64,000 nucleotides of DNA, taken from the NCBI RefSeq assembly GCF_002287925.1, contig NZ_CP016769.1, positions 806,001 to 870,000 on the forward strand. The letters run 5' to 3'. This stretch comes from Candidatus Planktophila lacus. Its GTDB lineage: Bacteria > Actinomycetota > Actinomycetes > Nanopelagicales > Nanopelagicaceae. Under the pieces are notes generated by a model, which worked only from the letters and a program-made list of their open reading frames with translations, was not told where the DNA came from and made no database searches. This document shows, piece by piece, positions 1 through 64,000 of this stretch. The position numbers and the translations under genes were made by a program. Each line of letters begins with the position of its first letter. The first letter of the stretch is position 1.

Positions 1-783
1 GTAACTGCATTCCTTGGCGCAGTTGCTTCCATTAACCCAATCTGGCTCTACGGTCCGTATACGCCTGCACAGGTTTCAGCTGGATCCCAGCCCGATTGGT
101 ATATGGGCTGGCTCGATGGGCTAGTTCGTATGGCTCCCCCACTTGAAAGTTATATCTTCGGATACACAATCTCATGGAACATTTTGATTCCAGGTTTAAT
201 AGTTCCGGGAATCTTGTTTACCGGAATGGCGCTCTATCCATTTATCGAAAGTTGGATAACTGGAGATAAGCGCGAACACCACCTTCTAGATCGTCCGCGC
301 AATGCGCCAAACCGCACAGCGCTCGGCGTCATGTCACTTACCTTTATGTTAGTTGCGCTAATTAACGGTGGTAACGACATTATCGCCGTGACCTTCGACC
401 TATCGATCAATCAGATAATGTGGTTCTCGCGAATTGCTATCTTCGTTCTTCCACCTATTGCCTTTGTAATCACTAAACGGCTTTGTCTATCTCTACAACG
501 CGCAGATCGCGAACTCGTATTACACGGCCGCGAAACTGGTCGCTTAGTCATGATGCCGCACGGTGAATTCGTTGAAGTTCATGAGCCAATCTCACCTGAG
601 AAGGCTTGGATTCTGACGCAACATGAGCAGATGCCGGCGCTAGCTCTCGAAGAGCACGATGCCAGCGGAGTGCGCCGTCCTAAGGCGTTGAAGAATAAGT
701 TGCGTGCACGTATGAGCAAGGCTCATGCTGTATCGATTCCGAAGGCCACCGCTGAAGATCTAAAGCAGATCGAGAACCACTAA
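1..783 (+). CDS. qcrB: Cytochrome bc1 complex cytochrome b subunit, 3' part
   Basis: C-terminal 260 codons of the membrane cytochrome b of the actinobacterial bc1 (menaquinol:cytochrome c reductase) complex; the reading frame is open from base 1, so the gene starts outside the window. Visible are the late transmembrane segments, with the motif GYTISWNILIPGLIVPGILF followed by LYPFIESW, typical of actinobacterial QcrB, and a long charged cytoplasmic tail after the last helix, also usual in this phylum. It probably belongs to a ctaE-qcrC-qcrA-qcrB operon lying to the left, and it faces the oxidase genes ctaF-ctaD-ctaC, with which its complex forms a supercomplex in relatives. The heme-ligating histidines lie in the missing N-terminal part. 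Confidence 0.93.
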   Translation, partial: VTAFLGAVASINPIWLYGPYTPAQVSAGSQPDWYMGWLDGLVRMAPPLESYIFGYTISWNILIPGLIVPGILFTGMALYPFIESWITGDKREHHLLDRPRNAPNRTALGVMSLTFMLVALINGGNDIIAVTFDLSINQIMWFSRIAIFVLPPIAFVITKRLCLSLQRADRELVLHGRETGRLVMMPHGEFVEVHEPISPEKAWILTQHEQMPALALEEHDASGVRRPKALKNKLRARMSKAHAVSIPKATAEDLKQIENH

Positions 784-800
784 TTAAAGTAGTTTGTAGC

Positions 801-1277
801 TTAATTAGTTTCGCAGATTGCCTTTAAGCGCACCAAGCTCTTAGCAATCCATTTTGGGTTGTGGGCCATCGCGCCCGTTATCTTGAGCCAGTGCTTCGCA
901 AAGAACGGTATTTCTCGGGCATCAAAGGTTTCGGTTACGCGGGTATTGCCATTTGCTAGCTCCTCTAGCTGATAACTCCAGGTCCACTTCATCAAGTGAC
1001 ACCATGAGATCTTGCGACCTTCTTCAAAAGCCACAACGGTATTGGTGATGCGATATGGCAACCTGATCTTCATTGCCATTCCGAACTTCGCACCAAGATG
1101 AAGTCGAACTGGCCCCGAGATACTCCCCTGCACCGTCCCAGAGCCATCGAAGAGTTGGTGGCAACGTGGGTCTGCAATCAAGTCAAAGATTTGTTGCGCC
1201 GGTGCGTTAATTTCAATTTGCGCAGAAGTAGCGAGATCAGAACCAGTATCTAGAATCTCTGCTCGTACCTTCTCCAT
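801..1277 (-). CDS. SRPBCC (START-like) family protein
   Basis: A 158-residue protein of the SRPBCC/polyketide-cyclase-like fold, a small hydrophobic-ligand-binding fold. The N-terminal strand pattern SAQIEINAPAQQIFDLIADP and the later strand and helix GNTRVTETFDAREIPFFAKHW are typical. No catalytic residues can be assigned, so the ligand is unknown. It sits downstream of ctaF on the same strand with about 34 bases between them, so co-transcription with the oxidase genes is possible. A second SRPBCC protein is encoded at 38047-38484. A weak Shine-Dalgarno-like GAAAGAG precedes the ATG. Confidence 0.8.
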   Translation of the reverse strand: MEKVRAEILDTGSDLATSAQIEINAPAQQIFDLIADPRCHQLFDGSGTVQGSISGPVRLHLGAKFGMAMKIRLPYRITNTVVAFEEGRKISWCHLMKWTWSYQLEELANGNTRVTETFDAREIPFFAKHWLKITGAMAHNPKWIAKSLVRLKAICETN

Positions 1278-1311
1278 AGCGATCTCTTTCAGGTGCTTAC
1301 GTAACGCTTAC

Positions 1312-1719
1312 TTAGTGAGCGGCGTTATCAGGTAGTGGTTTCTCATACTCAGTTACGAAACCGATGATGCTAATCACCAGTGCACCAAGTGCGATAAGAG
1401 TTAGCCACCAACCAATAAGAAGAGAGAGACCTAAAGCCATTGCGCTTGCCGCAACCGGCAGTGGCCACCATGAATGAGGGCTGTAGAAACCAAGTTCGCC
1501 TGCGCCTTCTGCAATCTCTGCAGTAGGGCGATCTTCAGGCAGTAGTCGCCCAATTCGTTTCTGGGTAAACCAAACATAGAAACCGACCATCCCAGCCAAA
1601 CATGCAGCGAGAATCATTCCTGTAATGCCAACTGCCTCGCCACCTACGTAGTAGTAAACGACCGACATTAAGACATAGAAAACACTTAGACCACCGAAGA
1701 GCTGCCAATTAGTTTTCAT
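1312..1719 (-). CDS. ctaF: Cytochrome c oxidase subunit IV, actinobacterial type
   Basis: A 135-residue membrane protein with four predicted hydrophobic segments: two at the N-terminus and two after a loop containing the motif GELGFYSPHSWWPL, which is characteristic of actinobacterial CtaF. It is the small fourth subunit of the aa3 oxidase in the bc1-aa3 supercomplex. The gene follows ctaD with a six-base gap on the minus strand, so ctaC-ctaD-ctaF form one transcription unit. Length and position match the family. Confidence 0.9.
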   Translation of the reverse strand: MKTNWQLFGGLSVFYVLMSVVYYYVGGEAVGITGMILAACLAGMVGFYVWFTQKRIGRLLPEDRPTAEIAEGAGELGFYSPHSWWPLPVAASAMALGLSLLIGWWLTLIALGALVISIIGFVTEYEKPLPDNAAH

Positions 1720-1725
1720 ATTTAA

Positions 1726-3378
1726 TTAGTGGCCTTCCGTTTTAACGTGTGGGTGGTGAAGATCAAATGCTGGGCGCTCAGAGCGAATACGTGGCATCGT
1801 CAAGAAGTTGTGGCGCGGTGGTGGGCAAGATGTCGCCCACTCAAGGGATGAGCCATAGCCCCAAGGATCATCGCAATTAACGAGCGGTGACTTGCGGGTG
1901 ATCCAAACGTTTACAAAGAACGGAATCATTGAGAGCGCAAGGAGCGCAGATCCAATTGTTGAAATCATATTCATTCCAGTGAAGCCATCAGTTGCTAAGT
2001 AATCAGAGTAGCGACGTGGGAAACCTTTGATTCCAAGCCAGTGTTGAATCAAGAATGTTGTGTGGAAGCCGAAGAAGAGCGTCCAGAAGTGAATCTTTCC
2101 AAGACGTTCGTTGAGCATGCGACCAGTCATCTTTGGCCACCAGAAATAGAAACCGGCGAACATTGCAAAGACCACAGTTCCGAAGAGAACGTAATGGAAG
2201 TGAGCTACAACGAAGTAAGACGCAGAAACTGCAAAGTCCATTGGAGGCGAAGCCAAGATGATTCCGGTGATTCCGCCGAATAAGAAGGTAACGAGGAATC
2301 CCATAACCCAGAGCATTGGAGTCTCGAAGGTTACGTGGCCGCGCCACATGGTGCCGATCCAGTTAAAGAATTTAACGCCCGTCGGGACGCCAATCAAAAA
2401 TGTCATAAATGAGAAGAACGGTAGAAGTACCTGGCCGCTGGCGAACATATGGTGAGCCCATACTGCAACAGAGAGCGCTGAGATTGCGATCGTTGCTGCG
2501 ATCAAACCTTTATAACCAAAGATTGGCTTGCGGCTAAAGACTGGCAAAATTTCAGTTGCGATTCCGAAGAATGGTAGCGCCAAGATATAAACCTCGGGGT
2601 GTCCGAAGAACCAGAACAAGTGCTGCCATAACATCGCACCACCGTTGGCCGGATCAAAGATATGCGTACCGAAGAGGCGATCAGACTCCAACGCCAATAA
2701 CGCAGCAGCTAATGGAGGGAAGGCGAGCAATACCAAGATAGAAGTTAAGAGAACGTTCCAAGAGAAGATCGACATACGAAACATCGTCATACCTGGCGCG
2801 CGCATTGTGAAAATGGTCGTAATGAAGTTAACGCCGCCCAAGATTGTTCCAAGACCAGAAACTGCCAAACCGATTACCCAAAGGTCTCCACCGATTCCTG
2901 GTGAATATGTTGAGTTAGCAAGAGGTGCGTAAGCAGTCCATCCAAATGATGCCGCGCCTCCTGGAGTTAAGAATCCAGCAACTGCCGTAATGCTTCCAAA
3001 CATAAATAACCAGAAGGAGAGCATGTTAAGGCGAGGGAAAGCTACATCTGCGGCGCCGATCTGCAGCGGCATGATCACGTTGGCAAAGCCAACGAATAAT
3101 GGAGTTGCAAACATGAGCAACATAATCGTTCCGTGCATCGTGAAGATCTGGTTGTACTGCTCGTTACTCAAAAATTGCATCCCTGGGCGAGTTAGCTCAG
3201 CACGTAAGAAGAGCGCTAGTAGCCCGCCTACTAAGAACCAGCCGAAGGTAGCCATCAAATACATATAGCCGATCGTCTTGTGATCGGTTGAGGTAATCCA
3301 CTTTACAAAGTTTTTACCCTTGCTCGATGGTTGCGCGCCTACTGAATTGATCGTTGGACGTTCTGCATAAGTGGTCAT
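1726..3378 (-). CDS. ctaD: Cytochrome c oxidase subunit I
   Basis: A 550-residue heme-copper oxidase subunit I with about 12 membrane helices. The active-site helix [15 protein letters not shown] carries the His-Glu-Tyr set of A-type oxidases (CuB histidine, D-channel glutamate, cross-linked tyrosine). WAHHMFASG holds the other CuB histidines, PTGVKFFNW the K-channel lysine, [12 protein letters not shown] the D-channel entry aspartate, and VAHFHYV the heme a/a3 histidines. The start overlaps the ctaC stop by four bases (ATGA). Oddity: upstream of VAHFHYV the sequence reads DFAVSASYF, where relatives as I remember them have DFHVxDxYF; the aspartate that normally helps bind the non-redox Mg/Mn ion is alanine. 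CtaC lacks the partner glutamate (see findings). Confidence 0.97.
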
Positions 3379-4133
3379 GCTGCGCTCACCTTCAGAGTTT
3401 CGAGATAAGCATTATATTCGGCAACTGTTACAACTTTTACCGTAAAGAGCATTTGTGAGTGATTTCGTCCACAGAGGATGTTGCATCGACCCGGATAGGT
3501 GCCCAATTTATTTGCGGTGAATTCAAGGCTATTAGTTACGCCCGGTAGATTTTGGATCTGAATCATAAATGCTGGAATCCAGAAGCCATGAACAACATCG
3601 TTTGATTCAATTGTGTAGCGAACCTTTTCGCCGATCGGTACTACCAAAGTTGGAGGCTGCGCTGGAGTTCCAGTAACAACTGCCTTTGGTCCCGCCTCAG
3701 GATAACTAAACTGCCATGACCATTGGAATCCATTAACAGTGATCTCATGGGCGTAGGTTGACGTCTTCTCAACGATTTTCTCTTGCTTAACTGCGGTGTA
3801 ATAGAAGAGAACTGCAACGATGATAAATGGGATTATCGTGTAAGCAATTTCTACAGGAATGTTGTACTGAGTCTGCTTTGGGAATTCACCTTTACTGGCT
3901 TTAGCGCGATGGAAAATCGCTGGCCAGATGATCAGTACAAATGTAATTACACCAACTACGCCGCCAGCAATCCATGCTCCCTGCCAGAGTGAAAGTGAGA
4001 TGTCATTAACGCTTGATAAACCCTCTTCATATCCAAGGCCAGAGACTTTGGAGCAACCGCTAAGCAGAAGTGGCAGAAGTGTTAGCGGAGCGGCTAGACG
4101 AACCAGAGAACGCGAGCGTTTATGGGCAGACAT
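3375..4133 (-). CDS. ctaC: Cytochrome c oxidase subunit II
   Basis: A 252-residue lipoprotein-type subunit II. The N-terminal hydrophobic segment ends in a lipobox-like LLSGC. Two transmembrane helices follow (about residues 50-70 and 95-115), then the aromatic [12 protein letters not shown] strand and the CuA domain. The CuA ligands are the histidine of DVVHGFWIP and the set in [14 protein letters not shown] (Cys, Cys, His, Met). In the usual CxExC the middle glutamate, which binds the Mg/Mn ion at the subunit I/II interface, is isoleucine here (codon 3477-3479). The gene leads the ctaC-ctaD-ctaF operon. A TATCCT box ends seven bases before the ATG, suggesting a leaderless transcript. Confidence 0.96.
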
Positions 4134-4192
4134 GAGGTTAAGGATAGTCGGCTAATTCGGAGTTAGTCGCATTGGCTAGTAGCGTTCGCTAG

Positions 4193-5260
4193 GTGGTACG
4201 AGTCACAGGAAACTTTCAATCAGAGACAGCACTCAATTCCCTTGCTGCCCAAGCCTTTCTCGCTGCCTTAGATAGCGGATGGGCCGACCCAAAGAAGATT
4301 GGCCAATCACCTAGTCGCGCGGCAAACCTGAGAGCCAACGCCCTTGAATCACTCGCCACAAATTTAGGAATTAAGGCCGATCAAATTGAGATCACGGGCG
4401 AAGTTGGACTTGGCTATCTACTTTCTCTGGGTGGCTTCTTAGAACCAAAACGAAAGCTCTACTACGGAGCCGGCGATAGATCAGGTGTAATCGCAACTGC
4501 AAGATCGCATCAAGGCGACTCAGAAATTATTCCGCTATCCCCCAATGGAACTTTGAATTTCTCTGAAATCGAGTTGTTGCCCAACTCTGCTCTTTCATTT
4601 CAATTAGCAAATGGTGAAACTGGGGCCATAAACAAAGTTCCAGAGCAATTGCCAAAAGATATCTTGATTGCAATCGATGCCACTGCCTCTGGAAATCGTG
4701 AACCGCTTCCCGAAAAGTGGAGTAGCGCGGTCTTTGATTCAAGAGCTTGGGAGGGGCCTGCCGGTCTTGCAGTTGTTGCCATCGCAGATGCCGCTAACTG
4801 GAAGAATCCGCTCCCCCATATATCTGCAGTGCGCAGGACCTACGGAACATTCTCGTTGCCGCTATTGATTGCCAGCGCGGTAGCACTTGAGAATTTCAAA
4901 CCTGATGATAAAAATATAAAGAAAATGAGCGCCAAAATTCGCGCTGAAATCTCACGATCGATTCCAGGATTAATAATTGCCGGAGATTTAGATAATTCTA
5001 TGGCGCACTTAACATCCTTAGTTATTCCGGGTTGCAATGGAGAAGAGATACTTCGCGGCTTAAGCGCCCGTGGCCTCTCCGTTGATTCAGGATCAGCTTG
5101 CACCGCTATGAATTTGCAACCTAGCCATGTCTTAGCGGCTATGGGGCTACCAACCGATGGAAATATCCGAATAACTTTGCACGCAGAAACTACTGCAGAA
5201 GAAGTTGAATTACTGATTAACGCTTTGGTAGATGAGGTTCGATCTCAGCAGCAGCGCTAG
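4193..5260 (+). CDS. Cysteine desulfurase-like protein lacking the PLP lysine
   Basis: A 355-residue protein of the class-V aminotransferase/cysteine desulfurase fold. Family landmarks can be followed: LANGETGAI (for NNExG), IDATASG (for DATQ, aspartate D162 kept), DSRAWEGPAGL (for xxHKxxGPxG) and DSGSACT (catalytic Cys303 loop). The lysine that binds PLP in all active homologues is Ala185 here, the preceding histidine is arginine, and the PLP-contacting glutamine is Ala165. It is therefore probably not a normal desulfurase. In other actinobacteria a desulfurase-like gene, often with a TusA domain, lies beside ctaC as I recall; the TusA domain is absent here. GTG start, with TAGCGT seven bases upstream. 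The last 44 bases overlap adoK tail to tail. Confidence 0.75.
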   Translation: MVRVTGNFQSETALNSLAAQAFLAALDSGWADPKKIGQSPSRAANLRANALESLATNLGIKADQIEITGEVGLGYLLSLGGFLEPKRKLYYGAGDRSGVIATARSHQGDSEIIPLSPNGTLNFSEIELLPNSALSFQLANGETGAINKVPEQLPKDILIAIDATASGNREPLPEKWSSAVFDSRAWEGPAGLAVVAIADAANWKNPLPHISAVRRTYGTFSLPLLIASAVALENFKPDDKNIKKMSAKIRAEISRSIPGLIIAGDLDNSMAHLTSLVIPGCNGEEILRGLSARGLSVDSGSACTAMNLQPSHVLAAMGLPTDGNIRITLHAETTAEEVELLINALVDEVRSQQQR

Positions 5261-6197
5261 CGCCGTATGCGTCTTTAAAGCGCGTTAAAAATTCGGCTGA
5301 CGTAAAGCGATATTCCTGTGTACCGGTTGTTTCAATTACATAGGTAGCAATCATCGAACCTAGTTGTGCACATCTTTCGTGGCTTAAGCCCCAGGCCAAT
5401 CCAGCAACAAATCCAGATCTAAATGAATCTCCAACACCGGTTGGGTCGGTCTTTGATTTCTCTTTCGGACAGGTAACTTTAATTGTTTCACCAGTTAGAG
5501 ATTCAACTCTTGCGCCTTCCGAGCCAAGAGTTACAACGCGATACTTAACTTGCTCGAGAATTTCGCGATCGCTCCAACCGGTTTTTTGAATTGCTAGCGC
5601 TAGCTCGTACTCATTTAAAAATAGGTAAGTAGCACCTGTTATGAGTTGCTTAATCTCTTCGCCACTCATGCGTGCCATTTGTTGTGACGGATCAGCTGCT
5701 ATAGCAATTCCCTCCTGGCGGGCTACCTCAGAATGGCGCAGCATCGCTTCTGGGTCATCAGGAGAAATAACAATTAGATCTAACTTTCCGGTCTTTTCCA
5801 TGATTGGCGAAAGCTCTATATTTCGCGCTTCGGACATCGCGCCAGGAAAGAAAGATGCGATCTGATTTAACTCAGTATCTGTCGTCACCATGAAGTGAGC
5901 GGTGTGAAGAGTTTTAGAGACTAAAACATGAGATGTATCAACGCCATGACGTACTAACCAAGCGTCATAATCTGGCCAATCGATTCCAACTGCGGCGATC
6001 AAAATTGGATTAAGGCCAAGTGAGCCCATACCGAATGCGATATTTGCTGCGCATCCCCCACGGCGAACTTCCAGGCCATCTACGAGAAATGAGAGTGAAA
6101 CTTTTTCAAGCGAGCCCGCAACGAGTGAGTCGGTGAACTTTCCCGAGAACGTCATTAGGTGATCTAAACCAACCGAACCGGCAACGCCAATCTTCAT
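5217..6197 (-). CDS. adoK: Adenosine kinase, PfkB family
   Basis: A 326-residue PfkB-type sugar kinase. It matches the mycobacterial adenosine kinase (Rv2202c) along most of its length, for example VSLSFLVDGLEVRRGG, IASFFPGAMSEARNI, AADPSQQMARMSGEEI and ETTGTQEY. The catalytic anion-hole motif TDPTGVGDSFRSG is intact. It phosphorylates adenosine to AMP with ATP in purine salvage; a different ribo-nucleoside substrate cannot be excluded. It lies about 40 bases after erpA on the same strand, as in mycobacterial order, so erpA-adoK is probably one operon. The C-terminal codons overlap the opposite-strand desulfurase-like gene. Confidence 0.9.
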   Translation of the reverse strand: MKIGVAGSVGLDHLMTFSGKFTDSLVAGSLEKVSLSFLVDGLEVRRGGCAANIAFGMGSLGLNPILIAAVGIDWPDYDAWLVRHGVDTSHVLVSKTLHTAHFMVTTDTELNQIASFFPGAMSEARNIELSPIMEKTGKLDLIVISPDDPEAMLRHSEVARQEGIAIAADPSQQMARMSGEEIKQLITGATYLFLNEYELALAIQKTGWSDREILEQVKYRVVTLGSEGARVESLTGETIKVTCPKEKSKTDPTGVGDSFRSGFVAGLAWGLSHERCAQLGSMIATYVIETTGTQEYRFTSAEFLTRFKDAYGASAAAEIEPHLPKR

Positions 6198-6236
6198 GCA
6201 GCCACCATCGCGGTTAACAACAAGTTGAAAGTGTCT

Positions 6237-6608
6237 TTAGTTGAAAGAATCGCCGCAGGCGCAAGATCCGCCAGCATTTGGATTATCAATTGTGAAGCCC
6301 TGCTTCTCAATCGTGTCAACGAAATCAATTGAAGCGCCCATTAAATATGGATCGCTCATCTTGTCTACAACAACTTTTACAGTTCCGAATTGATGTGAGA
6401 TATCGCCTTCTTGATCGCGATCATCGAAGTAGAGCTGGTAGCGCAAGCCCGAACAACCACCTGGCTGCACTGCAACGCGGAGATAGAGATCATCGCGACC
6501 TTCTTGAGCAAGGAGCGCTGCAACCTTGGCTGCGGCAACTTCTGTCAAGACGATAGGGCCAGTCGATGCTGGCGCTTCTGTTGTTGAGTTCGATGTCTCT
6601 GTAGTCAT
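6237..6608 (-). CDS. erpA: Iron-sulfur cluster insertion protein, A-type carrier
   Basis: A 123-residue HesB/IscA family protein. The three cluster-binding cysteines are visible: one in QPGGCSGLRYQLYFDD and two in GGSCACGDSF at the C-terminus. It delivers Fe-S clusters to target apoproteins; NadA, encoded divergently, and LipA further right are plausible clients. The first 20 residues are a low-complexity Ser/Thr-rich leader, usual in actinobacteria. A TAGTCT hexamer ends exactly six bases before the ATG, indicating a leaderless mRNA. The promoter region is shared with nadA and contains a 23-bp inverted repeat. Confidence 0.93.
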   Translation of the reverse strand: MTTETSNSTTEAPASTGPIVLTEVAAAKVAALLAQEGRDDLYLRVAVQPGGCSGLRYQLYFDDRDQEGDISHQFGTVKVVVDKMSDPYLMGASIDFVDTIEKQGFTIDNPNAGGSCACGDSFN

Positions 6609-6627
6609 GGGTAAAGACTACCTGCCA

Positions 6628-6650
6628 CTTACTGTCGATGCGACAGCAAG
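6628..6650. promoter_or_regulatory. Inverted repeat between erpA and nadA, candidate operator
   Basis: Arms CTTACTGTCG and CGACAGCAAG separated by ATG pair at nine of ten positions. The element lies just upstream of the nadA -10-like TATAAA (6653-6658), where the -35 box would be, and 12 bases from the erpA TAGTCT box. A DNA-binding regulator of NAD synthesis or Fe-S supply is a reasonable reading. No regulator gene is nearby and the motif was not recognised. Confidence 0.45.
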
Positions 6651-6675
6651 GCTATAAATGCGCGAGAATGTGTCC

Positions 6676-7836
6676 ATGTCCACACCTGCTCGTTCAACTT
6701 CGCTGACTGACCTGCTGCTTCTTGGGCAAGGTCGAGATCTGGCATCTGAGCGAGGCGTCTCCTGTACCGGCGAACTGCCAGAAGCGAGTGATCCTGATTT
6801 AATCTCCAGAGCAAGGGCTGCTCGCGCCGCACTTGGCGATCGCGCCCTTGTTTTGGGCCATCACTATCAGCGAGATGAAGTAATTGAATTTGCAGATGTA
6901 ACTGGTGATTCATTTAAGTTGGCACAAGCTGCGGCAGCACAATCGAACGCCGAGTACATAATCTTCTGCGGTGTTCACTTCATGGCCGAAAGCGCTGACA
7001 TTCTGACTTCAAATAAACAGAAGGTAATTCTTCCTGACCTTGCCGCCGGTTGTTCAATGGCTGATATGGCAACGGCAAATCAAGTTACACAGTGCTGGAA
7101 AGATCTCGAAGAAGTTGGCGTAGCCGATAAAACAATTCCAGTCACATATATGAATTCATCTGCAGCGATTAAGAGTTTTACTGGCGAACACGGTGGAACG
7201 ATTTGTACATCATCGAATGCTAAAAAGAGTATGGAATGGGCGCTTTCTAAGGGCGAGAAGATTCTCTTTCTCCCCGACCAGCATCTCGGTAGAAATACAG
7301 CAGTCCTTTCGCTAGGCCTAACTCTGGATGATTGCGTTCTCTGGAATCCTTGGAAGCCAATGGGTGGGTTAACTCCTGAAGAAATTCGTGGAGCCAAGGT
7401 AATTTTATGGCGCGGACATTGTTCTGTGCACGGGCGCTTCACTTTGGAATCTGTGAACGAGGTGAGAAAACAAGTTCCAGGGGTGAAGGTTCTAGTACAT
7501 CCAGAGTGCCAACATGAAGTTGTTGCTGCGGCCGATGTCGTTGGCAGCACCGAGATGATCATCAAAACTGTCGAGCAATCCCCTGCAGGGAGCGCTTGGG
7601 CGATCGGCACAGAGCTAAATTTGGTTTCACGCCTTGCCAAAGCCCACCCTGATAAGAAAATTGTCTTTCTAGATAAGACCGTTTGCTATTGCTCAACGAT
7701 GAATCGAATTGATCTTCCACATCTGGTTTGGGCGATGGAATCGTTAGTTGATGGCCACGTTGTAAACCAGATTAGCGTTGCCCCAGAAGTTGCCAAGTAC
7801 TCCAAACTCGCACTCGAGCAGATGCTCGCCCTATAG
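6676..7836 (+). CDS. nadA: Quinolinate synthase
   Basis: Quinolinate synthase makes quinolinate from iminoaspartate and dihydroxyacetone phosphate in de novo NAD synthesis and needs a 4Fe-4S cluster. About 386 residues; motifs include VLGHHYQRDEVIEFADVTGD, the cysteine of FCGVHFMAESADIL, VHPECQHEV and KTVCYCSTMNRIDLPHL, which supply the three cluster cysteines. Start choice: in-frame starts exist at 6658, 6670 and 6676. The TATAAA box at 6653-6658 would place the transcript start near 6665, which excludes 6658, so ATG 6676 is preferred. nadB and nadC are not in the window. Divergent from erpA. Confidence 0.95.
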   Translation: MSTPARSTSLTDLLLLGQGRDLASERGVSCTGELPEASDPDLISRARAARAALGDRALVLGHHYQRDEVIEFADVTGDSFKLAQAAAAQSNAEYIIFCGVHFMAESADILTSNKQKVILPDLAAGCSMADMATANQVTQCWKDLEEVGVADKTIPVTYMNSSAAIKSFTGEHGGTICTSSNAKKSMEWALSKGEKILFLPDQHLGRNTAVLSLGLTLDDCVLWNPWKPMGGLTPEEIRGAKVILWRGHCSVHGRFTLESVNEVRKQVPGVKVLVHPECQHEVVAAADVVGSTEMIIKTVEQSPAGSAWAIGTELNLVSRLAKAHPDKKIVFLDKTVCYCSTMNRIDLPHLVWAMESLVDGHVVNQISVAPEVAKYSKLALEQMLAL

Positions 7837-7843
7837 TTTGCCC

Positions 7844-8380
7844 ATGACTTCTACTCCAGAAAATAGCCAGAAAAAAGGTCGTCCGACTCCAAAGCGAAAA
7901 GAAGCGCAAGCGGCGACGAAAGTTTCCTCACTAGCGCCAGCATCAACCAAGGCAGAGAAGAAGCGCTCTAAAGATCAAGCACGTGCGGCACGCCTCTTGC
8001 AGCGCCAGGCATATCTGCGTGGCGATGAGAATGCGCTCCCAATGCGTGATCGCGGACCGGAAAAGAAATTTGTTAGAAATTACATCGATGCCCGTCGTTC
8101 GATCGGTGAATATTTCCTTCCAATCATCGGCTTTGTGTTAATTCTTTCGCTCATCCCGCTAAGTGTTTTTGCTGTGGCTGGAATCGTGATTATGTATAGC
8201 GTTCTTCTCTTCTCAATCATCGATGGATTCTTCTTATCTCGCAAAATTAAAGCCGAAGTCACTAAGCGCTTCCCAGATAAAAGCACCAAGGGACTTGGGC
8301 TTTATGGATGGCTACGCTCAACACAGATGCGACGTATGCGCGCACCTAAGCCACAAGTAAAAGCTGGAGATAAGGTTTAA
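7844..8380 (+). CDS. DUF3043 family membrane protein
   Basis: A 178-residue protein. The N-terminus is Lys/Arg-rich with the family hallmark KKGRPTPKRKEAQ, then a basic helix, then two hydrophobic segments around YFLPIIGFVLILSLIPLSVFA and the following 20 residues, then a basic C-terminal tail. No catalytic function is known. The longer reading frame starting at 7778 runs inside nadA and is not credible. ATG 7844 is preceded by TATAGT (7832-7837) with exactly six intervening bases, the leaderless layout seen at many genes here. It ends one base before the convergent aldo/keto reductase. Confidence 0.85.
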   Translation: MTSTPENSQKKGRPTPKRKEAQAATKVSSLAPASTKAEKKRSKDQARAARLLQRQAYLRGDENALPMRDRGPEKKFVRNYIDARRSIGEYFLPIIGFVLILSLIPLSVFAVAGIVIMYSVLLFSIIDGFFLSRKIKAEVTKRFPDKSTKGLGLYGWLRSTQMRRMRAPKPQVKAGDKV

Positions 8381-8381
8381 C

Positions 8382-9395
8382 TCAAGCCCTAGGATTTGGG
8401 CTTTTAGTCTCTTTTGGATCAGTCGTCGGAATATTGCCGAGCGCCTTATCAATAGCGTGCATAACATCGGCAGATAACTTCACTCCTGATGCCTTTACAT
8501 TCTCTTTAACCTGAGCTGGCTTGGTTGCTCCCATAATTGCGCTAGAAACATTTGAGTTCTGCAGAACCCAAGCGATTGATAGTTGACCCATCGTTAAATC
8601 TAGGTCACGGGCTATCGGGGCTAAATTCTGAACTGCGCTAAGTACATCATCGCGCATCCAGCGCGAGATCATATCTGCGCCGGATTTCTTATCTGTTGCG
8701 CGAGAACCCACTGGCGGTTTCTTACCTGGCAGATACTTTCCAGTTAGGACGCCTTGCGCCATAGGTGACCAAACAATCTGTCCAATTCCTTCGCGCTTAC
8801 TTAGTGGAACAACTTCGGTTTCGATAACGCGCCAAAGTGCAGAGTATTGCGGTTGGCTAGATACAAATCGGGTGTAACCCTTGGCATCTTGAATGCGCAG
8901 CGCATCTGCGATCTGCTTAGCGTTCCATTCAGAGAAACCTATGTAATGAACTTTTCCAGCGCGAATCAAATCATCGAAGGCGCTCAGTGACTCTTCTAGT
9001 GGGGTTTCATAGTCAAAGCGATGCATCTGGTAAAGATCGATGTGATCGGTATTGAGGCGCTTTAGCGAGGCGTTGCAAGATTCAATAATGTGTTTACGCG
9101 ATAAACCGCGATCGTTTTTGCCAGAACCAGTTGGCCAATAAACCTTGGTAAATAGCTCATAGGATTCACGCTTGATTCCCTTGAGAGCGCGCCCTAATAC
9201 TGATTCGGCTTTAGTTGCTGCATAAACATCTGCCGTATCAAATGTTGTTATGCCAAGGTCGTAGGCAGTGCGCACGCACTTAACGGCCGCATCTGCTTCA
9301 ACCTGAGATCCGTGGGTGATCCAATTTCCATAAGAAATCTCTGAGACATACATTCCTGAACTGCCGAGGCGACGATATTCCATAGGTAACACCAT
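8382..9395 (-). CDS. Aldo/keto reductase
   Basis: A 337-residue NADPH-dependent oxidoreductase of the aldo/keto reductase superfamily, close in pattern to the potassium-channel beta-subunit/YhdN-like group. The catalytic tetrad is visible: Asp in TTFDTADVYAATKAE, the Tyr of ADVY, Lys of FTKVYWPTG and His of DLYQMHRFD. The cofactor-binding end SAIMGATKPAQVKENV is present. The substrate cannot be predicted. The start at 9395 follows TAAGAG with a seven-base gap; a second in-frame ATG at 9383 is possible. It is divergent from the B12 uptake genes. Confidence 0.88.
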   Translation of the reverse strand: MVLPMEYRRLGSSGMYVSEISYGNWITHGSQVEADAAVKCVRTAYDLGITTFDTADVYAATKAESVLGRALKGIKRESYELFTKVYWPTGSGKNDRGLSRKHIIESCNASLKRLNTDHIDLYQMHRFDYETPLEESLSAFDDLIRAGKVHYIGFSEWNAKQIADALRIQDAKGYTRFVSSQPQYSALWRVIETEVVPLSKREGIGQIVWSPMAQGVLTGKYLPGKKPPVGSRATDKKSGADMISRWMRDDVLSAVQNLAPIARDLDLTMGQLSIAWVLQNSNVSSAIMGATKPAQVKENVKASGVKLSADVMHAIDKALGNIPTTDPKETKSPNPRA

Positions 9396-9464
9396 ACCCC
9401 CACTCTTATATGACTTGGCCTCAAATAGCGTGGTGAATTGCTATCGCAGGCAACCTATGGTTTT

Positions 9465-9640
9465 CTTCGCAGGTACCTACAACTAAATAGCAATACTTTC
9501 TCTTGAGGGGAAGTCGGTGAAAATCCGACGCTGACCCGCAACCGTAAGAGTTCCATGGCGATAAACGCGCCATTAGAACTTAAGTCGGATTACCTCACTA
9601 GAAAGCGTAATTGACCAACACCCGCCGAGGTTTGCGGGGC
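9465..9640 (+). promoter_or_regulatory. Cobalamin (B12) riboswitch
   Basis: This element fills most of the 330-base gap between the reductase and the next gene. Conserved pieces in order are: AGGTACC near 9470; GGGGAAGTCGGTGAAAATCC (9507-9526); GCTGACCCGCAACCGTAAG (9530-9548); and the B12-box variant AAGTCGGATTACCT near 9581-9594. Downstream, CCCGCCGAGGTTTGCGGG forms a hairpin. TTGCGGG (9632-9638) is complementary to CCCGCAA (9535-9541), matching the known kissing-loop contact. ATTGCTAT (9437-9444) can also pair with ATAGCAAT (9487-9494), a possible alternative fold. Cobalamin binding should repress the downstream secreted protein and ECF transporter. Confidence 0.93.
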
Positions 9641-9725
9641 GTAGTCTCAAGAAAAAGTAGATTCAATACTTTTATTGCGCTACCCCTGTGAGACTCTGAA
9701 TTTCAAGAGAGGCTCCACAGTAAAA

Positions 9726-10274
9726 ATGCTTAAATTAAAATCATCTCGCAAGTTCACCCCTACGTTATTCGTTCTAGCCCTTGTTGCTGCTCAAATAATT
9801 CCAGTTGCTTCAGCAAACGCTGCCGAAAAAGGTTGGCGTTACTGGGGTTATTACCAAGCAGCTCCCGGTGCTAATACATGGACTGCTGCTATGACTGGTC
9901 CAACTGTTGATATAGAAGATGGCGCAGTTGAAGGCTGGTCATTTGTATTCAGCAGCGATGACATCCCATCGACTCCCCCATCAGTTAAACCAAACTTTGC
10001 ATCGATCTGCGGAAAAACCAAGGCTGACAAAGATACAAAGCGGATCGCTTTGGTAATTGATTTCGGTGCCAAGGCCTACGCGCCCAAGGGCGAAAAAATA
10101 AAGAAAACAATCTCTACTTGCGTTCGCACAGCTAAAACTTCGCAAGGTATCGATGTTCTTGGAATGGCTGTGAAGGTGCGTGCTGCAAAGAGCGGACTCA
10201 TCTGCGGTCTAAATGGTTACCCAGCAAAAGAGTGCGGTTCTGAAATAGCAACGCCTGCTTCAATTAAGAAGTAA
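9726..10274 (+). CDS. Secreted SCO2322-like protein, first gene of the B12 uptake operon
   Basis: A 182-residue exported protein. The N-terminus has basic residues, a hydrophobic stretch (LFVLALVAAQIIPVASANA) and a likely signal-peptidase site after ANA. The mature part begins GWRYWGYYQ and contains DGAVEGWSFVF, the pattern I associate with the SCO2322 family found beside cobalt/B12-type ECF transporters. Four cysteines in the mature part (ASIC, STC, LIC, KEC) could form two disulfides. No function is established; an extracytoplasmic cobalamin-capturing role is inference from the riboswitch and transporter neighbours. ATG 9726 was chosen because it gives an intact signal peptide; the longer frame from 9675 does not. 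Confidence 0.75.
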   Translation: MLKLKSSRKFTPTLFVLALVAAQIIPVASANAAEKGWRYWGYYQAAPGANTWTAAMTGPTVDIEDGAVEGWSFVFSSDDIPSTPPSVKPNFASICGKTKADKDTKRIALVIDFGAKAYAPKGEKIKKTISTCVRTAKTSQGIDVLGMAVKVRAAKSGLICGLNGYPAKECGSEIATPASIKK

Positions 10275-10292
10275 GAGAAGCGCTTAACTGTT

Positions 10293-11039
10293 ATGAAATC
10301 GCTGCACCCGCTTACTTGGTGGCTTTGGAGTATCGCTTTAATTGTCACGGTCATTCGTGCCGATAGCGCTCTCTATGCCGCCTTGGTTTTAGCGGGTGCG
10401 GCGCTCATAGTTTGGCGCTGGGCTGGAAATTTTCCTTGGTCGAAGAGTTTCTGGTTCTCACTTCGACTAGGAATTTTCATCTTAATTGTCAGAGCAGTCA
10501 CCGGTGTATTAATCGGTGTGCCAATCCCTGGAACGAAAATCATTGAGCTTCCGATTATTCCTTTACCCGATTGGATGGCCGGAATACGTATCGGTGGCGT
10601 CATCACTCAAGAGCGACTGACTTCATCTCTGCATGAGGGGTTGATAATTGTCTCTGTGATCGCGCTCTTTGGTGCAGCGGTGTCACTTACCAGTCCTCAT
10701 AAAATGTTGCGCGTTCTTCCTGTGATCGTTTATGAGTTTGGAGTCGCAATCGTTATTGCAACCTCATCACTTCCGCAACTTGTTGCCAGTTACTCGCGAA
10801 TCAAACGCGCGCGAATACTAAGAGGCGATGAGAAACCAAAGTTTAAATCCATCGCTCTGCCACTCTTGGAAGAGGCTTTAGCCAAGTCGCTCGATCTTGC
10901 AGCGGCGATGGATTCGCGCGGATATGGCGTAAGTCGAGTTCGCTCTAGGTATCGCCCAATCAAGTGGCGCTCTGCGGATACTGCGATTTTTTCTAGTGGC
11001 CTCGTTCTTCTTGGTCTTGTTTGGTCAGTGACTTCATGA
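10293..11039 (+). CDS. ECF transporter T component (CbiQ-like)
   Basis: A 248-residue integral membrane protein with five to six hydrophobic segments. It carries the coupling motifs of ECF T proteins, KRARILRGDE and AMDSRGYG (the two Ala-Arg-Gly-type helices that contact the ATPases). It couples the ATPase subunits to the substrate-binding S protein encoded two genes downstream. It starts 18 bases after the secreted protein and overlaps the ATPase gene by four bases. The B12 riboswitch upstream indicates cobalamin as the likely substrate. Confidence 0.88.
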   Translation: MKSLHPLTWWLWSIALIVTVIRADSALYAALVLAGAALIVWRWAGNFPWSKSFWFSLRLGIFILIVRAVTGVLIGVPIPGTKIIELPIIPLPDWMAGIRIGGVITQERLTSSLHEGLIIVSVIALFGAAVSLTSPHKMLRVLPVIVYEFGVAIVIATSSLPQLVASYSRIKRARILRGDEKPKFKSIALPLLEEALAKSLDLAAAMDSRGYGVSRVRSRYRPIKWRSADTAIFSSGLVLLGLVWSVTS

Positions 11040-12649
11040 TCAAATTTTCAAATGTCTCACTTGTCTACCCCACATCAACACAAACGATTTTAGAAGGACT
11101 GACATTTTCTATTGAAGAAGGTGAAATGGTTCTGGTTATTGGTTCGACCGGTACTGGAAAATCTTCACTCTTACGTTTAATCAATGGCTTGGTTCCGCAT
11201 CACACCGGTGGAATTTTGGCAGGTGATGTCACAGTTGATGGAATTTCTACTCAACTTGTGCGACCAGGTGAACTAGCTCATCTCATTGGAATTGTGGGAC
11301 AGAACCCAAGTAGCGGCTTTGTAACCGATACCGTTGAAGAAGAACTCGTCTTTAGTATGGAGTCGCTAAATGTGGCCCCGGATGTGATGCGCAAACGCGT
11401 TGAAGAGATTCTTGATCTATTGGCCTTGGCACCACTTCGTAACCGAGCGATTTCAACTCTCAGCGGTGGCGAACAACAACGTTTAGCAATCGGCAGCGCC
11501 CTCGTGATGCATCCAAAGATCTTGGTTTTGGATGAGCCAACCAGCGCGCTTGACCCGATCGCAGCCGAAGAAGTTCTCTCAATCATCCATCGCTTAGTTC
11601 ACGACCTCAGCCTGACAGTTGTGATTGCAGAACATCGCCTAGAGCGAGTAATTGGCTTTGCTGATCGAATAATTCATATCGCCGGAGATGGCCAAGCCCA
11701 GATCGATCTTCCAGAAAATATCTTGAAGAACTCAGTTATCGCTCCCCCAATTGTCCATTTATCGCGCGCACTTAAATTGGACCAGCTCGGGCTGAGCGTT
11801 CGCGATGTCCGAAGAATGACCGAAGATGTCAGACGCAATGGAAAAGAGAATCCGCAGGTACTAAAAGATCCGACCCCCACTGCGATTTTGATTAAGGGAG
11901 CTTCGATTTCTTACGGCTCACATCTTGCGCTAAAGAACGTTGATGCACTTGTAATGGAAGGCGAGATAGTTGCCTTGATGGGTAGAAATGGCGCCGGTAA
12001 GAGTTCACTTCTGCAATCAATCGTCGGAGTTAAAGAGTTGGATCGAGGAGAGATTTCTATCTTCGCTCATCCCCCGATGAGTTTAAAAGGTGCGGTGCGT
12101 CGCGCCACCGTCGGCTACATCCCGCAAGAACCAAGCGATCTCTTATATGCGCAAAGCGTCGCGCAAGAGTGTGCACAAGCCGATAAAGATAATGCCATCG
12201 CTAGCGGTGCAACCTATGCCTTACTTCAAGAACTCGTGCCTTCAGTCTCACCTGCGACCCATCCGCGTGATTTATCGGAAGGACAGCGCCTAGCGCTGGC
12301 TTTAGCCGTAGTTCTCTCTGCGCAACCTCGCGCGCTAATCCTGGATGAACCAACGCGCGGATTGGATTATCAATCTAAATCGCTTCTTATTGAGATTCTC
12401 AAAGGCTTTGCGGCACAACCTGGAAGAGCTGTTGTTATCGCAACTCACGATGTAGAACTAGTGGCTGAGCTAGCCGATCGAGTTATCTTCTTATCTGAGG
12501 GAGAAATTGTCGCAGACGGACCAACGATCGATATTTTATTGGCATCACCGGCTTTCGCTCCTCAAGTAGCAAAAGTAATGGCTCCACGCAGATGGTTAAC
12601 AGTTAACGATGTAATGCGCGCGCTAGATCAAGAGGCTGATTCCCGATGA
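11036..12649 (+). CDS. ECF transporter duplicated ATPase (A-A' fusion)
   Basis: A 537-residue fusion of two ABC nucleotide-binding domains. Domain 1: Walker A GSTGTGKSS, signature LSGGEQQRLAIGSA, Walker B ILVLDEPTSALD. Domain 2 (from about residue 290): Walker A GRNGAGKSS, signature LSEGQRLALALA, Walker B ALILDEPTRGLD, H-loop IATHDVE. The second signature reads LSEGQ rather than LSGGQ, a mild deviation. It powers the ECF importer. A TTG 15 bases upstream is possible, but ATG 11036 overlaps the T-component stop as ATGA, the usual coupling arrangement. It overlaps the S gene the same way. Confidence 0.92.
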   Translation: MIKFSNVSLVYPTSTQTILEGLTFSIEEGEMVLVIGSTGTGKSSLLRLINGLVPHHTGGILAGDVTVDGISTQLVRPGELAHLIGIVGQNPSSGFVTDTVEEELVFSMESLNVAPDVMRKRVEEILDLLALAPLRNRAISTLSGGEQQRLAIGSALVMHPKILVLDEPTSALDPIAAEEVLSIIHRLVHDLSLTVVIAEHRLERVIGFADRIIHIAGDGQAQIDLPENILKNSVIAPPIVHLSRALKLDQLGLSVRDVRRMTEDVRRNGKENPQVLKDPTPTAILIKGASISYGSHLALKNVDALVMEGEIVALMGRNGAGKSSLLQSIVGVKELDRGEISIFAHPPMSLKGAVRRATVGYIPQEPSDLLYAQSVAQECAQADKDNAIASGATYALLQELVPSVSPATHPRDLSEGQRLALALAVVLSAQPRALILDEPTRGLDYQSKSLLIEILKGFAAQPGRAVVIATHDVELVAELADRVIFLSEGEIVADGPTIDILLASPAFAPQVAKVMAPRRWLTVNDVMRALDQEADSR

Positions 12650-13449
12650 AGTATTTAACTAACGATATCTACCGCTTCAGCGGCAGATCGAGAATAGCTC
12701 TTGCTATCGTTTCGGCTACCGTATTTGCTGGTTTTACTTGGCCTTTCTATGTGCAAACACAGAGTTCAGCACATTTTGCACAATACTTTTTTTGGGCAGC
12801 TGTTCCTGCATCAATCTTTCTGTTAATCGCACAACTTAGTGATTCTGGACTAGATGCTAAATCTGTTGCGCTACTAGGAACTCTCGCTGCGCTTCTTGCT
12901 GCACTTCGACCACTAGGCGCAGGCGCAGTGGGTCTTGAACCGATGTGGTTTCTATTAATTCTTGCCGCCCGTGTCTTTGGTTCCGCATTTGGATTTTTGT
13001 TGGGCGTGCTCGGAATGTTGGCATCCGCTCTTCTAACTGGTGGATTTGGCCCTTGGCTTACTTATCAACTCTTCGCCGCCGGTTTAGTGGGTTTATTTGC
13101 AGGTTCTTTCCCCGCGAGAATCAAGGGGCGTGCTGAAATCTTGTTGTTGGTCTTTATTGCAATTCTTGCTTCCCTGATCTTCGGTTTATTAATGGATCTG
13201 CAATTCTGGCCTTGGGCGTTAGGTGGAGATACCCAACTCTCTTATCTACCAGGAGCCCCCATCTGGGAAAACTTAAACAGATTTATAACCTTTCACTTTT
13301 TATCCTCAATGGCTTGGGATATTCCAAGAGCTGTTTTGACTTCAACGCTTATTGTTATTACTGCGCCCGCTGTTCTATCGGCGCTGCGTAGAACAAAAAC
13401 TAAAGCCGCCTTCTTGACGCCAGTCGAGTTCAGCGCACGTTTGAAGTGA
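12646..13449 (+). CDS. ECF transporter S component, probably cobalamin-specific
   Basis: A 267-residue membrane protein with about seven hydrophobic segments. GFLLGVLGMLASALLTGGFGPWLTYQLFA resembles the actinobacterial S proteins that sit with a T subunit and fused ATPases. This is the substrate-capture subunit. Cobalamin specificity rests on the upstream riboswitch, not on visible ligand residues. Its start overlaps the ATPase stop (ATGA), so the T, A and S genes are translationally coupled. Its last 20 bases overlap the convergent gcvT. Confidence 0.82.
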   Translation: MKYLTNDIYRFSGRSRIALAIVSATVFAGFTWPFYVQTQSSAHFAQYFFWAAVPASIFLLIAQLSDSGLDAKSVALLGTLAALLAALRPLGAGAVGLEPMWFLLILAARVFGSAFGFLLGVLGMLASALLTGGFGPWLTYQLFAAGLVGLFAGSFPARIKGRAEILLLVFIAILASLIFGLLMDLQFWPWALGGDTQLSYLPGAPIWENLNRFITFHFLSSMAWDIPRAVLTSTLIVITAPAVLSALRRTKTKAAFLTPVEFSARLK

Positions 13450-14518
13450 CCAGCGGCAACTTAGTAATTACCGAAACGCTATCTCTTCCACGAACATCGA
13501 CGATTAACTCATCGCCCACTTTATATTCGGGGTTGACTAAAGCTAAGGCGATACCCTTTTTTAAGGTTGGCGAGAAAGTACCGCTCGTTATCTCGCCAAC
13601 AACTTCGCCGCTTGAATTCTTAATCTGCATCCCTGCTCGCGGAATGCCGCGATCTTGACTGACGAGGGCGCGCAGTTTGCTTTGTAATTTTGCTTCACGT
13701 TGCTCAGTAAGCGCTTTAGCGCCACTGAAAGTTGGCTTGTCCCAACCGATCGCCCAAGTGGCTGATGCTTGAACCGGTGTTATTTGAAGAGTTAACTCGT
13801 GTCCATGAAGTGGATATCCCATTTCGGTGCGCAAGGTATCGCGCGCACCTAAGCCGCAGATTAAACCGTCGTATGGCTTAATTGCTTCGACCAGGGATTC
13901 CCAAACTGCGCCAGCATCGCTCCAGCTTGGAAGAATTTCATATCCATGTTCGCCGGTGTAACCAGTGCGACACAAAATGGCAGGGCGCCCTGAAATCTGG
14001 ATGTGTTCAAAGGCCATGTAATCCATCGCAGGGTTCAAGCCAAGGGATTCAATGACCGATTTAGATTTTGGGCCTTGCACTGCGATGACCGCAAATTTCT
14101 CGTGGAGATTTGTAATCGTGATTCCAGTAGGCACAACAGCCATGAGGGCAGCGACTACATCTGATGTGTTGGAGGCGTTAGGGATCAGAAATAAATCAGT
14201 CGGGCTATTTCGATAAACAATCAGATCATCGATAACTCCGCCAGCAGAGTTGCAGTGAAGGGTGTACTGGGCCTGTCCATCGGTAATTCGATTTAAATCA
14301 TTGGTAAAGACAGAGTTGACAAATTCCAGCGCTCCTTCGCCAATCACGCTGACTTTGCCGAGGTGAGATACATCAAATATCCCAACTCGCTCCCGAACAG
14401 CGGTGTGTTCGGCGATTACGCCCGATGCTGGGTACTCAATAGGCATCAACCAACCGCCGAAATCGGCCATCTTTGCGTTAAGTGCAAGATGTTTTTCGGC
14501 AAGTGGTGAATTTTTCAT
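13430..14518 (-). CDS. gcvT: Aminomethyltransferase (glycine cleavage T protein)
   Basis: A 362-residue T protein of the glycine cleavage system, which moves the aminomethyl carbon from lipoylated H protein to tetrahydrofolate. The N-terminal ALNAKMADFGGWLMPIEY, the folate-pocket GGVIDDLIVYR and CRTGYTGEHGYEI are typical, as is the C-terminal barrel domain. gcvH and gcvP are not in the window. TAAGTT ends exactly six bases before the ATG, so the transcript is probably leaderless. Divergent from pepA. Confidence 0.95.
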   Translation of the reverse strand: MKNSPLAEKHLALNAKMADFGGWLMPIEYPASGVIAEHTAVRERVGIFDVSHLGKVSVIGEGALEFVNSVFTNDLNRITDGQAQYTLHCNSAGGVIDDLIVYRNSPTDLFLIPNASNTSDVVAALMAVVPTGITITNLHEKFAVIAVQGPKSKSVIESLGLNPAMDYMAFEHIQISGRPAILCRTGYTGEHGYEILPSWSDAGAVWESLVEAIKPYDGLICGLGARDTLRTEMGYPLHGHELTLQITPVQASATWAIGWDKPTFSGAKALTEQREAKLQSKLRALVSQDRGIPRAGMQIKNSSGEVVGEITSGTFSPTLKKGIALALVNPEYKVGDELIVDVRGRDSVSVITKLPLVTSNVR

Positions 14519-14615
14519 GTAGACAACTTACACTTACCCGAGCATCGCCACCAGATAAGAACCATCATTTAGTAGCGATTCACCACGACGCAGATTACTT
14601 CTTAAGGAGCTTTAC

Positions 14616-16115
14616 ATGACAACGATCCACCTCTCTGATGGAATCATCAAAGATGAGATTCTGGTAGTTGGGCTATCTCATAAGAAGAGCAAATCCTCGC
14701 TAACAATTGAAAGTGGCGATATCGCACTTGATACAAAGAAAATTTTGGCGACCTTGGCCGATATGGGTGCAACTGGCAAGGCCGATGAAGTAATTAAAAT
14801 CCCTGGTACTAGTACGCGTCTTTTAATCTTCACCGGACTCGGCGAACATAAAGCCACCTTCGACGATGAGACCCTGCGCCGCGCAGCAGGTGCAGCCGCG
14901 CGAGCTCTGGCCGGAAATTCCAGCGCCACCTTCTCGCTTCCCGCAAAGAAGGCAAATGCAGTCGGAGCTGTTGCAGAGGGCGCGCTAATGGGCGCGTATG
15001 TCTTTAACAAATTTAGAGTTGATTCACTAAGTGATCGCCGCCCGAGCCTTAAGTCGGTAACGGTTCACTCATCCCTTGCCCAAGATCCAAAGGCGAAGGT
15101 AGCGGTTAAACGAGCAGCGATTATTGGGGATTACACCGCAATTGTTCGAGATCTCATCAACACTCCCCCAAGTCACTTAACTCCTGATTCGTTCTGCAAG
15201 ACATTTACTGAAATCGTTAAGAAAGCAGGCGGTGCCGCAGCCGGCTTAAAGGTTTCGATAATGACTGATTCGCAGTTAAAGGCAAAGGGATATGGCGGAA
15301 TCACCGCAGTCGGACAAGGTTCAGCGAATCCACAACGACTACTTCAAATTTCATATCGCCCAGTGAAGGCTAAGGCGCGCAAAACCTACGCCTACGTTGG
15401 TAAGGGAATCACCTTCGATACTGGCGGCTTAGCGCTTAAGCCAGCTGCCGGAATGGAAGCGATGAAATCCGATATGTCAGGGGCTGCTGCTGTCTGTGCA
15501 GCAACTATCGCAATCGCACTTCTGAAGCTTCCGATAGCCATTGATTGTTACGCGCCGCTTGCTGAAAATATGGTCAGCGATAACGCAACTCGTCCAAGTG
15601 ACATCATCACTATGTATGGTGGCAAAACTATTGAGGTCCTAAACCCAGATGCGGAAGGGCGTTTAGTCCTTGGTGATGCGCTGGTGAAGGCGCAAGAGAA
15701 TAAAGATCTAGACGGAATCGTTGATGTTGCAACTCTCACCGGTGCCCAAGTTGTTGCACTCGGTACGCGAACAAGTGCGATCATGACCAACAACCAAGAA
15801 TTTAGTGATCACTTCTTTGCAATAACAAAAGACGTTGGCGAAGCTTTCTGGCCAATGCCACTTCCTGTAGAACTTCGCGCATCTCTTGATTCACCAGTAG
15901 CCGATATGGCAAATATGGGTGAACGTATGGGCGGAATGATGGTCGCTGGCCTCTTTCTAAAGGAGTTCATCGCACCAGAGTTACCTTGGTTACATCTCGA
16001 TATCGCAGGTCCGGCCTACAACGAAGGCGATCCATATGGCTATACGCCAGTTGGAGGCACTGGTGTTGCTCTGCGCTCATTGGTTGCCCTTGCTGAATCA
16101 GGCGCCATTTCCTAA
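14616..16115 (+). CDS. pepA: Leucyl aminopeptidase, M17 family
   Basis: A 499-residue cytosolic dinuclear-metal aminopeptidase. The C-terminal catalytic domain shows GKGITFDTGGLALKP, MEAMKSDMSGAAAV and NPDAEGRLVLGDAL, which hold the metal ligands and catalytic lysine and arginine. The N-terminal 160 residues form the less conserved macro-like domain. A good Shine-Dalgarno, TAAGGAG, lies eight bases before the ATG, unlike the many leaderless genes nearby. It precedes lpdA on the same strand, as in mycobacteria (pepB). It functions in peptide turnover, which suits an amino-acid-scavenging heterotroph. Confidence 0.95.
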   Translation: MTTIHLSDGIIKDEILVVGLSHKKSKSSLTIESGDIALDTKKILATLADMGATGKADEVIKIPGTSTRLLIFTGLGEHKATFDDETLRRAAGAAARALAGNSSATFSLPAKKANAVGAVAEGALMGAYVFNKFRVDSLSDRRPSLKSVTVHSSLAQDPKAKVAVKRAAIIGDYTAIVRDLINTPPSHLTPDSFCKTFTEIVKKAGGAAAGLKVSIMTDSQLKAKGYGGITAVGQGSANPQRLLQISYRPVKAKARKTYAYVGKGITFDTGGLALKPAAGMEAMKSDMSGAAAVCAATIAIALLKLPIAIDCYAPLAENMVSDNATRPSDIITMYGGKTIEVLNPDAEGRLVLGDALVKAQENKDLDGIVDVATLTGAQVVALGTRTSAIMTNNQEFSDHFFAITKDVGEAFWPMPLPVELRASLDSPVADMANMGERMGGMMVAGLFLKEFIAPELPWLHLDIAGPAYNEGDPYGYTPVGGTGVALRSLVALAESGAIS

Positions 16116-16190
16116 TCAGGCGCTGGAACTGGCAAGATAGGAACTAATCGGGCCGCTTCGTGGCGCTCGGTGATGAAGGAGTCAGCAGAC

Positions 16191-17558
16191 GTGTCTAATT
16201 TTGATCTCGTAGTTTTAGGTGGCGGCAGTGGCGGATACGCAGCTGCGCTACGTGGCGCTCAACTCGGACTTTCCGTAGCGCTAATCGAGGCAGATAAATT
16301 AGGCGGCACTTGTCTTCACCGCGGATGTATCCCAACTAAGGCCCTGCTCCACGCCGGTGAGATCGCAGATGGCGCACGCGATGCGAGCCACTTCGGAGTA
16401 AACGCGACATTTAACTCAATAGATATGACTGGCGTGAACGCCTATAAAGATGGCGTCATAACTAAGTTACATAAAGGTCTGCAAGGACTAGTTAAGTCTC
16501 GCAACATCACCTTTATCGAAGGCCACGGAAAGCTTGTATCTAAGGACACCATCGAAGTTAATGGCGCTCGCTACACAGGCAAAAATATTCTTCTTGCAAC
16601 CGGTTCATATGCCCGCACTCTGCCTGGTCTAGATATTGATGGAAAGCAAGTCATCACATCTGATCAGGCGATGAAGATGGAATATGTGCCAAAGAGCGTA
16701 ATTGTTCTGGGTGGCGGAGTTATCGGATGTGAGTTTGCATCAGTCTGGAAATCATTCGGTGCAGAAGTAACAATTATCGAAGGTTTGCCGCACCTTGTAG
16801 CTCTGGAAGATGAATCATCAAGCAAGCAGTTAGAACGCGCCTACCGTAAGCGCGGAATTAACTTCGAACTAGGCGTTCGCTTTAAATCCCATGCAGTCAC
16901 AGCTGATGGAGTAACCGTCACTTTGGAAGATGGAAAGACATTTACCGCTGAAGTTCTCTTGGTTGCCGTTGGTCGCGGTCCAGTTTCGGCCAACCTCGGC
17001 TATGAAGAACAAGGCATCACGATGGATCGTGGATACGTTTTGGTTGATAACAAGTGCCGCACCAATGTGCCAGGTATTTGGGCAGTAGGAGATTTGATTC
17101 CAACGCTGCAACTCGCTCATGTTGGTTTCGGAGAAGGCATCTTGGTTGCTGAGGAGATCGCAGGTCTTAATCCACGTCCAATCAACTATGACGGCGTTCC
17201 ACGAGTTACTTACTCTGAACCAGAAGTTGCCTCAGTTGGCCTTACAACTGCGCAAGCAAAAGAACGTGGTTATGACGTTGTAGAACTTAATTACGACCTA
17301 GCCGGAAACGGTAAGGCGCAGATTCTGCGGACAGCGGGTTCAATAAAGCTGGTCTCGCAAAAGGGTGGACCAGTTCTAGGAATTCACATGGTTGGCTCAC
17401 GTGTCGGTGAACTACTGGCCGAAGCGCAATTAATCTTTAACTGGGAAGCATCAGCAGATGATGTTGCTCCATTGATCCACGCCCACCCAACGCTTTCTGA
17501 AGCAATGGGTGAAGCGCATATGGCACTTGCCGGCAAACCACTTCACGCTCACGGATAG
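16191..17558 (+). CDS. lpdA: Dihydrolipoyl dehydrogenase (E3)
   Basis: An FAD-containing E3 that reoxidises dihydrolipoyl groups with NAD+. About 455 residues: FAD fold VLGGGSGGYAAAL, redox disulfide GGTCLHRGCIPTKALLHAG, NAD fold VLGGGVIGCEFASVW, second FAD motif GIWAVGDL, and the C-terminal HAHPTLSEAMGEAH with the catalytic His-Glu pair. In-frame starts exist at 16170 and 16173, but AAGGAG at 16176-16181 lies nine bases before GTG 16191, which is therefore chosen. sucB follows after 15 bases. It serves the 2-oxoacid dehydrogenases and the glycine cleavage system. Confidence 0.95.
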   Translation: MSNFDLVVLGGGSGGYAAALRGAQLGLSVALIEADKLGGTCLHRGCIPTKALLHAGEIADGARDASHFGVNATFNSIDMTGVNAYKDGVITKLHKGLQGLVKSRNITFIEGHGKLVSKDTIEVNGARYTGKNILLATGSYARTLPGLDIDGKQVITSDQAMKMEYVPKSVIVLGGGVIGCEFASVWKSFGAEVTIIEGLPHLVALEDESSSKQLERAYRKRGINFELGVRFKSHAVTADGVTVTLEDGKTFTAEVLLVAVGRGPVSANLGYEEQGITMDRGYVLVDNKCRTNVPGIWAVGDLIPTLQLAHVGFGEGILVAEEIAGLNPRPINYDGVPRVTYSEPEVASVGLTTAQAKERGYDVVELNYDLAGNGKAQILRTAGSIKLVSQKGGPVLGIHMVGSRVGELLAEAQLIFNWEASADDVAPLIHAHPTLSEAMGEAHMALAGKPLHAHG

Positions 17559-17573
17559 AGAATAGGAAAAGCA

Positions 17574-19256
17574 ATGACTTTCTCAGTAACTATGCCAGCA
17601 CTTGGCGAAAGTGTCAGCGAAGGTACAGTCACACGTTGGCTTAAATCCGAAGGCGATCATGTCGCAATGGATGAGCCACTCCTTGAAGTATCAACCGACA
17701 AAGTCGATACCGAAATTCCTTCACCTGTTGCCGGCATCTTGCAGAAAATAGTTGTTGCAATTGATCAGACCGTTCCAGTTGGAGCAGAGCTTGCAATCAT
17801 CGCCGATGGTGCTGTGCCCGCTTCAACTCCTGCACCTGCAGCACCTGTTGCTGCTGCACCAGTGACACCACCGCCAGCAGCACCTGCTGCTGCTGCACCA
17901 GTGACACCACCGCCAGCAGCACCTGCAGCACCGGCTGCTTCATCTACCGGAACAATTATTACGATGCCAGCACTTGGCGAAAGTGTCAGCGAAGGAACTG
18001 TTACGCGCTGGTTAAAGGACGTCGGAGATTCAGTCGCAGTTGATGAAGCTCTTCTTGAAGTTTCAACTGACAAAGTTGATACCGAAATTCCTTCACCTGT
18101 TGCAGGAACAATTCTTTCAATCGATGTACCTGTCGATTCAACTGTTCCAGTTGGCGCACGTTTAGCGGTAATTGGTGGCGCAGGAGCTTCCGCACCTGCC
18201 GCACCAGTTGTAGCTCCCCCAGCGCCACCAGTTGTTGCTGCACCAGTTGCAACGCCAGTTGTTCCTGCTCCAGCCCCTGTCGCTCCACCAGCGCCAGCAC
18301 CTGTTGCTGCAAGTGCACCTGTCTCACAACCTGCCGATGCTTATGTAACTCCAATCGTTCGTAAGTTAGCTAACGATCTTGGGGTAAACCTGGCAAGCGT
18401 TAAAGGCTCTGGTGTAGGTGGACGAATTCGCAAGGAAGATGTTGAGGCTGCTGCACCAAAGAGCGCCGCTCCGGTTTCAACAACAACAGCGGCACCTGCA
18501 CAACGCTCTGCTGCCGCACCTGTCGTTGCAGCATCTCCACTTCGCGGAACTACCGTAAACATGTCACGTCTTCGTAAGGTAATCGCAGCCCGCATGGTCG
18601 AATCACTTCAAGTAAGTGCGCAGTTAACAACTGTCGTCGAAGTAGATGTAACAAAGATTGCTCGTCTGCGTGATCGCTCGAAGGCAACATTTGAAGCGCG
18701 TGAAGGCGTGAAGCTTTCATTCCTTCCATTCTTTGCCGTTGCAGTTTGCGAAGCGCTAAAGCAGCACCCAGTTCTTAACTCATCAGTTGAGGGCGACCAG
18801 ATCATTTATCACGGAGCAGAACATCTCGGAGTTGCCGTTGATACTGAACGTGGATTGTTGGTTCCAGTTATCCATAACGCAGGTGACCTAAATATGGGTG
18901 GTATCGCACGCAAGATTTCTGATCTCGCAGCACGCACCCGCGACAACAAGGTCACACCTGATGAACTCGGTGGCGGAACTTTTACGCTAACAAATACCGG
19001 AAGCCGCGGTGCGCTCTTTGATACTCCGATCATCAATCAGCCACAGGTTGCAATCCTTGGTCTCGGAGCAGTTGTTAAGCGTCCAATGGTCGTGAAGGGT
19101 GAAGATGGCGGCGAAACAATTGCAATTCGTTCCATGGTCTACCTTGGACTTTCCTACGATCATCGCGTTGTCGATGGCGCAGATGCTGCTCGTTTCCTAG
19201 TCACTCTCAAAGAGCGACTTGAAGGCGGCGCTTTCGAATCAGATCTAGGTCTCTAA
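17574..19256 (+). CDS. sucB: Dihydrolipoyl acyltransferase (E2) with two lipoyl domains
   Basis: The E2 core of a 2-oxoacid dehydrogenase complex, 560 residues. Lipoyl domains lie at about residues 1-78 and 125-202, each with the lipoylated lysine in [12 protein letters not shown]. Ala/Pro-rich linkers follow each. The E1/E3-binding domain [29 protein letters not shown] is near residue 260, and the catalytic domain ends with [17 protein letters not shown]. Order and architecture match mycobacterial DlaT, which serves both pyruvate and 2-oxoglutarate dehydrogenases; sequence alone does not fix the E1 partner. Co-oriented with lpdA; lipB and lipA for its lipoylation lie a few genes downstream. 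Confidence 0.93.
17841..17932 (+). repeat. 39-base tandem repeat in the E2 linker
   Basis: Two copies of a 39-base unit (17841-17879 and 17880-17918) differ at one base and are followed by a partial third copy. They encode a 13-residue Ala/Pro/Thr repeat containing [10 protein letters not shown], the flexible linker after the first lipoyl domain. The copy number could vary between strains. Confidence 0.85.
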
Positions 19257-19262
19257 ACTTCT

Positions 19263-20153
19263 ATGTCAGTTCCACAACGTATCGCCATAACTGGCGCATC
19301 CGGTCTTATCGGAAGCGCGCTAGTCGGGCATCTGAAATCTGAAGGCCATACTGTTCAGCGCCTGGTTCGTCGCGCAACTGTTGCACCTGATGAGATTCAG
19401 TGGGATCCCAAGACAGGTTATGTAGATATCGAAGCGCTACGTGGCGTGGATGCCGTTATTCACTTAGCTGGCGTTGGAGTTGGCGATAAGCGTTGGACCA
19501 AACGATATAAATCAGAGATTCTAAATTCACGCTTACTCGGAACAACTGCGATCGCTAACGCAGTTGTTGAAGTAAAGCCACAGGTCTTTATCTCAGCAAG
19601 TGCAATTGGTTGGTATGGAGATTCTGGAAATCGCGCTGTTGTTGAAAGCGATTTTGTAGGTAACGACTTCTTAGCTGCAGTTTGCCGCGAATGGGAAGGT
19701 GCTGCCGACCTCGCCGGAGACGTACGCACTGTAAAGCTGCGCACTGGTTTAGTTCTTGATCCAACTGGTGGCGCGCTCGGTCGCATGTTGCCACTCTTTA
19801 GATTCGGACTTGGCGGAAAACTCGGTTCCGGTAAGCAATGGTGGTCTTGGATAACTCTCCACGACGTAGTCCGTGCGATTATCTTTGCGCTCGAACACCC
19901 AATTGCAGGACCGGTAAACCTAACAACTCCCAACCCTGTTACCAACCAAGAATTTACCGCTGCCCTTGCCCGCGCAATGAATCGACCTGCGCTCTTTCCG
20001 GCACCGGCAATTGCGCTAAAGATCGCACTCGGTGGTTTTTCAAGCGAAGTTCTGGGTTCTAAGAAAGTTATGCCTAACGCTCTAAGCGATGCAGGATTTG
20101 TTTGGGATTACCCGCACATTACCAACGCCTTAACGGCGTTGATCGATCAATAA
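19263..20153 (+). CDS. TIGR01777 family NAD(P)-dependent epimerase-like protein
   Basis: A 296-residue extended short-chain dehydrogenase-like protein. Rossmann motif ITGASGLIGSALVGHL at the N-terminus; ISASAIGWYGDSG and the typical C-terminal block PVNLTTPNPVTNQEFTAALARAM and ALKIALGGFSSEVLGSKKVMP identify the TIGR01777 (YfcH-like) family. The reaction is unknown. It sits six bases after sucB and before lipB, a conserved actinobacterial order (Rv2216 in mycobacteria), hinting at a link to lipoate metabolism, which is inference only. Its 3' end overlaps the convergent FAD oxidoreductase by 24 bases. Confidence 0.88.
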   Translation: MSVPQRIAITGASGLIGSALVGHLKSEGHTVQRLVRRATVAPDEIQWDPKTGYVDIEALRGVDAVIHLAGVGVGDKRWTKRYKSEILNSRLLGTTAIANAVVEVKPQVFISASAIGWYGDSGNRAVVESDFVGNDFLAAVCREWEGAADLAGDVRTVKLRTGLVLDPTGGALGRMLPLFRFGLGGKLGSGKQWWSWITLHDVVRAIIFALEHPIAGPVNLTTPNPVTNQEFTAALARAMNRPALFPAPAIALKIALGGFSSEVLGSKKVMPNALSDAGFVWDYPHITNALTALIDQ

Positions 20154-21296
20154 CTGCTCTGCCGCTTTTCTGCCCGAAAGCAAAGCACCGTTCTGCGAAG
20201 GCGATTCTAGATAATCTCCCGCACAAGAAATATTCTTTTCAATCTTCACTGCTTGGCGCTTTATAAATCCTGGCTCAAATAAAGGCAGCGCCGAGTTAAT
20301 TTCATATTTAGCTAAGAATCTCCACTCTTCTGTCGATGCTCCCCACATCTGAGTTAGGTGGCGACGGACTTCAGATTCAGATGAATGTCTGATAGTTGTT
20401 GAAGAGATTAAGTGTTGACCGCTTGGTGCATAGGCGCGCGACAGGTTCGAGATAACAATTGAGTTAACAACCGGTCCGCGCGCTTGGCTATCAACGATTA
20501 ACTCAGCGTTATCTGTTGGGGAAACTGAAGTTGAGTGGTACCAAGTTGTAGAGCTGGCTAAACGGCCAATTTCCTGAGCCCCTAACAGCTGTCCAGCAGT
20601 AGTTAGGTCGGTTGCAAGTATTACTCCAGTGGCATTGATTCTTCCTTTGTTGGTAAGAACGCCTTTGCTATTAATCTCTTCGACCTGGGTGTTGAAACGT
20701 AAATCTTTGATCTGCTTGGCCATGCGCGAAGCAAACTCCCCCACACCCTTTGACGGAATACCTGACTTTCCATTTATAAATGAGGCAATAACTTCTCGGC
20801 CGATAACTGCGCTAACTTGTGAAGGTTCGGCAAGGAAAACGCCCTGCAGAAAGGGTTTTAGAACTTTTCGGTAGAGATCAGCTGTTCCTGTGCGAAGCAG
20901 GTGTTCTTCTACGCTCTCATTCTCATTGGGGGCAGAAGTTAAATACCGAAGAAAACTTGCCTTCGCAAAAATACCGCCCGTCTTGCTTGAGAATATTGAG
21001 AAAAGGGATGAGCGCGGATCTCCTAGCCTTGTGATTCCATCAGCGCTTGTTACCCCAACCGTGCGCGGAGCAACTTTAAAATCTACGCCCTCAAGATAAT
21101 TGCCGTTCTTTATCTCGGAGTAATTTGCATTTATCAACTGGAAGCCGCGATCTAAAATAAATCCATCGATCTGATCACTGGCAACCCGACCACCCGCACG
21201 ATCGGATGCCTCAATTACAACAACATCTGCACCGTTTTTCTGCAAGGTAATAGCTGCGCTCATTCCAGCTAAGCCCGCACCCACAACCAGATACAT
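20130..21296 (-). CDS. FAD-dependent amine oxidase/phytoene desaturase-like oxidoreductase
   Basis: A 388-residue flavoprotein. The N-terminal dinucleotide fold VVGAGLAGMSAAITLQKNGADVVVIEASDRAGGRV is the amine-oxidase/desaturase signature; the end has AGDYLESPSQNGALLSGRKAAEQL, the second FAD contact. The substrate is unknown: it could act on a carotenoid, an amine or another hydrophobic compound. No carotenoid genes are adjacent. It lies on the minus strand next to the MMPL gene with a 34-base gap and may be co-transcribed with it. Confidence 0.85.
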   Translation of the reverse strand: MYLVVGAGLAGMSAAITLQKNGADVVVIEASDRAGGRVASDQIDGFILDRGFQLINANYSEIKNGNYLEGVDFKVAPRTVGVTSADGITRLGDPRSSLFSIFSSKTGGIFAKASFLRYLTSAPNENESVEEHLLRTGTADLYRKVLKPFLQGVFLAEPSQVSAVIGREVIASFINGKSGIPSKGVGEFASRMAKQIKDLRFNTQVEEINSKGVLTNKGRINATGVILATDLTTAGQLLGAQEIGRLASSTTWYHSTSVSPTDNAELIVDSQARGPVVNSIVISNLSRAYAPSGQHLISSTTIRHSSESEVRRHLTQMWGASTEEWRFLAKYEINSALPLFEPGFIKRQAVKIEKNISCAGDYLESPSQNGALLSGRKAAEQLLIDQRR

Positions 21297-21330
21297 AACG
21301 GGGTTATCGCAGAATTATCAGGTGCACTAG

Positions 21331-23496
21331 TTATTTGTTCTGTAGCTTTGAAGGCCACCAGATTTTTGGTCCGATCTCGTGAACCAACGCTGGAACCAGA
21401 ATTGAACGAACGATGATGGTATCTAGCAGAACACCAAATGCGACTGCGAATCCCAACTGGGCTAGAGGCACCAGCGGCAATAGACCGAGTACGGCAAAGG
21501 TCGCAGCTAAGACAATTCCTGCAGATGTAATTACCGCTCCTGTGACCGTAACCCCCTTAGTCACGCCAGCGCGAGTGCCAATCTTGGCGCTCTCTTCTCG
21601 CACGCGAGTCATCAGGAAGATGTTGTAGTCAATACCAAGTGCAACTAAGAAGATAAATGCAAACAATGGGAATGAGTTATCTCCTCCTGCAAATCCAAAG
21701 ACATGGTTAAAGACCAGCGCACAAACGCCCAGGGTTGCGAAGTAACTAAGTACAACTGTTCCGAGCAGCACCACTGCACTCACAATGCTTCGGAGTAAGA
21801 CTCCAAGTATCAGAGTGATGACAAGCAAAATAATTGGAATAATTGTTCTGTTATCTCGATTATTCGCTGTACGTACATCGAAGTAGACAGCACTTGTTCC
21901 GCCTACGAGTGATGTTGAATCCGCAGCGTGTGCGAGTTCGCGAATCTTTGGAATGTCATTTCCGGCCTCCACGCTATCCGGAGCCTTATCCAAGGTCACA
22001 TTCAATATGGCCCGCCCATTTACGATTTTGACCTCAGGGGTGGGTCCGCCTTCTAACGCCATTCCATCAAACATCGGAACAACTTCAGTTACTCCCGGTG
22101 CGTTTTTAACGGCTGCAGTTACTGCGCCAATTTTATCGGCAGCGACAACTATCTGAGTTGGGTCGCCTTGCCCACCAGGGAAGTGCTTCTCCAGTAAACG
22201 CTGACCAACAACAGATTCAGGCTTACCGGTAAATGTGTCAACTGTACCGATTCCGTCTGCTTTCAAAGTTGTCGATGCGCTAGCGAAAGCCAGTAATACA
22301 ACGCCAGTAATAATCCATGCCTTACGAGGATTGCCCGCGATTGAATTAGAAATTTTTGACCAAGAGCCACTCATGACATGGTCATCGCCATCGTTCTTCG
22401 GAACTCGTGGCCAGAAGATCCAGCGACCAAAGATAAGAAGGAGCGCAGGAAGAAGAGTAAGAATCGTAAACATCGATACAACGATCCCGATTGCACCAAT
22501 GGGTCCTAGACCAGCTGTGTTGGTTAACTGGCTAAAGAGCAGAACTAAAAGTGAGATAGCGACGGTAGAACCAGAAGCCAAGATTGGCTCCCAAACACCT
22601 TTATAAGCAGCGCGCATCGCATCAAAGCGGTTCTCAAATAAATGTAACTCTTCGCGATATCGAGCGATTAAGAGAAGCGCGTAATCTGTTGCTGCGCCAA
22701 TAACTAGTACCGAAAGGATTCCTTGGGATTGTCCATCAACGTCGATGATGTCGTTCTTAGCTAGAAGGTAGACAATTCCACCCGCGGTAGAGAGTGCAAA
22801 AAGCGCTGAAAGTAAAGGAATTATCCAAAGAATTGGTGAGCGATAAACAACGATCAAGATTACTGCAACTACGCCGAGCGTGGTTAGCAATAACTTAGAA
22901 TCGATATCACCAAAGGCGCCAAAGAGATCGCCGAGCAATCCTGCGGGACCCGTTACGTAAGGTTCAAATCCATTTGCCTTAGCTATTGGTTCGAGATCCT
23001 CGCGCAAAGCCTCGACCACCGCTGGAAGAACCGGCTCATCATTTGGAAGAAGTTTCGAAATCGCGTTCCCATCAAGTGGAATGTTTGCAAGTAACGCTTC
23101 TCCATCTTGCGAAGGAAAGACCGAGATACCGGAGCCAGGAGCAAGGAATTCAGAGATCTTTGCGGAGGTTCCTGCCAAAGTTAGGTTTCCAACTTGTAGT
23201 ACTCGCTCATTAATCGCTGCAAATGTTGCTGGCGTGGAGCTACCTTCAAAGAGAACTAGTGCTGGGAAGTTAAATGAATCCTGAGAGGAAAATAGCTTTA
23301 TCTGATCAGCAGCCAAAGTTGCTTCAGCGCCCTTAGGCAAGAATGAGGAGTTGTTGTTCTCCTGAACTGAAGTCAACTTTCCAAATAGCGGTCCAAAGAT
23401 GCCAGTTATGACAAACCAGAGGATTACAACCAACATCGCCCAAGCAAAGGGCTTACGGTTCTTTTGGACGTTCTGCATTTGGAAGTTTTGTGACAC
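21331..23496 (-). CDS. MMPL family RND-type transporter
   Basis: About 721 residues with 11-12 transmembrane helices: one N-terminal helix, a large extracytoplasmic domain (about residues 40-200), a block of helices starting near LLLTTLGVVAVILIVVYRSP, a second external domain and a final helix block. Typical motifs are VLVIGAATDYALLLIARYREEL and FLVALGIDYNIFLMTRVREE, which carry the proton-relay aspartate-tyrosine pairs. It exports lipids or other hydrophobic compounds in related bacteria; the cargo is unknown. The frame is open to 23568, overlapping lipB, but GTG 23496 has GAAAGG ten bases upstream and is preferred; ATG 23478 is an alternative. Confidence 0.88.
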   Translation of the reverse strand: MSQNFQMQNVQKNRKPFAWAMLVVILWFVITGIFGPLFGKLTSVQENNNSSFLPKGAEATLAADQIKLFSSQDSFNFPALVLFEGSSTPATFAAINERVLQVGNLTLAGTSAKISEFLAPGSGISVFPSQDGEALLANIPLDGNAISKLLPNDEPVLPAVVEALREDLEPIAKANGFEPYVTGPAGLLGDLFGAFGDIDSKLLLTTLGVVAVILIVVYRSPILWIIPLLSALFALSTAGGIVYLLAKNDIIDVDGQSQGILSVLVIGAATDYALLLIARYREELHLFENRFDAMRAAYKGVWEPILASGSTVAISLLVLLFSQLTNTAGLGPIGAIGIVVSMFTILTLLPALLLIFGRWIFWPRVPKNDGDDHVMSGSWSKISNSIAGNPRKAWIITGVVLLAFASASTTLKADGIGTVDTFTGKPESVVGQRLLEKHFPGGQGDPTQIVVAADKIGAVTAAVKNAPGVTEVVPMFDGMALEGGPTPEVKIVNGRAILNVTLDKAPDSVEAGNDIPKIRELAHAADSTSLVGGTSAVYFDVRTANNRDNRTIIPIILLVITLILGVLLRSIVSAVVLLGTVVLSYFATLGVCALVFNHVFGFAGGDNSFPLFAFIFLVALGIDYNIFLMTRVREESAKIGTRAGVTKGVTVTGAVITSAGIVLAATFAVLGLLPLVPLAQLGFAVAFGVLLDTIIVRSILVPALVHEIGPKIWWPSKLQNK

Positions 23497-23541
23497 GTTG
23501 AGATGGCCTTTCGGTGCGTGGATCGAGCTGATTTCGCTAGG

Positions 23542-23567
23542 TGCATAGCCTACCTTTAGGCTGTGCA
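23542..23567. promoter_or_regulatory. Inverted repeat over the lipB start, candidate operator
   Basis: Arms TGCATAGCCTA and TAGGCTGTGCA, separated by CCTT, are complementary except at one position. The repeat covers the lipB -10-like TACCTT (23551-23556) and the GTG start codon, in the divergent space between lipB and the MMPL gene. Because the transcript likely begins at the GTG, it should act as DNA rather than as an RNA hairpin. Confidence 0.4.
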
Positions 23568-24225
23568 TGTGGCTCTACAAGAAGCACCTAGCACGCCAGT
23601 GATCGAAATCTCGCGCGCTGGATTAGTGGAGTATGAGCAAGCACTCGCAAGGCAGCGCCAGTTTCATCAAGAGGTTGTTGCTGGCACGCGTCCCAACTCG
23701 CTTATTTTGTTGGAGCATCCTTCTGTCTTTACTGCCGGAAAAAGAACTCAGGACTTTGAACGACCTACCGATGGCACACCAGTGATTGATGTGGATCGCG
23801 GCGGGCGAATAACTTGGCACGGACCAGGGCAACTCGTCGGTTACCCAATTGTTAAATTGCTTAAGCCAACCGAACTTGTCGGTTTTGTTAGAACGCTCGA
23901 ATCCGCGCTGATCGAAATCTGTTCACATTTTGGGATCGAATCGCAAAGAGTTGAAGGTCGCTCAGGAGTATGGGTCTGTGATGACAAGGGAGAGCGAAAA
24001 ATTTCGGCGATTGGAATTCGCGTCGCCTCCGGGGTCACAATGCATGGTTTTGCGTTAAATGTGAGCCCTGACCTAACTGCCTTTGAACAGATCGTGCCCT
24101 GCGGAATAGATGATGCTGCTGTGACCTCTATGGCGCGCGAACTTGGGCGTGAAATTAGCATTCCTGAGGTGGCTTCGATCGTTGAGAAAGCGATAACCGC
24201 TGCACTCGGTAAGGTAAGCGCATGA
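23563..24225 (+). CDS. lipB: Octanoyltransferase
   Basis: Moves octanoyl groups from acyl carrier protein to lipoyl domains, the first step of lipoate assembly. 220 residues; [18 protein letters not shown] is the family signature, the lysine of ERKISAIGI and the cysteine of IVPCGI form the catalytic pair. GTG start at 23563, six bases after TACCTT, consistent with a leaderless mRNA; GTG 23569 is an alternative. It overlaps lipA by four bases (ATGA), so the pair is translationally coupled. Clients nearby: the E2 with two lipoyl domains. Confidence 0.95.
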
Positions 24226-25166
24226 GCATCGCTCCAGATGGACGTAAGTTACTTCGCATTGAGGCTCGCAATACCGAGACCCCAATCGAAAGAAAACCAG
24301 AGTGGATCAAGACTCGTGCAAACATGGGTCCCGAATACACCAGACTTCGTTCGCTAGTTAAAAGTGAAGGTCTCCACACAGTCTGCCAAGAAGCGGCCTG
24401 TCCTAATATTTTTGAATGTTGGGAAGATAAAGAAGCAACATTTTTGATAGGTGGTGATCGTTGCACTCGTCGCTGCGATTTCTGCAATATCGATACCGGT
24501 AAGCCTCTTCCAATTGATCGCGAAGAGCCACGCAAGGTTGCCGAATCGGTTAAGAGCATGGGACTTAAATACGCAACTATTACTGGAGTAACTCGCGATG
24601 ATCTTCCAGATGAAGGTGCTTGGTTATATGCCGAAACTATCCGTCAGGTACACGAGTTAAACCCTGGTTGCGGCGTTGAAATGTTGGCGCCAGATTTTCA
24701 TGCCAAGCCAGAGCTGCTAAATCAGATTTTTGAAACGAAGCCAGAAGTATTTGCTCATAATTTGGAGACGGTCCCCCGCATTTTCAAGCGAATCCGTCCC
24801 GCATTTACCTACGAGAAATCACTACACGTGATCAATCTGGCCCGCGAATATGGTTTGATCACCAAATCGAATCTAATTCTAGGACTCGGTGAAACCCGCG
24901 AAGAGATTTCTCAAGCTTTGGTTGATTTACAAGATGCGGGCTGTGACTTGATTACCATCACTCAATACCTTCGTCCTACAAATAAACATCATCCTGTTGA
25001 GCGTTGGGTAAAGCCTGAAGAGTTTGTTGAGCTCGCTGCTGAAGCAAAAGAAGTTGGCTTCCTTGGAGTTATGAGTGGCCCACTTGTTCGCTCGAGCTAT
25101 CGCGCAGGCAAGTTGTATAAGCAAGCCCAAGAGGCTCGCGTGGCTCAAGGTTCAAACCTTGGCTGA
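24222..25166 (+). CDS. lipA: Lipoyl synthase
   Basis: A radical SAM enzyme that inserts two sulfurs into octanoyl groups on lipoyl domains. 314 residues. Auxiliary cluster cysteines in [14 protein letters not shown], radical-SAM CxxxCxxC in CTRRCDFCN, and the C-terminal RSSYRAG serine that ligates the auxiliary cluster are all present. It requires Fe-S supply, for which erpA in this window is a candidate. Coupled to lipB by overlap. Confidence 0.97.
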
Positions 25167-25857
25167 AGTCGTTTATCCACCTGTAATCGTTGCGCTAAAA
25201 ACTTTTTGGAAGTATCTCGGCCTGCAATTTACCTTTACTGGTGAAGCGCACATCCCACGCAAAGGTGGCGCAATTCTTGCAATGAACCACATTGGTTATT
25301 TGGATTTTGCGCTAATTGGTACCGCAGCACTGCCTGCCAACCGACTTGTACGCTTTATGGCAAAGAAGGAAATCTTCGATAATAAGTTAGCCGGACCGCT
25401 TATGCGCGGCATGCACCATATAAATGTTGATCGCAATAACGGTTCGGCATCATTCGTCGCAGCGCTCAGAGCGTTACGTAGCGGTGAGATCGTCGGCATA
25501 TTTCCAGAAGGAACTATCTCGAAAAGTTTTGAGATCAAAGATTTGAAATCAGGCGCAGTCCGCTTAGCAATGGGTTCTAACGTGCCAGTTATCCCAGCAG
25601 TTATTTGGGGCTCGCAAAGAATTTGGACTAAGGGCGTAAAGCGAGATCTCCGTCGCAAAAACGTTCCAATCTATGTAACTTTCGGTGAGCCACTTCACTT
25701 TGAAAAAGGTAGCGATGTCGAATCTGGTGAAAAAATCCTTCGGGAAAAGTTGATCGCTTTACTGCATGAAGTCCAGGAAAGTTACCCAGATAGCCATATC
25801 GGCCAACGCTGGGCGCCGCTGCGTCTTGGTGGTACGGCACCTGCTCCCCTAAACTAA
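25159..25857 (+). CDS. 1-acyl-sn-glycerol-3-phosphate acyltransferase (PlsC-like)
   Basis: A membrane-associated acyltransferase of phospholipid synthesis, about 232 residues. HX4D motif NHIGYLDFA, glycerol-phosphate-binding FPEGTIS, and [10 protein letters not shown] are visible. The open frame reaches back to 25075 inside lipA, but the conserved part begins near [16 protein letters not shown] 25159, overlapping the lipA end by eight bases, is the most plausible start, with no good ATG. A second PlsC-like gene lies at 36022-36708. One of them probably acts on lysophosphatidate; the other may have a different acceptor. Confidence 0.85.
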
Positions 25858-25862
25858 CGATC

Positions 25863-26540
25863 ATGTTTAAGAAGAAGGCGAAAGAGCCAAAAGTTAAAAA
25901 GGTCCGTTTCAAAACTTTCCGCGATGCTTACTCCGTTACCAAGAGCGTTAAACCTTGGATCGGTGCTGGAATATTCGGTGTCTTTGCAATCACTTGGTCT
26001 ATCGGTATCTCAACAGGGTTAGTTGTTGGTCATCCGATCTACCTTGGCTTTGTATCGCTGCCCGTCGCGGCTCTTGCGGCGATGTTCTTCTTCACGCGCA
26101 TCGCAGCTTCTGCCGCATACGTTTCGATTGAGGGACAGATCGGTGCCGGAGCAAGCGTTTTGATGGCGATTCGTAAAGGTTGGGTTACCACGCCAGCCGT
26201 TGCAGTTACTAAGAATCAAGATATGGTCCATCGCAGTATTGGACGTGCCGGAATTGTTATTACTGGTGAAGGCACCCAAGCGGTGCGGATGATGTTGCAA
26301 GATGAGCGAAAGAGATCTGAGCGATTTGCGCCAGGCGTTCCTGTTACTGAAGTTTATGTCGGTGATGGCCCTGGCCAAGTTCCACTTCGTAAATTACAGA
26401 AGCACCTGACAAAGTTGCCTAAGAAATTATCTGCTCACCAGATGCGTGAAGTTCGTGCGCGCTTTAAGGCCGTCGGCGGAATGTCGATACCAATTCCAAA
26501 GGGGCCAATGCCAAAGGGCGTTCGTATTCCTAAAAGGTAG
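25863..26540 (+). CDS. DUF4191 family membrane protein
   Basis: A 225-residue protein with a basic N-terminus, two adjacent transmembrane helices (about residues 38-80, IGAGIFGVFAITWSIGIS and LGFVSLPVAALAAMFFFTR), then a soluble basic domain ending in PIPKGPMPKGVRIPKR. This matches DUF4191, found after lipA in actinobacteria (Rv2219). Function unknown. TAAACT ends seven bases before the ATG. The 3' end overlaps the convergent RDD gene by 11 bases. Confidence 0.85.
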   Translation: MFKKKAKEPKVKKVRFKTFRDAYSVTKSVKPWIGAGIFGVFAITWSIGISTGLVVGHPIYLGFVSLPVAALAAMFFFTRIAASAAYVSIEGQIGAGASVLMAIRKGWVTTPAVAVTKNQDMVHRSIGRAGIVITGEGTQAVRMMLQDERKRSERFAPGVPVTEVYVGDGPGQVPLRKLQKHLTKLPKKLSAHQMREVRARFKAVGGMSIPIPKGPMPKGVRIPKR

Positions 26541-26883
26541 GTTGTCTTAAATCTAGAAGTTTTGTACCACTAAATCTTTCATGTAGCCCACGACCATTTT
26601 CGTCGTAGGTAATTGCGGTAACTACTAAGCAGAGAAGTATGGTGCGGATAAAGGATTGTCGCAGTGTCGGATTGGTGCCGCTCTGAAAATTGACCACCTT
26701 GACCCGAATCGCGCGATGGCCGGCGGTCGCTCCCCCGAGGGCGGTAAGTAAAAAGGTTTCGATGAAAAAGACGGCCAGAGTCCAGGTAGTGTCACCAATG
26801 AGCCCGAGGGCGATTGCGTAACACATCAGCCAATCGATGCTCAAGCCCAATAAGCGGCGGCCGAGGCTGATCTGATGTTTCAT
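26530..26883 (-). CDS. RDD family membrane protein
   Basis: A 117-residue membrane protein of the RDD family, with helices around residues 8-28 and 30-52 and another near residue 85. The name-giving acidic residue is seen in LGLSIDWLMCY, and AGHRAIRVKVVN is the typical connecting strand. Orthologues sit between the DUF4191 gene and glnA in actinobacteria. Role unknown; some RDD proteins are implicated in ion exchange. TAGGCT ends exactly six bases before the ATG (leaderless). Confidence 0.83.
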   Translation of the reverse strand: MKHQISLGRRLLGLSIDWLMCYAIALGLIGDTTWTLAVFFIETFLLTALGGATAGHRAIRVKVVNFQSGTNPTLRQSFIRTILLCLVVTAITYDENGRGLHERFSGTKLLDLRQPTF

Positions 26884-26957
26884 GGCGTGAGCCTACCGAG
26901 TGGGTTCTAGTTTTCAACAAGGTTTTACACCTGAAGGAAGCGTCAGCGGCTGAAGGT

Positions 26958-26984
26958 TTTACATGGCTGTAACACGCCAGTTAT
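26958..26984 (+). promoter_or_regulatory. GlnR-like operator upstream of glnA
   Basis: Half-sites TTTAC, GTAAC and GTTAT are spaced by exactly six bases each, resembling the actinobacterial GlnR pattern of 5-base boxes with 11-base periodicity. An AAGGTTTTACA element covering the first half-site (26953-26963) also occurs 34 bases upstream (26919-26929). The site is 130-160 bases before the glnA start. No glnR gene is in the window and the consensus is quoted from memory, so this is a hypothesis. Confidence 0.4.
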
Positions 26985-27115
26985 GTCAAAAGGTCCTTTA
27001 AGTCTTAGGGTTTACCCAGATCGGTCGCCCTCAAAGATGAGGCCCCGAGTACACCTGGCAGATATCAAATTCGGCCTTAGACTCGAAAAATTCGATTACA
27101 TGAGGAGTTCGATTA

Positions 27116-28549
27116 ATGTTTAAAAATGCAGCAGAAGTTTTCGCTTACATCAAGAAAGAAGATGTAAAGCTCGTCGATGTTCGCTTTACCGATCTACCCG
27201 GTATTCAGCATCACTTCAACGTTCCAGTTGAATCATTCGATGAAGCAGTTTTCACTGATGGCCTAATGTTCGATGGTTCATCAATCCGCGGATTCCAGTC
27301 AATCCACGAATCAGATATGAAGTTGCTGCCAATTCCATCTTCAGCATTTATCGATCCATTCCGCTTGGAAAAGACACTAGTCATTCTCTTCTCTGTCCAT
27401 AACCCATCTGATAACTCTCCTTACTCACGCGATCCTCGTGGAGTTGTTGCAAAGGCTGTTGATTATTTGAAGTCAACTGGAATTGCAGATCAGGCTTTCT
27501 TCGCGCCTGAAGCTGAGTTCTACGTTTTCGACGCAGTGCGCTTTAGCACTGGAATCAATGAGTCTTTCCACCACATCGATTCTTATGAAGGTGCTTGGAA
27601 TACCGGCATCGTCGCAGACCCAGATGGAACTCCAAACCGTGGATACCGCACACGCGTTAAGGGTGGATATTTCCCTGTTTCACCAACTGATCAATTCGCA
27701 GATCTTCGCGATGAGATGGTTATGGAACTCGGTCGCGCTGGCTTGCTAGTTGAGCGCTCACACCACGAAGTTGGTACCGCAGGACAGATGGAAATTAACT
27801 ACCGCTTTACCGACATCCTCAGCGCCGGCGATGAATTGATGAAGTTTAAGTACATCATTCGAAACGTTGCCTGGGAAGGTGGCAAGACTGCAACCTTTAT
27901 GCCAAAGCCACTTTTCGGTGATAACGGTTCAGGTATGCACGTTCACCAATCACTTTGGAAAGATGGCAAGCCACTCTTCTTCGAAGCAGGAACATACGGA
28001 GATCTCTCCGATATGGCTCGTTGGTATATCGGCGGACTCTTGAAGCACGCTCCATCACTTCTTGCATTCACCAACCCAACTGTTAACTCATACCGTCGTT
28101 TGGTTCCAGGTTATGAAGCGCCGGTAAACCTCGTTTACTCAGCGCGTAACCGTTCTGCATGTATCCGTATTCCAATTACAGGTTCATCACCAAAGGCAAA
28201 GCGCATTGAGTTCCGTTGCCCAGATCCATCATCAAATCCATACCTAGCATTCGCCGCAATGTTGATGGCCGGTATCGATGGAATCGTTAACAAGATCGAG
28301 CCACCTGCTCCAGTTGATAAGGATCTCTACGAACTCGAAGGTGCCGAAGCTGCAGCAATTCCTCAGGTTCCAGGTTCCCTTGATGCTGTTCTAGATAGCC
28401 TCGAAAAGGATCACGAATTCCTTACAAAGGGTGGAGTCTTCTCAGAAGACTTGATCTCAACATGGATCGAATGGAAGCGTAAGAACGAAGTTGATTACGT
28501 TCGCTTGCGTCCACATCCAGCAGAGTTTGAACTCTACTTCGATATTTAA
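27116..28549 (+). CDS. glnA: Glutamine synthetase, type I
   Basis: Makes glutamine from glutamate, ammonia and ATP. 477 residues, matching GlnA1-type enzymes. Visible: [10 protein letters not shown], the metal and glutamate site [20 protein letters not shown], the ATP/ammonia motif [18 protein letters not shown], and [17 protein letters not shown]. The regulatory adenylylation tyrosine is in [10 protein letters not shown] strong Shine-Dalgarno (GAGGAG) lies eight bases before the ATG. The 232-base upstream region holds a GlnR-like motif, and a clear terminator follows the gene. Confidence 0.98.
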
Positions 28550-28579
28550 GTTGGAGTAAGTCTAGTTTTAACTAGCAAC

Positions 28580-28608
28580 AGCCCCGTCGAATCTTCGGCG
28601 GGGCTTTT
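28580..28608 (+). terminator. Rho-independent terminator of glnA
   Basis: Stem AGCCCCG paired with CGGGGCT around a short inner CGA/TCG pairing, followed by TTTTG. It lies about 30 bases after the glnA stop and before the nhaA-like gene. Confidence 0.9.
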
Positions 28609-28632
28609 GCTTTACCTTGTACTCTTTACAAC

Positions 28633-29439
28633 ATGATCTTGGATCTCTTAATTGCAATCTTCTTCCTCTTTGTAGGAATCGAGATAACTGCGACGCTTAC
28701 TCATCCAAAGCAAGTGCTTCTGCCCGCTATCGCAGCGCTTGGCGGAATGGTTATACCTGCATCGATATTCCTTATACTAAATCCTGGATCACAAGCGTGG
28801 GCAACTGCCATGCCTACTGATCTGGCTCTGGCTCTTGGCGTGTTCGCACTTTTAGGAAAGAGTGCCAACCCTGCAGTTCGGATATTTCTCTTAACGCTGG
28901 CGGTTGCCGATGATCTGTTCTCACTTATCGTGCTCGCTATTCTCTATGGAGATCAACTGGACATGGCGCACAGTGCATCGACTTTGGGGGCAGCAGCCCT
29001 AGGCGCTAGCCTCGCAATAATTCCGAAATTTCCAGTTAAGCAAGTTGTCGCAATTCTCTCGCCACTTTGTACATTCTTTGTAATCCCCGTTTATGTCATC
29101 GCTAAATTAAGCCAAGGAATCTCAATGGATTCCATTACCTCTGAGACCGCGATTTCATTAACAATTGCACGCGTAATCGGCAAGATACTCGGCATAACCC
29201 TTTTCGCATGGTTAGCCATTACGCTAAATATCGTTCGGCTTCCTAGCGCTTTGAAATTATCTGAAATAGCTGGAGTTGGAGCATTGGCTGGCATGGGTTT
29301 AACCGTCGCACTTGTCATCTCTGAAGTTGCCGTTGAAAGCAAAGAAATTCAAGGCGATGTCAAGACAGGATTAATTATCTCAGCGTTAATCTCTGGAATG
29401 GTTGGTTATATATGGCTCAAAAAGCCTCTTGCGCTTTAA
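28633..29439 (+). CDS. nhaA: NhaA-like Na+/H+ antiporter, N-terminally short
   Basis: A 268-residue membrane protein aligning with NhaA from the end of helix II onward. It has FFLFVGIEI (for FFxLVGLEV), MPTDLALALGVFALLG, the transport aspartate pair in AVADDLFSLIVLAI, and the conserved lysine in VIGKILGITLFAWLA. Normal NhaA is about 390-440 residues; helix I and the beta-hairpin dimer contact are missing. A terminator and TACTCT promoter box immediately upstream show that this short form is the native start, not a frameshift. Transport activity is uncertain. It overlaps the convergent NCS1 gene by 23 bases. Confidence 0.85.
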   Translation: MILDLLIAIFFLFVGIEITATLTHPKQVLLPAIAALGGMVIPASIFLILNPGSQAWATAMPTDLALALGVFALLGKSANPAVRIFLLTLAVADDLFSLIVLAILYGDQLDMAHSASTLGAAALGASLAIIPKFPVKQVVAILSPLCTFFVIPVYVIAKLSQGISMDSITSETAISLTIARVIGKILGITLFAWLAITLNIVRLPSALKLSEIAGVGALAGMGLTVALVISEVAVESKEIQGDVKTGLIISALISGMVGYIWLKKPLAL

Positions 29440-30829
29440 TTTCTTTTCTCGCTAGTAGGTAATGGCCACCACCACCTATCGCAAGCGCAAGAAGCACGCC
29501 CACATTAGCAAAAGCCCAACTACCTTCTTTGCCGCCGATGATAAAGAGCAAGTAACCCTGCCAAGAAAGCCAGCTAGCAAAGGTATTAGTTACGAAACCC
29601 CAACCAATAAATGTTCCTATTGCCATGATTGAAAGCGACCGCTTATTCCAAGAGCCGTAGCGGCCACTTTCGCTGTAAAGATCTTCCTCCGAATATGCGT
29701 GTTTACGAAGAAGCACATCAGTTACAAAGATCGCTGACCAAGTAGCGATTGGAACACCTAAGGTGATTAAAAAACCTTGGAATGGGTAGAAGAAATTATC
29801 GGCAATCCAAACAATATAGATCGTGCCAAATAGCATCACCGCACCGTCAATTATCGCTGCGATATGTCTCTTAACCGGAAGACCAATCGAGATAAGAGTT
29901 AGCCCCGATGAGTAAAGGTCGAGAATTGCTCCGCCTACCAATCCGAGGATGGCGATCAAGGCAAAGATAGCTAAATACCAAGTAGGAAGAATTGTGGTTA
30001 GCGCACCGATGGGATCCATGGCAATTGCCTCATTTAGCTTTGGATCACTGCCGGAAAGTGCGGCGCCATAAATCACCAGAATAATTGGAACGATAGATGC
30101 GCCAAGAACTGTCCAGCCTACGACAGATTTACTAGAAGTCGTTCTTGGTAAATATCTGGAGTAATCGGCTGCTGCATTAACCCAGCCCAGACCTATGCCA
30201 GTTATGCCAAAAATTAGTGCGCCGATAAATGCTTGAGTGTTGCCTGAAGGAATTGCTGAGACGCTCTCCCAGTTGACTTGATCGATCGTCAGAGCAATAT
30301 AAATCAGCGTTGCAAACACGGTTACGAGAGTTAAATACTTCTGCAGGCGCATAATCACCTTATGTCCGAGGACTCCCCCATAAATAGTTAGTGAAACAGC
30401 GAGGGCAAATCCAATCACCATTGCTAGATCATGATTGATATGCCCAATTCGGATAAAGACTGTTCCGGTGGCAAGAGTTGCAAGAGAGACTAAAACCGTT
30501 TCCCAACCAACAAAGATTAGGTAGGACAAGAGACCGGGAACGATATTTCCTTTTACTCCGAAGACAGCGCGAGAAAGCACCATCGTTGGCGCACTCGATT
30601 TCTTTCCTGCGATTGAACTAAGCCCCACTAAAAGGAATGAAAGGACTGTGCCAAGTACCGCGGCCAGCGTTGCTTGCCAGAAGGAGATGCCAAATCCCAG
30701 GAAGAATGACCCGTAGGAAAGCGCCAACAAAGAGACATTTGCCCCGCACCAAGGCCAGAAGAGCGAGGATGCCTTGCCTGTACGTTCACTCTCGGCGATG
30801 ACATTTGTTCCATTAAGTTCTAGTTGCAT
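29417..30829 (-). CDS. NCS1 family permease (cytosine/purine permease-like)
   Basis: A 470-residue permease with about 12 helices of the nucleobase:cation symporter-1 family. Helix I FLGFGISFWQATLAAVLGT and the following SSIAGKKSSAPTMVLSRAVFGVKG are typical, as is the WVNAAADYSRYLPR loop. The likely substrates are cytosine, purines, allantoin or thiamine-type compounds; sequence alone does not decide. It has a Shine-Dalgarno AAGGAAAAG directly before the ATG. Downstream of the GNAT gene on the minus strand with a gap of about 35 bases, so it may share its transcript. Confidence 0.85.
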   Translation of the reverse strand: MQLELNGTNVIAESERTGKASSLFWPWCGANVSLLALSYGSFFLGFGISFWQATLAAVLGTVLSFLLVGLSSIAGKKSSAPTMVLSRAVFGVKGNIVPGLLSYLIFVGWETVLVSLATLATGTVFIRIGHINHDLAMVIGFALAVSLTIYGGVLGHKVIMRLQKYLTLVTVFATLIYIALTIDQVNWESVSAIPSGNTQAFIGALIFGITGIGLGWVNAAADYSRYLPRTTSSKSVVGWTVLGASIVPIILVIYGAALSGSDPKLNEAIAMDPIGALTTILPTWYLAIFALIAILGLVGGAILDLYSSGLTLISIGLPVKRHIAAIIDGAVMLFGTIYIVWIADNFFYPFQGFLITLGVPIATWSAIFVTDVLLRKHAYSEEDLYSESGRYGSWNKRSLSIMAIGTFIGWGFVTNTFASWLSWQGYLLFIIGGKEGSWAFANVGVLLALAIGGGGHYLLARKEIKAQEAF

Positions 30830-30863
30830 CTTTTCCTTAATCTATTTGGTGCAAGTCTAGGGC

Positions 30864-31565
30864 TTACTTCTCTTTACGTTGGTAAGAAGAGAATTCGCCT
30901 ATTAGCGAAAATCCAACCTTTTCATATGCGCGCTTGGCGCTAACGTTTCCAGCGAAGACTCCTAAGCCAACATGTGCAATGCCTCTGCTATTTGCAGTTG
31001 AGAGCATTCGTGAGACAAGTGTTTGGGCCAAGCCTTTGGAACGATAATCCGCATGTGTTGCAATAGATGCGAACATCACTTCTCCAGTTCGCCATTTGAC
31101 CAGGGCGCCAGTTGCTACCAATTGATCATCTTCGCGAATCGCTCCCCAAAGAAGAACCTCTTCATTTCCTGGCCAAACCGAAGAGTTTGGAGCATGCACT
31201 TCAAGTAGCGCCTTTACCTCTTCATTGTTCGTCGCTTCGTCGGCACCTTCAAAAGCCGCGAATGTATGAGTATCTATTGAATAGAAATCCCAATCTGCGC
31301 GATGGACAAAGTTACCTAAATCAATTTCCAATCCGCGAGATATTGCTACGCGATCGCATTCCAGAATTTTCGGATTTCTACCAAGCGCCATTGCGAAAAT
31401 AGAACCATCTTCATCCTTTACGGAAAAACTTAGATTTTCAGGATCTACAATTGCCTCGATAAATTTGTGCTCTGGTGAATACGTAGTAAAGGTCTCAAAG
31501 AATTTAGGCCTACCCTCCAGAAGTTCAAGTACCTGACGATGGTCTTTAATCGAGGAAGAAGTCAA
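30864..31565 (-). CDS. GNAT family N-acetyltransferase
   Basis: A 233-residue protein whose C-terminal half is a GNAT domain. MFASIATHADYRSKGLAQTLVSRML contains the acetyl-CoA pyrophosphate loop (R/Q-x-x-G-x-A type), and GLGVFAGNVSAKRAYEKVGFSLIGEF is the usual last strand and helix. The N-terminal half shows no recognised domain. The acceptor substrate is unknown. The start overlaps the end of the SDR gene by 20 bases, indicating an operon ECH-SDR-GNAT. Confidence 0.82.
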   Translation of the reverse strand: MTSSSIKDHRQVLELLEGRPKFFETFTTYSPEHKFIEAIVDPENLSFSVKDEDGSIFAMALGRNPKILECDRVAISRGLEIDLGNFVHRADWDFYSIDTHTFAAFEGADEATNNEEVKALLEVHAPNSSVWPGNEEVLLWGAIREDDQLVATGALVKWRTGEVMFASIATHADYRSKGLAQTLVSRMLSTANSRGIAHVGLGVFAGNVSAKRAYEKVGFSLIGEFSSYQRKEK

Positions 31566-32388
31566 GAAGAAAGTCCGTTGTTCCAGGAACTACTGAATAC
31601 TTTTCAAGATCGGTAATTCCAACAGAAGCTAGAACTTCATCATCTACGAAGAAGTTTCCAGTGCAGTCCTTGGATTCGCGATTTAGAATTACATAAGCGG
31701 CATCAGCCAGTATCTCTGGCGTTCTGCAAGCAGCAGTATCAACGCCAGGAATCATCTGCAGCGCAGCTGTGTCGATCGCCGTGCGTGGCCAGAGAGCATT
31801 AATGGCGATTCCAGTTTTGCGGAACTCCTCTGACATTCCAAGTACGCACATCGACATTCCGTACTTTGCCATTGTGTATGCGACGTGATGTTGGAACCAC
31901 TTTGCCTTCATGGAAAGCGGTGGAGAGAGCGTGAGAATGTGAGGATTGCGCCCAGCCTTTGCCGACTCGCGAAGATGCGGGATCGCAGCCTGTGAAGTTA
32001 AAAAAGTACCGCGCACATTCACATCGAACATCAAATCAAAACGCTTGGCTGGTGTTGCCTCTGTTGGCGTTAAATTGATGGCGCTTGCGTTATTTATCAA
32101 AATATCGATGCCACCGAACTCTTGCGCTGCCTGATTTACAGCAGCTGCAATTTGCTCTTCATCTCTTAAATCGCATTGGATCGGTAGCGCCACTCCACCA
32201 GCATCACGAATTTCTTGGGCAGCAGAGTGAATCGTGCCAGGCAGTTTCGGATTAGGTTCAGATGTCTTGGCTGCGATTGCAACAGATGCGCCATCGCGCG
32301 CTGCACGTAGGGCTATCGCTAGACCGATGCCTCTCGAACCTCCAGTAACAAAGATTCGCTTTCCTGAAAGATCTCCAGAGATTGTCAT
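31546..32388 (-). CDS. Short-chain dehydrogenase, HSDL2-like
   Basis: A 280-residue SDR. Cofactor motif GGSRGIGLAIALRAARDGASVAIAAK, NNASAINLTPTE, and catalytic Tyr-Lys in VAYTMAKYGMSM. It resembles the SDR domain of HSDL2-type proteins closely (for example the GTIHSAAQEIRDAGGVALPIQCDLRDEEQI region and the ALWPRTAIDTAA and ADAAYVIL segments), without the C-terminal SCP2 domain. The substrate is probably an acyl or lipid compound, by analogy. The ATG overlaps the stop of the enoyl-CoA hydratase gene (TAATG). Confidence 0.9.
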   Translation of the reverse strand: MTISGDLSGKRIFVTGGSRGIGLAIALRAARDGASVAIAAKTSEPNPKLPGTIHSAAQEIRDAGGVALPIQCDLRDEEQIAAAVNQAAQEFGGIDILINNASAINLTPTEATPAKRFDLMFDVNVRGTFLTSQAAIPHLRESAKAGRNPHILTLSPPLSMKAKWFQHHVAYTMAKYGMSMCVLGMSEEFRKTGIAINALWPRTAIDTAALQMIPGVDTAACRTPEILADAAYVILNRESKDCTGNFFVDDEVLASVGITDLEKYSVVPGTTDFLLDFFLD

Positions 32389-33131
32389 TACTTACCCTTC
32401 TTAGCCATAAAGTTCATAAACGCTTCCATCGCTTCTTCGGATTGAAGGGCGAGTGAGAAGAGCTCAAATTCTGCTTTCATAACTGCGGCAACGGCATCGT
32501 GCTTGCTCGCCTTCAAAAGCGCCTTGGTGTTGATCATCGCTTGTGGTGGTTGCTCCGAAATATGAGTTGCGATTTCCAGAGCCTCACGTAAAGGATCAGA
32601 TGCAATCGATGCAACTAGCCCCATCTCTTTCGCGCTATCGGCGTCAAAACTTTCTCCGGTCATAAATATCTTCGCAGCTCTTTGATATCCAACCAAAAGT
32701 GGAAAGAGATAACTTGAGCCCGCTTCTGGAACCAATCCAAGGGATGCAAAAGGCATCGAAAACTTCGCGCTCGGTCCCGCGACTACAACATCGCAATGCA
32801 ACAACATCGTTGTTCCAACTCCGACGGCATTTCCCTTTACTGCGGCGATTAGCGGTTTTGGAAACTCGAGTAGCGAACCAAGAAAACGAGCAACGTCACT
32901 GTCTTCATTAGTTGGTGGATTAGCTAAAAAATCTGCAATGTCATTCCCTGCGGTGAAATGATCGTCCTCAGAAGTGATGATCAATGCGCGAACTCCAAAG
33001 TCGCCGGCCGCCTCATTTAGCCCATTTGCAAGGCCCGCATACATCTCACGTGTGAGCGCATTCATTTTTTCGGGGCGGTTAAAGGAGAGGATCTGTATCG
33101 ATCCCTCACGCCGGCTGGTGATTTGATCCAT
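32388..33131 (-). CDS. Enoyl-CoA hydratase/isomerase family protein
   Basis: A 247-residue crotonase-fold protein. The CoA oxyanion-hole segments FTAGNDIADF and AVKGNAVGVGTTMLLHCDVV are clear. It may hydrate enoyl-CoA or isomerise; the second catalytic acidic residue region LGLVPEAGSS is present. First gene of the ECH-SDR-GNAT unit, overlapping the SDR by one base. TAGTAT ends six bases before the ATG, so the transcript is likely leaderless. Divergent from uraA. Confidence 0.9.
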   Translation of the reverse strand: MDQITSRREGSIQILSFNRPEKMNALTREMYAGLANGLNEAAGDFGVRALIITSEDDHFTAGNDIADFLANPPTNEDSDVARFLGSLLEFPKPLIAAVKGNAVGVGTTMLLHCDVVVAGPSAKFSMPFASLGLVPEAGSSYLFPLLVGYQRAAKIFMTGESFDADSAKEMGLVASIASDPLREALEIATHISEQPPQAMINTKALLKASKHDAVAAVMKAEFELFSLALQSEEAMEAFMNFMAKKGK

Positions 33132-33160
33132 GCCCGAATACTACTCGCCAGTAAAACTAA

Positions 33161-33305
33161 GACTCACCAAGGTTTAAGTCGCCTGAACCTCATAAGTGAG
33201 TCGTACCCTTAAGCATTCCCTGAAACTTCCCCAGCAAAGAGGGCCCACGCTCGGTGGACCTTCCTTAAGCGCCATTACCGTCTGCGGTAATCGGAAAGGA
33301 AGACA
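33161..33305 (+). ncRNA. Structured 5' leader of the uraA gene, candidate cis-regulatory RNA
   Basis: Several helices can be drawn by eye. GACTCAC (33161-33167) pairs with GTGAGTC (33196-33202), enclosing AGGTTTA/TGAACCT (33170-33176/33184-33190, one G-U). ATTACCG (33274-33280) pairs with CGGTAAT (33285-33291). This last hairpin is enclosed by CTTCCTT (33260-33266) pairing with AAGGAAG (33296-33302), which contains the Shine-Dalgarno of uraA. GGGCCCAC/GTGGACC forms another hairpin just before. Not matched to any riboswitch I know; ligand unknown. It could also be a protein-bound leader. Confidence 0.5.
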
Positions 33306-34574
33306 ATGTCGTTACTTTCATGGAAGCTCCACGGAAACGGAAAGAGTGTATCTGCTGGAGGAGTCGTATCAACAGATGAAAGACTTACTTGGCCTCGCAC
33401 AATCGGAGTCGGTCTACAACATATCGCTGCGATGTTTGGTGCAACGTTTCTAGTTCCGATTATTACTGGCTTCTCCCCTACAACAACTCTCTTCTTTTCA
33501 GGAATTGGAACCATCCTCTTCCTAATAATCACCAAAAATAGAGTTCCAAGTTATCTAGGTTCATCCTTCGCATTTCTAGGGCCGATCGCAGCAGCAATGA
33601 CAGCAGCTGGAACTGGTGGCGGAATGGCAGCAGCACTTGGCGGAATCGTCTTCACTGGTGTAGTTCTCGCCTTGGTTGGTCTGGCCGTTCGTGCAGCAGG
33701 AATTGGTTGGATTAACTGGCTACTTCCACCAGTTGTAACTGGAACGATCGTTATGTTGATCGGTTTCAACTTGGCAGGTGCTGCAAAAGGTAACTTCACC
33801 AAGGAACCACTAATTGCGATCATTACGCTTGCGAGCATCGGTGTAATCGGTGCATTCTCAAAAGGCTTTATGAGCCGCATCAGTATCTTCTTGGGGCTTG
33901 TTGTTGGATATCTCGTCGCGCTAGCCATGGGCGATGTCGATACAAAGGGAATCTCAGCAGCTGCTTGGTTCGACACCCCAACATTTACAACACCAACATT
34001 TAGCACCAACATCATGATCCTCTTCTTACCTGTCGTTCTTGTTTTGATCGCAGAGAACGTCGGCCATGTTAAGGCTGTAGCTGCGATGACCGGAAAAGAT
34101 CTAGATGATCAAATGGGCAATGCGCTGATGGCAGATGGACTTGCAACAACTGTTGCTGGTTTTGGTGGTGGCTCTGGAACAACTACGTATGCAGAAAATA
34201 TTGGAGTAATGGCGGCAACTCGCGTTTACTCAACTGCTGCATATTGGATCGCTGGCGTTGGAGCAATCTTGCTATCGCTATCACCAAAATTTGGCGCAGT
34301 TCTAAGCGCTACTCCTGCTGGTGCCCTAGGTGGCGTATCAACAGCGCTCTTCGGAATGATCGGCATCTTGGGTGCGAGAATTTGGATCGAGAGCAAAGTT
34401 GATTTCTCTAACTCAACCAACCTACTGATTGCAGCATCTGCTCTAATCATGGGTATTGCTGACTATTCATGGACCCAAGGCGATTACACCTTCACAGGTA
34501 TCGTCAACGGAACGCTCGTTGCTGTAATCGGTTATCGAGTGCTCCATGCAATTTCGAAAGCTCGGGGCAATTAG
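33306..34574 (+). CDS. uraA: Uracil/xanthine permease, NCS2 family
   Basis: A 422-residue proton symporter for nucleobases with 14 helices expected. GLQHIAAMFGATFLVP (helix 1), the substrate-binding glutamates in VLIAENVGHVKAVAAMTGKDL and GTTTYAENIGVMAATRV, and the ALGGVSTALFG end segment match UraA closely. Uracil is the most likely substrate, though xanthine relatives are similar. The Shine-Dalgarno AAAGGAAG is four bases from the ATG and can be sequestered by the leader. A strong terminator follows. Confidence 0.93.
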   Translation: MSLLSWKLHGNGKSVSAGGVVSTDERLTWPRTIGVGLQHIAAMFGATFLVPIITGFSPTTTLFFSGIGTILFLIITKNRVPSYLGSSFAFLGPIAAAMTAAGTGGGMAAALGGIVFTGVVLALVGLAVRAAGIGWINWLLPPVVTGTIVMLIGFNLAGAAKGNFTKEPLIAIITLASIGVIGAFSKGFMSRISIFLGLVVGYLVALAMGDVDTKGISAAAWFDTPTFTTPTFSTNIMILFLPVVLVLIAENVGHVKAVAAMTGKDLDDQMGNALMADGLATTVAGFGGGSGTTTYAENIGVMAATRVYSTAAYWIAGVGAILLSLSPKFGAVLSATPAGALGGVSTALFGMIGILGARIWIESKVDFSNSTNLLIAASALIMGIADYSWTQGDYTFTGIVNGTLVAVIGYRVLHAISKARGN

Positions 34575-34595
34575 CCTGTAAGTAATTAACTACCG

Positions 34596-34630
34596 AATAG
34601 GCGGGCCAAGCAATTGGTCCGCCTATTTCT
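34596..34630 (+). terminator. Rho-independent terminator after uraA
   Basis: Stem AATAGGCGGGCCAA and TTGGTCCGCCTATT (one G-U pair), loop GCAA, followed by TCTTT. One of only two clear terminators in the window. Confidence 0.93.
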
Positions 34631-34666
34631 TTCCCACATCAATTGATATTTGGTTAGAATTCCGAA

Positions 34667-35320
34667 ATGGTTATCCCATCGCGCTTGATTGAATACATCA
34701 TCGCCGCGATGATAATTATTCTGGCGCCCGGTCCTAGCGTCTTGTTTGTAATTGCCCGCGCCATTGCCTGGGGAAGAAAGGTCGCAGTCTTTACAGTTGC
34801 CGGCAATGTAACCGGCGCATTCTTTTTATCTTCGCTTGTTGCTTTCGGTTTAGGTCCAATCCTTTCAAGGTCTGACCTTGCTTACTCCGCAGTGCAATGG
34901 GGTGGCGGTGGATATCTGGTCTACCTAGGAATCAACGCAATTAAAGCGCGCAAGATTGCCGCCGCTGATATGAAGAGCCAAGGAAGCGTCGTTCCAACCT
35001 TCTGGCGTTCAGCGCGTGATGGTTTCTGGGTAGGTGCGCTAAATCCTAAAGGTTTAGTTTTCTATGCCGCAGTTCTGCCTCAGTTTGTAGATATCGACCG
35101 CGGAAATGTAACCGGGCAATTACTTTTTCTCGGCGCGCTCTTCTCGATTTTAGCTTTTATCTCGGATGGAACATGGGGACTTTTAGCGGGAACAGCTCGA
35201 GCATGGCTGGCCAGTGATGAGAAACGGTTAGAACTTTTAAGAGCTATCGGTGGTTGTGTGATGATTATCTTGGGTCTATTGGTGATCGCGTCAGCCCTTC
35301 GTGATTTAATCAATACATGA
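34667..35320 (+). CDS. LysE/RhtB family exporter
   Basis: A 217-residue membrane protein with six hydrophobic segments. The N-terminal signature IIILAPGPSVLFVIARAIAWGRK and GYLVYLGINAIKAR are typical of the amino-acid exporter family LysE/RhtB. The exported amino acid is unknown. TAGAAT (34655-34660) lies six bases before the ATG, indicating a leaderless mRNA. It overlaps the nuclease gene by four bases (ATGA), so the two are coupled. Confidence 0.9.
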   Translation: MVIPSRLIEYIIAAMIIILAPGPSVLFVIARAIAWGRKVAVFTVAGNVTGAFFLSSLVAFGLGPILSRSDLAYSAVQWGGGGYLVYLGINAIKARKIAAADMKSQGSVVPTFWRSARDGFWVGALNPKGLVFYAAVLPQFVDIDRGNVTGQLLFLGALFSILAFISDGTWGLLAGTARAWLASDEKRLELLRAIGGCVMIILGLLVIASALRDLINT

Positions 35321-36021
35321 GTCCATCAACTAATTCAAAGATTGTTAAACCCGAAAAACCCGCGCGCGACACTATTGCGCCATCGGATCTAACCTTTGGG
35401 CTTTCTACTTGCAAGCGTTGCCTTTGGATTAAGTATTGGTTTAAAGTCACGATGCCTGGGCAATTTCCTTTAGTTAAACCTCTCTCATCTGCTCAAGAAG
35501 AACATTTCCGCCGTGCATCGATGCCTGATCTTGATCCATCACTTGCACCGGGCGTTGTTAAGCAATGGGGGCAATGGGTTAAGAGCGCACCTATTGAGAT
35601 CAATGGTGAGGCAACCCGTTGGCGGATTCTTGGAATTTACGACCTGCTCGCACACTATGACGATGGCAGCGTGGGAATTATCGATTGCAAGGTTTCGGAT
35701 TCAGATCGCGATAACGCTCAGTTCTATGCGCCACAGCTTGAGGCTTACGCCTACGCGCTCGAAAATCCTGAAAAAGGTAAACCCTTCCCAGTTTCATCAA
35801 TGGGTCTGCTGGTCTGGAAGTTAGCTGGCGTAACGCCCACGGCAGATGGCGCTCATGGCTTTGGCGTAACCCAGCATTATCTCCATGTCACGCGTGATCA
35901 AGCGCAATTTAAATCTCTGATCGCCGATTTGATTAACGTCATCGAGGGAGACTTACCTGAGGCAGGGGTTGATTGCGATACCTGTAACTACTTAACCAAG
36001 CGATTATCGTTAGAGAGTTAA
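35317..36021 (+). CDS. RecB/Cas4-like PD-(D/E)XK nuclease with four cysteines
   Basis: A 234-residue protein with the layout of a RecB-type nuclease domain. CKRC is at residues 32-35. GIYD supplies Asp109, IIDCK supplies Asp123 and Lys125 (the D-x-K core), QLEAY supplies Gln140 and Tyr144 (the QxxxY motif), and CDTC is at residues 220-223. Flanking CxxC pairs suggest a bound Fe-S cluster or zinc, as in Cas4 and AddB. It probably acts on DNA ends in repair or recombination. No CRISPR array or cas genes are in the window. Coupled by overlap to the LysE gene; abuts the convergent plsC with no gap. Confidence 0.75.
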   Translation: MSPSTNSKIVKPEKPARDTIAPSDLTFGLSTCKRCLWIKYWFKVTMPGQFPLVKPLSSAQEEHFRRASMPDLDPSLAPGVVKQWGQWVKSAPIEINGEATRWRILGIYDLLAHYDDGSVGIIDCKVSDSDRDNAQFYAPQLEAYAYALENPEKGKPFPVSSMGLLVWKLAGVTPTADGAHGFGVTQHYLHVTRDQAQFKSLIADLINVIEGDLPEAGVDCDTCNYLTKRLSLES

Positions 36022-36708
36022 CTAACCCTCATCGTCTTCGGTGCTTTTCTTCGCCTTCGTTGCATATGTATCGACATACTCTTGTCCTGATAAGGCTTGG
36101 ATAGTCTGCATGATTTGATCTGTGACATCACGCAGGTGCAGTAAATCCGTGGAATCACCTTCAAAGTACATTGGCTCGCCGAAGATCATTTCAACGCGCA
36201 TCACCTTTGGAACAACAGTTCCGGTTGGCTGAATCTTTTCGGTGTTAAACATCGCTACTGGAATAATTGGAGCACCTGATTCGATTGCAAGACGTGCAAT
36301 ACCTGTTCGACCTTTATAGAGCCTGCCATCTGGTGAGCGCGTACCTTCAGGGTAGATACCCAGACACTTACCTTCAGCTAAAACTTTCAAACCGGTAATC
36401 AGCGCTGCTTCACTGCGACGACCACCAGAGCGATCAACGGGAACTTGACCGAGGGCGATAAAAGTTAACTTCTTTAGTAATCCCTTTGGGCCAGGTGATG
36501 TAAAGTATTCACTCTTTGCCAAAAAAGTGACCTTGCGCGGAACAACTAAGGGCATAAATATGGAGTCACTAAAAGATAGGTGGTTAGAGGCGATGATCAC
36601 CGGGCCAGAACCTGGAACGTGGCGCAGACCCTTTACCTTTGGGCGAAAGAGCACCATTAAAAATGGCGTCAAGAATGCGCGCAGAATGCCGTAAGGCAGG
36701 TTGTTCAT
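36022..36708 (-). CDS. plsC: 1-acyl-sn-glycerol-3-phosphate acyltransferase
   Basis: A 228-residue membrane-associated acyltransferase. NHLSFSDSIFMP holds the HX4D catalytic motif, GRRSEAALITGLKVL and YPEGTRSPDG the acceptor site, and APIIPVAMFNTEK the fourth block. It corresponds in context to Rv2182c near the pimB and fadD genes. TAAATT ends six bases before the ATG (leaderless). The stop abuts the end of the nuclease gene. Confidence 0.92.
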   Translation of the reverse strand: MNNLPYGILRAFLTPFLMVLFRPKVKGLRHVPGSGPVIIASNHLSFSDSIFMPLVVPRKVTFLAKSEYFTSPGPKGLLKKLTFIALGQVPVDRSGGRRSEAALITGLKVLAEGKCLGIYPEGTRSPDGRLYKGRTGIARLAIESGAPIIPVAMFNTEKIQPTGTVVPKVMRVEMIFGEPMYFEGDSTDLLHLRDVTDQIMQTIQALSGQEYVDTYATKAKKSTEDDEG

Positions 36709-36757
36709 GGCGTTAATTTACCGCTTAACCAACCCATAACCAACCTAATGTGCGAAT

Positions 36758-37057
36758 ATGAACCATGGAGCGCAAGAGATGAGCGGAAAAGATCCTGGAC
36801 ATGGCGAGCCAGATGACGCCCATGAACGCGAGTTGATCGATTTGGAATTTCAATCAATGGTTGAAGGTCTATCACTTGATGAATCTTCTCCAACAACGTA
36901 TTTAGATGAACTAGATAAATTTGAAGATCAGAATCGTTTTCAACCACCAGCGCCACCAAAAGTTGGTTTAGGTGAAACTTTTAAGCGCGCTATAAATTCA
37001 ATTAAGAAATGGAAGAACGGCCCAACCTTTCGCGACGACGATGGTGCCGCACTTTAA
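36758..37057 (+). CDS. Small acidic hypothetical protein
   Basis: A 99-residue protein that I cannot assign to a family. The N-terminal two thirds are strongly acidic and polar (DAHERELIDLEFQSMVEG, DELDKFEDQNRF), followed by a Pro-rich spacer and a short basic helix GETFKRAINSIKKWKNG. No membrane segment or cysteine. A TAATGT box ends six bases before ATG 36758, supporting this start over the internal ATG at 36779. Its end overlaps the glucokinase gene by four bases on the opposite strand. The clear promoter box suggests it is real. Confidence 0.65.
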   Translation: MNHGAQEMSGKDPGHGEPDDAHERELIDLEFQSMVEGLSLDESSPTTYLDELDKFEDQNRFQPPAPPKVGLGETFKRAINSIKKWKNGPTFRDDDGAAL

Positions 37058-38010
37058 ATTCTAGACAAATCAGCAACGCCAACTAATCCCGCGTTATTAC
37101 CCAGTTCTGCTGGAACGATTTCGGGGTAAGGATGCTTTCCGGAGAATGGAATTAGGCTAAGTGCGGCTTTGCGCGTTGGTGACAAGAAAAGCTCACCGGC
37201 ATCGATAACTCCCCCACCTAAAACGATGCAAGATGGATCGATCACCGCACAAAGCGATGCGATACCTGCTCCTAAGTAACTCGCCATCGTATTAAATGCA
37301 GCCAGAGCAACTGGATCTTCATCGCGCGCTGCTTCAGTAATTTGATGGCCTTTAAGCCCTTCAAGGGTTCCATCACCACGAGCCAATAAATTTCTTGCAA
37401 GGTCAGGGCTCGCGTTGATCGCTTCTCGTGCATGTCGCATCAGTGCCGAACCTGATGCATATTGTTCAAGGCAGCCACGAATTCCGCATCCGCAGAGATG
37501 TCCATCCGGTACAACGCGAATGTGTCCTAATTCAGCGCCTATTCCGAAGGCTCCTCTAAAGACAGAGCCATCAAGAATCAAGCCTCCACCGACTCCTGTG
37601 CCTAAAGTGAGCATCATTAAATCTTTACGACCGCGCCCTGCTCCAAATTTAAATTCACCCCACGCGGCAGAGTTTGCATCATTTTCTAAGACGATTCGAT
37701 TACCAATAATCTGCTTTAGTTCCTGAACTAGATTTACGCCGTTCCAACCAGCGATATTTGGAGTAGCCAGAATCGTTTGACGATCAGATGAGATAAATCC
37801 AGCCGCTGAAACACCGATCGATTCAACTGGGTATTCCTTTGATAATTCGTTTGCGACGTCGGCGATAGTTTGGGTTAACGCCTTACCACCTTCGCGCGGA
37901 GTATCACGGCGCGCAGTTGCCAGAATTTCGCCTCTTTCAGAGACAACCCCACCAAGGACCTTTGTGCCACCGACATCTATGCCGATGGTATTTGAATTAT
38001 CTTTACTCAT
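37054..38010 (-). CDS. glk: ROK family glucokinase
   Basis: A 318-residue sugar kinase. ATP-binding IGIDVGGTKVLGG, sugar-binding ENDANSAAWGEF, TLGTGVGGGLI, the catalytic Glu-His region GIGAELGHIRV, and the ROK zinc motif CGCGIRGCLEQYASG are intact. It phosphorylates glucose with ATP in most actinobacteria. It stands alone on the minus strand between two unrelated genes. Related N-acetylglucosamine/mannosamine kinases share the fold and cannot be fully excluded. Confidence 0.9.
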   Translation of the reverse strand: MSKDNSNTIGIDVGGTKVLGGVVSERGEILATARRDTPREGGKALTQTIADVANELSKEYPVESIGVSAAGFISSDRQTILATPNIAGWNGVNLVQELKQIIGNRIVLENDANSAAWGEFKFGAGRGRKDLMMLTLGTGVGGGLILDGSVFRGAFGIGAELGHIRVVPDGHLCGCGIRGCLEQYASGSALMRHAREAINASPDLARNLLARGDGTLEGLKGHQITEAARDEDPVALAAFNTMASYLGAGIASLCAVIDPSCIVLGGGVIDAGELFLSPTRKAALSLIPFSGKHPYPEIVPAELGNNAGLVGVADLSRI

Positions 38011-38046
38011 TAAGGTTCTTAAGGGCCCTTGATCTCGGTGAAGAAA

Positions 38047-38484
38047 TCAGCCTTCTATATGTTCTTTGAGTTGCTTAAGTGCTGACTCGATTGTTGACTT
38101 CTCTTGCTTTGTAATCATCATCGCTGGAATTGGCATCGATAAACCAACCGAAAGTTCATAAGTAACCGAGGTCGTATCGGAGTCGAGGCTCTTGAGTAAA
38201 TATGCGCCATCCATCTTCGTTAAAATATTGGCATCTTCTAGTGAGAAGGTGACCTTACTTGGCGCTTCTGCCCATTCGAAGTTTAGAGTCACAACATCTT
38301 TTACCGCGCCGGCATCAACCGACAGGGTGGCCTTGGTAGCGCGCCCTTGGCCATCGCTCTCCAAAACATCTACCTTCTTAAAGGCACCTGACCATTGTGG
38401 GTAATCAGCAATTGCAAAAAGGGTGGCTGCTACCTGATCAAGTGGGGCATCGATGGAGATCGTTGAACTGCTCATATCGCTCAT
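38047..38484 (-). CDS. SRPBCC family protein (Rv2185c-like)
   Basis: A 145-residue START-like fold protein: SSTISIDAPLDQVAATLFAIADYPQWSGAFKKVDV is the typical N-terminal strand-helix unit. Its position divergent from fadD mirrors the mycobacterial Rv2185c-fadD15 neighbourhood, suggesting a lipid-related ligand (inference). TAACCT ends six bases before the ATG (leaderless). Second SRPBCC gene of the window. Confidence 0.85.
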   Translation of the reverse strand: MSDMSSSTISIDAPLDQVAATLFAIADYPQWSGAFKKVDVLESDGQGRATKATLSVDAGAVKDVVTLNFEWAEAPSKVTFSLEDANILTKMDGAYLLKSLDSDTTSVTYELSVGLSMPIPAMMITKQEKSTIESALKQLKEHIEG

Positions 38485-38568
38485 GGCTGTAGGTTACCTG
38501 AGAACGCTGTTAAAAAAGTACTTCGTAGCCTCTCCCCATTTTTCAAGGTGGGCGCTAGCGTTAGCGCC

Positions 38569-40359
38569 ATGAACGAGATCACAATCCCAGCACTTGTCCC
38601 TGCGGCATCGACCGGAAACCTTACTAACTTAATTGCAGAACGCGCTTGGTTTGAACCCAACCGCACAATGCTTTCACGTCCCCTAGGAGATGGATGGCAG
38701 AAGGTTTCTGCAAAAGAGTTAGAGGAAGAAGTCCGCGCAACTGCGAAGGGTTTAATCGCCGCCGGAATTCAAATCGGTGATCGCGTCGCAATTATGGCGC
38801 GCACACGTTACGAATGGACGATTCTTGATTTTGCAATTTGGTTCGCAGGTGGATGCGTTGTTCCTATCTATGAAACATCTTCAGCCGAGCAAGTAGATTG
38901 GATTCTTTCCGATTCTGGCGCTGTTGGTTTAATCGTTGAAACTCCAACTCACCGCGAGCTAGTTAACACAGTTCTTCCTTCTCACACCAAACATATTTGG
39001 ACTATGACCGAAGATGTTCTATCGGTTCTTGCCGCAGCTGGCGCTCACATTGGTGATGATGAGATCGATCGCCGCCGCAACGCCTTGCTTCCAGATACTC
39101 TCGCAACTCTAATCTACACATCTGGAACAACTGGTAAGCCAAAGGGCGTTCAACTAACTCACGGCAACTTCTTATCTGAGTGCGGAAATGTTGTTGAAGG
39201 CGCTAGCAATCTCTTCTTAAAGCCAGGTGGATCAACCCTTCTCTTCTTGCCGGTTGCCCACGTATTCGGTCGCATGGTTCAGATCGGTGCGATTCGCGCT
39301 GGCCTTCACTTAGCGCATTGCAGTGATCCAGTTGGCAGATTGCAACCAGATCTCGCATCATTTAAGCCAACCTTCGTTCTTGCTGTGCCTCGTATCTTCG
39401 AAAAGGTATACAACGGAGCAGAAGCAAAGGCTGATGCAGCGGGTAAAGGAAAGATCTTCCGTAAAGCTGCACATGTCGCAATTGCTTATAGCGAGGCAAT
39501 GGATAAGCGTGGCTTCAATCCGCTCCTCACTCTCAAGCATGCACTTTTCGACAAGTTGGTATTTTCAAAGATTCGCGCCGCCCTTGGTGGAAATGTAGAA
39601 GCAGCGATTTCAGGAGGTGCACCACTTGGAAGTCGTCTCGGACACTTCTATCGCGGCGCTGGTGTAACAATCTACGAAGGTTATGGACTAACTGAGACAA
39701 CTGCAGGCGCAACTTTGAATATGACTGGTGCAATTAAAGTTGGGTCTGTTGGAAAACCTATTCCAGGAACTTCCGTCAAGATCGCCGATGACGGAGAAGT
39801 TCTAATCAGAGGACCAATCGTTATGCGCGGCTATTGGCAGAACGATGCCGCTAATGCAGAAGTCTTCACCGAAGATCGCTGGTTTAAATCAGGTGACCTC
39901 GGAAAGATCGATGAAGATGGCTTCCTTTCAATTGTTGGACGTAAGAAAGAGCTAATTGTTACTGCGGGTGGAAAGAACGTTGCGCCAGCAGTGCTGGAAG
40001 ATCGTCTGCGCGCCCATTCACTCGTAAGTCAATGCGTTGTAGTCGGTGATAACCAACCATTTATCGCAGCGCTAGTGACCATCGATCAGGAGGCGCTTAA
40101 AGGTTGGATTGCTGCCAATAAGAAAGATGGGGCAACTATCGCAACGCTGACCCAAGATCCTGATCTCATCGCAGTTATTCAGACAGCCGTCGATGAAGCA
40201 AATAAAGCGGTAAGTAAAGCCGAATCAATTCGCAAATTCACGATCCTTCCTACAGATTTCACAATCGCAGGCGGTCAATTGACGGCAAAGCTTTCAATTA
40301 AGCGACATGTGGTTGCACAGGAGTTTGCTAAGGAGATTTCTGAGCTCTTCGCTAAGTGA
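38569..40359 (+). CDS. fadD: Long-chain fatty acid-CoA ligase
   Basis: A 596-residue AMP-forming acyl-CoA synthetase, similar in context to mycobacterial FadD15. P-loop TLIYTSGTTGKPKGVQLTH, the YEGYGLTETTAGAT motif, GDLGKIDEDGFLSIVGRKKELIVTAGGKNVAP with the hinge, and the C-terminal lysine region LTAKLSIKRH are intact. It activates fatty acids for lipid synthesis or beta-oxidation (fadA-fadB are 8 kb away). ATG 38569 is chosen over GTG 38548 because TAGCGT ends seven bases upstream of it. It overlaps the kinase gene by four bases. Confidence 0.95.
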   Translation: MNEITIPALVPAASTGNLTNLIAERAWFEPNRTMLSRPLGDGWQKVSAKELEEEVRATAKGLIAAGIQIGDRVAIMARTRYEWTILDFAIWFAGGCVVPIYETSSAEQVDWILSDSGAVGLIVETPTHRELVNTVLPSHTKHIWTMTEDVLSVLAAAGAHIGDDEIDRRRNALLPDTLATLIYTSGTTGKPKGVQLTHGNFLSECGNVVEGASNLFLKPGGSTLLFLPVAHVFGRMVQIGAIRAGLHLAHCSDPVGRLQPDLASFKPTFVLAVPRIFEKVYNGAEAKADAAGKGKIFRKAAHVAIAYSEAMDKRGFNPLLTLKHALFDKLVFSKIRAALGGNVEAAISGGAPLGSRLGHFYRGAGVTIYEGYGLTETTAGATLNMTGAIKVGSVGKPIPGTSVKIADDGEVLIRGPIVMRGYWQNDAANAEVFTEDRWFKSGDLGKIDEDGFLSIVGRKKELIVTAGGKNVAPAVLEDRLRAHSLVSQCVVVGDNQPFIAALVTIDQEALKGWIAANKKDGATIATLTQDPDLIAVIQTAVDEANKAVSKAESIRKFTILPTDFTIAGGQLTAKLSIKRHVVAQEFAKEISELFAK

Positions 40360-40934
40360 GCGATCCAGCACGACTTGAACTAGCGCGTGATCTTCACGAT
40401 GGCATAGCGCAAGATCTGGTTGCTCTCGGCTACGAGTTAGATTTGCTCTTAGGGGCCACAGAATCAACCGTTGAATCGCGCCGAGAAATTCGCGTACTGC
40501 GCTTTAAAGTTGATGGTCTAATCTCGAAGGTTAGGCACGAAATGTACGCGCTACGCGATCCCAAAGTAGTTACTTTCCAGGATGCGCTCAGCCAGTTGAT
40601 CCACGAAATTTGTGGTGATCTGCAGGTAACCGCTTCCATTAGCCACTTCTCTATTCCAAATTCCTACCAAACTGAATTAAAGGCGATCGCAACAGAGTTA
40701 CTTCGCAATGCAAAGTTTCACTCTAGGGCTAGCCATATTGAAGTCCTTTTGAGAGGAGTTGAAAATCGCACCTACTTAGAGGTTAGCGATAATGGAGTTG
40801 GAGGTGCGCAGGTGAATACCTCAGGTTTAGGACGTTTAGGTTTAGTAGGAGTTAAAGAGCGCGTTGAACAACTTCACGGACAGTTAGAGATTATCTCTAC
40901 TGAGAACGGAACCCGCATAAAAGTAGTTCTGTGA
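40356..40934 (+). CDS. Soluble sensor histidine kinase without sensor domain
   Basis: A 192-residue kinase of the NarX/LiaS (HisKA_3) type. LARDLHDGIAQDLVALGYEL carries the phospho-accepting histidine near residue 14; the HATPase domain shows ELLRNAKFHSRA (N box), VSDNGVGG and GRLGLVGVKERVEQL (G boxes). No transmembrane segment and no sensor domain precede the histidine, so it must sense through a partner or through the linked pathway. The GTG start overlaps the fadD stop (GTGA) and its stop overlaps the regulator start, giving a coupled fadD-kinase-regulator operon. Confidence 0.9.
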   Translation: MSDPARLELARDLHDGIAQDLVALGYELDLLLGATESTVESRREIRVLRFKVDGLISKVRHEMYALRDPKVVTFQDALSQLIHEICGDLQVTASISHFSIPNSYQTELKAIATELLRNAKFHSRASHIEVLLRGVENRTYLEVSDNGVGGAQVNTSGLGRLGLVGVKERVEQLHGQLEIISTENGTRIKVVL

Positions 40935-41557
40935 ATGATGCAGTAGCACCACCACGAATATTGGTAGTTGATGATCATTCAGCTGTTCGTGCCGGCTTGG
41001 CCCGCGCCATTGAAGAAGCGCAGATGGTCTGTTGCGCTACGGCCGCAAGTAAATCTGAAGCGATGGCGCAGTTAGCGCATACCAATCCAGATGCGATAGT
41101 TGTCGATTTGAACCTACCTGATGGCAGCGGCTTGGATCTGATTCGTTGGGCTCGTAAGAATTCAAAGGAAATCGCAATCGTGATGCTCACTATGAGCGAT
41201 AGCGAAAGTGATCTAATTGCCGCAATGAGCGCTGGCGCAAGCGGATTTGTTAAGAAAAGCGCTCCGCTGGCAGAGTTGATCTCCGTCCTAAAGAGAGCGC
41301 TAATTGCACCTAACTCATTTACCGCATCCGACATAGTTTCCGCGCTCAAGACAACATCTGCTGCAAAGTTGTTAACCCAACGAGAGGTCGAAGTTCTACG
41401 AGCAATTGCAGGTGTTGGAGATATTCGTGAACTGGCAAAGCGGCTGTATATATCTGAATCAACGTTTAAGACGCATCTAACTTCAATTTATCGAAAACTT
41501 GAGGTCTCAAATAGACTTGCTGCAATAAGAGTTGGAATTGAATCAGGAATTATTTAA
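40931..41557 (+). CDS. NarL/FixJ family response regulator
   Basis: A 208-residue regulator. The receiver domain shows VVDDHSAVRAGLARAI, the phosphorylated Asp in DAIVVDLNLPDGSG and the Lys of GFVKKSAP; the LuxR-type DNA-binding domain shows LTQREVEVLRAIAG and LYISESTFKTHLTSIYRKLEVSNR. Cognate to the kinase it overlaps. Targets are unknown; given the operon, fatty-acid or membrane-lipid genes are candidates. It overlaps the convergent pimB by eight bases. Confidence 0.93.
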   Translation: MNDAVAPPRILVVDDHSAVRAGLARAIEEAQMVCCATAASKSEAMAQLAHTNPDAIVVDLNLPDGSGLDLIRWARKNSKEIAIVMLTMSDSESDLIAAMSAGASGFVKKSAPLAELISVLKRALIAPNSFTASDIVSALKTTSAAKLLTQREVEVLRAIAGVGDIRELAKRLYISESTFKTHLTSIYRKLEVSNRLAAIRVGIESGII

Positions 41558-42701
41558 ATAAAGAGTTAAATTCCTTTGCCCAAATCTCCCAGCTCCACTT
41601 TTCGATAATCCATCTGCGTCCTGCCGCTCCCATCGCCTTCGCACTTATTGGATCATCAAACAATTTGATTAGCGCTGTAGAGACTTCCGTCGGTGAAGTT
41701 CCATCAACGCTAAATCCAGTAACACCTTCATCAACGGCATCCGGTGCTCCCCCAGAACGTCCTGCGATCACAGGCAAGGCACATGAACTTGCCTCTAAAT
41801 AAACAATTCCGAGGCCTTCTACTTCAAGACCGGCCAAGCGTGATCTGGAAGGCATTGCAAAGATATCTCCGGCACAGATGTAACGGGGTAAATCTTTATA
41901 TTGGATGCGTCCGATAAATGTCACTGCTCCCAACAGTTTAAGTCTCTCAACCATCTTAGTAAGGTCCTTTCGGTAAGGACCTTCACCAACCATCAACACA
42001 TGCGCCGTCGGATGTTTTTCTAAGATAGCGGGCAGTGATTGAATCAAAATATCTTGGCCTTTACGATGCACAAGTCGGCCTACGCTGACAATAACTTTCT
42101 TATCGACTAAACCTAAGTCTTTCCGTAATTGCTCAGATGTTGAATCTGGAGCAAAGTGATCAGTATCGATACCCGGTGCAATCTTGGTAAGCCTTAACTT
42201 GGCTTTTGGCGAAAGCGCTTTCGCAATTTCACTCTTTGTAAAATCACCAAGATAGGTCAGATGATCAACGTTATTGCCGATAAAAGATATCGCTAAAGAA
42301 AATGGCCACAACTTCGCCCACCAGACTTCATGTCCATGGGTTAGCGCGACGATATTCTTAACGCCTTTTTTGCGCAAAGTGCGCGCCATGACTCCAAGAG
42401 GAGCCGCTGCTCCGAAAAATACCTGTTTGATCGAATCACGCGCAATAACTTTCTTGACGTTTCGAATTACTCGTGGAGTCGGAAGCAGAATCTTGGAGCG
42501 ATCGCGAATTACCTCAACGCCAAAATCTCGCATCCATCCTTGATCATAAGAAGTTGTGTCACCCTGCGCGGAGGTATAGACAATGATTGATCCTTTGGGC
42601 GCGCGTTCTATCAAACCCATAACGAAGGTTTCGATGCCGCCGGCGCGGGGACCAAAGTCATTGGTGATGCAGAGAATTTTCCCTAAATTAAGTTCAGGCA
42701 T
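41550..42701 (-). CDS. pimB: GDP-mannose-dependent phosphatidylinositol mannosyltransferase (PimB type)
   Basis: A 383-residue GT4 glycosyltransferase, matching PimB' of mycobacteria: CITNDFGPRAGGIETFV, FFGAAAPLGVMARTL, LTHGHEVWW, GRLVHRKGQDILIQSLP and the donor-site EVEGLGIVYLEASSCALPVIAGRSGGAPDAV. It adds the second mannose to phosphatidylinositol in PIM synthesis; whether this organism makes PIMs is not shown here. It follows the NlpC/P60 gene after 12 bases on the minus strand, an arrangement also close to that in mycobacteria. Confidence 0.88.
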   Translation of the reverse strand: MPELNLGKILCITNDFGPRAGGIETFVMGLIERAPKGSIIVYTSAQGDTTSYDQGWMRDFGVEVIRDRSKILLPTPRVIRNVKKVIARDSIKQVFFGAAAPLGVMARTLRKKGVKNIVALTHGHEVWWAKLWPFSLAISFIGNNVDHLTYLGDFTKSEIAKALSPKAKLRLTKIAPGIDTDHFAPDSTSEQLRKDLGLVDKKVIVSVGRLVHRKGQDILIQSLPAILEKHPTAHVLMVGEGPYRKDLTKMVERLKLLGAVTFIGRIQYKDLPRYICAGDIFAMPSRSRLAGLEVEGLGIVYLEASSCALPVIAGRSGGAPDAVDEGVTGFSVDGTSPTEVSTALIKLFDDPISAKAMGAAGRRWIIEKWSWEIWAKEFNSLFK

Positions 42702-42713
42702 TTACTTCAGAAA

Positions 42714-43733
42714 CTAGAGTCTGCGTGCGCCGACGAATGGTTTTCTTCCCAAGTTAGATGCGCTTGCCACTTTCACGCGCGAACCAGATCGAGGTGCATG
42801 CACCATCTTTCCGCCACCTAAATAGATCCCAACGTGCGAAATTGGTCGACCAAAGAATATGAGATCGCCCGGAGCAAGATTTGAACGCTTTACCGATTTT
42901 CCATAGTTGAATTGAGCGCGCGATGAGTGTGGCAGTGAGACGCCTGCGGTCTGGAATGCGCGCATGGTCAGCCCTGAACAATCCCAATAGGTCATGCCAT
43001 CGGCGCCGAAAACATATTTGTCACCGATCTGCTTCAGAGCAAATTGCAGAGCTTTTCCAGCACGCCCAGAAACTGCGCCGGCTGTCTTTGCCGCGGCAAG
43101 TGAAGATGCTTGGTCAGCATCTTCCTCTTCTTGCGCGAGTCTGGCTAATCGCTCGCGATCTTCCTTCTTTAACTTTGATAAGAGTGATTCAGCTTCTGCC
43201 AACTTCGCAATTGCGCGCGCGCTCTGCGCTGCCAGTTTTTTCTGCGTTGCTTTAACTAGCGCGAGTTTGTCGCTAACTGTTAACGAAGTTGCGGTAAGGC
43301 GTTGTTTGGCTGCTTGAAACTTTCGAAGTTCTACCGATTTCTTACGGGTAATTGCTTCTAGCGATCCTGCTGCTGAAAGGTAGAGCGCCGGATCTGATGA
43401 GAAGAGTAGTTCTAAGCTCTGGCTTAGCCCGCCAGTTTTAAATTGCTCAACAGCGATCGCATTAAGAGATTTTGAGAGAGCAGCAACGCTCTGACTTTGC
43501 ACCGCAGCCTTCGCCTGGATGCCTTGAAGCTGTCCATTTAGCGAGGCTAATTTAACTTTTGCTTCCTGGGCGCCTTCTGCAGCAGTTGTGGCTTCTTCTT
43601 CAAGTTGGCGAACGCGCGCCTGAACCTGCGCCAAAGTTTGTGCAGCATCTGCGCTAGGCGCGGTAAGCAACGGGGCAACCAGCGAGATAATCGCGCTGAT
43701 TAGAGCCGCCACAGAGCGCTTTGAAGTAAACAT
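42714..43733 (-). CDS. Secreted NlpC/P60 peptidoglycan endopeptidase
   Basis: About 339 residues. A signal peptide (FTSKRSVAALISAIISLVAPLL, cleavage near ADA-A), then a long coiled coil (about residues 30-200, rich in Ala, Lys, Glu, Gln), then a C-terminal NlpC/P60 domain with Cys in YWDCSGLTMRAF, His in PISHVGIYLGGGKMVH and a second His at VHAP. Like RipC-type hydrolases it cuts stem peptides during cell separation and is likely controlled by FtsEX through the coiled coil (inference). ATG 43733 gives the correct signal peptide; the frame opens at 43766. Confidence 0.92.
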   Translation of the reverse strand: MFTSKRSVAALISAIISLVAPLLTAPSADAAQTLAQVQARVRQLEEEATTAAEGAQEAKVKLASLNGQLQGIQAKAAVQSQSVAALSKSLNAIAVEQFKTGGLSQSLELLFSSDPALYLSAAGSLEAITRKKSVELRKFQAAKQRLTATSLTVSDKLALVKATQKKLAAQSARAIAKLAEAESLLSKLKKEDRERLARLAQEEEDADQASSLAAAKTAGAVSGRAGKALQFALKQIGDKYVFGADGMTYWDCSGLTMRAFQTAGVSLPHSSRAQFNYGKSVKRSNLAPGDLIFFGRPISHVGIYLGGGKMVHAPRSGSRVKVASASNLGRKPFVGARRL

Positions 43734-43809
43734 AGGGTTAAAGGCTAACGGTGCCTTATGAAGCAACTCAAACCGAAATAAGCGTGGCTGCCTGTGAATT
43801 TATTCTTAT

Positions 43810-44010
43810 CTACGCTCGCCCAGCGGAGTTAAAGCGCAGTGGGCGGACTATCCCACGGGATGAGAGCAGATCAATCGCCTCAGCCGTTGTATCAGGAATT
43901 TCGCAGATTTCGCTGCGTTGATCTTTCTTGGGAGTTGAGAGGAGAAAAGTCAGTACGCAATCGTTGCAACCGATATCGCGAACTGCACATGAGTCACAGG
44001 TAATTATCAT
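43810..44010 (-). CDS. Small CxxC-type conserved hypothetical protein
   Basis: A 66-residue protein starting IITCDSCAVRDIGCNDCVLTFLL: a CxxC pair followed eight residues later by a second CxxC, likely a zinc or Fe-S site. The C-terminus is TAEAIDLLSSRGIVRPLRF. Similar short proteins occur in other actinobacteria as I recall, but no function is known. ATG 44010 was chosen because TAACGT ends seven bases upstream; the frame also opens at 44040. Divergent from the RibD-like gene. Confidence 0.7.
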   Translation of the reverse strand: MIITCDSCAVRDIGCNDCVLTFLLSTPKKDQRSEICEIPDTTAEAIDLLSSRGIVRPLRFNSAGRA

Positions 44011-44069
44011 GAAGGAAACGTTACGTCTTTGCACTGACATCTACTTTGCCGCCAGATAGCCTTTCGACC

Positions 44070-44570
44070 ATGGCCGTCTTCGCAACTCTGGTTACCGGAA
44101 GCGATGGCTCAACGACAAAAGGTGGCTCATCGCGCGCGATCACCAGCGGGGCCGATCGCACCGAATTTCTGGCACGTCGGCGCACCGCAGATTTCATCTT
44201 AATCGGAGGCAAAACCGCTCGAAGCGAGCCCTATCACCGCACACCCGTTCCAGTCGTGATCGCCTCTCGTTCAATGGTCAACGCCCTTGCCGATAACCGA
44301 AATGCCCATTGGTGGAATAGCTCACCACGTGCGGCGCTAGATCGCGGCATAAAGAAGTTTGGCAGCAACGTTTTGGTGGAAGGAGGCGCTAGCTTCATAT
44401 TCGAACTAATTAGCAATCGCGCGTTAGATGGAATTTATCTCAGCATTACACCTGAGACTGGTGGCGAAGCCAAAATTAATTTCCAAGAACTTTTAGCAAA
44501 ATTTTCTGATCTTTCAGAACGCGAAGTTGATGGCACGAAATTCTTTGAGGCGCGTGGCTTAAAGGCCTAG
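44070..44570 (+). CDS. RibD C-terminal domain (dihydrofolate reductase-like) protein
   Basis: A 166-residue protein of the RibD_C/DHFR-like fold. AVFATLVTGSDGSTTKGG and RRRTADFILIGGKTARSEPY are the NADPH-binding part; VLVEGGASFIFELI is the typical C-terminal block. No deaminase domain is attached, so it is not a full RibD; a reductase on a pyrimidine or pterin compound is plausible. TAGCCT ends seven bases before ATG 44070. It overlaps the convergent EamA gene by four bases. Confidence 0.83.
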   Translation: MAVFATLVTGSDGSTTKGGSSRAITSGADRTEFLARRRTADFILIGGKTARSEPYHRTPVPVVIASRSMVNALADNRNAHWWNSSPRAALDRGIKKFGSNVLVEGGASFIFELISNRALDGIYLSITPETGGEAKINFQELLAKFSDLSEREVDGTKFFEARGLKA

Positions 44571-45409
44571 AAGGCTGAAATTATGGCAACGCCTGCGACC
44601 GCGGCTGCAATTCCGATGTACTGAACTTTATGAAGTCGTTCATGTAAGAACTGGAATGCAAGCAACGCGGTAAAGATCGGATAGAGCGCGCCAAGAACCA
44701 TTGCCAGAGTTAAGTTGCCCTTTGTCGTTGCAACTCCCAAAAGTAAATTTGCTAAGAAATCTGCAACACCGATAAAGATCAAAATCGGGCTCTGTTTAAA
44801 GTTCAAGCCGCCTAAAGTTTTATATCTTGCAAAGATTCCTAATGAAACGAATAACGTTGTTAAGCGCATCATCACCATCGTCATAAGAGCGCTGCCCTGC
44901 GAACCAATCGCCATAAAAGTAAGTGCAGTACCGAAACCACCTGCTGCACCAAGTGCAAGAAATAGCGGCTTCAGCGGAAGTCCTTGAGAAATTTCTGGTC
45001 CACTCGCTAAGAAAGCGCCGATGATTGCAAGTGCAGCGCCAATACTTAGAATTAAAGAAAGGCGATCTCCTTTTACAAAGAAGGCATAGCCGACAGGAAT
45101 CAAGGCGCTTAAACCGCTGATTGGAGATACGACTCCCATGCGACCAGTAGAAAGTCCCGCATATAAACAAATTAACCCTAGATATCCAAGAACTCCGGCA
45201 AGTGCTCCGGGAAAGAAATAACCATCAGGACCAAATGCAGCTGCAGAATAATCTCCAGTAACAATTACCAAACCAATTCCAAAAATTAAACCGATTGCTT
45301 GGGTTACTCCGAGCACTGCGATCGCGGGATGGCTCTTACTTAACTTGCCACCGTGATAATCCGCAGTTCCCCAAAGAGCGCTTGAGAGAAGGGCTAAAAA
45401 AGTTGCCAT
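44567..45409 (-). CDS. EamA/DMT family transporter
   Basis: A 280-residue membrane protein with ten hydrophobic segments in two EamA repeats: ATFLALLSSALWGTADYHGGK opens the first and LALGAAGGFGTALTFMAIGSQG the second. A drug/metabolite-type exporter or importer; cargo unknown. ATG 45409 is preceded by TACCCT with a seven-base gap, so the upstream in-frame ATG at 45427 is less likely. Confidence 0.87.
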   Translation of the reverse strand: MATFLALLSSALWGTADYHGGKLSKSHPAIAVLGVTQAIGLIFGIGLVIVTGDYSAAAFGPDGYFFPGALAGVLGYLGLICLYAGLSTGRMGVVSPISGLSALIPVGYAFFVKGDRLSLILSIGAALAIIGAFLASGPEISQGLPLKPLFLALGAAGGFGTALTFMAIGSQGSALMTMVMMRLTTLFVSLGIFARYKTLGGLNFKQSPILIFIGVADFLANLLLGVATTKGNLTLAMVLGALYPIFTALLAFQFLHERLHKVQYIGIAAAVAGVAIISAF

Positions 45410-45490
45410 GGGCCTAAGGGTACACACGCAAAAAGAGAGTAAGCGCCCTGCCTCCCACTTAAAAGCAGGTCCTATCTTTAGAATTAACCA

Positions 45491-46072
45491 GTGGATTTAA
45501 ACCAATTTAATCGCATGATCGAGCATCTGCGCACCGCTACACCGCGCGCTGAGATCATCTTGGAAGAAGTCCCAGCACCTCAAAAATTAGCTACTTACTC
45601 TTTTGCATTTACCGCAGATGTATCAAATGGTTTGCTCGGTGATGATGAAGATGAAGTTGCATCTGGTCGATTTGTTTTGCTGCACGAACCCGGTGGGCAA
45701 GAGACCTGGGAAGGTGAATTTCGCTGCGTTACATTTTTAAGTGCAGATGTAGATGAGGCGATGCAAGATGATCCGCTTCTGCCTGAAGTTGGCTGGTCTT
45801 GGCTCCTAGATTCTCTCTCGGCAGCCGGTTGCGAATTCAACGCCCCAAGCGGAACTGTCACGAGAGTTTCCAGCGCATCATTTGGAAAACTTTCACCACG
45901 CAATGATCAATCTGAAATCGAAATCCGCGCATCATGGAGTCCAATTATCAAAGAGAGCGCCGAGATGATTAAACATATCGAAGCCTGGTGCAATCTCCTT
46001 GGCGAAGTTGCCGGACTTCCACCCATCGTCGAAGGCGTAGCGCCAATTTCTGCAGCACGACGTCGCGTATAA
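45491..46072 (+). CDS. DUF3000 family protein
   Basis: A 193-residue cytosolic protein with MIEHLRTATPRAEIILEEVPAPQKLATYSF and AEMIKHIEAWCNLLGEVAGLPP, matching DUF3000. It is conserved upstream of ribonuclease D in actinobacteria (Rv2680-Rv2681); function unknown. GTG start with TAGAAT (45479-45484) exactly six bases upstream, so leaderless. rnd follows after nine bases, and the two are probably co-transcribed. Confidence 0.87.
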   Translation: MDLNQFNRMIEHLRTATPRAEIILEEVPAPQKLATYSFAFTADVSNGLLGDDEDEVASGRFVLLHEPGGQETWEGEFRCVTFLSADVDEAMQDDPLLPEVGWSWLLDSLSAAGCEFNAPSGTVTRVSSASFGKLSPRNDQSEIEIRASWSPIIKESAEMIKHIEAWCNLLGEVAGLPPIVEGVAPISAARRRV

Positions 46073-46081
46073 AAATTATCT

Positions 46082-47401
46082 ATGAGTGAAGATAAATCAA
46101 CTACCGTAGAAGAAGTCCCGGCAACGCCAACCTCAATTCCGCTCTTAGCTCCCGCTAATGGCATCCCACCGGTAGTTGATACGGATCAGAAATTTGCAGC
46201 CGCTCTTGCTCAACTAACTTCAGGACGTGGCCCTTTTGCAGTCGATGCCGAACGAGCCTCCGGATATAAATACAGCGCCCGCGCTTATCTAATTCAGATC
46301 AAACGTGAAGGCGGCGGGCTTCATTTGATTGATCCGATTCCATTCGGGCCAAACCATAAGTATTTTCAAGAGCTAAACACGCTTCTGCAGAGCGATGAAG
46401 TAATTTTGCACGCCAGTACTCAAGATCTTCCATGTTTGCGTGAACTTGGAATTAATCCAAAGCAACTCTTTGACACCGAACTTGGAGGGCGTATCGCAGG
46501 TCTGCCGCGAGTAGGACTCGGGCCACTACTTGAATCACTTATGGAAGTCTCGCTCGCCAAAGAGCATTCGGCAGTTGATTGGTCACAGCGCCCCTTGCCC
46601 CAAGATTGGCTCAATTATGCCGCCCTTGATGTGGAGCTCTTGATTGAACTTCGCAATCAAATGCATGCAATTTTGGAAAAATCAAAGAAGTTAAAGTGGG
46701 CTGAAGAAGAGTTTCAATCGATTATTGATGCACCTGTTCCCCCGCCACGCGTTGATCCTTGGCGTCGCACATCGGGAATGCATAAGATTAAAAAGCGCGA
46801 TCAACTTGCAATCGTGCGAGCGCTCTGGACAGTCCGTGCCGAAATGGCTCAAGAAGTAGATATCGCACAAGGGCGTTTGTTATCTGACGCCGCAATTGTT
46901 GAGATTGCAACGAAAGCTGTTGAAAAACCAATCAAGACGAAGAAAGATTTAGAGAAGGTTCTGCGCCCTATTGGTCTGCGAGCGCGTTGGTTTGAAAATA
47001 CCGCCACCTGGATTAACGCCATCACAGATGCCCTTGCCTTGCCTGAGAGCCAATGGCCACCAGTGCGCACCGATAGCGACTCGTTGCCTCCAATAAAGAT
47101 CTGGCGCGAGCGCTTTCCTGAGAGATATGCCCCGCTCACCCACGCCAAGGCCAATATTCAATTAAAGGCCAATGAGCTGGTTATCCCCTTTGAGAATTTG
47201 ATTACCCCTGAATATGTCCGCCGGATCTGCTGGAACTCCCCTAAATCAGGCGTAGCAGCCGCCTTAGCCGATCTCGGCGCCCGTCAATGGCAGATCGAGA
47301 TAGTTGCTCCGATCTTGGAATCTGCCCTTTTAGAGACCGAACCTCTGGCGGTCGCTGAGAGTGAGCCTGAATCCCAGGCGCAGGTTCCAGAGCAGGTGTG
47401 A
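46082..47401 (+). CDS. rnd: Ribonuclease D-like 3'-5' exonuclease
   Basis: A 439-residue DEDDy exonuclease: FAVDAERASGY (Asp-x-Glu), ASTQDLPCLRELGI (Asp), and the final Tyr-x3-Asp in LNYAALDVELLIEL. An HRDC domain follows near residue 220 (RDQLAIVRALWTVRAEMAQEVDIAQGRLLSDAAIVEIA). It trims tRNA or other RNA 3' ends. The C-terminal region is as in actinobacterial homologues and ends in an acidic tail. Confidence 0.93.
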   Translation: MSEDKSTTVEEVPATPTSIPLLAPANGIPPVVDTDQKFAAALAQLTSGRGPFAVDAERASGYKYSARAYLIQIKREGGGLHLIDPIPFGPNHKYFQELNTLLQSDEVILHASTQDLPCLRELGINPKQLFDTELGGRIAGLPRVGLGPLLESLMEVSLAKEHSAVDWSQRPLPQDWLNYAALDVELLIELRNQMHAILEKSKKLKWAEEEFQSIIDAPVPPPRVDPWRRTSGMHKIKKRDQLAIVRALWTVRAEMAQEVDIAQGRLLSDAAIVEIATKAVEKPIKTKKDLEKVLRPIGLRARWFENTATWINAITDALALPESQWPPVRTDSDSLPPIKIWRERFPERYAPLTHAKANIQLKANELVIPFENLITPEYVRRICWNSPKSGVAAALADLGARQWQIEIVAPILESALLETEPLAVAESEPESQAQVPEQV

Positions 47402-47405
47402 GGAA

Positions 47406-47429
47406 TTACGCAACACTTAAGTTGCGTAA
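47406..47429. promoter_or_regulatory. 24-bp palindrome upstream of the FTR1 permease, candidate operator
   Basis: TTACGCAAC and GTTGCGTAA flank ACTTAA: perfect 9-bp arms. The right arm overlaps a -35-like TTGCGT (47422-47427), 17 bases upstream of TAGATT (47445-47450). It is not the IdeR/DtxR consensus as I know it, nor Fur-like. No T-tract follows, so a terminator for rnd is unlikely. Confidence 0.55.
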
Positions 47430-47456
47430 ATACGGGGGTCGTTCTAGATTTAGCCC

Positions 47457-48293
47457 ATGCTCAGCACATTCATCATCGCCCTACGCGAAGGCCTAGAAGC
47501 CGCCTTAATCGTTGGAATTCTCGTTGCCTACATCGTTCGCACAGATCGTCGCCATTTTCTTAAGCCGCTCTGGACCGGTGTTGCAGCCGCTCTATCCGTA
47601 ACCTTTGCACTCGGCGCATTTCTCTCTTTCACCTCAGCTGAATTATCCGATCGCGGAGAAGAGCTATTTGCTGGCATCACATCTTTCATCGCAGTAGGAC
47701 TTGTTACATGGATGGTCTTCTGGATGAAGCGCACAGCGCGCACACTTCGCAACGAGCTTCATGGAAAAGTAGATACTGCACTTACCGGAGGCCCAATAAG
47801 CCTTGCTTTAGTGGCTTTTTTCGCTGTTGCCCGCGAAGGTCTAGAGACCGCGTTATTTGTTTACACTAATTTTCAAACAGTCGGCGCTGCATCGACTGCA
47901 ACAGTTGGTTTAGTTCTTGGACTTACCTTGGCAGTTGTTCTTGGATATTTGATCTACAACCGTTCTGTAAAATTAGATCTCTCAAAATTCTTCACCGTTA
48001 CTGGAGTTGCACTAGTCATCGTCGCAGCCGGCGTCTTGTCATACGGCATCCATGAATTCCAAGAACTTGGTTGGATCCCAGGCGTTGATGACTTCCTATG
48101 GGATGTAACTCCTTGGATCGCCAAGGAATCAATCTTGGCCTCGCTCCTAAGCGGCACCGTAGGCTTTGATACAACAACCTCCTTTATTCAATTTATCGCC
48201 TGGTCTGCCTATCTAGTAGCAGTTTTGGTCCCATACCTCTCGAAGGGTAAGGGCCAGCAGAGCGCGCCAGCTGCCGAGAAGGTAAAGGCTTAA
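47457..48293 (+). CDS. FTR1 family high-affinity iron permease
   Basis: A 278-residue membrane protein with seven helices. The two iron-binding REGLE motifs are at STFIIALREGLEAALI (residue 10 onward) and FAVAREGLETALF, as in EfeU/FTR1. It imports iron, normally together with EfeO/EfeB or a multicopper oxidase, none of which is adjacent here. TAGATT ends six bases before the ATG (leaderless) and a palindrome lies at the -35 region, so regulation by metal or stress is likely. Confidence 0.9.
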   Translation: MLSTFIIALREGLEAALIVGILVAYIVRTDRRHFLKPLWTGVAAALSVTFALGAFLSFTSAELSDRGEELFAGITSFIAVGLVTWMVFWMKRTARTLRNELHGKVDTALTGGPISLALVAFFAVAREGLETALFVYTNFQTVGAASTATVGLVLGLTLAVVLGYLIYNRSVKLDLSKFFTVTGVALVIVAAGVLSYGIHEFQELGWIPGVDDFLWDVTPWIAKESILASLLSGTVGFDTTTSFIQFIAWSAYLVAVLVPYLSKGKGQQSAPAAEKVKA

Positions 48294-48301
48294 CCTTTAC
48301 C
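48281..48301 (+). terminator. Hairpin over the FTR1 stop codon, possible terminator
   Basis: GGTAAAGG and CCTTTACC pair perfectly around CTTAA, with the stop codon in the loop. Only a weak T-rich stretch (CTGTTCCACTTTT) follows, so termination is uncertain. Confidence 0.4.
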
Positions 48302-48314
48302 CTGTTCCACTTTT

Positions 48315-48332
48315 GGCTACTGACCAGTAACC
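48315..48332. promoter_or_regulatory. Palindrome in the fadA-fadB promoter, candidate operator
   Basis: GGCTACTGACCAGTAACC: TACTG and CAGTA arms around AC, with outer GG/CC pairs. It lies just upstream of a -10-like TATAAG (48339-48344). Downstream, CTCGCC and GGCGAG can form a leader hairpin (48350-48371). A TetR- or GntR-type fatty-acid regulator is plausible but was not identified. Confidence 0.45.
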
Positions 48333-48403
48333 TTTCTCTATAAGCCCGCGCTCGCCCCTTTCAAGGCGAGAGCAGTTGGGCGCTTAAGAGAAAGCAGTCG
48401 TAA

Positions 48404-49594
48404 ATGTCTCGCACCGTTGTCCTAGTTGATGCCGTTCGCACCCCATTTGGAAAAGCCGGAAGCATGTACTCCGGAACGCGCGCTGATGATTTGATGGTGC
48501 GCGCAATGCGCGGCCTACTTGAGCGAAATCCTAAAGTTTCTCCAGATGCAATTGAAGATGTCGCTATCGCAGCGGCAACGCAAACCGGCGATCAAGGTAT
48601 GAACTTAGGTCGCAGCGCATCTCTTTTAGCAGGATTACCAGTCACTGTTCCAGGTTATTCAGTCGATCGTTGGTGTGCAGGTGCAATGACTTCGATGACG
48701 ACCTTGGCCGGTGCAATTGCTATTGGATCAATCGATATTGCAATCGCTGGCGGCGTTGAACATATGGGAAATCATCCAATCGGTGATGGACTTGATCCCA
48801 ATCCACGTTTTCTTGCAGAGCGCATCGTTGAACAAGATGCGCTCGCCATGGGTGCAACTGCTGAACGTTTACATGATCGCTTTCCACAATTAACGAAAGA
48901 GCGCGCAGATCGTTATGCGTACAACTCACAGATGAAAACTGCAGCTGCATATGCTGCTGGAAAGATTCAGCGCGATTTGATTCCAACTGCCGCACGCATT
49001 CCTGAGATGGGTTGGGGTATTGCAACAGTTGATGAACCACCACGCCCAACGACAACTATGGAAGGCTTAGCAACGCTCAAAACTCCATTCCGCGCAGCCG
49101 GCCGCGTAACCCCAGGAAACTCATCAGGTTTAAATGATGGCGCAACTGCTGCGCTGCTTGCTAGCGAAGATAAAGCGAAAGAACTTGGGTTAACGATAAA
49201 AGCAAAGCTAGTTTCCTATGCATTTGCTGGAGTAGAACCAGAGGTAATGGGATTTGGACCGGTTCCTTCGACTATAAAAGCTCTTGCCAAAGCGGGTTTA
49301 AAGATTGAAGATATCGGCGCATTTGAAGTTAACGAAGCATTTGCGGTGCAGGTAATTGCATTTCTTGATCACTTTGGAATTGCCGATGATGACCCTCGCG
49401 TTAATCCTTATGGCGGTGCGATTGCAGTAGGCCATCCATTGGCTTCTTCCGGAATCCGTTTAGCGCTCAACCTGGCGCGCGCCTTTGAAGAGCACCCAGA
49501 AGTGCGTTATGGACTTACAACAATGTGTATTGGACTTGGCATGGGCGGCACCGTTATCTGGGAGAACCCACACTTTTCAGGAGGATCAAAGTAA
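48404..49594 (+). CDS. fadA: Acetyl-CoA acyltransferase (thiolase)
   Basis: A 396-residue thiolase for the last step of beta-oxidation. Active-site Cys in DRWCAGAMTSMTTLAG, HxNExFA-type segment FEVNEAFAVQ, GGAIAVGHPLASSGIR and the second Cys in TTMCIGLGMGGTVIWE. It overlaps fadB by one base (TAATG), with GGAGG before the fadB start, forming the fadAB operon. The leader of about 60 bases is unusually long for this window and contains a hairpin. Confidence 0.95.
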   Translation: MSRTVVLVDAVRTPFGKAGSMYSGTRADDLMVRAMRGLLERNPKVSPDAIEDVAIAAATQTGDQGMNLGRSASLLAGLPVTVPGYSVDRWCAGAMTSMTTLAGAIAIGSIDIAIAGGVEHMGNHPIGDGLDPNPRFLAERIVEQDALAMGATAERLHDRFPQLTKERADRYAYNSQMKTAAAYAAGKIQRDLIPTAARIPEMGWGIATVDEPPRPTTTMEGLATLKTPFRAAGRVTPGNSSGLNDGATAALLASEDKAKELGLTIKAKLVSYAFAGVEPEVMGFGPVPSTIKALAKAGLKIEDIGAFEVNEAFAVQVIAFLDHFGIADDDPRVNPYGGAIAVGHPLASSGIRLALNLARAFEEHPEVRYGLTTMCIGLGMGGTVIWENPHFSGGSK

Positions 49595-51702
49595 TGACTA
49601 CCGAAATCAAATTACCTGAAGGAGCGCCAGAAGAAGTTGTTACCAACGCGCTTGTCCGCGATGTTGATCTAACTGCATTTGGTTTTACAGGCTCGCTATC
49701 TTTGATTACCTTAGATAACGGACTTGATCACACACGTCCCAATACCTTCGGTGCTCAGTCACTTATCGCCTTGGATGCTGCGATCACCGATGCAATAGGC
49801 CGCTCCCCTGCTGCAATTGGCATTATCGGAAAGCCTTTTATCTTTGCTGCAGGTGCCGATCTTTCAGCGCTCTCATTTCTTTCAGAGCGCTCACAATCAC
49901 TTGCTATCGGAAAACTTGGCCACGATGTATTTCGCCGCCTTGATGAATGCGGAGTTCCTACCTTTGCATTTATCAATGGCCTAGCACTTGGTGGCGGGCT
50001 GGAAGTTGGTCTGCATTGCAACTACCGAACTCTCGCATCAACTGCATTTACTGGGCTGCCTGAAGTTTTCTTGGGGCTTGTCCCGGGTTGGGGTGGAGCG
50101 ACAATTCTGCCGAAGCTAATCGGACCAGAGCGCGCTATTCAAGTCATCATGCTTAACGCTTTGAATAACAACACCATGATGAAGGCTAAAGATGCACTAT
50201 CACTTGGAGTTGTGGATGCAGTATACGAACCAGCCGATTTCCTAGAGCGCTCTGTCTCATTTGCAGCAAAAGTCTTAAGTGGTGCAACGAAGGTAGAACG
50301 TAAAGATTATTCACAGGATCCGGCATGGGATGCCGCGCTTGCTACAGGTAAGGCTGCAGCTCTTAAGAAATATGGCGGAGCTGAGATCGCATCTCCTATG
50401 CGCGCACTTGAACTAATTGCTGCGGCTCGCACCAATACTCGCGGTGCTGGATTCGATGCTGAAGATCAAGCACTTGCTGATCTAACAATGTCTGATCCAC
50501 TTCGCGCATCTTTATATGCATTTAACTTGATCCAGAAGAAGCGTAAGAAAGTTGAAGGCGCACCTAAGCCAGCGCTCGGCCGCAAGGTAACCAAGGTCGG
50601 TGTCGTTGGTGCTGGACTCATGGCATCACAACTTGCTCTGCTCTTGCTTCGCAACCTTAAATGCCCAGTTGTTATGACCGATATTGATCAAGAACGAGCC
50701 GATAAGGGCGTTGCTTGGGTTAAGAACGAACTCGCGAAGTTGGTAGAAAAGAAGCGCATGAGCGAAGAGTCTGCGCGTCGCCTCTCACTTCTAGTAAGCG
50801 GTTCTGCAGATCAGAGTTCTTTTGCAGGTTGTGACTTCATTATTGAAGCAATCTTTGAGGAACTATCTCTTAAACAAGAGTTATTTAAGAAGCTCGAAAC
50901 CATCGTCTCCCCCGAATGTGTATTGGCAACCAATACCTCATCGCTCTCAGTTGAACGCATGAGCGAAGGGTTAAAGAACCCAGAGCGGGTAATTGGCTTC
51001 CACTTCTTTAATCCGGTTGCTGTGATGCCACTTCTCGAAGTTGCACGAACCTCAAAGACAGATGATGCAACAACTGCAACTGCAGTCAGCGTTGGTAAAG
51101 AGCTAAAGAAGACGATGATCATCTGTAAGGATGCACCGGGCTTTGTCGTCAATCGCTTGCTAACTCGCTTCATGGGCGAAGTAACGGATGCGGTAGATGA
51201 AGGAACCTCACCAGAAGTTGCCGATAATGCAATGCGGAGCATCGGTTTCCCAATGTCGCCATTTGAACTTCTCGATTTGGTTGGCCCAGGCGTTGCCTTG
51301 CATGTCTCTGAAACCTTGCACGAGAATTTAGGCCCGCGCTATCGCATCTCACCAACTATGCAAGCGATGGTCGATGCCAAAGTTCGCAACTTCTACATCA
51401 AGGGCGCCGATGGAAAATTCACCGCTAACCCTGAAGCGGTTGCGTTGATTAAACAAGGCGATAAGCCATCAACTGCAGAGCAGGTTCGCGATCGTGCGCT
51501 AAATGCTTTAGCAACTGAAGCACGCATGATGCTAGATGAAGGCGTTGTTTCTTCAGCTGCTGAGATTGATCTCTGCATGTTGATGGGTTCAGGTTGGCCG
51601 ATGCACCTGGGCGGAATCTTGCCTTATCTAGATCGCGAAGGAATCAGCGAAGCGGTTTGCGGTCAGCGCTTTCATGCACCGGGTATTGCATCTCTGCCAT
51701 AG
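49594..51702 (+). CDS. fadB: Multifunctional 3-hydroxyacyl-CoA dehydrogenase/enoyl-CoA hydratase
   Basis: A 702-residue beta-oxidation enzyme. N-terminal crotonase domain: KPFIFAAGADLSALSFL and FINGLALGGGLEVGLHCNYR. Then the NAD-binding domain from about residue 332 (KVGVVGAGLMASQLALLLLRN), the catalytic His in GFHFFNPVAVMPLLEV, KDAPGFVVNRLL, and the C-terminal helical domains ending CGQRFHAPGIASLP. The frame opens at 49525, but ATG 49594, directly after the fadA stop with GGAGG upstream, is the start. The last 59 bases overlap dxs. Confidence 0.95.
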   Translation: MTTEIKLPEGAPEEVVTNALVRDVDLTAFGFTGSLSLITLDNGLDHTRPNTFGAQSLIALDAAITDAIGRSPAAIGIIGKPFIFAAGADLSALSFLSERSQSLAIGKLGHDVFRRLDECGVPTFAFINGLALGGGLEVGLHCNYRTLASTAFTGLPEVFLGLVPGWGGATILPKLIGPERAIQVIMLNALNNNTMMKAKDALSLGVVDAVYEPADFLERSVSFAAKVLSGATKVERKDYSQDPAWDAALATGKAAALKKYGGAEIASPMRALELIAAARTNTRGAGFDAEDQALADLTMSDPLRASLYAFNLIQKKRKKVEGAPKPALGRKVTKVGVVGAGLMASQLALLLLRNLKCPVVMTDIDQERADKGVAWVKNELAKLVEKKRMSEESARRLSLLVSGSADQSSFAGCDFIIEAIFEELSLKQELFKKLETIVSPECVLATNTSSLSVERMSEGLKNPERVIGFHFFNPVAVMPLLEVARTSKTDDATTATAVSVGKELKKTMIICKDAPGFVVNRLLTRFMGEVTDAVDEGTSPEVADNAMRSIGFPMSPFELLDLVGPGVALHVSETLHENLGPRYRISPTMQAMVDAKVRNFYIKGADGKFTANPEAVALIKQGDKPSTAEQVRDRALNALATEARMMLDEGVVSSAAEIDLCMLMGSGWPMHLGGILPYLDREGISEAVCGQRFHAPGIASLP

Positions 51703-53590
51703 TCGAATCTGACAAGTTCGAAGTCGAGTGGGAACTGTTCCACTCGACAATACTTCTTGCGATGCTCTGCGCGGTAATTCCGAGATCGTTCATGATCTCA
51801 GAGCGCTTGGAATGCTCAATGAATTCCAGTGGAATACCAATTGAGTGAATTGGCGTTGCTAGACCTGATGCGCGAAACATTTCGGAGATCGAACTTGCAA
51901 TACCGCCATGCTTAATTCCATCTTCTAGAACAACTACGCTCTTATATCGCTGGGCAATTGTGACAAGTGAGATCGGAAGTGGCTTAACCCAGCGCGGATC
52001 GATAACCGTTACGCCAACGCCTTCTCGATAAGCCATTGATGCAGCTTCTACTGCGATCGCAGCCATCGCGCCGATACTCACCAAAAGTACATCTGCACTC
52101 TCTCCGCGATATAGAACATCGATGCCATCGCGTCTTTCAAATGCTGGAATATCTTCTTGAACCGCTCCCTTTGGAAAGCGCAGCATCGATGGTGCATCTG
52201 AGATAGCAACTGCTTCGCGCAAAATTTCACGCAGTCGTGCGCCATCACGTGGAGCTCCCACATGCATATTTGGAACAATTCCAGTTAACGCTAGATCCCA
52301 AATGCCATGGTGAGAAGGGCCGTCATCTCCGGTAACTCCAGAGCGATCCAAAACAAAGGTGACGCCAGCCTTGTGTAGCGCCACATCCAAGAGCAACTGA
52401 TCAAATGCACGATTTAAGAATGTTGAATAAAGTGCGACAACTGGATGCAGACCAGCAAATGCCATTCCTGCTGCGCTAGTGACGGCATGTTGTTCTGCAA
52501 TGCCAACATCGATTGTGCGCTCAGGAAATGCTTTCTCGAATTTATCTAAACCTGTTGGTCCAAGCATCGCTGCCGTTATCGCGACGATATCGCTGCGCTC
52601 GTGGCCAATCGCAACTAACTCTTCGGAAAATACTTTGGTCCAACTGGTAGCACTCTTCGCTAAAGGCGCACCAGTTTCTGGATCAACGATTCCAACTGCG
52701 TGAAATTTTTCGGCTTCATCTGCAACTGCAGGTTGATGACCACGTCCTTTTTCGGTAATTGCATGAACAAGAACTGGCGCGCCAAATTCTTTAGCCTTCG
52801 CTAAAGCCTTTTCAAGTGCTGCGATATCGTGGCCGTCGATTGGCCCCATGTACTTCAGGCCAAGATCTTCAAACATTCCTTGCGGAGCGACAATATCCTT
52901 TATGCCCTTCTTCATACCGTGCAAAGTTTCATAAATCGGAGTACCGACAACCGGGGTCTTATGTAGAAATTCTTTACCCCAGTCAAGAAATCTTTCATAA
53001 CCGCGGGTTACGCGCAGAGTTGAGAGATAAGTTGCAAGCCCGCCAATTGTTGGAGAGTAAGAGCGTTCGTTATCGTTTACGACGATTACTAAATTTCGCT
53101 CTTCTGTAGCGGCAATATTGTTGAGCGCCTCCCAAGACATGCCGCCTGTTAGCGCGCCATCGCCAACCACAACAACTACATGGCGATCGCTTTGCCCAGT
53201 ACGTGAAAATCCATAGGAAATTCCATCGCCCCAGGAAAGTGCAGTTGAGGCATGAGAGTTTTCGATTACATCGTGTTCGCTCTCGCCGCGATTTGGGTAA
53301 CCAGCAATTCCACCTCGCTGGCGCAGACCATCGAAACTATCTGCCCGGCCGGTAATTATTTTATGAACGTAAGATTGATGCCCGGTATCAAAGAGCACTA
53401 CATCGCGCGGTGAATCAAAGGTTCGATGTATCGCCAGAGTTAGCTCAACAACGCCTAAGTTAGGGCCAAGATGGCCGCCGGTCTTAGAGACTTTTTCGAT
53501 AAGGAACCGGCGAATCTCTTCGCTTAACTTATCTATCTGTGCGCGATCCAACGCCTTAATATCAGCGGGACCTTTAAGAGACTCGAGCAC
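51644..53590 (-). CDS. dxs: 1-deoxy-D-xylulose-5-phosphate synthase
   Basis: First enzyme of the MEP isoprenoid pathway (pyruvate + glyceraldehyde-3-phosphate). 648 residues: HLGPNLGVVELTLAIHRTFDSPRD, TPP-binding VVGDGALTGGMSWEALNNIA, DIGIAEQHAVTSAAGMA-type segment VGIAEQHAVTSAAGMAFAG, and DRSGVTGDDGPSHHG. After the usual end (ITAQSIARSIVEW) it carries a Ser-rich tail of about 30 residues, most of it encoded opposite the 3' end of fadB. GTG start with TAGACT six bases upstream (leaderless). Confidence 0.96.
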   Translation of the reverse strand: MLESLKGPADIKALDRAQIDKLSEEIRRFLIEKVSKTGGHLGPNLGVVELTLAIHRTFDSPRDVVLFDTGHQSYVHKIITGRADSFDGLRQRGGIAGYPNRGESEHDVIENSHASTALSWGDGISYGFSRTGQSDRHVVVVVGDGALTGGMSWEALNNIAATEERNLVIVVNDNERSYSPTIGGLATYLSTLRVTRGYERFLDWGKEFLHKTPVVGTPIYETLHGMKKGIKDIVAPQGMFEDLGLKYMGPIDGHDIAALEKALAKAKEFGAPVLVHAITEKGRGHQPAVADEAEKFHAVGIVDPETGAPLAKSATSWTKVFSEELVAIGHERSDIVAITAAMLGPTGLDKFEKAFPERTIDVGIAEQHAVTSAAGMAFAGLHPVVALYSTFLNRAFDQLLLDVALHKAGVTFVLDRSGVTGDDGPSHHGIWDLALTGIVPNMHVGAPRDGARLREILREAVAISDAPSMLRFPKGAVQEDIPAFERRDGIDVLYRGESADVLLVSIGAMAAIAVEAASMAYREGVGVTVIDPRWVKPLPISLVTIAQRYKSVVVLEDGIKHGGIASSISEMFRASGLATPIHSIGIPLEFIEHSKRSEIMNDLGITAQSIARSIVEWNSSHSTSNLSDSTMAEMQYPVHESADRKPLR

Positions 53591-53639
53591 GTGCTTAGTC
53601 TAGTTAAGGCCCTGCAGTTACGCGATTTCTACGTGATAT

Positions 53640-56297
53640 TTAGGCGAGAAGGGACCTTAAGACGTACTGCATGATCCCCCCGTGGCGATAATAATCACCC
53701 TCACCCGGCGTATCGATGCGAACCTTTGCGGTAAATGTCTTATCCCCTGCGGTAACAGTTACCTCTTTCGGAATACCTCCGCCATTTAGCGCAGTGATTC
53801 CAGAGATCGCAAATTTTTCATCGCCCTTAAGTCCAAGGCTCTGTGCAGTATCACCATTAGTAAATTGCAATGGAAGAACTCCCATTCCAATCAGATTTGA
53901 TCGGTGAATACGCTCAAAGCTTTCAGCGATTACTGCGCGAACTCCAAGGAGTGCAGTTCCCTTTGCAGCCCAGTCGCGAGATGAACCTGATCCGTACTCT
54001 TTTCCAGCCAAGATAACTAACGGTACGCCGGCTGCTTGGTAAGCAACTGATGCATCGTAAATTGTTGACTGTGCACCGTTATCAAGGAAGTTTCGGGTAA
54101 AGCCACCTTCTACGCCATCTAGCAACATATTCTTTAAGCGAATATTTGCAAAGGTGCCGCGAATCATTACTTCGTGGTTGCCGCGGCGTGATCCATATGA
54201 GTTGAAATCTGCGCGCGCGACGCCATGTGCTTCAAGGTATTTGCCTGCAGGCGAATCAGCCTTGATATTTCCAGCCGGTGAGATGTGATCTGTTGTTACA
54301 GAATCTCCAAGGATTGCTAGAACTCGCGCTCCAGAGATATCGGTAACTGGCTTTGGTTGCGCCGGCATTCCATCAAAGTATGGAGGTTTGCGTACATAGG
54401 TTGATTGCACATCCCATTCGAATGTCTTGCCAGTTGGCGTATCAAGTGATTTCCAACGGTGATCGCCATCAAAGACAGTCGCATAATCTTTCTTAAACAT
54501 CTCGGATGAGATAGAAGAATCAATTACATCTTGAATCTCTTTCGCGCTTGGCCAGATATCTGCCAAGAGAACTTCCTTGCCATCCTTATCGGTGCCAAGT
54601 GAATCCTTTTCAAAGTCGTGATTCATAGTGCCTGCTAGCGCATAGGCAACTACTAGCGGAGGTGAAGCTAGGTAATTCATCTTCACATCAGGGCTAATGC
54701 GGCCTTCAAAGTTACGGTTGCCAGATAGCACTGCTGTTACAGCAAGATCATGTTCGTTAACAGATTTGCTAATTTCTAGTGGAAGCGGACCAGAGTTTCC
54801 GATACAAGTTACGCAGCCATAGCCAACAAGGTGGAAACCAAGTGCTTGCATATATTGAGTTAGGCCAGCGCGATCGTAGTAATCGGTAACAACTTTTGAT
54901 CCTGGTGCCAAGGTTGTTTTGACCCATGGCTTAGAAGTTAGGCCGCGTTCTACCGCTTTCTTTGCAAGTAGCGCAGCGCCGATCATTACTGAAGGATTTG
55001 AGGTATTTGTACATGAGGTAATTGATGCAATTACGACGTCACCATTTTTGATGGTGGTCTCTTTTGCGCCAATCTTTACTGGGTAAGCCTCTTTGCCGGT
55101 TTTATCTGTGAAATAAGTTGGCAAGATTTTATCGAAAGCCGACTTTGAGTCGCTTAATGAGATGCGATCTTGCGGACGCTTTGGTCCAGAAATTGATGGA
55201 ACAACTGTTGAAAGATCTAGTTCAACATGTTCGGAATAACGAGGGCTCACTGATGGGTCATGCCACATGCCTTGCGCTTTTGCATATTGTTCAACCAGAG
55301 CGAGTTGATCTTCGCTTCGTCCGGTAAGACGCAGGTAGCGAAGAGTTTCATCATCAATTGGGAAGATGGCACAAGTTGAACCATATTCTGGGCTCATATT
55401 TCCAATTGTGGTGCGGTTAGCCATTGGCACAGAGACAACGCCTGGTCCATAGAATTCAACGAACTTTCCAACGACGCCATGCTTACGCAATATCTCAGTA
55501 ATTGTTAGCGCCATATCTGTGGCAGTTGTGCCAACAGGAAGTGAACCACTTAACTTGAATCCAACTACGCGAGGAATCAACATTGAAACTGGTTGTCCAA
55601 GCAGAGCTGCTTCGGCCTCGATACCGCCGACTCCCCAGCCAAGTACGCCGAGTCCGTTAACCATTGTTGTGTGTGAGTCCGTACCAACGACAGTATCTGG
55701 ATAGGCGCGGAGCACTCCATTTACAGTGCGAGTCATGATTACTCTCGCTAGGTATTCAATGTTTACCTGGTGAACAATTCCGGTTCCAGGTGGAACAACT
55801 TTAAATTCATCAAAGGCGCCTTGGCCCCAGCGCAAGAAGCGGTAACGCTCGCGGTTGCGCTCATATTCAATATCTGTGTTCTGCTCGAAAGAATCTTCTG
55901 TACCGAATACATCGGCGATAACAGAGTGGTCGATAACAAGTTCAGCAGGTGCCAGTGGATTTACCTTCGCTGGGTCTCCCCCAAGATCAACAATTGCTTC
56001 GCGCATGGTTGCTAGATCTACTACGCAAGGGACTCCGGTGAAATCTTGCATGACAACGCGGGCCGGCGTGAATTGAATTTCAGTATCTGGCTCAACTGAT
56101 GGATCCCATTGTGCAAGAGCTTTGATGTGGTCAGCGGTGATATTTGCGCCATCTTCGGTGCGAAGTAAATTCTCAAGTAAGACTTTAAGCGAGAACGGCA
56201 AGCTAGCAGCGCCCTCGATCTTAGAGATATCAAAGATTTCAAAATCTTTGCCACCAACATTTAGATTCTTCTTGGCACCTAATGAATTTTTGCTCAT
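53640..56297 (-). CDS. acnA: Aconitate hydratase A
   Basis: An 885-residue TCA-cycle aconitase with a 4Fe-4S cluster. Cluster cysteines lie in [17 protein letters not shown] and [37 protein letters not shown] and the C-terminal domain [15 protein letters not shown] are intact. The Shine-Dalgarno GAGGG lies eight bases before the ATG, and an 18-bp palindrome covers the region just upstream. It lies downstream of an RNA methyltransferase gene on the same strand. Confidence 0.97.
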
Positions 56298-56316
56298 CGC
56301 TTATCCCTCACTGATT

Positions 56317-56334
56317 TATCTTGACGTCAAGATA
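56317..56334. promoter_or_regulatory. Perfect 18-bp palindrome upstream of acnA, candidate operator
   Basis: TATCTTGACGTCAAGATA is fully self-complementary. It begins 20 bases upstream of the acnA ATG, contains TTGACG, and partly overlaps GATAAA, a possible -10. It also includes the stop codon of the upstream methyltransferase gene. An aconitase-specific repressor is a likely user; the regulator was not identified. Confidence 0.65.
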
Positions 56335-57565
56335 CCTTAACTCGCTTAAAAAGTGCAACAGATTCGATGTGTTGCGTCATCGGAAAGAGATCAAAGGCGC
56401 GAATATCGGCCAGCGTATAGCCCGAACTTTCTAAGTAAGCGCTATCCCGGGCAAGGGCTGCAGGATCGCAAGCCACATAAACGATTGCACGTGGCTTTAA
56501 AGAAACCATTGATTGAACGACGTTCTTGCCCGCTCCTTCGCGAGGTGGATCAAGAATAATTACATCGGCTTTCGAAAACCGCGGCAGAATCTTTTCGACA
56601 TCGCCGGTATGGATTCCGACATTGGTGCGCTCGGCAAAATTTCTAAGCGCATCCCCAGTTGCGGATTTACTGCCTTCGACCAGATCGATTCTGCCGCTCT
56701 CGCCAACTAATTCGATAACTTGAGATGTAAAGAGCCCAACTCCCCCATAAAGATCCAAAACTTGATCGCCAATCTTGAGCTCGGCATATTTCAAAACGGC
56801 TTCGCAGAGAACAGCGGGCGCGCTTTTATGGCTCTGCCAGAAAGAGCGTTGCGATACTTCTAGTGGCGCGCCATTTACCTCATAAGTTGCAATATCTGGT
56901 CCTTCAGATGTTCGAACTGGGGTCTCATCGCGCATATATCCCGTAGCAATGGTCCGCTCACCAGTCGATGAAATAGAAACCTCAACCTGCAGATCCCCTT
57001 TCCACTTTCGATTACTTAACTCATGATATTTCAATTCGGGTTGCAGAATTCGACAATCAGAGACCGGAACAACTTTATTGCTACGTGCTTGGCGAAATCC
57101 GAGCGCTCCATCACGTGTTGTTACCGCAGTAAAGCGGGTGCGATATCCAAGCGGCCCAGCAACTTCTTCTACCTGCAAGAGTATTTCTTTCTTGGCAATA
57201 CGTGCGAATTGTTCAGTTATAACTTCACTCTTTAGCTGGCGTTGTCTTTCCAACGAAATATGTTGAAAGTCGCACCCACCACAACCAGCGCGATGCGCAA
57301 ATTGGCAAGGGGCGCTAACGCGATCACTAGAGGCGCTCAAAACTTTCACGACATCGGCGCGATTAAAAGAAGATCCGGTACCGGTTATCTCAATCTCAAC
57401 TTCTTCACCAGGTATCGCATGGCGAACAAAGATCACTGCTCCCTGGTGGCGCGCTATGAAATGACCGCCATGGGCGATCTTCTCGATGGTGACGTTAAAG
57501 CGTTGACCTACGGATAGGTCCGCCTTTCTTTCTGATTTTTCCATTCGAGCATCATCTACCGCCAT
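56327..57565 (-). CDS. Class I SAM-dependent 23S rRNA/tRNA uracil methyltransferase (TrmA/RlmD family)
   Basis: A 412-residue enzyme that methylates a uracil C5 in RNA. N-terminal TRAM domain (GQRFNVTIEKIAHGGHFIARHQGAVIFVRHAIPGEEV), Fe-S cysteines in CQFAHRAGCGGCDFQH, SAM site VLDLYGGVGLFTSQV, DPPREGAGKNVV, and the catalytic Cys in VYVACDPAALARD. The target base is not predictable. Related to Rv2689c and, as there, divergent from the TrkA pair. TAGGCT ends seven bases before the ATG. Confidence 0.93.
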   Translation of the reverse strand: MAVDDARMEKSERKADLSVGQRFNVTIEKIAHGGHFIARHQGAVIFVRHAIPGEEVEIEITGTGSSFNRADVVKVLSASSDRVSAPCQFAHRAGCGGCDFQHISLERQRQLKSEVITEQFARIAKKEILLQVEEVAGPLGYRTRFTAVTTRDGALGFRQARSNKVVPVSDCRILQPELKYHELSNRKWKGDLQVEVSISSTGERTIATGYMRDETPVRTSEGPDIATYEVNGAPLEVSQRSFWQSHKSAPAVLCEAVLKYAELKIGDQVLDLYGGVGLFTSQVIELVGESGRIDLVEGSKSATGDALRNFAERTNVGIHTGDVEKILPRFSKADVIILDPPREGAGKNVVQSMVSLKPRAIVYVACDPAALARDSAYLESSGYTLADIRAFDLFPMTQHIESVALFKRVKVS

Positions 57566-57598
57566 GTGCCCAAGCCTAGAGGTGGTAAGTTAAACCTT

Positions 57599-58264
57599 GT
57601 GCACGTCGTGATTATGGGATGCGGTCGAGTTGGTTCCTCTTTGGCGAGCGAACTTGAAGCGGCTGGCCATTCGGTTGCAATTATTGATCAATCTCGCGAA
57701 GCTTTCCGTCGCCTAGGCCCAGACTTTAAAGGTCGAACAGTCGCTGGCGTTGGCTTTGATCGCGATACCTTGCTTGAAGCCGGTATCGAAACAGCCGATG
57801 CATTTGCCGCTGTAAGCAATGGTGATAACTCAAATATTTTGGCAGCGCGCGTTGCCCGCGAAACTTATGGAGTAGCAAATGTTGTTGCGCGTATCTACGA
57901 TCCAGGTCGCGCTGAGATTTACCAGCGCCTTGGTATTCCAACTGTTGCAACTGTTATCTGGGCAACCGATCAGATCCTGCGTCGCCTAGTGCCTGAAGGT
58001 TCACTCTCCGAATGGCGCGATGCCAGCGGAACAATTCAACTCTGCGAAATGCACCCCCACAAAGATTGGTTCGGTCGTCCAATCGCTGAAATTGAATTAG
58101 CGATCGAAGCCCGCGTCGCGTTTTTAACTCGACTTGCTGAAGGCTTGATCCCTGATGAGCACACTGTTTTGCAAGAAGGCGATCTAATGCACGTAACAGT
58201 TCGCGCCGAAAACACTGCTGCCGTAGAAGCAATTCTGGCCCGCTCACCTGAGGATCATTCATGA
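57599..58264 (+). CDS. trkA: TrkA family potassium uptake protein, first copy
   Basis: A 221-residue cytosolic regulator of Trk/Ktr potassium channels. RCK_N NAD-binding fold VVIMGCGRVGSSLASELEAAGHSVAIID, NGDNSNILAARVARE and a C-terminal RCK_C domain (about 140-221). The frame opens at 57566, but the conserved protein starts at VHVVIMGCG; GTG 57599 has TAAGTT seven bases upstream and is chosen. Overlaps the second TrkA gene by four bases. The membrane channel subunit is not in the window. Confidence 0.93.
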   Translation: MHVVIMGCGRVGSSLASELEAAGHSVAIIDQSREAFRRLGPDFKGRTVAGVGFDRDTLLEAGIETADAFAAVSNGDNSNILAARVARETYGVANVVARIYDPGRAEIYQRLGIPTVATVIWATDQILRRLVPEGSLSEWRDASGTIQLCEMHPHKDWFGRPIAEIELAIEARVAFLTRLAEGLIPDEHTVLQEGDLMHVTVRAENTAAVEAILARSPEDHS

Positions 58265-58920
58265 GAATTGCTATCGCAGGAGCTGGAAATGTCGGTCGTG
58301 CAATTGCGCGCGAACTTCTTGATAACGGACACCAAGTACTTCTAATCGACCGCGATCCAAAAGCGTTGAAGATGGAATCTGTTCCAGATGCCGAATGGTT
58401 GATGGCCGATGCCTGTGAAATTACCTCACTCGATAAAGCAGTATTGAATAATTGTCAGGTTTTAGTTGCGGCAACGGGAGATGACAAAGTTAATTTAGTT
58501 GCCTCACTCTTGGCCAAGACTGAATATGGCGTTCCTCGCGTTGTTGCCCGAATCAATCATCCAAAGAATGAGTGGCTCTTTGACTCATCTTGGGGCGTAG
58601 ATGTTGCAGTATCAACTCCACGAATTATCTCAGCGCTAGTTGAAGAAGCGGTAAGCGTAGGAGATGTCGTTCGACTCTTCTCTTTCCGCAAGGGTCAAGC
58701 CAACTTGGTTGAGCTAACACTTCCTGATACATCAATGTGCATTGGCAAAACCGTTGAAGAAATTACCCTTCCCGACGATGCATCTCTTGCCGCAATCGTG
58801 CGCGATGGTCGTGTGATTACTCCGACTCCAACTGATGTCTTTAGCGCTGGCGATGAGCTTCTCTTTGTTGCTTCAGCAACTGCTGAAAGTTTGATCAAAT
58901 CCTGCTTTATCGAACAGTAA
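58261..58920 (+). CDS. TrkA family potassium uptake protein, second copy
   Basis: A 219-residue partner of the preceding TrkA: RCK_N with IAIAGAGNVGRAIARELLDNGHQVLLIDRD and ATGDDKVNLVASLLAKTEYGVPRVVARINHP; RCK_C with CIGKTVEEITLPDDASLAAIVRDGRV. Coupled to trkA by ATGA. Mycobacteria have the same pair (ceoB-ceoC). The two RCK proteins probably form a mixed gating ring on a TrkH-type channel (inference). Confidence 0.93.
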   Translation: MRIAIAGAGNVGRAIARELLDNGHQVLLIDRDPKALKMESVPDAEWLMADACEITSLDKAVLNNCQVLVAATGDDKVNLVASLLAKTEYGVPRVVARINHPKNEWLFDSSWGVDVAVSTPRIISALVEEAVSVGDVVRLFSFRKGQANLVELTLPDTSMCIGKTVEEITLPDDASLAAIVRDGRVITPTPTDVFSAGDELLFVASATAESLIKSCFIEQ

Positions 58921-58922
58921 CT

Positions 58923-59549
58923 TTACTTTTCGCTAACTTTCGTTGTTGGAACGGTTTTTAAGATCATCCAAGAACCATAGGCAGTCGCCAGAAATAGCGG
59001 ATATCCCATAGCTAGATTTACTGTTCCGAGTAAATTCACATTTCCACTTCGATAAATCGGGTACTGAACGGCGATGCGCGCAAAGAACATCCCAACCCAG
59101 AGCCAACTAGCCCGCTTATATGCGCGAGCTCGTGCTGGATCTTTACGCCATTGTAAGTTTTCTCCCAGAATTGGCCCAAGCAATAAACCAAGGATCGGCC
59201 ATCCCGCCAAGTTGGCAATTAAGTAGACGCTGCCATATCCAAGGTTGGTAAGTAACTTTGGGATATAGAGATCGCTGGCATTTCCGGTGCGATTGGCAAA
59301 CCAAGCGCAGATTAACGAGCCAATCAACCCAGAGACTGCATGTTGAATAGTCTCACGCATTGCTAGGCGAATTATCGTTAAGAGCGCCGACACTGAAACG
59401 GATGCAATAAGTGCGCTTTGAAGTTCATCTGTAACGTTGAAAACAACTAGAAAAATAACTGAAGGAATACCAGAATCAATTAAGCCTTTCTTGCCACCAA
59501 AAGCTGCAAGGACTTTCGCCCTATCCTCGTGATGTTCTGGATTACTCAT
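58923..59549 (-). CDS. DUF3159 family membrane protein
   Basis: A 208-residue membrane protein with about five to six helices. GGKKGLIDSGIPSVIFLVVFNVT, SALLTIIRLAMRE and SGLIGSLICAWFANRTGNASDLYIPKLLTNLGYG identify DUF3159. The function is unknown; relatives sit beside dut and the trk genes in actinobacteria. Its ATG overlaps the dut stop (ATGA). It stops two bases from the convergent second trkA. Confidence 0.87.
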   Translation of the reverse strand: MSNPEHHEDRAKVLAAFGGKKGLIDSGIPSVIFLVVFNVTDELQSALIASVSVSALLTIIRLAMRETIQHAVSGLIGSLICAWFANRTGNASDLYIPKLLTNLGYGSVYLIANLAGWPILGLLLGPILGENLQWRKDPARARAYKRASWLWVGMFFARIAVQYPIYRSGNVNLLGTVNLAMGYPLFLATAYGSWMILKTVPTTKVSEK

Positions 59550-59986
59550 GTGCGACCCGTTGATCCAAAGCCATCAGCGCCGCGACCAGAACCTGGCAGG
59601 CTTTCTACTTCTAGGAAATCTGCACGTTCTACCTTTTGAATAACTAGTTGCGCGATGCGATCGCCGCGTTTGAATGAAACGCTCTCTTTAGGATCGTGAT
59701 TGATCAAAATAACTTGTAACTCTCCGCGATAACCAGCATCAACTGTGCCAGGAGCGTTAACCATGGTGACGCCATGTTTAATAGCAAGCCCTGAACGAGG
59801 ATGAACTAGCGCAACATAGCCATCGGGAAGAGCGATCGAAATTCCAGTTGGGACTAACGTGCGCTCCCCCGGTGCAAGAACAACATCAATACGCGAGACG
59901 ATATCTGCGCCAGCATCTCCGCCTTTTGCATAACGCGGCAGTGGTAGATCTGGATCTAGCCTTGTGACTAATACTTGAACGCCCAT
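59546..59986 (-). CDS. dut: Deoxyuridine 5'-triphosphate nucleotidohydrolase
   Basis: A 146-residue trimeric dUTPase. The five motifs are visible: GDAGADI, VHPRSGLAIKHG, NAPGTVDAGYRGELQV, RGDRIAQLV and the C-terminal GRGADGFGSTG that closes the active site. It removes dUTP and supplies dUMP for dTMP synthesis. It overlaps the thioesterase stop by one base (TAATG) and the DUF3159 start by four. Confidence 0.97.
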   Translation of the reverse strand: MGVQVLVTRLDPDLPLPRYAKGGDAGADIVSRIDVVLAPGERTLVPTGISIALPDGYVALVHPRSGLAIKHGVTMVNAPGTVDAGYRGELQVILINHDPKESVSFKRGDRIAQLVIQKVERADFLEVESLPGSGRGADGFGSTGRT

Positions 59987-60570
59987 TATGGATTTATCTC
60001 AAATTCCGGATCTACAAAGGCGAGGATCTCAGGGGTCTTGGCGATATGTTCTAGATACTCTTTCGGAGCATTCTCTAAAAAGTGTGACATCGGAACAATT
60101 ACAAAGAGCGCTGCCGCTTTTACTGCAATTTCACCATCTGGGCCACCAAGGCGACCTTCTGCAGCGGTGTAAACCTTACGATTTACCTGTCCAGTAATTC
60201 TTGCTGTTATATGCAAAGTAGTTCCCATTGGAACCGGCTTTAAAAAATCTGTTTCTAAACGCGCGGTGACCGCCGGTGAGCGAATCAACCACATCAACTT
60301 TCCGAGCGCTTCATCAAATGCCAGCGATAACAGCCCACCGTGCGCTAACCCTGGAGCGCCTTGGTGATTTTCAGTAACAATAAACTCAGCAGTTAAATCT
60401 GCACCAGCTCCTGCGTGTGCAACCAAATGTAAACCAGTTGGATGTAGTTCACCGCAACCGAAGCAATGTCCAAAGTGAGATGGAATCTTGGTCCCAATCT
60501 CGGGCGCCTTCGGATGGCGCTCTGGAATCATTGCGCCCTCTGGAGGAGTTGTACTCGGTACTCGACTCAT
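59986..60570 (-). CDS. PaaI family hotdog thioesterase
   Basis: A 194-residue hotdog-fold protein. FGHCFGCGELHPTGLHL precedes the core GAPGLAHGGLLSLAFDEALGKLMW, which has the usual His-Gly and acidic catalytic residues. It probably hydrolyses an acyl-CoA; the CxxC pair may be structural. First gene of the thioesterase-dut-DUF3159 unit; TAAAGT ends six bases before the ATG (leaderless). Confidence 0.87.
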   Translation of the reverse strand: MSRVPSTTPPEGAMIPERHPKAPEIGTKIPSHFGHCFGCGELHPTGLHLVAHAGAGADLTAEFIVTENHQGAPGLAHGGLLSLAFDEALGKLMWLIRSPAVTARLETDFLKPVPMGTTLHITARITGQVNRKVYTAAEGRLGGPDGEIAVKAAALFVIVPMSHFLENAPKEYLEHIAKTPEILAFVDPEFEINP

Positions 60571-60648
60571 AGCCTCACTTTACTTCATAGTCTTAACTTC
60601 ATCTACGTTCCAAGATGAGAAAGGAGCTTAAAAGACTAAGATAAAGGT

Positions 60649-61080
60649 GTGATCTTCCGCGAAGTTCTAAGACCGCCTATTTGGGTGCTGGCCTTTATAT
60701 ATTTTCTCTTTCTCTCCATAGTTCTCTCTGTATGGGCAGCGCTAGATAATCGAGCGACGTTGGTCACTTTTGTAATCTCAATACTCGCTCTGATCTGGAT
60801 CGCGTTTTCCATGACTTCAGAGATAACTTTTGACGGAAAAGTTCTAAAGATTGATAAAGCAAATATTGAAGTTAACTATCTTGGAAAAGCCACAGTTCTA
60901 GATAAAACTGCGATGAGGCTACTGCGCACCCGTGATGCTGATCCTGCCGCTTATCTGGCAATCAAATTTTGGGAGCCAAGTGGGCTGCGAATCGAACTAA
61001 ACGATTCAAGAGATAGGACGCCGTATTGGCTGGTAACGAGCAAACGCGGCGAAGAGATCGCCGCGCTGCTTAATCGTTAA
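60649..61080 (+). CDS. DUF3093 family membrane protein
   Basis: A 143-residue protein with two N-terminal helices (WVLAFIYFLFLSIVLSVWAA and TLVTFVISILALIWIAFSM), then a small beta-rich domain, ending PYWLVTSKRGEEIAALLNR. The pattern fits DUF3093, which lies next to dut and DUF4193 genes in actinobacteria. Function unknown. GTG start; TAAGAT ends six bases upstream (leaderless). Confidence 0.87.
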   Translation: MIFREVLRPPIWVLAFIYFLFLSIVLSVWAALDNRATLVTFVISILALIWIAFSMTSEITFDGKVLKIDKANIEVNYLGKATVLDKTAMRLLRTRDADPAAYLAIKFWEPSGLRIELNDSRDRTPYWLVTSKRGEEIAALLNR

Positions 61081-61093
61081 CCAATTAACGGAA

Positions 61094-61123
61094 TTTAACT
61101 TAATTTAACTTAATTTAACTTAA
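61094..61123 (+). repeat. Three tandem copies of a 10-base repeat
   Basis: TTTAACTTAA repeated three times without mismatch, just after the DUF3093 stop. It runs into the duplicated tail of the DUF4193 gene. No coding role. Confidence 0.95.
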
Positions 61124-61171
61124 TTGCATTCTTTGCAGACTGCTATCTTAATTGCACTCTTTGCAGACCGC
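61119..61171 (-). repeat. Duplicated 3' end of the DUF4193 gene
   Basis: A 25-base segment at 61147-61171, which encodes the last residues and stop of the DUF4193 protein, is repeated at 61119-61143 with two mismatches and a 28-base period. Read on the minus strand both copies spell AVCKECN and a stop. The extra copy lies beyond the stop codon and is not translated in the normal frame. Confidence 0.9.
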
Positions 61172-61444
61172 CTTGGCGCCTTCGCCTTTAGCAAGTTGCG
61201 TAATGTGATGCACCAGGAAGCATCGTGAACAAGTAAATTCATCGGTCTGCTTTGGCACGACGCGTACTGCTAGTTCTTCACCAGATAGATCTGCGCCAGG
61301 AAGTTCTAGATTCTCTGCCGCCTCTGCTTCATCGACATCAATCTGACCGGATTGAGCATCGACGCGCTTAGCTTTGAGTTCTTCTAGCGACTCCTCGTGG
61401 AGTTCCTCATCCGTCTTTCGGGGGGTGTCGTAATCTGTTGCCAC
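61148..61444 (-). CDS. DUF4193 family zinc-ribbon-like protein
   Basis: A 98-residue protein. The N-terminus ATDYDTPRKTDEE and the centre LPGADLSGEELAVRVVPKQTDEFTCSRCFLVHH are the DUF4193 hallmarks; two CxxC pairs (CSRC and CKEC) should bind zinc. Function unknown; strongly conserved in actinobacteria. GTG 61444 is chosen over 61453 because the family starts VATDYDTPRK-like and AGGTGAG lies just upstream. The end of the gene is partly duplicated downstream. Confidence 0.92.
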   Translation of the reverse strand: MATDYDTPRKTDEELHEESLEELKAKRVDAQSGQIDVDEAEAAENLELPGADLSGEELAVRVVPKQTDEFTCSRCFLVHHITQLAKGEGAKAVCKECN

Positions 61445-61593
61445 TGCTCTCACCTCACTTCCATATATTCAAAACAACTCGCATCTATTGCTCGTTGCGT
61501 ACGGGCGCATACTCGCGCACTTACCTGTGATTACCCATTACAACCATCGGCGTGTCGCAGATATTCCCCGTATAAGTAAGTAATGACCAGACA

Positions 61594-63063
61594 TTAATGG
61601 GGCTTTTCGACAGCCTCAATCGCTTTTGCCAGAGATGCTCCGACCCGAGCGTGAATAACGGTGCCACTTTCCACATATTCCTCAGAGAGAATTTCACCAG
61701 TCTCATGAATAGCGTTTACCAAATCACCGCGGTTGTAAGGAATTATCGAATTTATCTCGATATTCGGCTGTGGAAGTGATTTCTCAATTGCATGTACTAA
61801 ACCTTCAATTCCAAATCCAGTTCGCGCAGAGAATGCATAACTGTTCTTCTCTTTACGCAATATCTCCATAACCACTTCAGGGTTAGCCGAATCAACCTTG
61901 TTGATGGCGATAATTTCTGGGATATCTCCCCCGCCAATATCGGTTATAACTTCGCGGACGGCGCGGATCTGTTCAAAAGGATCTGGATGCGAACCATCGA
62001 CAACGTGAACAATTAAATCTGCTCCAGATACTTCCTCCAGTGTTGATTTAAAGGCATCAACTAATTGGTGAGGTAGATGGCGAACAAAACCCACAGTATC
62101 TGAGAGCGTATAGGTGCGACCATCTGCGGTATGTGACTTACGCACCGTTGGATCAAGGGTTGCAAATAAAGCATTTTCGACAAGCACACCTGCATTGGTT
62201 AGCCGGTTAAGAAGAGATGATTTTCCTGCGTTGGTATAACCTGCGATAGCTACAGATGGAATGTTGAAGCGTTTACGTTCTTGGCGTTTGGTGTCACGGG
62301 ATACCTTCATCTCCGCAATCTCGCGGCGCAACTTGGCCATCTTGTCGCGGATACGACGACGATCTGTTTCGATCTTGGTTTCACCTGGACCGCGGCCACC
62401 AATACCTGCACCACCTGCGGCGCGGCCACCAACTTGGCGGGAAAGTGAATCACCCCAACCACGTAGACGAGGAAGTAAGTACGCGATCTGCGCAAGTTCT
62501 ACCTGCGCCTTACCTTCCTTACTCTTAGCGTGCTGGGCGAAGATATCGAGAATAAGTGCGGTGCGATCTACAACTTTCACCTTTAACTTATCTTCAAGTT
62601 GTCGCAGTTGTGATGGAGATAGTTCACCGTCGCAAATAACTGTGTCCGCACCACTTGATGCAACTATCTGGCGAAGTTCAATTACCTTTCCAGAGCCGAT
62701 ATACGTTGCAGGATCTGGCTTATCTCTTCTCTGGATCAAACCATCTAGAACTTCCGAACCCGCAGTTTCGGCGAGTGCTTTCAACTCGGCGAGTGAATTC
62801 TCGGCCATCTCGGCACTGCCCTCAGTCCATACGCCGACAAGAACAACGCGTTCTAGTTGTAACTGGCGATACTCGGCATCAGAAATATCTTGTAGTTCAG
62901 TAGAAAATCCCTTTACGCGGCGGAGTGCGTGACGATCACTTAGCTCTTGTTGTGGATCAGGATCGTATTCGCTTTCATCGGCATCAAAATCTGCCGCTAC
63001 GCGCGCACTTTCGCGAAGTAGCTCTTCAAATAAATCGTTATTACGAGGTTGGTCGTTACTCAT
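61594..63063 (-). CDS. hflX: GTPase HflX
   Basis: A 489-residue ribosome-associated GTPase that splits stalled or heat-damaged 70S ribosomes. N-terminal HflX domain with SPSQLRQLEDKLKVKVVDRTALILDIFAQ, the Gly-rich linker QVGGRAAGGAGIGGRGPGETKIE, coiled coil, then the G domain: P-loop GYTNAGKSSLLNRL, DTVGFVRHLPHQLVDAFKSTLEE and NKVD. The ATG overlaps the dapF stop (ATGA), so hflX belongs to the miaA-dapF-hflX unit, an order known from other actinobacteria. Confidence 0.96.
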   Translation of the reverse strand: MSNDQPRNNDLFEELLRESARVAADFDADESEYDPDPQQELSDRHALRRVKGFSTELQDISDAEYRQLQLERVVLVGVWTEGSAEMAENSLAELKALAETAGSEVLDGLIQRRDKPDPATYIGSGKVIELRQIVASSGADTVICDGELSPSQLRQLEDKLKVKVVDRTALILDIFAQHAKSKEGKAQVELAQIAYLLPRLRGWGDSLSRQVGGRAAGGAGIGGRGPGETKIETDRRRIRDKMAKLRREIAEMKVSRDTKRQERKRFNIPSVAIAGYTNAGKSSLLNRLTNAGVLVENALFATLDPTVRKSHTADGRTYTLSDTVGFVRHLPHQLVDAFKSTLEEVSGADLIVHVVDGSHPDPFEQIRAVREVITDIGGGDIPEIIAINKVDSANPEVVMEILRKEKNSYAFSARTGFGIEGLVHAIEKSLPQPNIEINSIIPYNRGDLVNAIHETGEILSEEYVESGTVIHARVGASLAKAIEAVEKPH

Positions 63064-63872
63064 GCATCCTGCAAGTAATTTGTAATATCAATATCTTTTA
63101 TCAAAACTGCTGGACCAATAAGAGTGGCATTGGCGTGTGGATCGATATCTACTACCAATCTGCCTCCTGGAGGGTGAATAACCCAGCGTGCGGGCAGAGA
63201 AGTATTTGTGTGAAGCGTTGCAGCAAGTGCGACCGCACAAGTTCCGGTTCCGCATGAACGTGTTTCACCGCTACCACGTTCGTGCACGCGCATCTTGATC
63301 TCTTTATTTGCAGTTACTTCAACGAATTCAACGTTAACGCCTTCTGGGTAGATGTCTCGTGGGCGCACTACTGGCGCATCTTTGAGCGATCCCACATCTT
63401 CAATCTTCTCGACAAAAACCACAGCATGCGGATTGCCGACGCTGATGTGATACCCGTTCCAGATCTTTCCCTCAACGGAGGCGGTAACCGCTTCGCCCTC
63501 ATCGATAACCTTGCCCATGTTTACTGAAATATCATCTTTAGTCGGAACACGTAGATGTTTTACGCCATCTCGGGTATTGATCGCAAAAATTCCTTCAGGC
63601 TGGTGGCCGCGTTCAACTAAATATCTCGCCATTACGCGGATGCCGTTGCCACACATTTCAGCGAGTGATCCGTCGGCATTTCGGTAATCCATAAACCATT
63701 TACCGTCGCGCTTACCAATTTTTATCAGGCCATCTGCGCCGATTCCAGTTTCACGGTTACACATCGCAGCCGTCTGTGAAGTAGTTATTGATATCTCTTC
63801 TTCAGGATCAAAGACCACAAGAAAATCATTCTCGGTGCCATGGCCATAGGTGGCGATAATTGGAGTATTCAT
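63060..63872 (-). CDS. dapF: Diaminopimelate epimerase
   Basis: Interconverts LL- and meso-diaminopimelate for lysine and peptidoglycan synthesis. About 270 residues; the two catalytic cysteines are in GSLAEMCGNGIRVMARYL and GETRSCGTGTCAVALA. The frame opens at 63935, but the upstream 63 bases are the 3' end of miaA in another frame. ATG 63872 overlaps the miaA stop (TAATG) and begins the conserved TPIIATYGHGTENDF. Confidence 0.96.
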   Translation of the reverse strand: MNTPIIATYGHGTENDFLVVFDPEEEISITTSQTAAMCNRETGIGADGLIKIGKRDGKWFMDYRNADGSLAEMCGNGIRVMARYLVERGHQPEGIFAINTRDGVKHLRVPTKDDISVNMGKVIDEGEAVTASVEGKIWNGYHISVGNPHAVVFVEKIEDVGSLKDAPVVRPRDIYPEGVNVEFVEVTANKEIKMRVHERGSGETRSCGTGTCAVALAATLHTNTSLPARWVIHPPGGRLVVDIDPHANATLIGPAVLIKDIDITNYLQDA

Positions 63873-64000
63873 TACGTTGTTGAGTTTATCTTCTGCAGAA
63901 CCGTTTCCAAACGCGGTTGGATCGGTGAAATCCATTTAATTCGCGCATCGCGGGAGAACCAAGTCTCTTGGCGGCGGGCATACTGCCTTGTGGCGCGTTT
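63872..64000 (-). CDS. miaA: tRNA dimethylallyltransferase, 3' end
   Basis: The last 42 codons and stop of a gene that continues beyond the window. The translation begins KRATRQYARRQETWFSRDAR and ends in a short Ile/Gln/Arg-rich tail; TRQYARRQETWF is the distinctive C-terminal signature of MiaA, which adds dimethylallyl to A37 of tRNAs. The stop overlaps the dapF start. It is the first gene of the miaA-dapF-hflX unit. Confidence 0.9.
   Translation of the reverse strand, partial: KRATRQYARRQETWFSRDARIKWISPIQPRLETVLQKINSTT

Follow-up and report, generated by a model that had tools for sequence, protein, structure and literature searches.

The question raised by this locus is whether the 145 bases ahead of a nucleobase permease gene (33161-33305) form one structured RNA leader, as a sequence-only reading had proposed, or a composite of promoter DNA and a shorter transcribed leader. 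The gene in question (33306-34574, + strand of the window, i.e., the whole 64,000-nucleotide stretch of DNA that was analyzed) codes for a 422 aa NCS2 nucleobase:cation symporter, a uraA/rutG-like permease (Pfam PF00860, E=1e-80) that scores above the cut-off for TIGR00801 and below those for the RutG and UraA equivalogs; we refer to it here as uraA. Its ATG at 33306 is preceded, 3 nt upstream, by the Shine-Dalgarno (SD) sequence AAGGAAG (33296-33302, + strand). On its other side lies a divergent gene coding for an enoyl-CoA hydratase homolog (32388-33131), a leaderless gene with a -10 box of its own, TAGTAT (33138-33143, - strand). Briefly, we favor, with reasonable though far from complete confidence, an interpretation in which a divergent promoter leads into a short leader that masks the SD. 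Here, a promoter with the -10 box TACCCT (33204-33209) would start the permease mRNA near 33215, and the resulting leader of ~91 nt would hide the SD via either CUUCC (33226-33230) or CUUCCUU (33260-33266), thereby holding down or gating translation of the permease. The position of the promoter, the complementarity between the 5' end and the SD, and their coevolution are comparatively supported at the sequence level; a lowering of translation by the masking, and its regulation, are inferred.

The case for the promoter begins with the genes of the window itself. Nineteen of its 64 predicted genes have a TANNNT hexamer starting 12-13 nt ahead of the ATG, as against about one gene for each of the other positions; this count also shows that the initial description of most genes here as leaderless was too strong. 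TANNNT at this spacing is the published leaderless signal of Actinobacteria (PMC3160421), and the -10 sequence and spacing in the window agree with it; unlike the leaderless genes described there, uraA retains a 5' leader and an SD. Within the intergenic region no other + strand TANNNT is found between the divergent gene and the TACCCT at 33204 (+ strand), which recurs in the promoters of the uraA family. Across the orthologs from the genus and the family, this hexamer behaves like a TANNNT promoter element: T1, A2 and T6 are held, the middle three bases are free to vary, and the spacing is that of a promoter; while the -10 caller used for the ortholog promoters itself demanded TANNNT, the same pattern is seen in unforced alignments. 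In these orthologs, the length from T1 to the ATG ranges from 44 to 131 nt, and upstream DNA elements occur at a fixed spacing from the -10, namely CGACTCGCC in the clade of the window species and GTGGCGTAC-N6-GTA in other clades. As the -10 box lies inside 33161-33305, the most likely start of the uraA mRNA is near 33215, predicted from the spacing of the -10 (T1 +11 to +13, as in leaderless genes), with a predicted transcribed leader of about 91 nt (33215-33305, + strand). Reiterative transcription on T-runs was also considered as a candidate and rejected: these runs sit downstream of the -10 and still ahead of the predicted start, and, thus, would not be transcribed.

This placement recasts the structural features that first drew attention to the region. 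The pairings named by the sequence-only reading are indeed present, both by sequence and by folding: a stem GACTCAC/GTGAGTC surrounds AGGTTTAA/TTGAACCT to form nested helices (33161-33202), and CTTCCTT (33260-33266) can pair with AAGGAAG (33296-33302) to enclose ATTACCG/CGGTAAT. Folded as one piece, the 145 nt have an MFE of -43.5 kcal/mol (z = -2.27, with equally good folds in 6 of 200 shuffles). What does not stand is their unity as a single RNA, since the -10 box falls within them. The fold of the 5' 43 nt has a z of -3.7 against mononucleotide shuffles in the window species and stands out only there; among nine clade relatives, aligned gap-free and anchored on the -10, 41% of the pairs of this 5' domain are able to form, as compared to 34% at random positions, which leaves these stems without the covariation on which their proponent had staked them. 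Given that 33161-33202 is both upstream of the -10 and unconserved, we read these nested inverted repeats as promoter DNA rather than RNA; hence, the first third of the 145-base region is probably not transcribed.

Relatives point to a further layer in this promoter DNA. Of 128 promoters, 74 carry a TAC-N6-GTA dyad in the 70 bp upstream (1.4 on average in shuffles). Dyad and -10 tend to be 6, 15-17 or 25-26 bp apart, i.e., in steps of one helical turn. Such steps are what a DNA-binding protein would need, as opposed to an RNA aptamer, and, thus, speak for an element acting as DNA rather than RNA. Exact searches with GTGGCGTAC-N6-GTA recovered at most one occurrence per genome of the genus, almost always at uraA, and it looks like a putative site for a dedicated transcription factor; the divergent promoter probably has a protein operator in relatives. 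We also observed the form GGCGTGGCGTAC-N6-GTA before uraA genes of the family (e.g., L056, L075 and L189), 6, 16 or 26 bp from the -10. Separately, repeated TCGATATATCGA palindromes are present ~100-190 bp before uraA in many relatives from the genus (L041, L056, L151 and others) and absent before uraA of the window species.

Turning to the transcribed part, the SD of the window species has two potential partners. CUUCC near the 5' end (33226-33230, + strand), which emerges both from folding and from the family statistic detailed below, is the family-type anti-SD and can pair with GGAAG at 33298-33302. The alternative internal partner, CUUCCUU (33260-33266, + strand), occurs only in the window species and its closest relatives. 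The inner hairpin AUUACCG-UCUG-CGGUAAU (33274-33291, + strand) is recovered by folding and is kept in a varied form in one relative (L035). When folded from the predicted start, the leader surpasses shuffles by just 1.2 sd. For the window species, SD-masked folds have energies of -32.5 and -32.4 versus -30.3 for the SD-open fold, a separation of ~2 kcal/mol that shifts with the amount of coding sequence included; the overall MFE of the leader, -34.7, uses neither of the SD helices in full. Folding models, thus, indicate a masked state that is marginally stable in this species. An upstream open reading frame was considered as well and rejected, the sole one present being a GTG frame of 4 codons. 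A second TANNNT, TACCGT (33276-33281), with a sequence conserved only in the closest relatives, is situated within the inner hairpin and could give rise to a leader of 18 nt that lacks the masking.

The wider comparison covered 128 leaders or promoters overall, and 74 distinct leaders, related by descent, in the test of SD complementarity. Around the predicted start, the 15 nt at the 5' end can form helices averaging 4.68 bp with the SD of their own gene, as against 3.74 bp in shuffles of these 15 nt (Wilcoxon P=2.6e-7, n=74, with P values overstating independence because the leaders are related to one another); there is no such excess in the leader windows 10-25 and 20-45, nor in the DNA upstream of the -10. 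When SDs are swapped between leaders the value falls to 4.27, and none of 5000 permutations reach the mean observed for the native pairs. Likewise, CTTCC occurs in 33 of the 74 first-15 windows where 3.1 are expected, and nearly never further down the leader. The pairing helix mostly starts at +2 to +4 of the transcript; the masking strand in relatives is at +2 to +9 and is usually CCUUCCCC, with GGAAGG as its partner, and, beyond the nearest relatives, this 5'-end strand takes the place of CTTCCTT. The two partners also change jointly, with combinations such as CCUUCC/GGAAGG, CAUUCC/GGAAUG and AAUUCC/GGAAUU. Thus, comparison of the sequences supports the co-variation of a 5'-end anti-SD with the SD across the family. 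The proposal that the leader sequesters its SD, accordingly, survives as a family theme, in that the leaders complement their SD more than chance would allow, and is marginal in the window species, whose particular CTTCCTT hairpin is shared by its nearest relatives only.

The family is far from uniform. Leader sequences are not conserved between subclades; a similarity search with the leader DNA in 60 relatives gave a match only at the gene-proximal end, and RNA alifold on whole upstream regions, run per subclade, recovered no structure common to the subclades. Several subclades leave the SD unmasked, and in some the 5' hairpin ends just before it. One of these latter 5'-terminal hairpins, in one subclade, shows covariation beyond shuffles (0/500), and the covariation score of the SD helix within the window's clade is at the shuffle level. 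It is against this backdrop that the main rival has to be weighed, namely that the 5'-terminal hairpin only stabilizes or insulates the mRNA, without any switch, its overlap with the SD arising as a by-product wherever a 5' end rich in pyrimidines meets an SD rich in purines. Consistent with this, most subclades have 5'-proximal hairpins, whether or not these include the SD, and the mean SD pairing over all 128 leaders, 0.70, is barely higher than the 0.66 of shuffles. Base composition, however, does not explain why it is at the 5' end alone that complementarity outdoes shuffles of matched composition, nor why it tracks the gene's own SD; we, hence, hold this rival to be unlikely, albeit deserving of serious attention. 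Another possibility, the one originally entertained for this region, is that 33161-33305 make up a riboswitch of a new kind that binds a metabolite; it would share with the purine and xanthine riboswitches its place ahead of a nucleobase permease. The stable fold in the window species and the identity of the gene fit it; however, its 5' third is unconserved and sits upstream of the -10, the leader has no Rfam match at the gathering threshold (and only noise, E 8.6-9.1, at a relaxed E<=10), and neither a conserved unpaired core of the kind expected of an aptamer nor a combination of such a core with covarying stems was found across the uraA homologs. The riboswitch reading is accordingly not supported, and we regard it as very improbable.

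Regulation by PyrR, binding the leader to repress translation, was the other possibility raised at the outset. The genome does encode PyrR (G000:C1:759621-760124, L180; 222.9 bits over a cut-off of 138), and the leader of pyrR itself starts with CCCGUCCUGCGAGGCGGG directly ahead of its SD, a perfect PyrR loop in the manner of the PyrR-binding leaders of actinobacterial pyr operons, which served as a positive control. In contrast, none of the 149 regions searched upstream of uraA contains the loop consensus UCCNGNGAGG; a canonical PyrR site at uraA is therefore not supported, and we regard control of the leader by PyrR as very improbable. A parallel comes from Enterobacteria, where a 5'-terminal hairpin sequesters the SD of pyrC and pyrD, and where nucleotide-sensitive start-site choice operates at the 5' end of pyrC. 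In the uraA leader, as in these, the SD of a pyrimidine-related gene finds its partner at the extreme 5' end of the message; the uraA case differs in that the gene is a permease of Nanopelagicales-type actinobacteria, and CTP-controlled start switching is probably a further difference. Were such a choice at the pyrimidine-rich 5' end of uraA to decide whether the anti-SD is included, one would point to the anti-SD beginning at +2 to +4, right after the predicted purine start; however, the sequence beyond the anti-SD offers no other start whose spacing from the -10 would be sensible, and we consider this quite improbable. A search of the literature on pyrC start switching and on uracil regulation in Nanopelagicales yielded nothing usable. 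More ambitious, and in our estimate doubtful, is the notion of a family-wide switch in Nanopelagicales-type actinobacteria, wherein pyrimidine nucleotides would set the exposure of the anti-SD, through start-site choice or an RNA-binding factor, in concert with a transcription factor that reads the TAC-N6-GTA dyad at its spacings of 6, 16 or 26 bp to the -10.

If the reading as a divergent promoter with a short SD-masking leader is right, then a false riboswitch candidate stands corrected, and the alignment of orthologous upstream regions on their -10 boxes offers a means of separating promoter DNA from leader RNA. It would also furnish a testable model for how nucleobase uptake is limited in abundant freshwater actinobacteria, in which many genes are leaderless. 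Outside uraA, TACCCT-N-CCTTCCCC has a few matches, which come without the GGAAGG partner and include one at an HTH/RodZ-like gene in one genus. In that related genus, the HTH/RodZ-like gene (L278-L281) has TACCCT and then CACCTTCCCC ahead of it. Elsewhere in the window, an AdoCbl (cobalamin) riboswitch was detected at 9482-9649, just upstream of the ORF at 9675, with 52.4 bits against a gathering score of 50.
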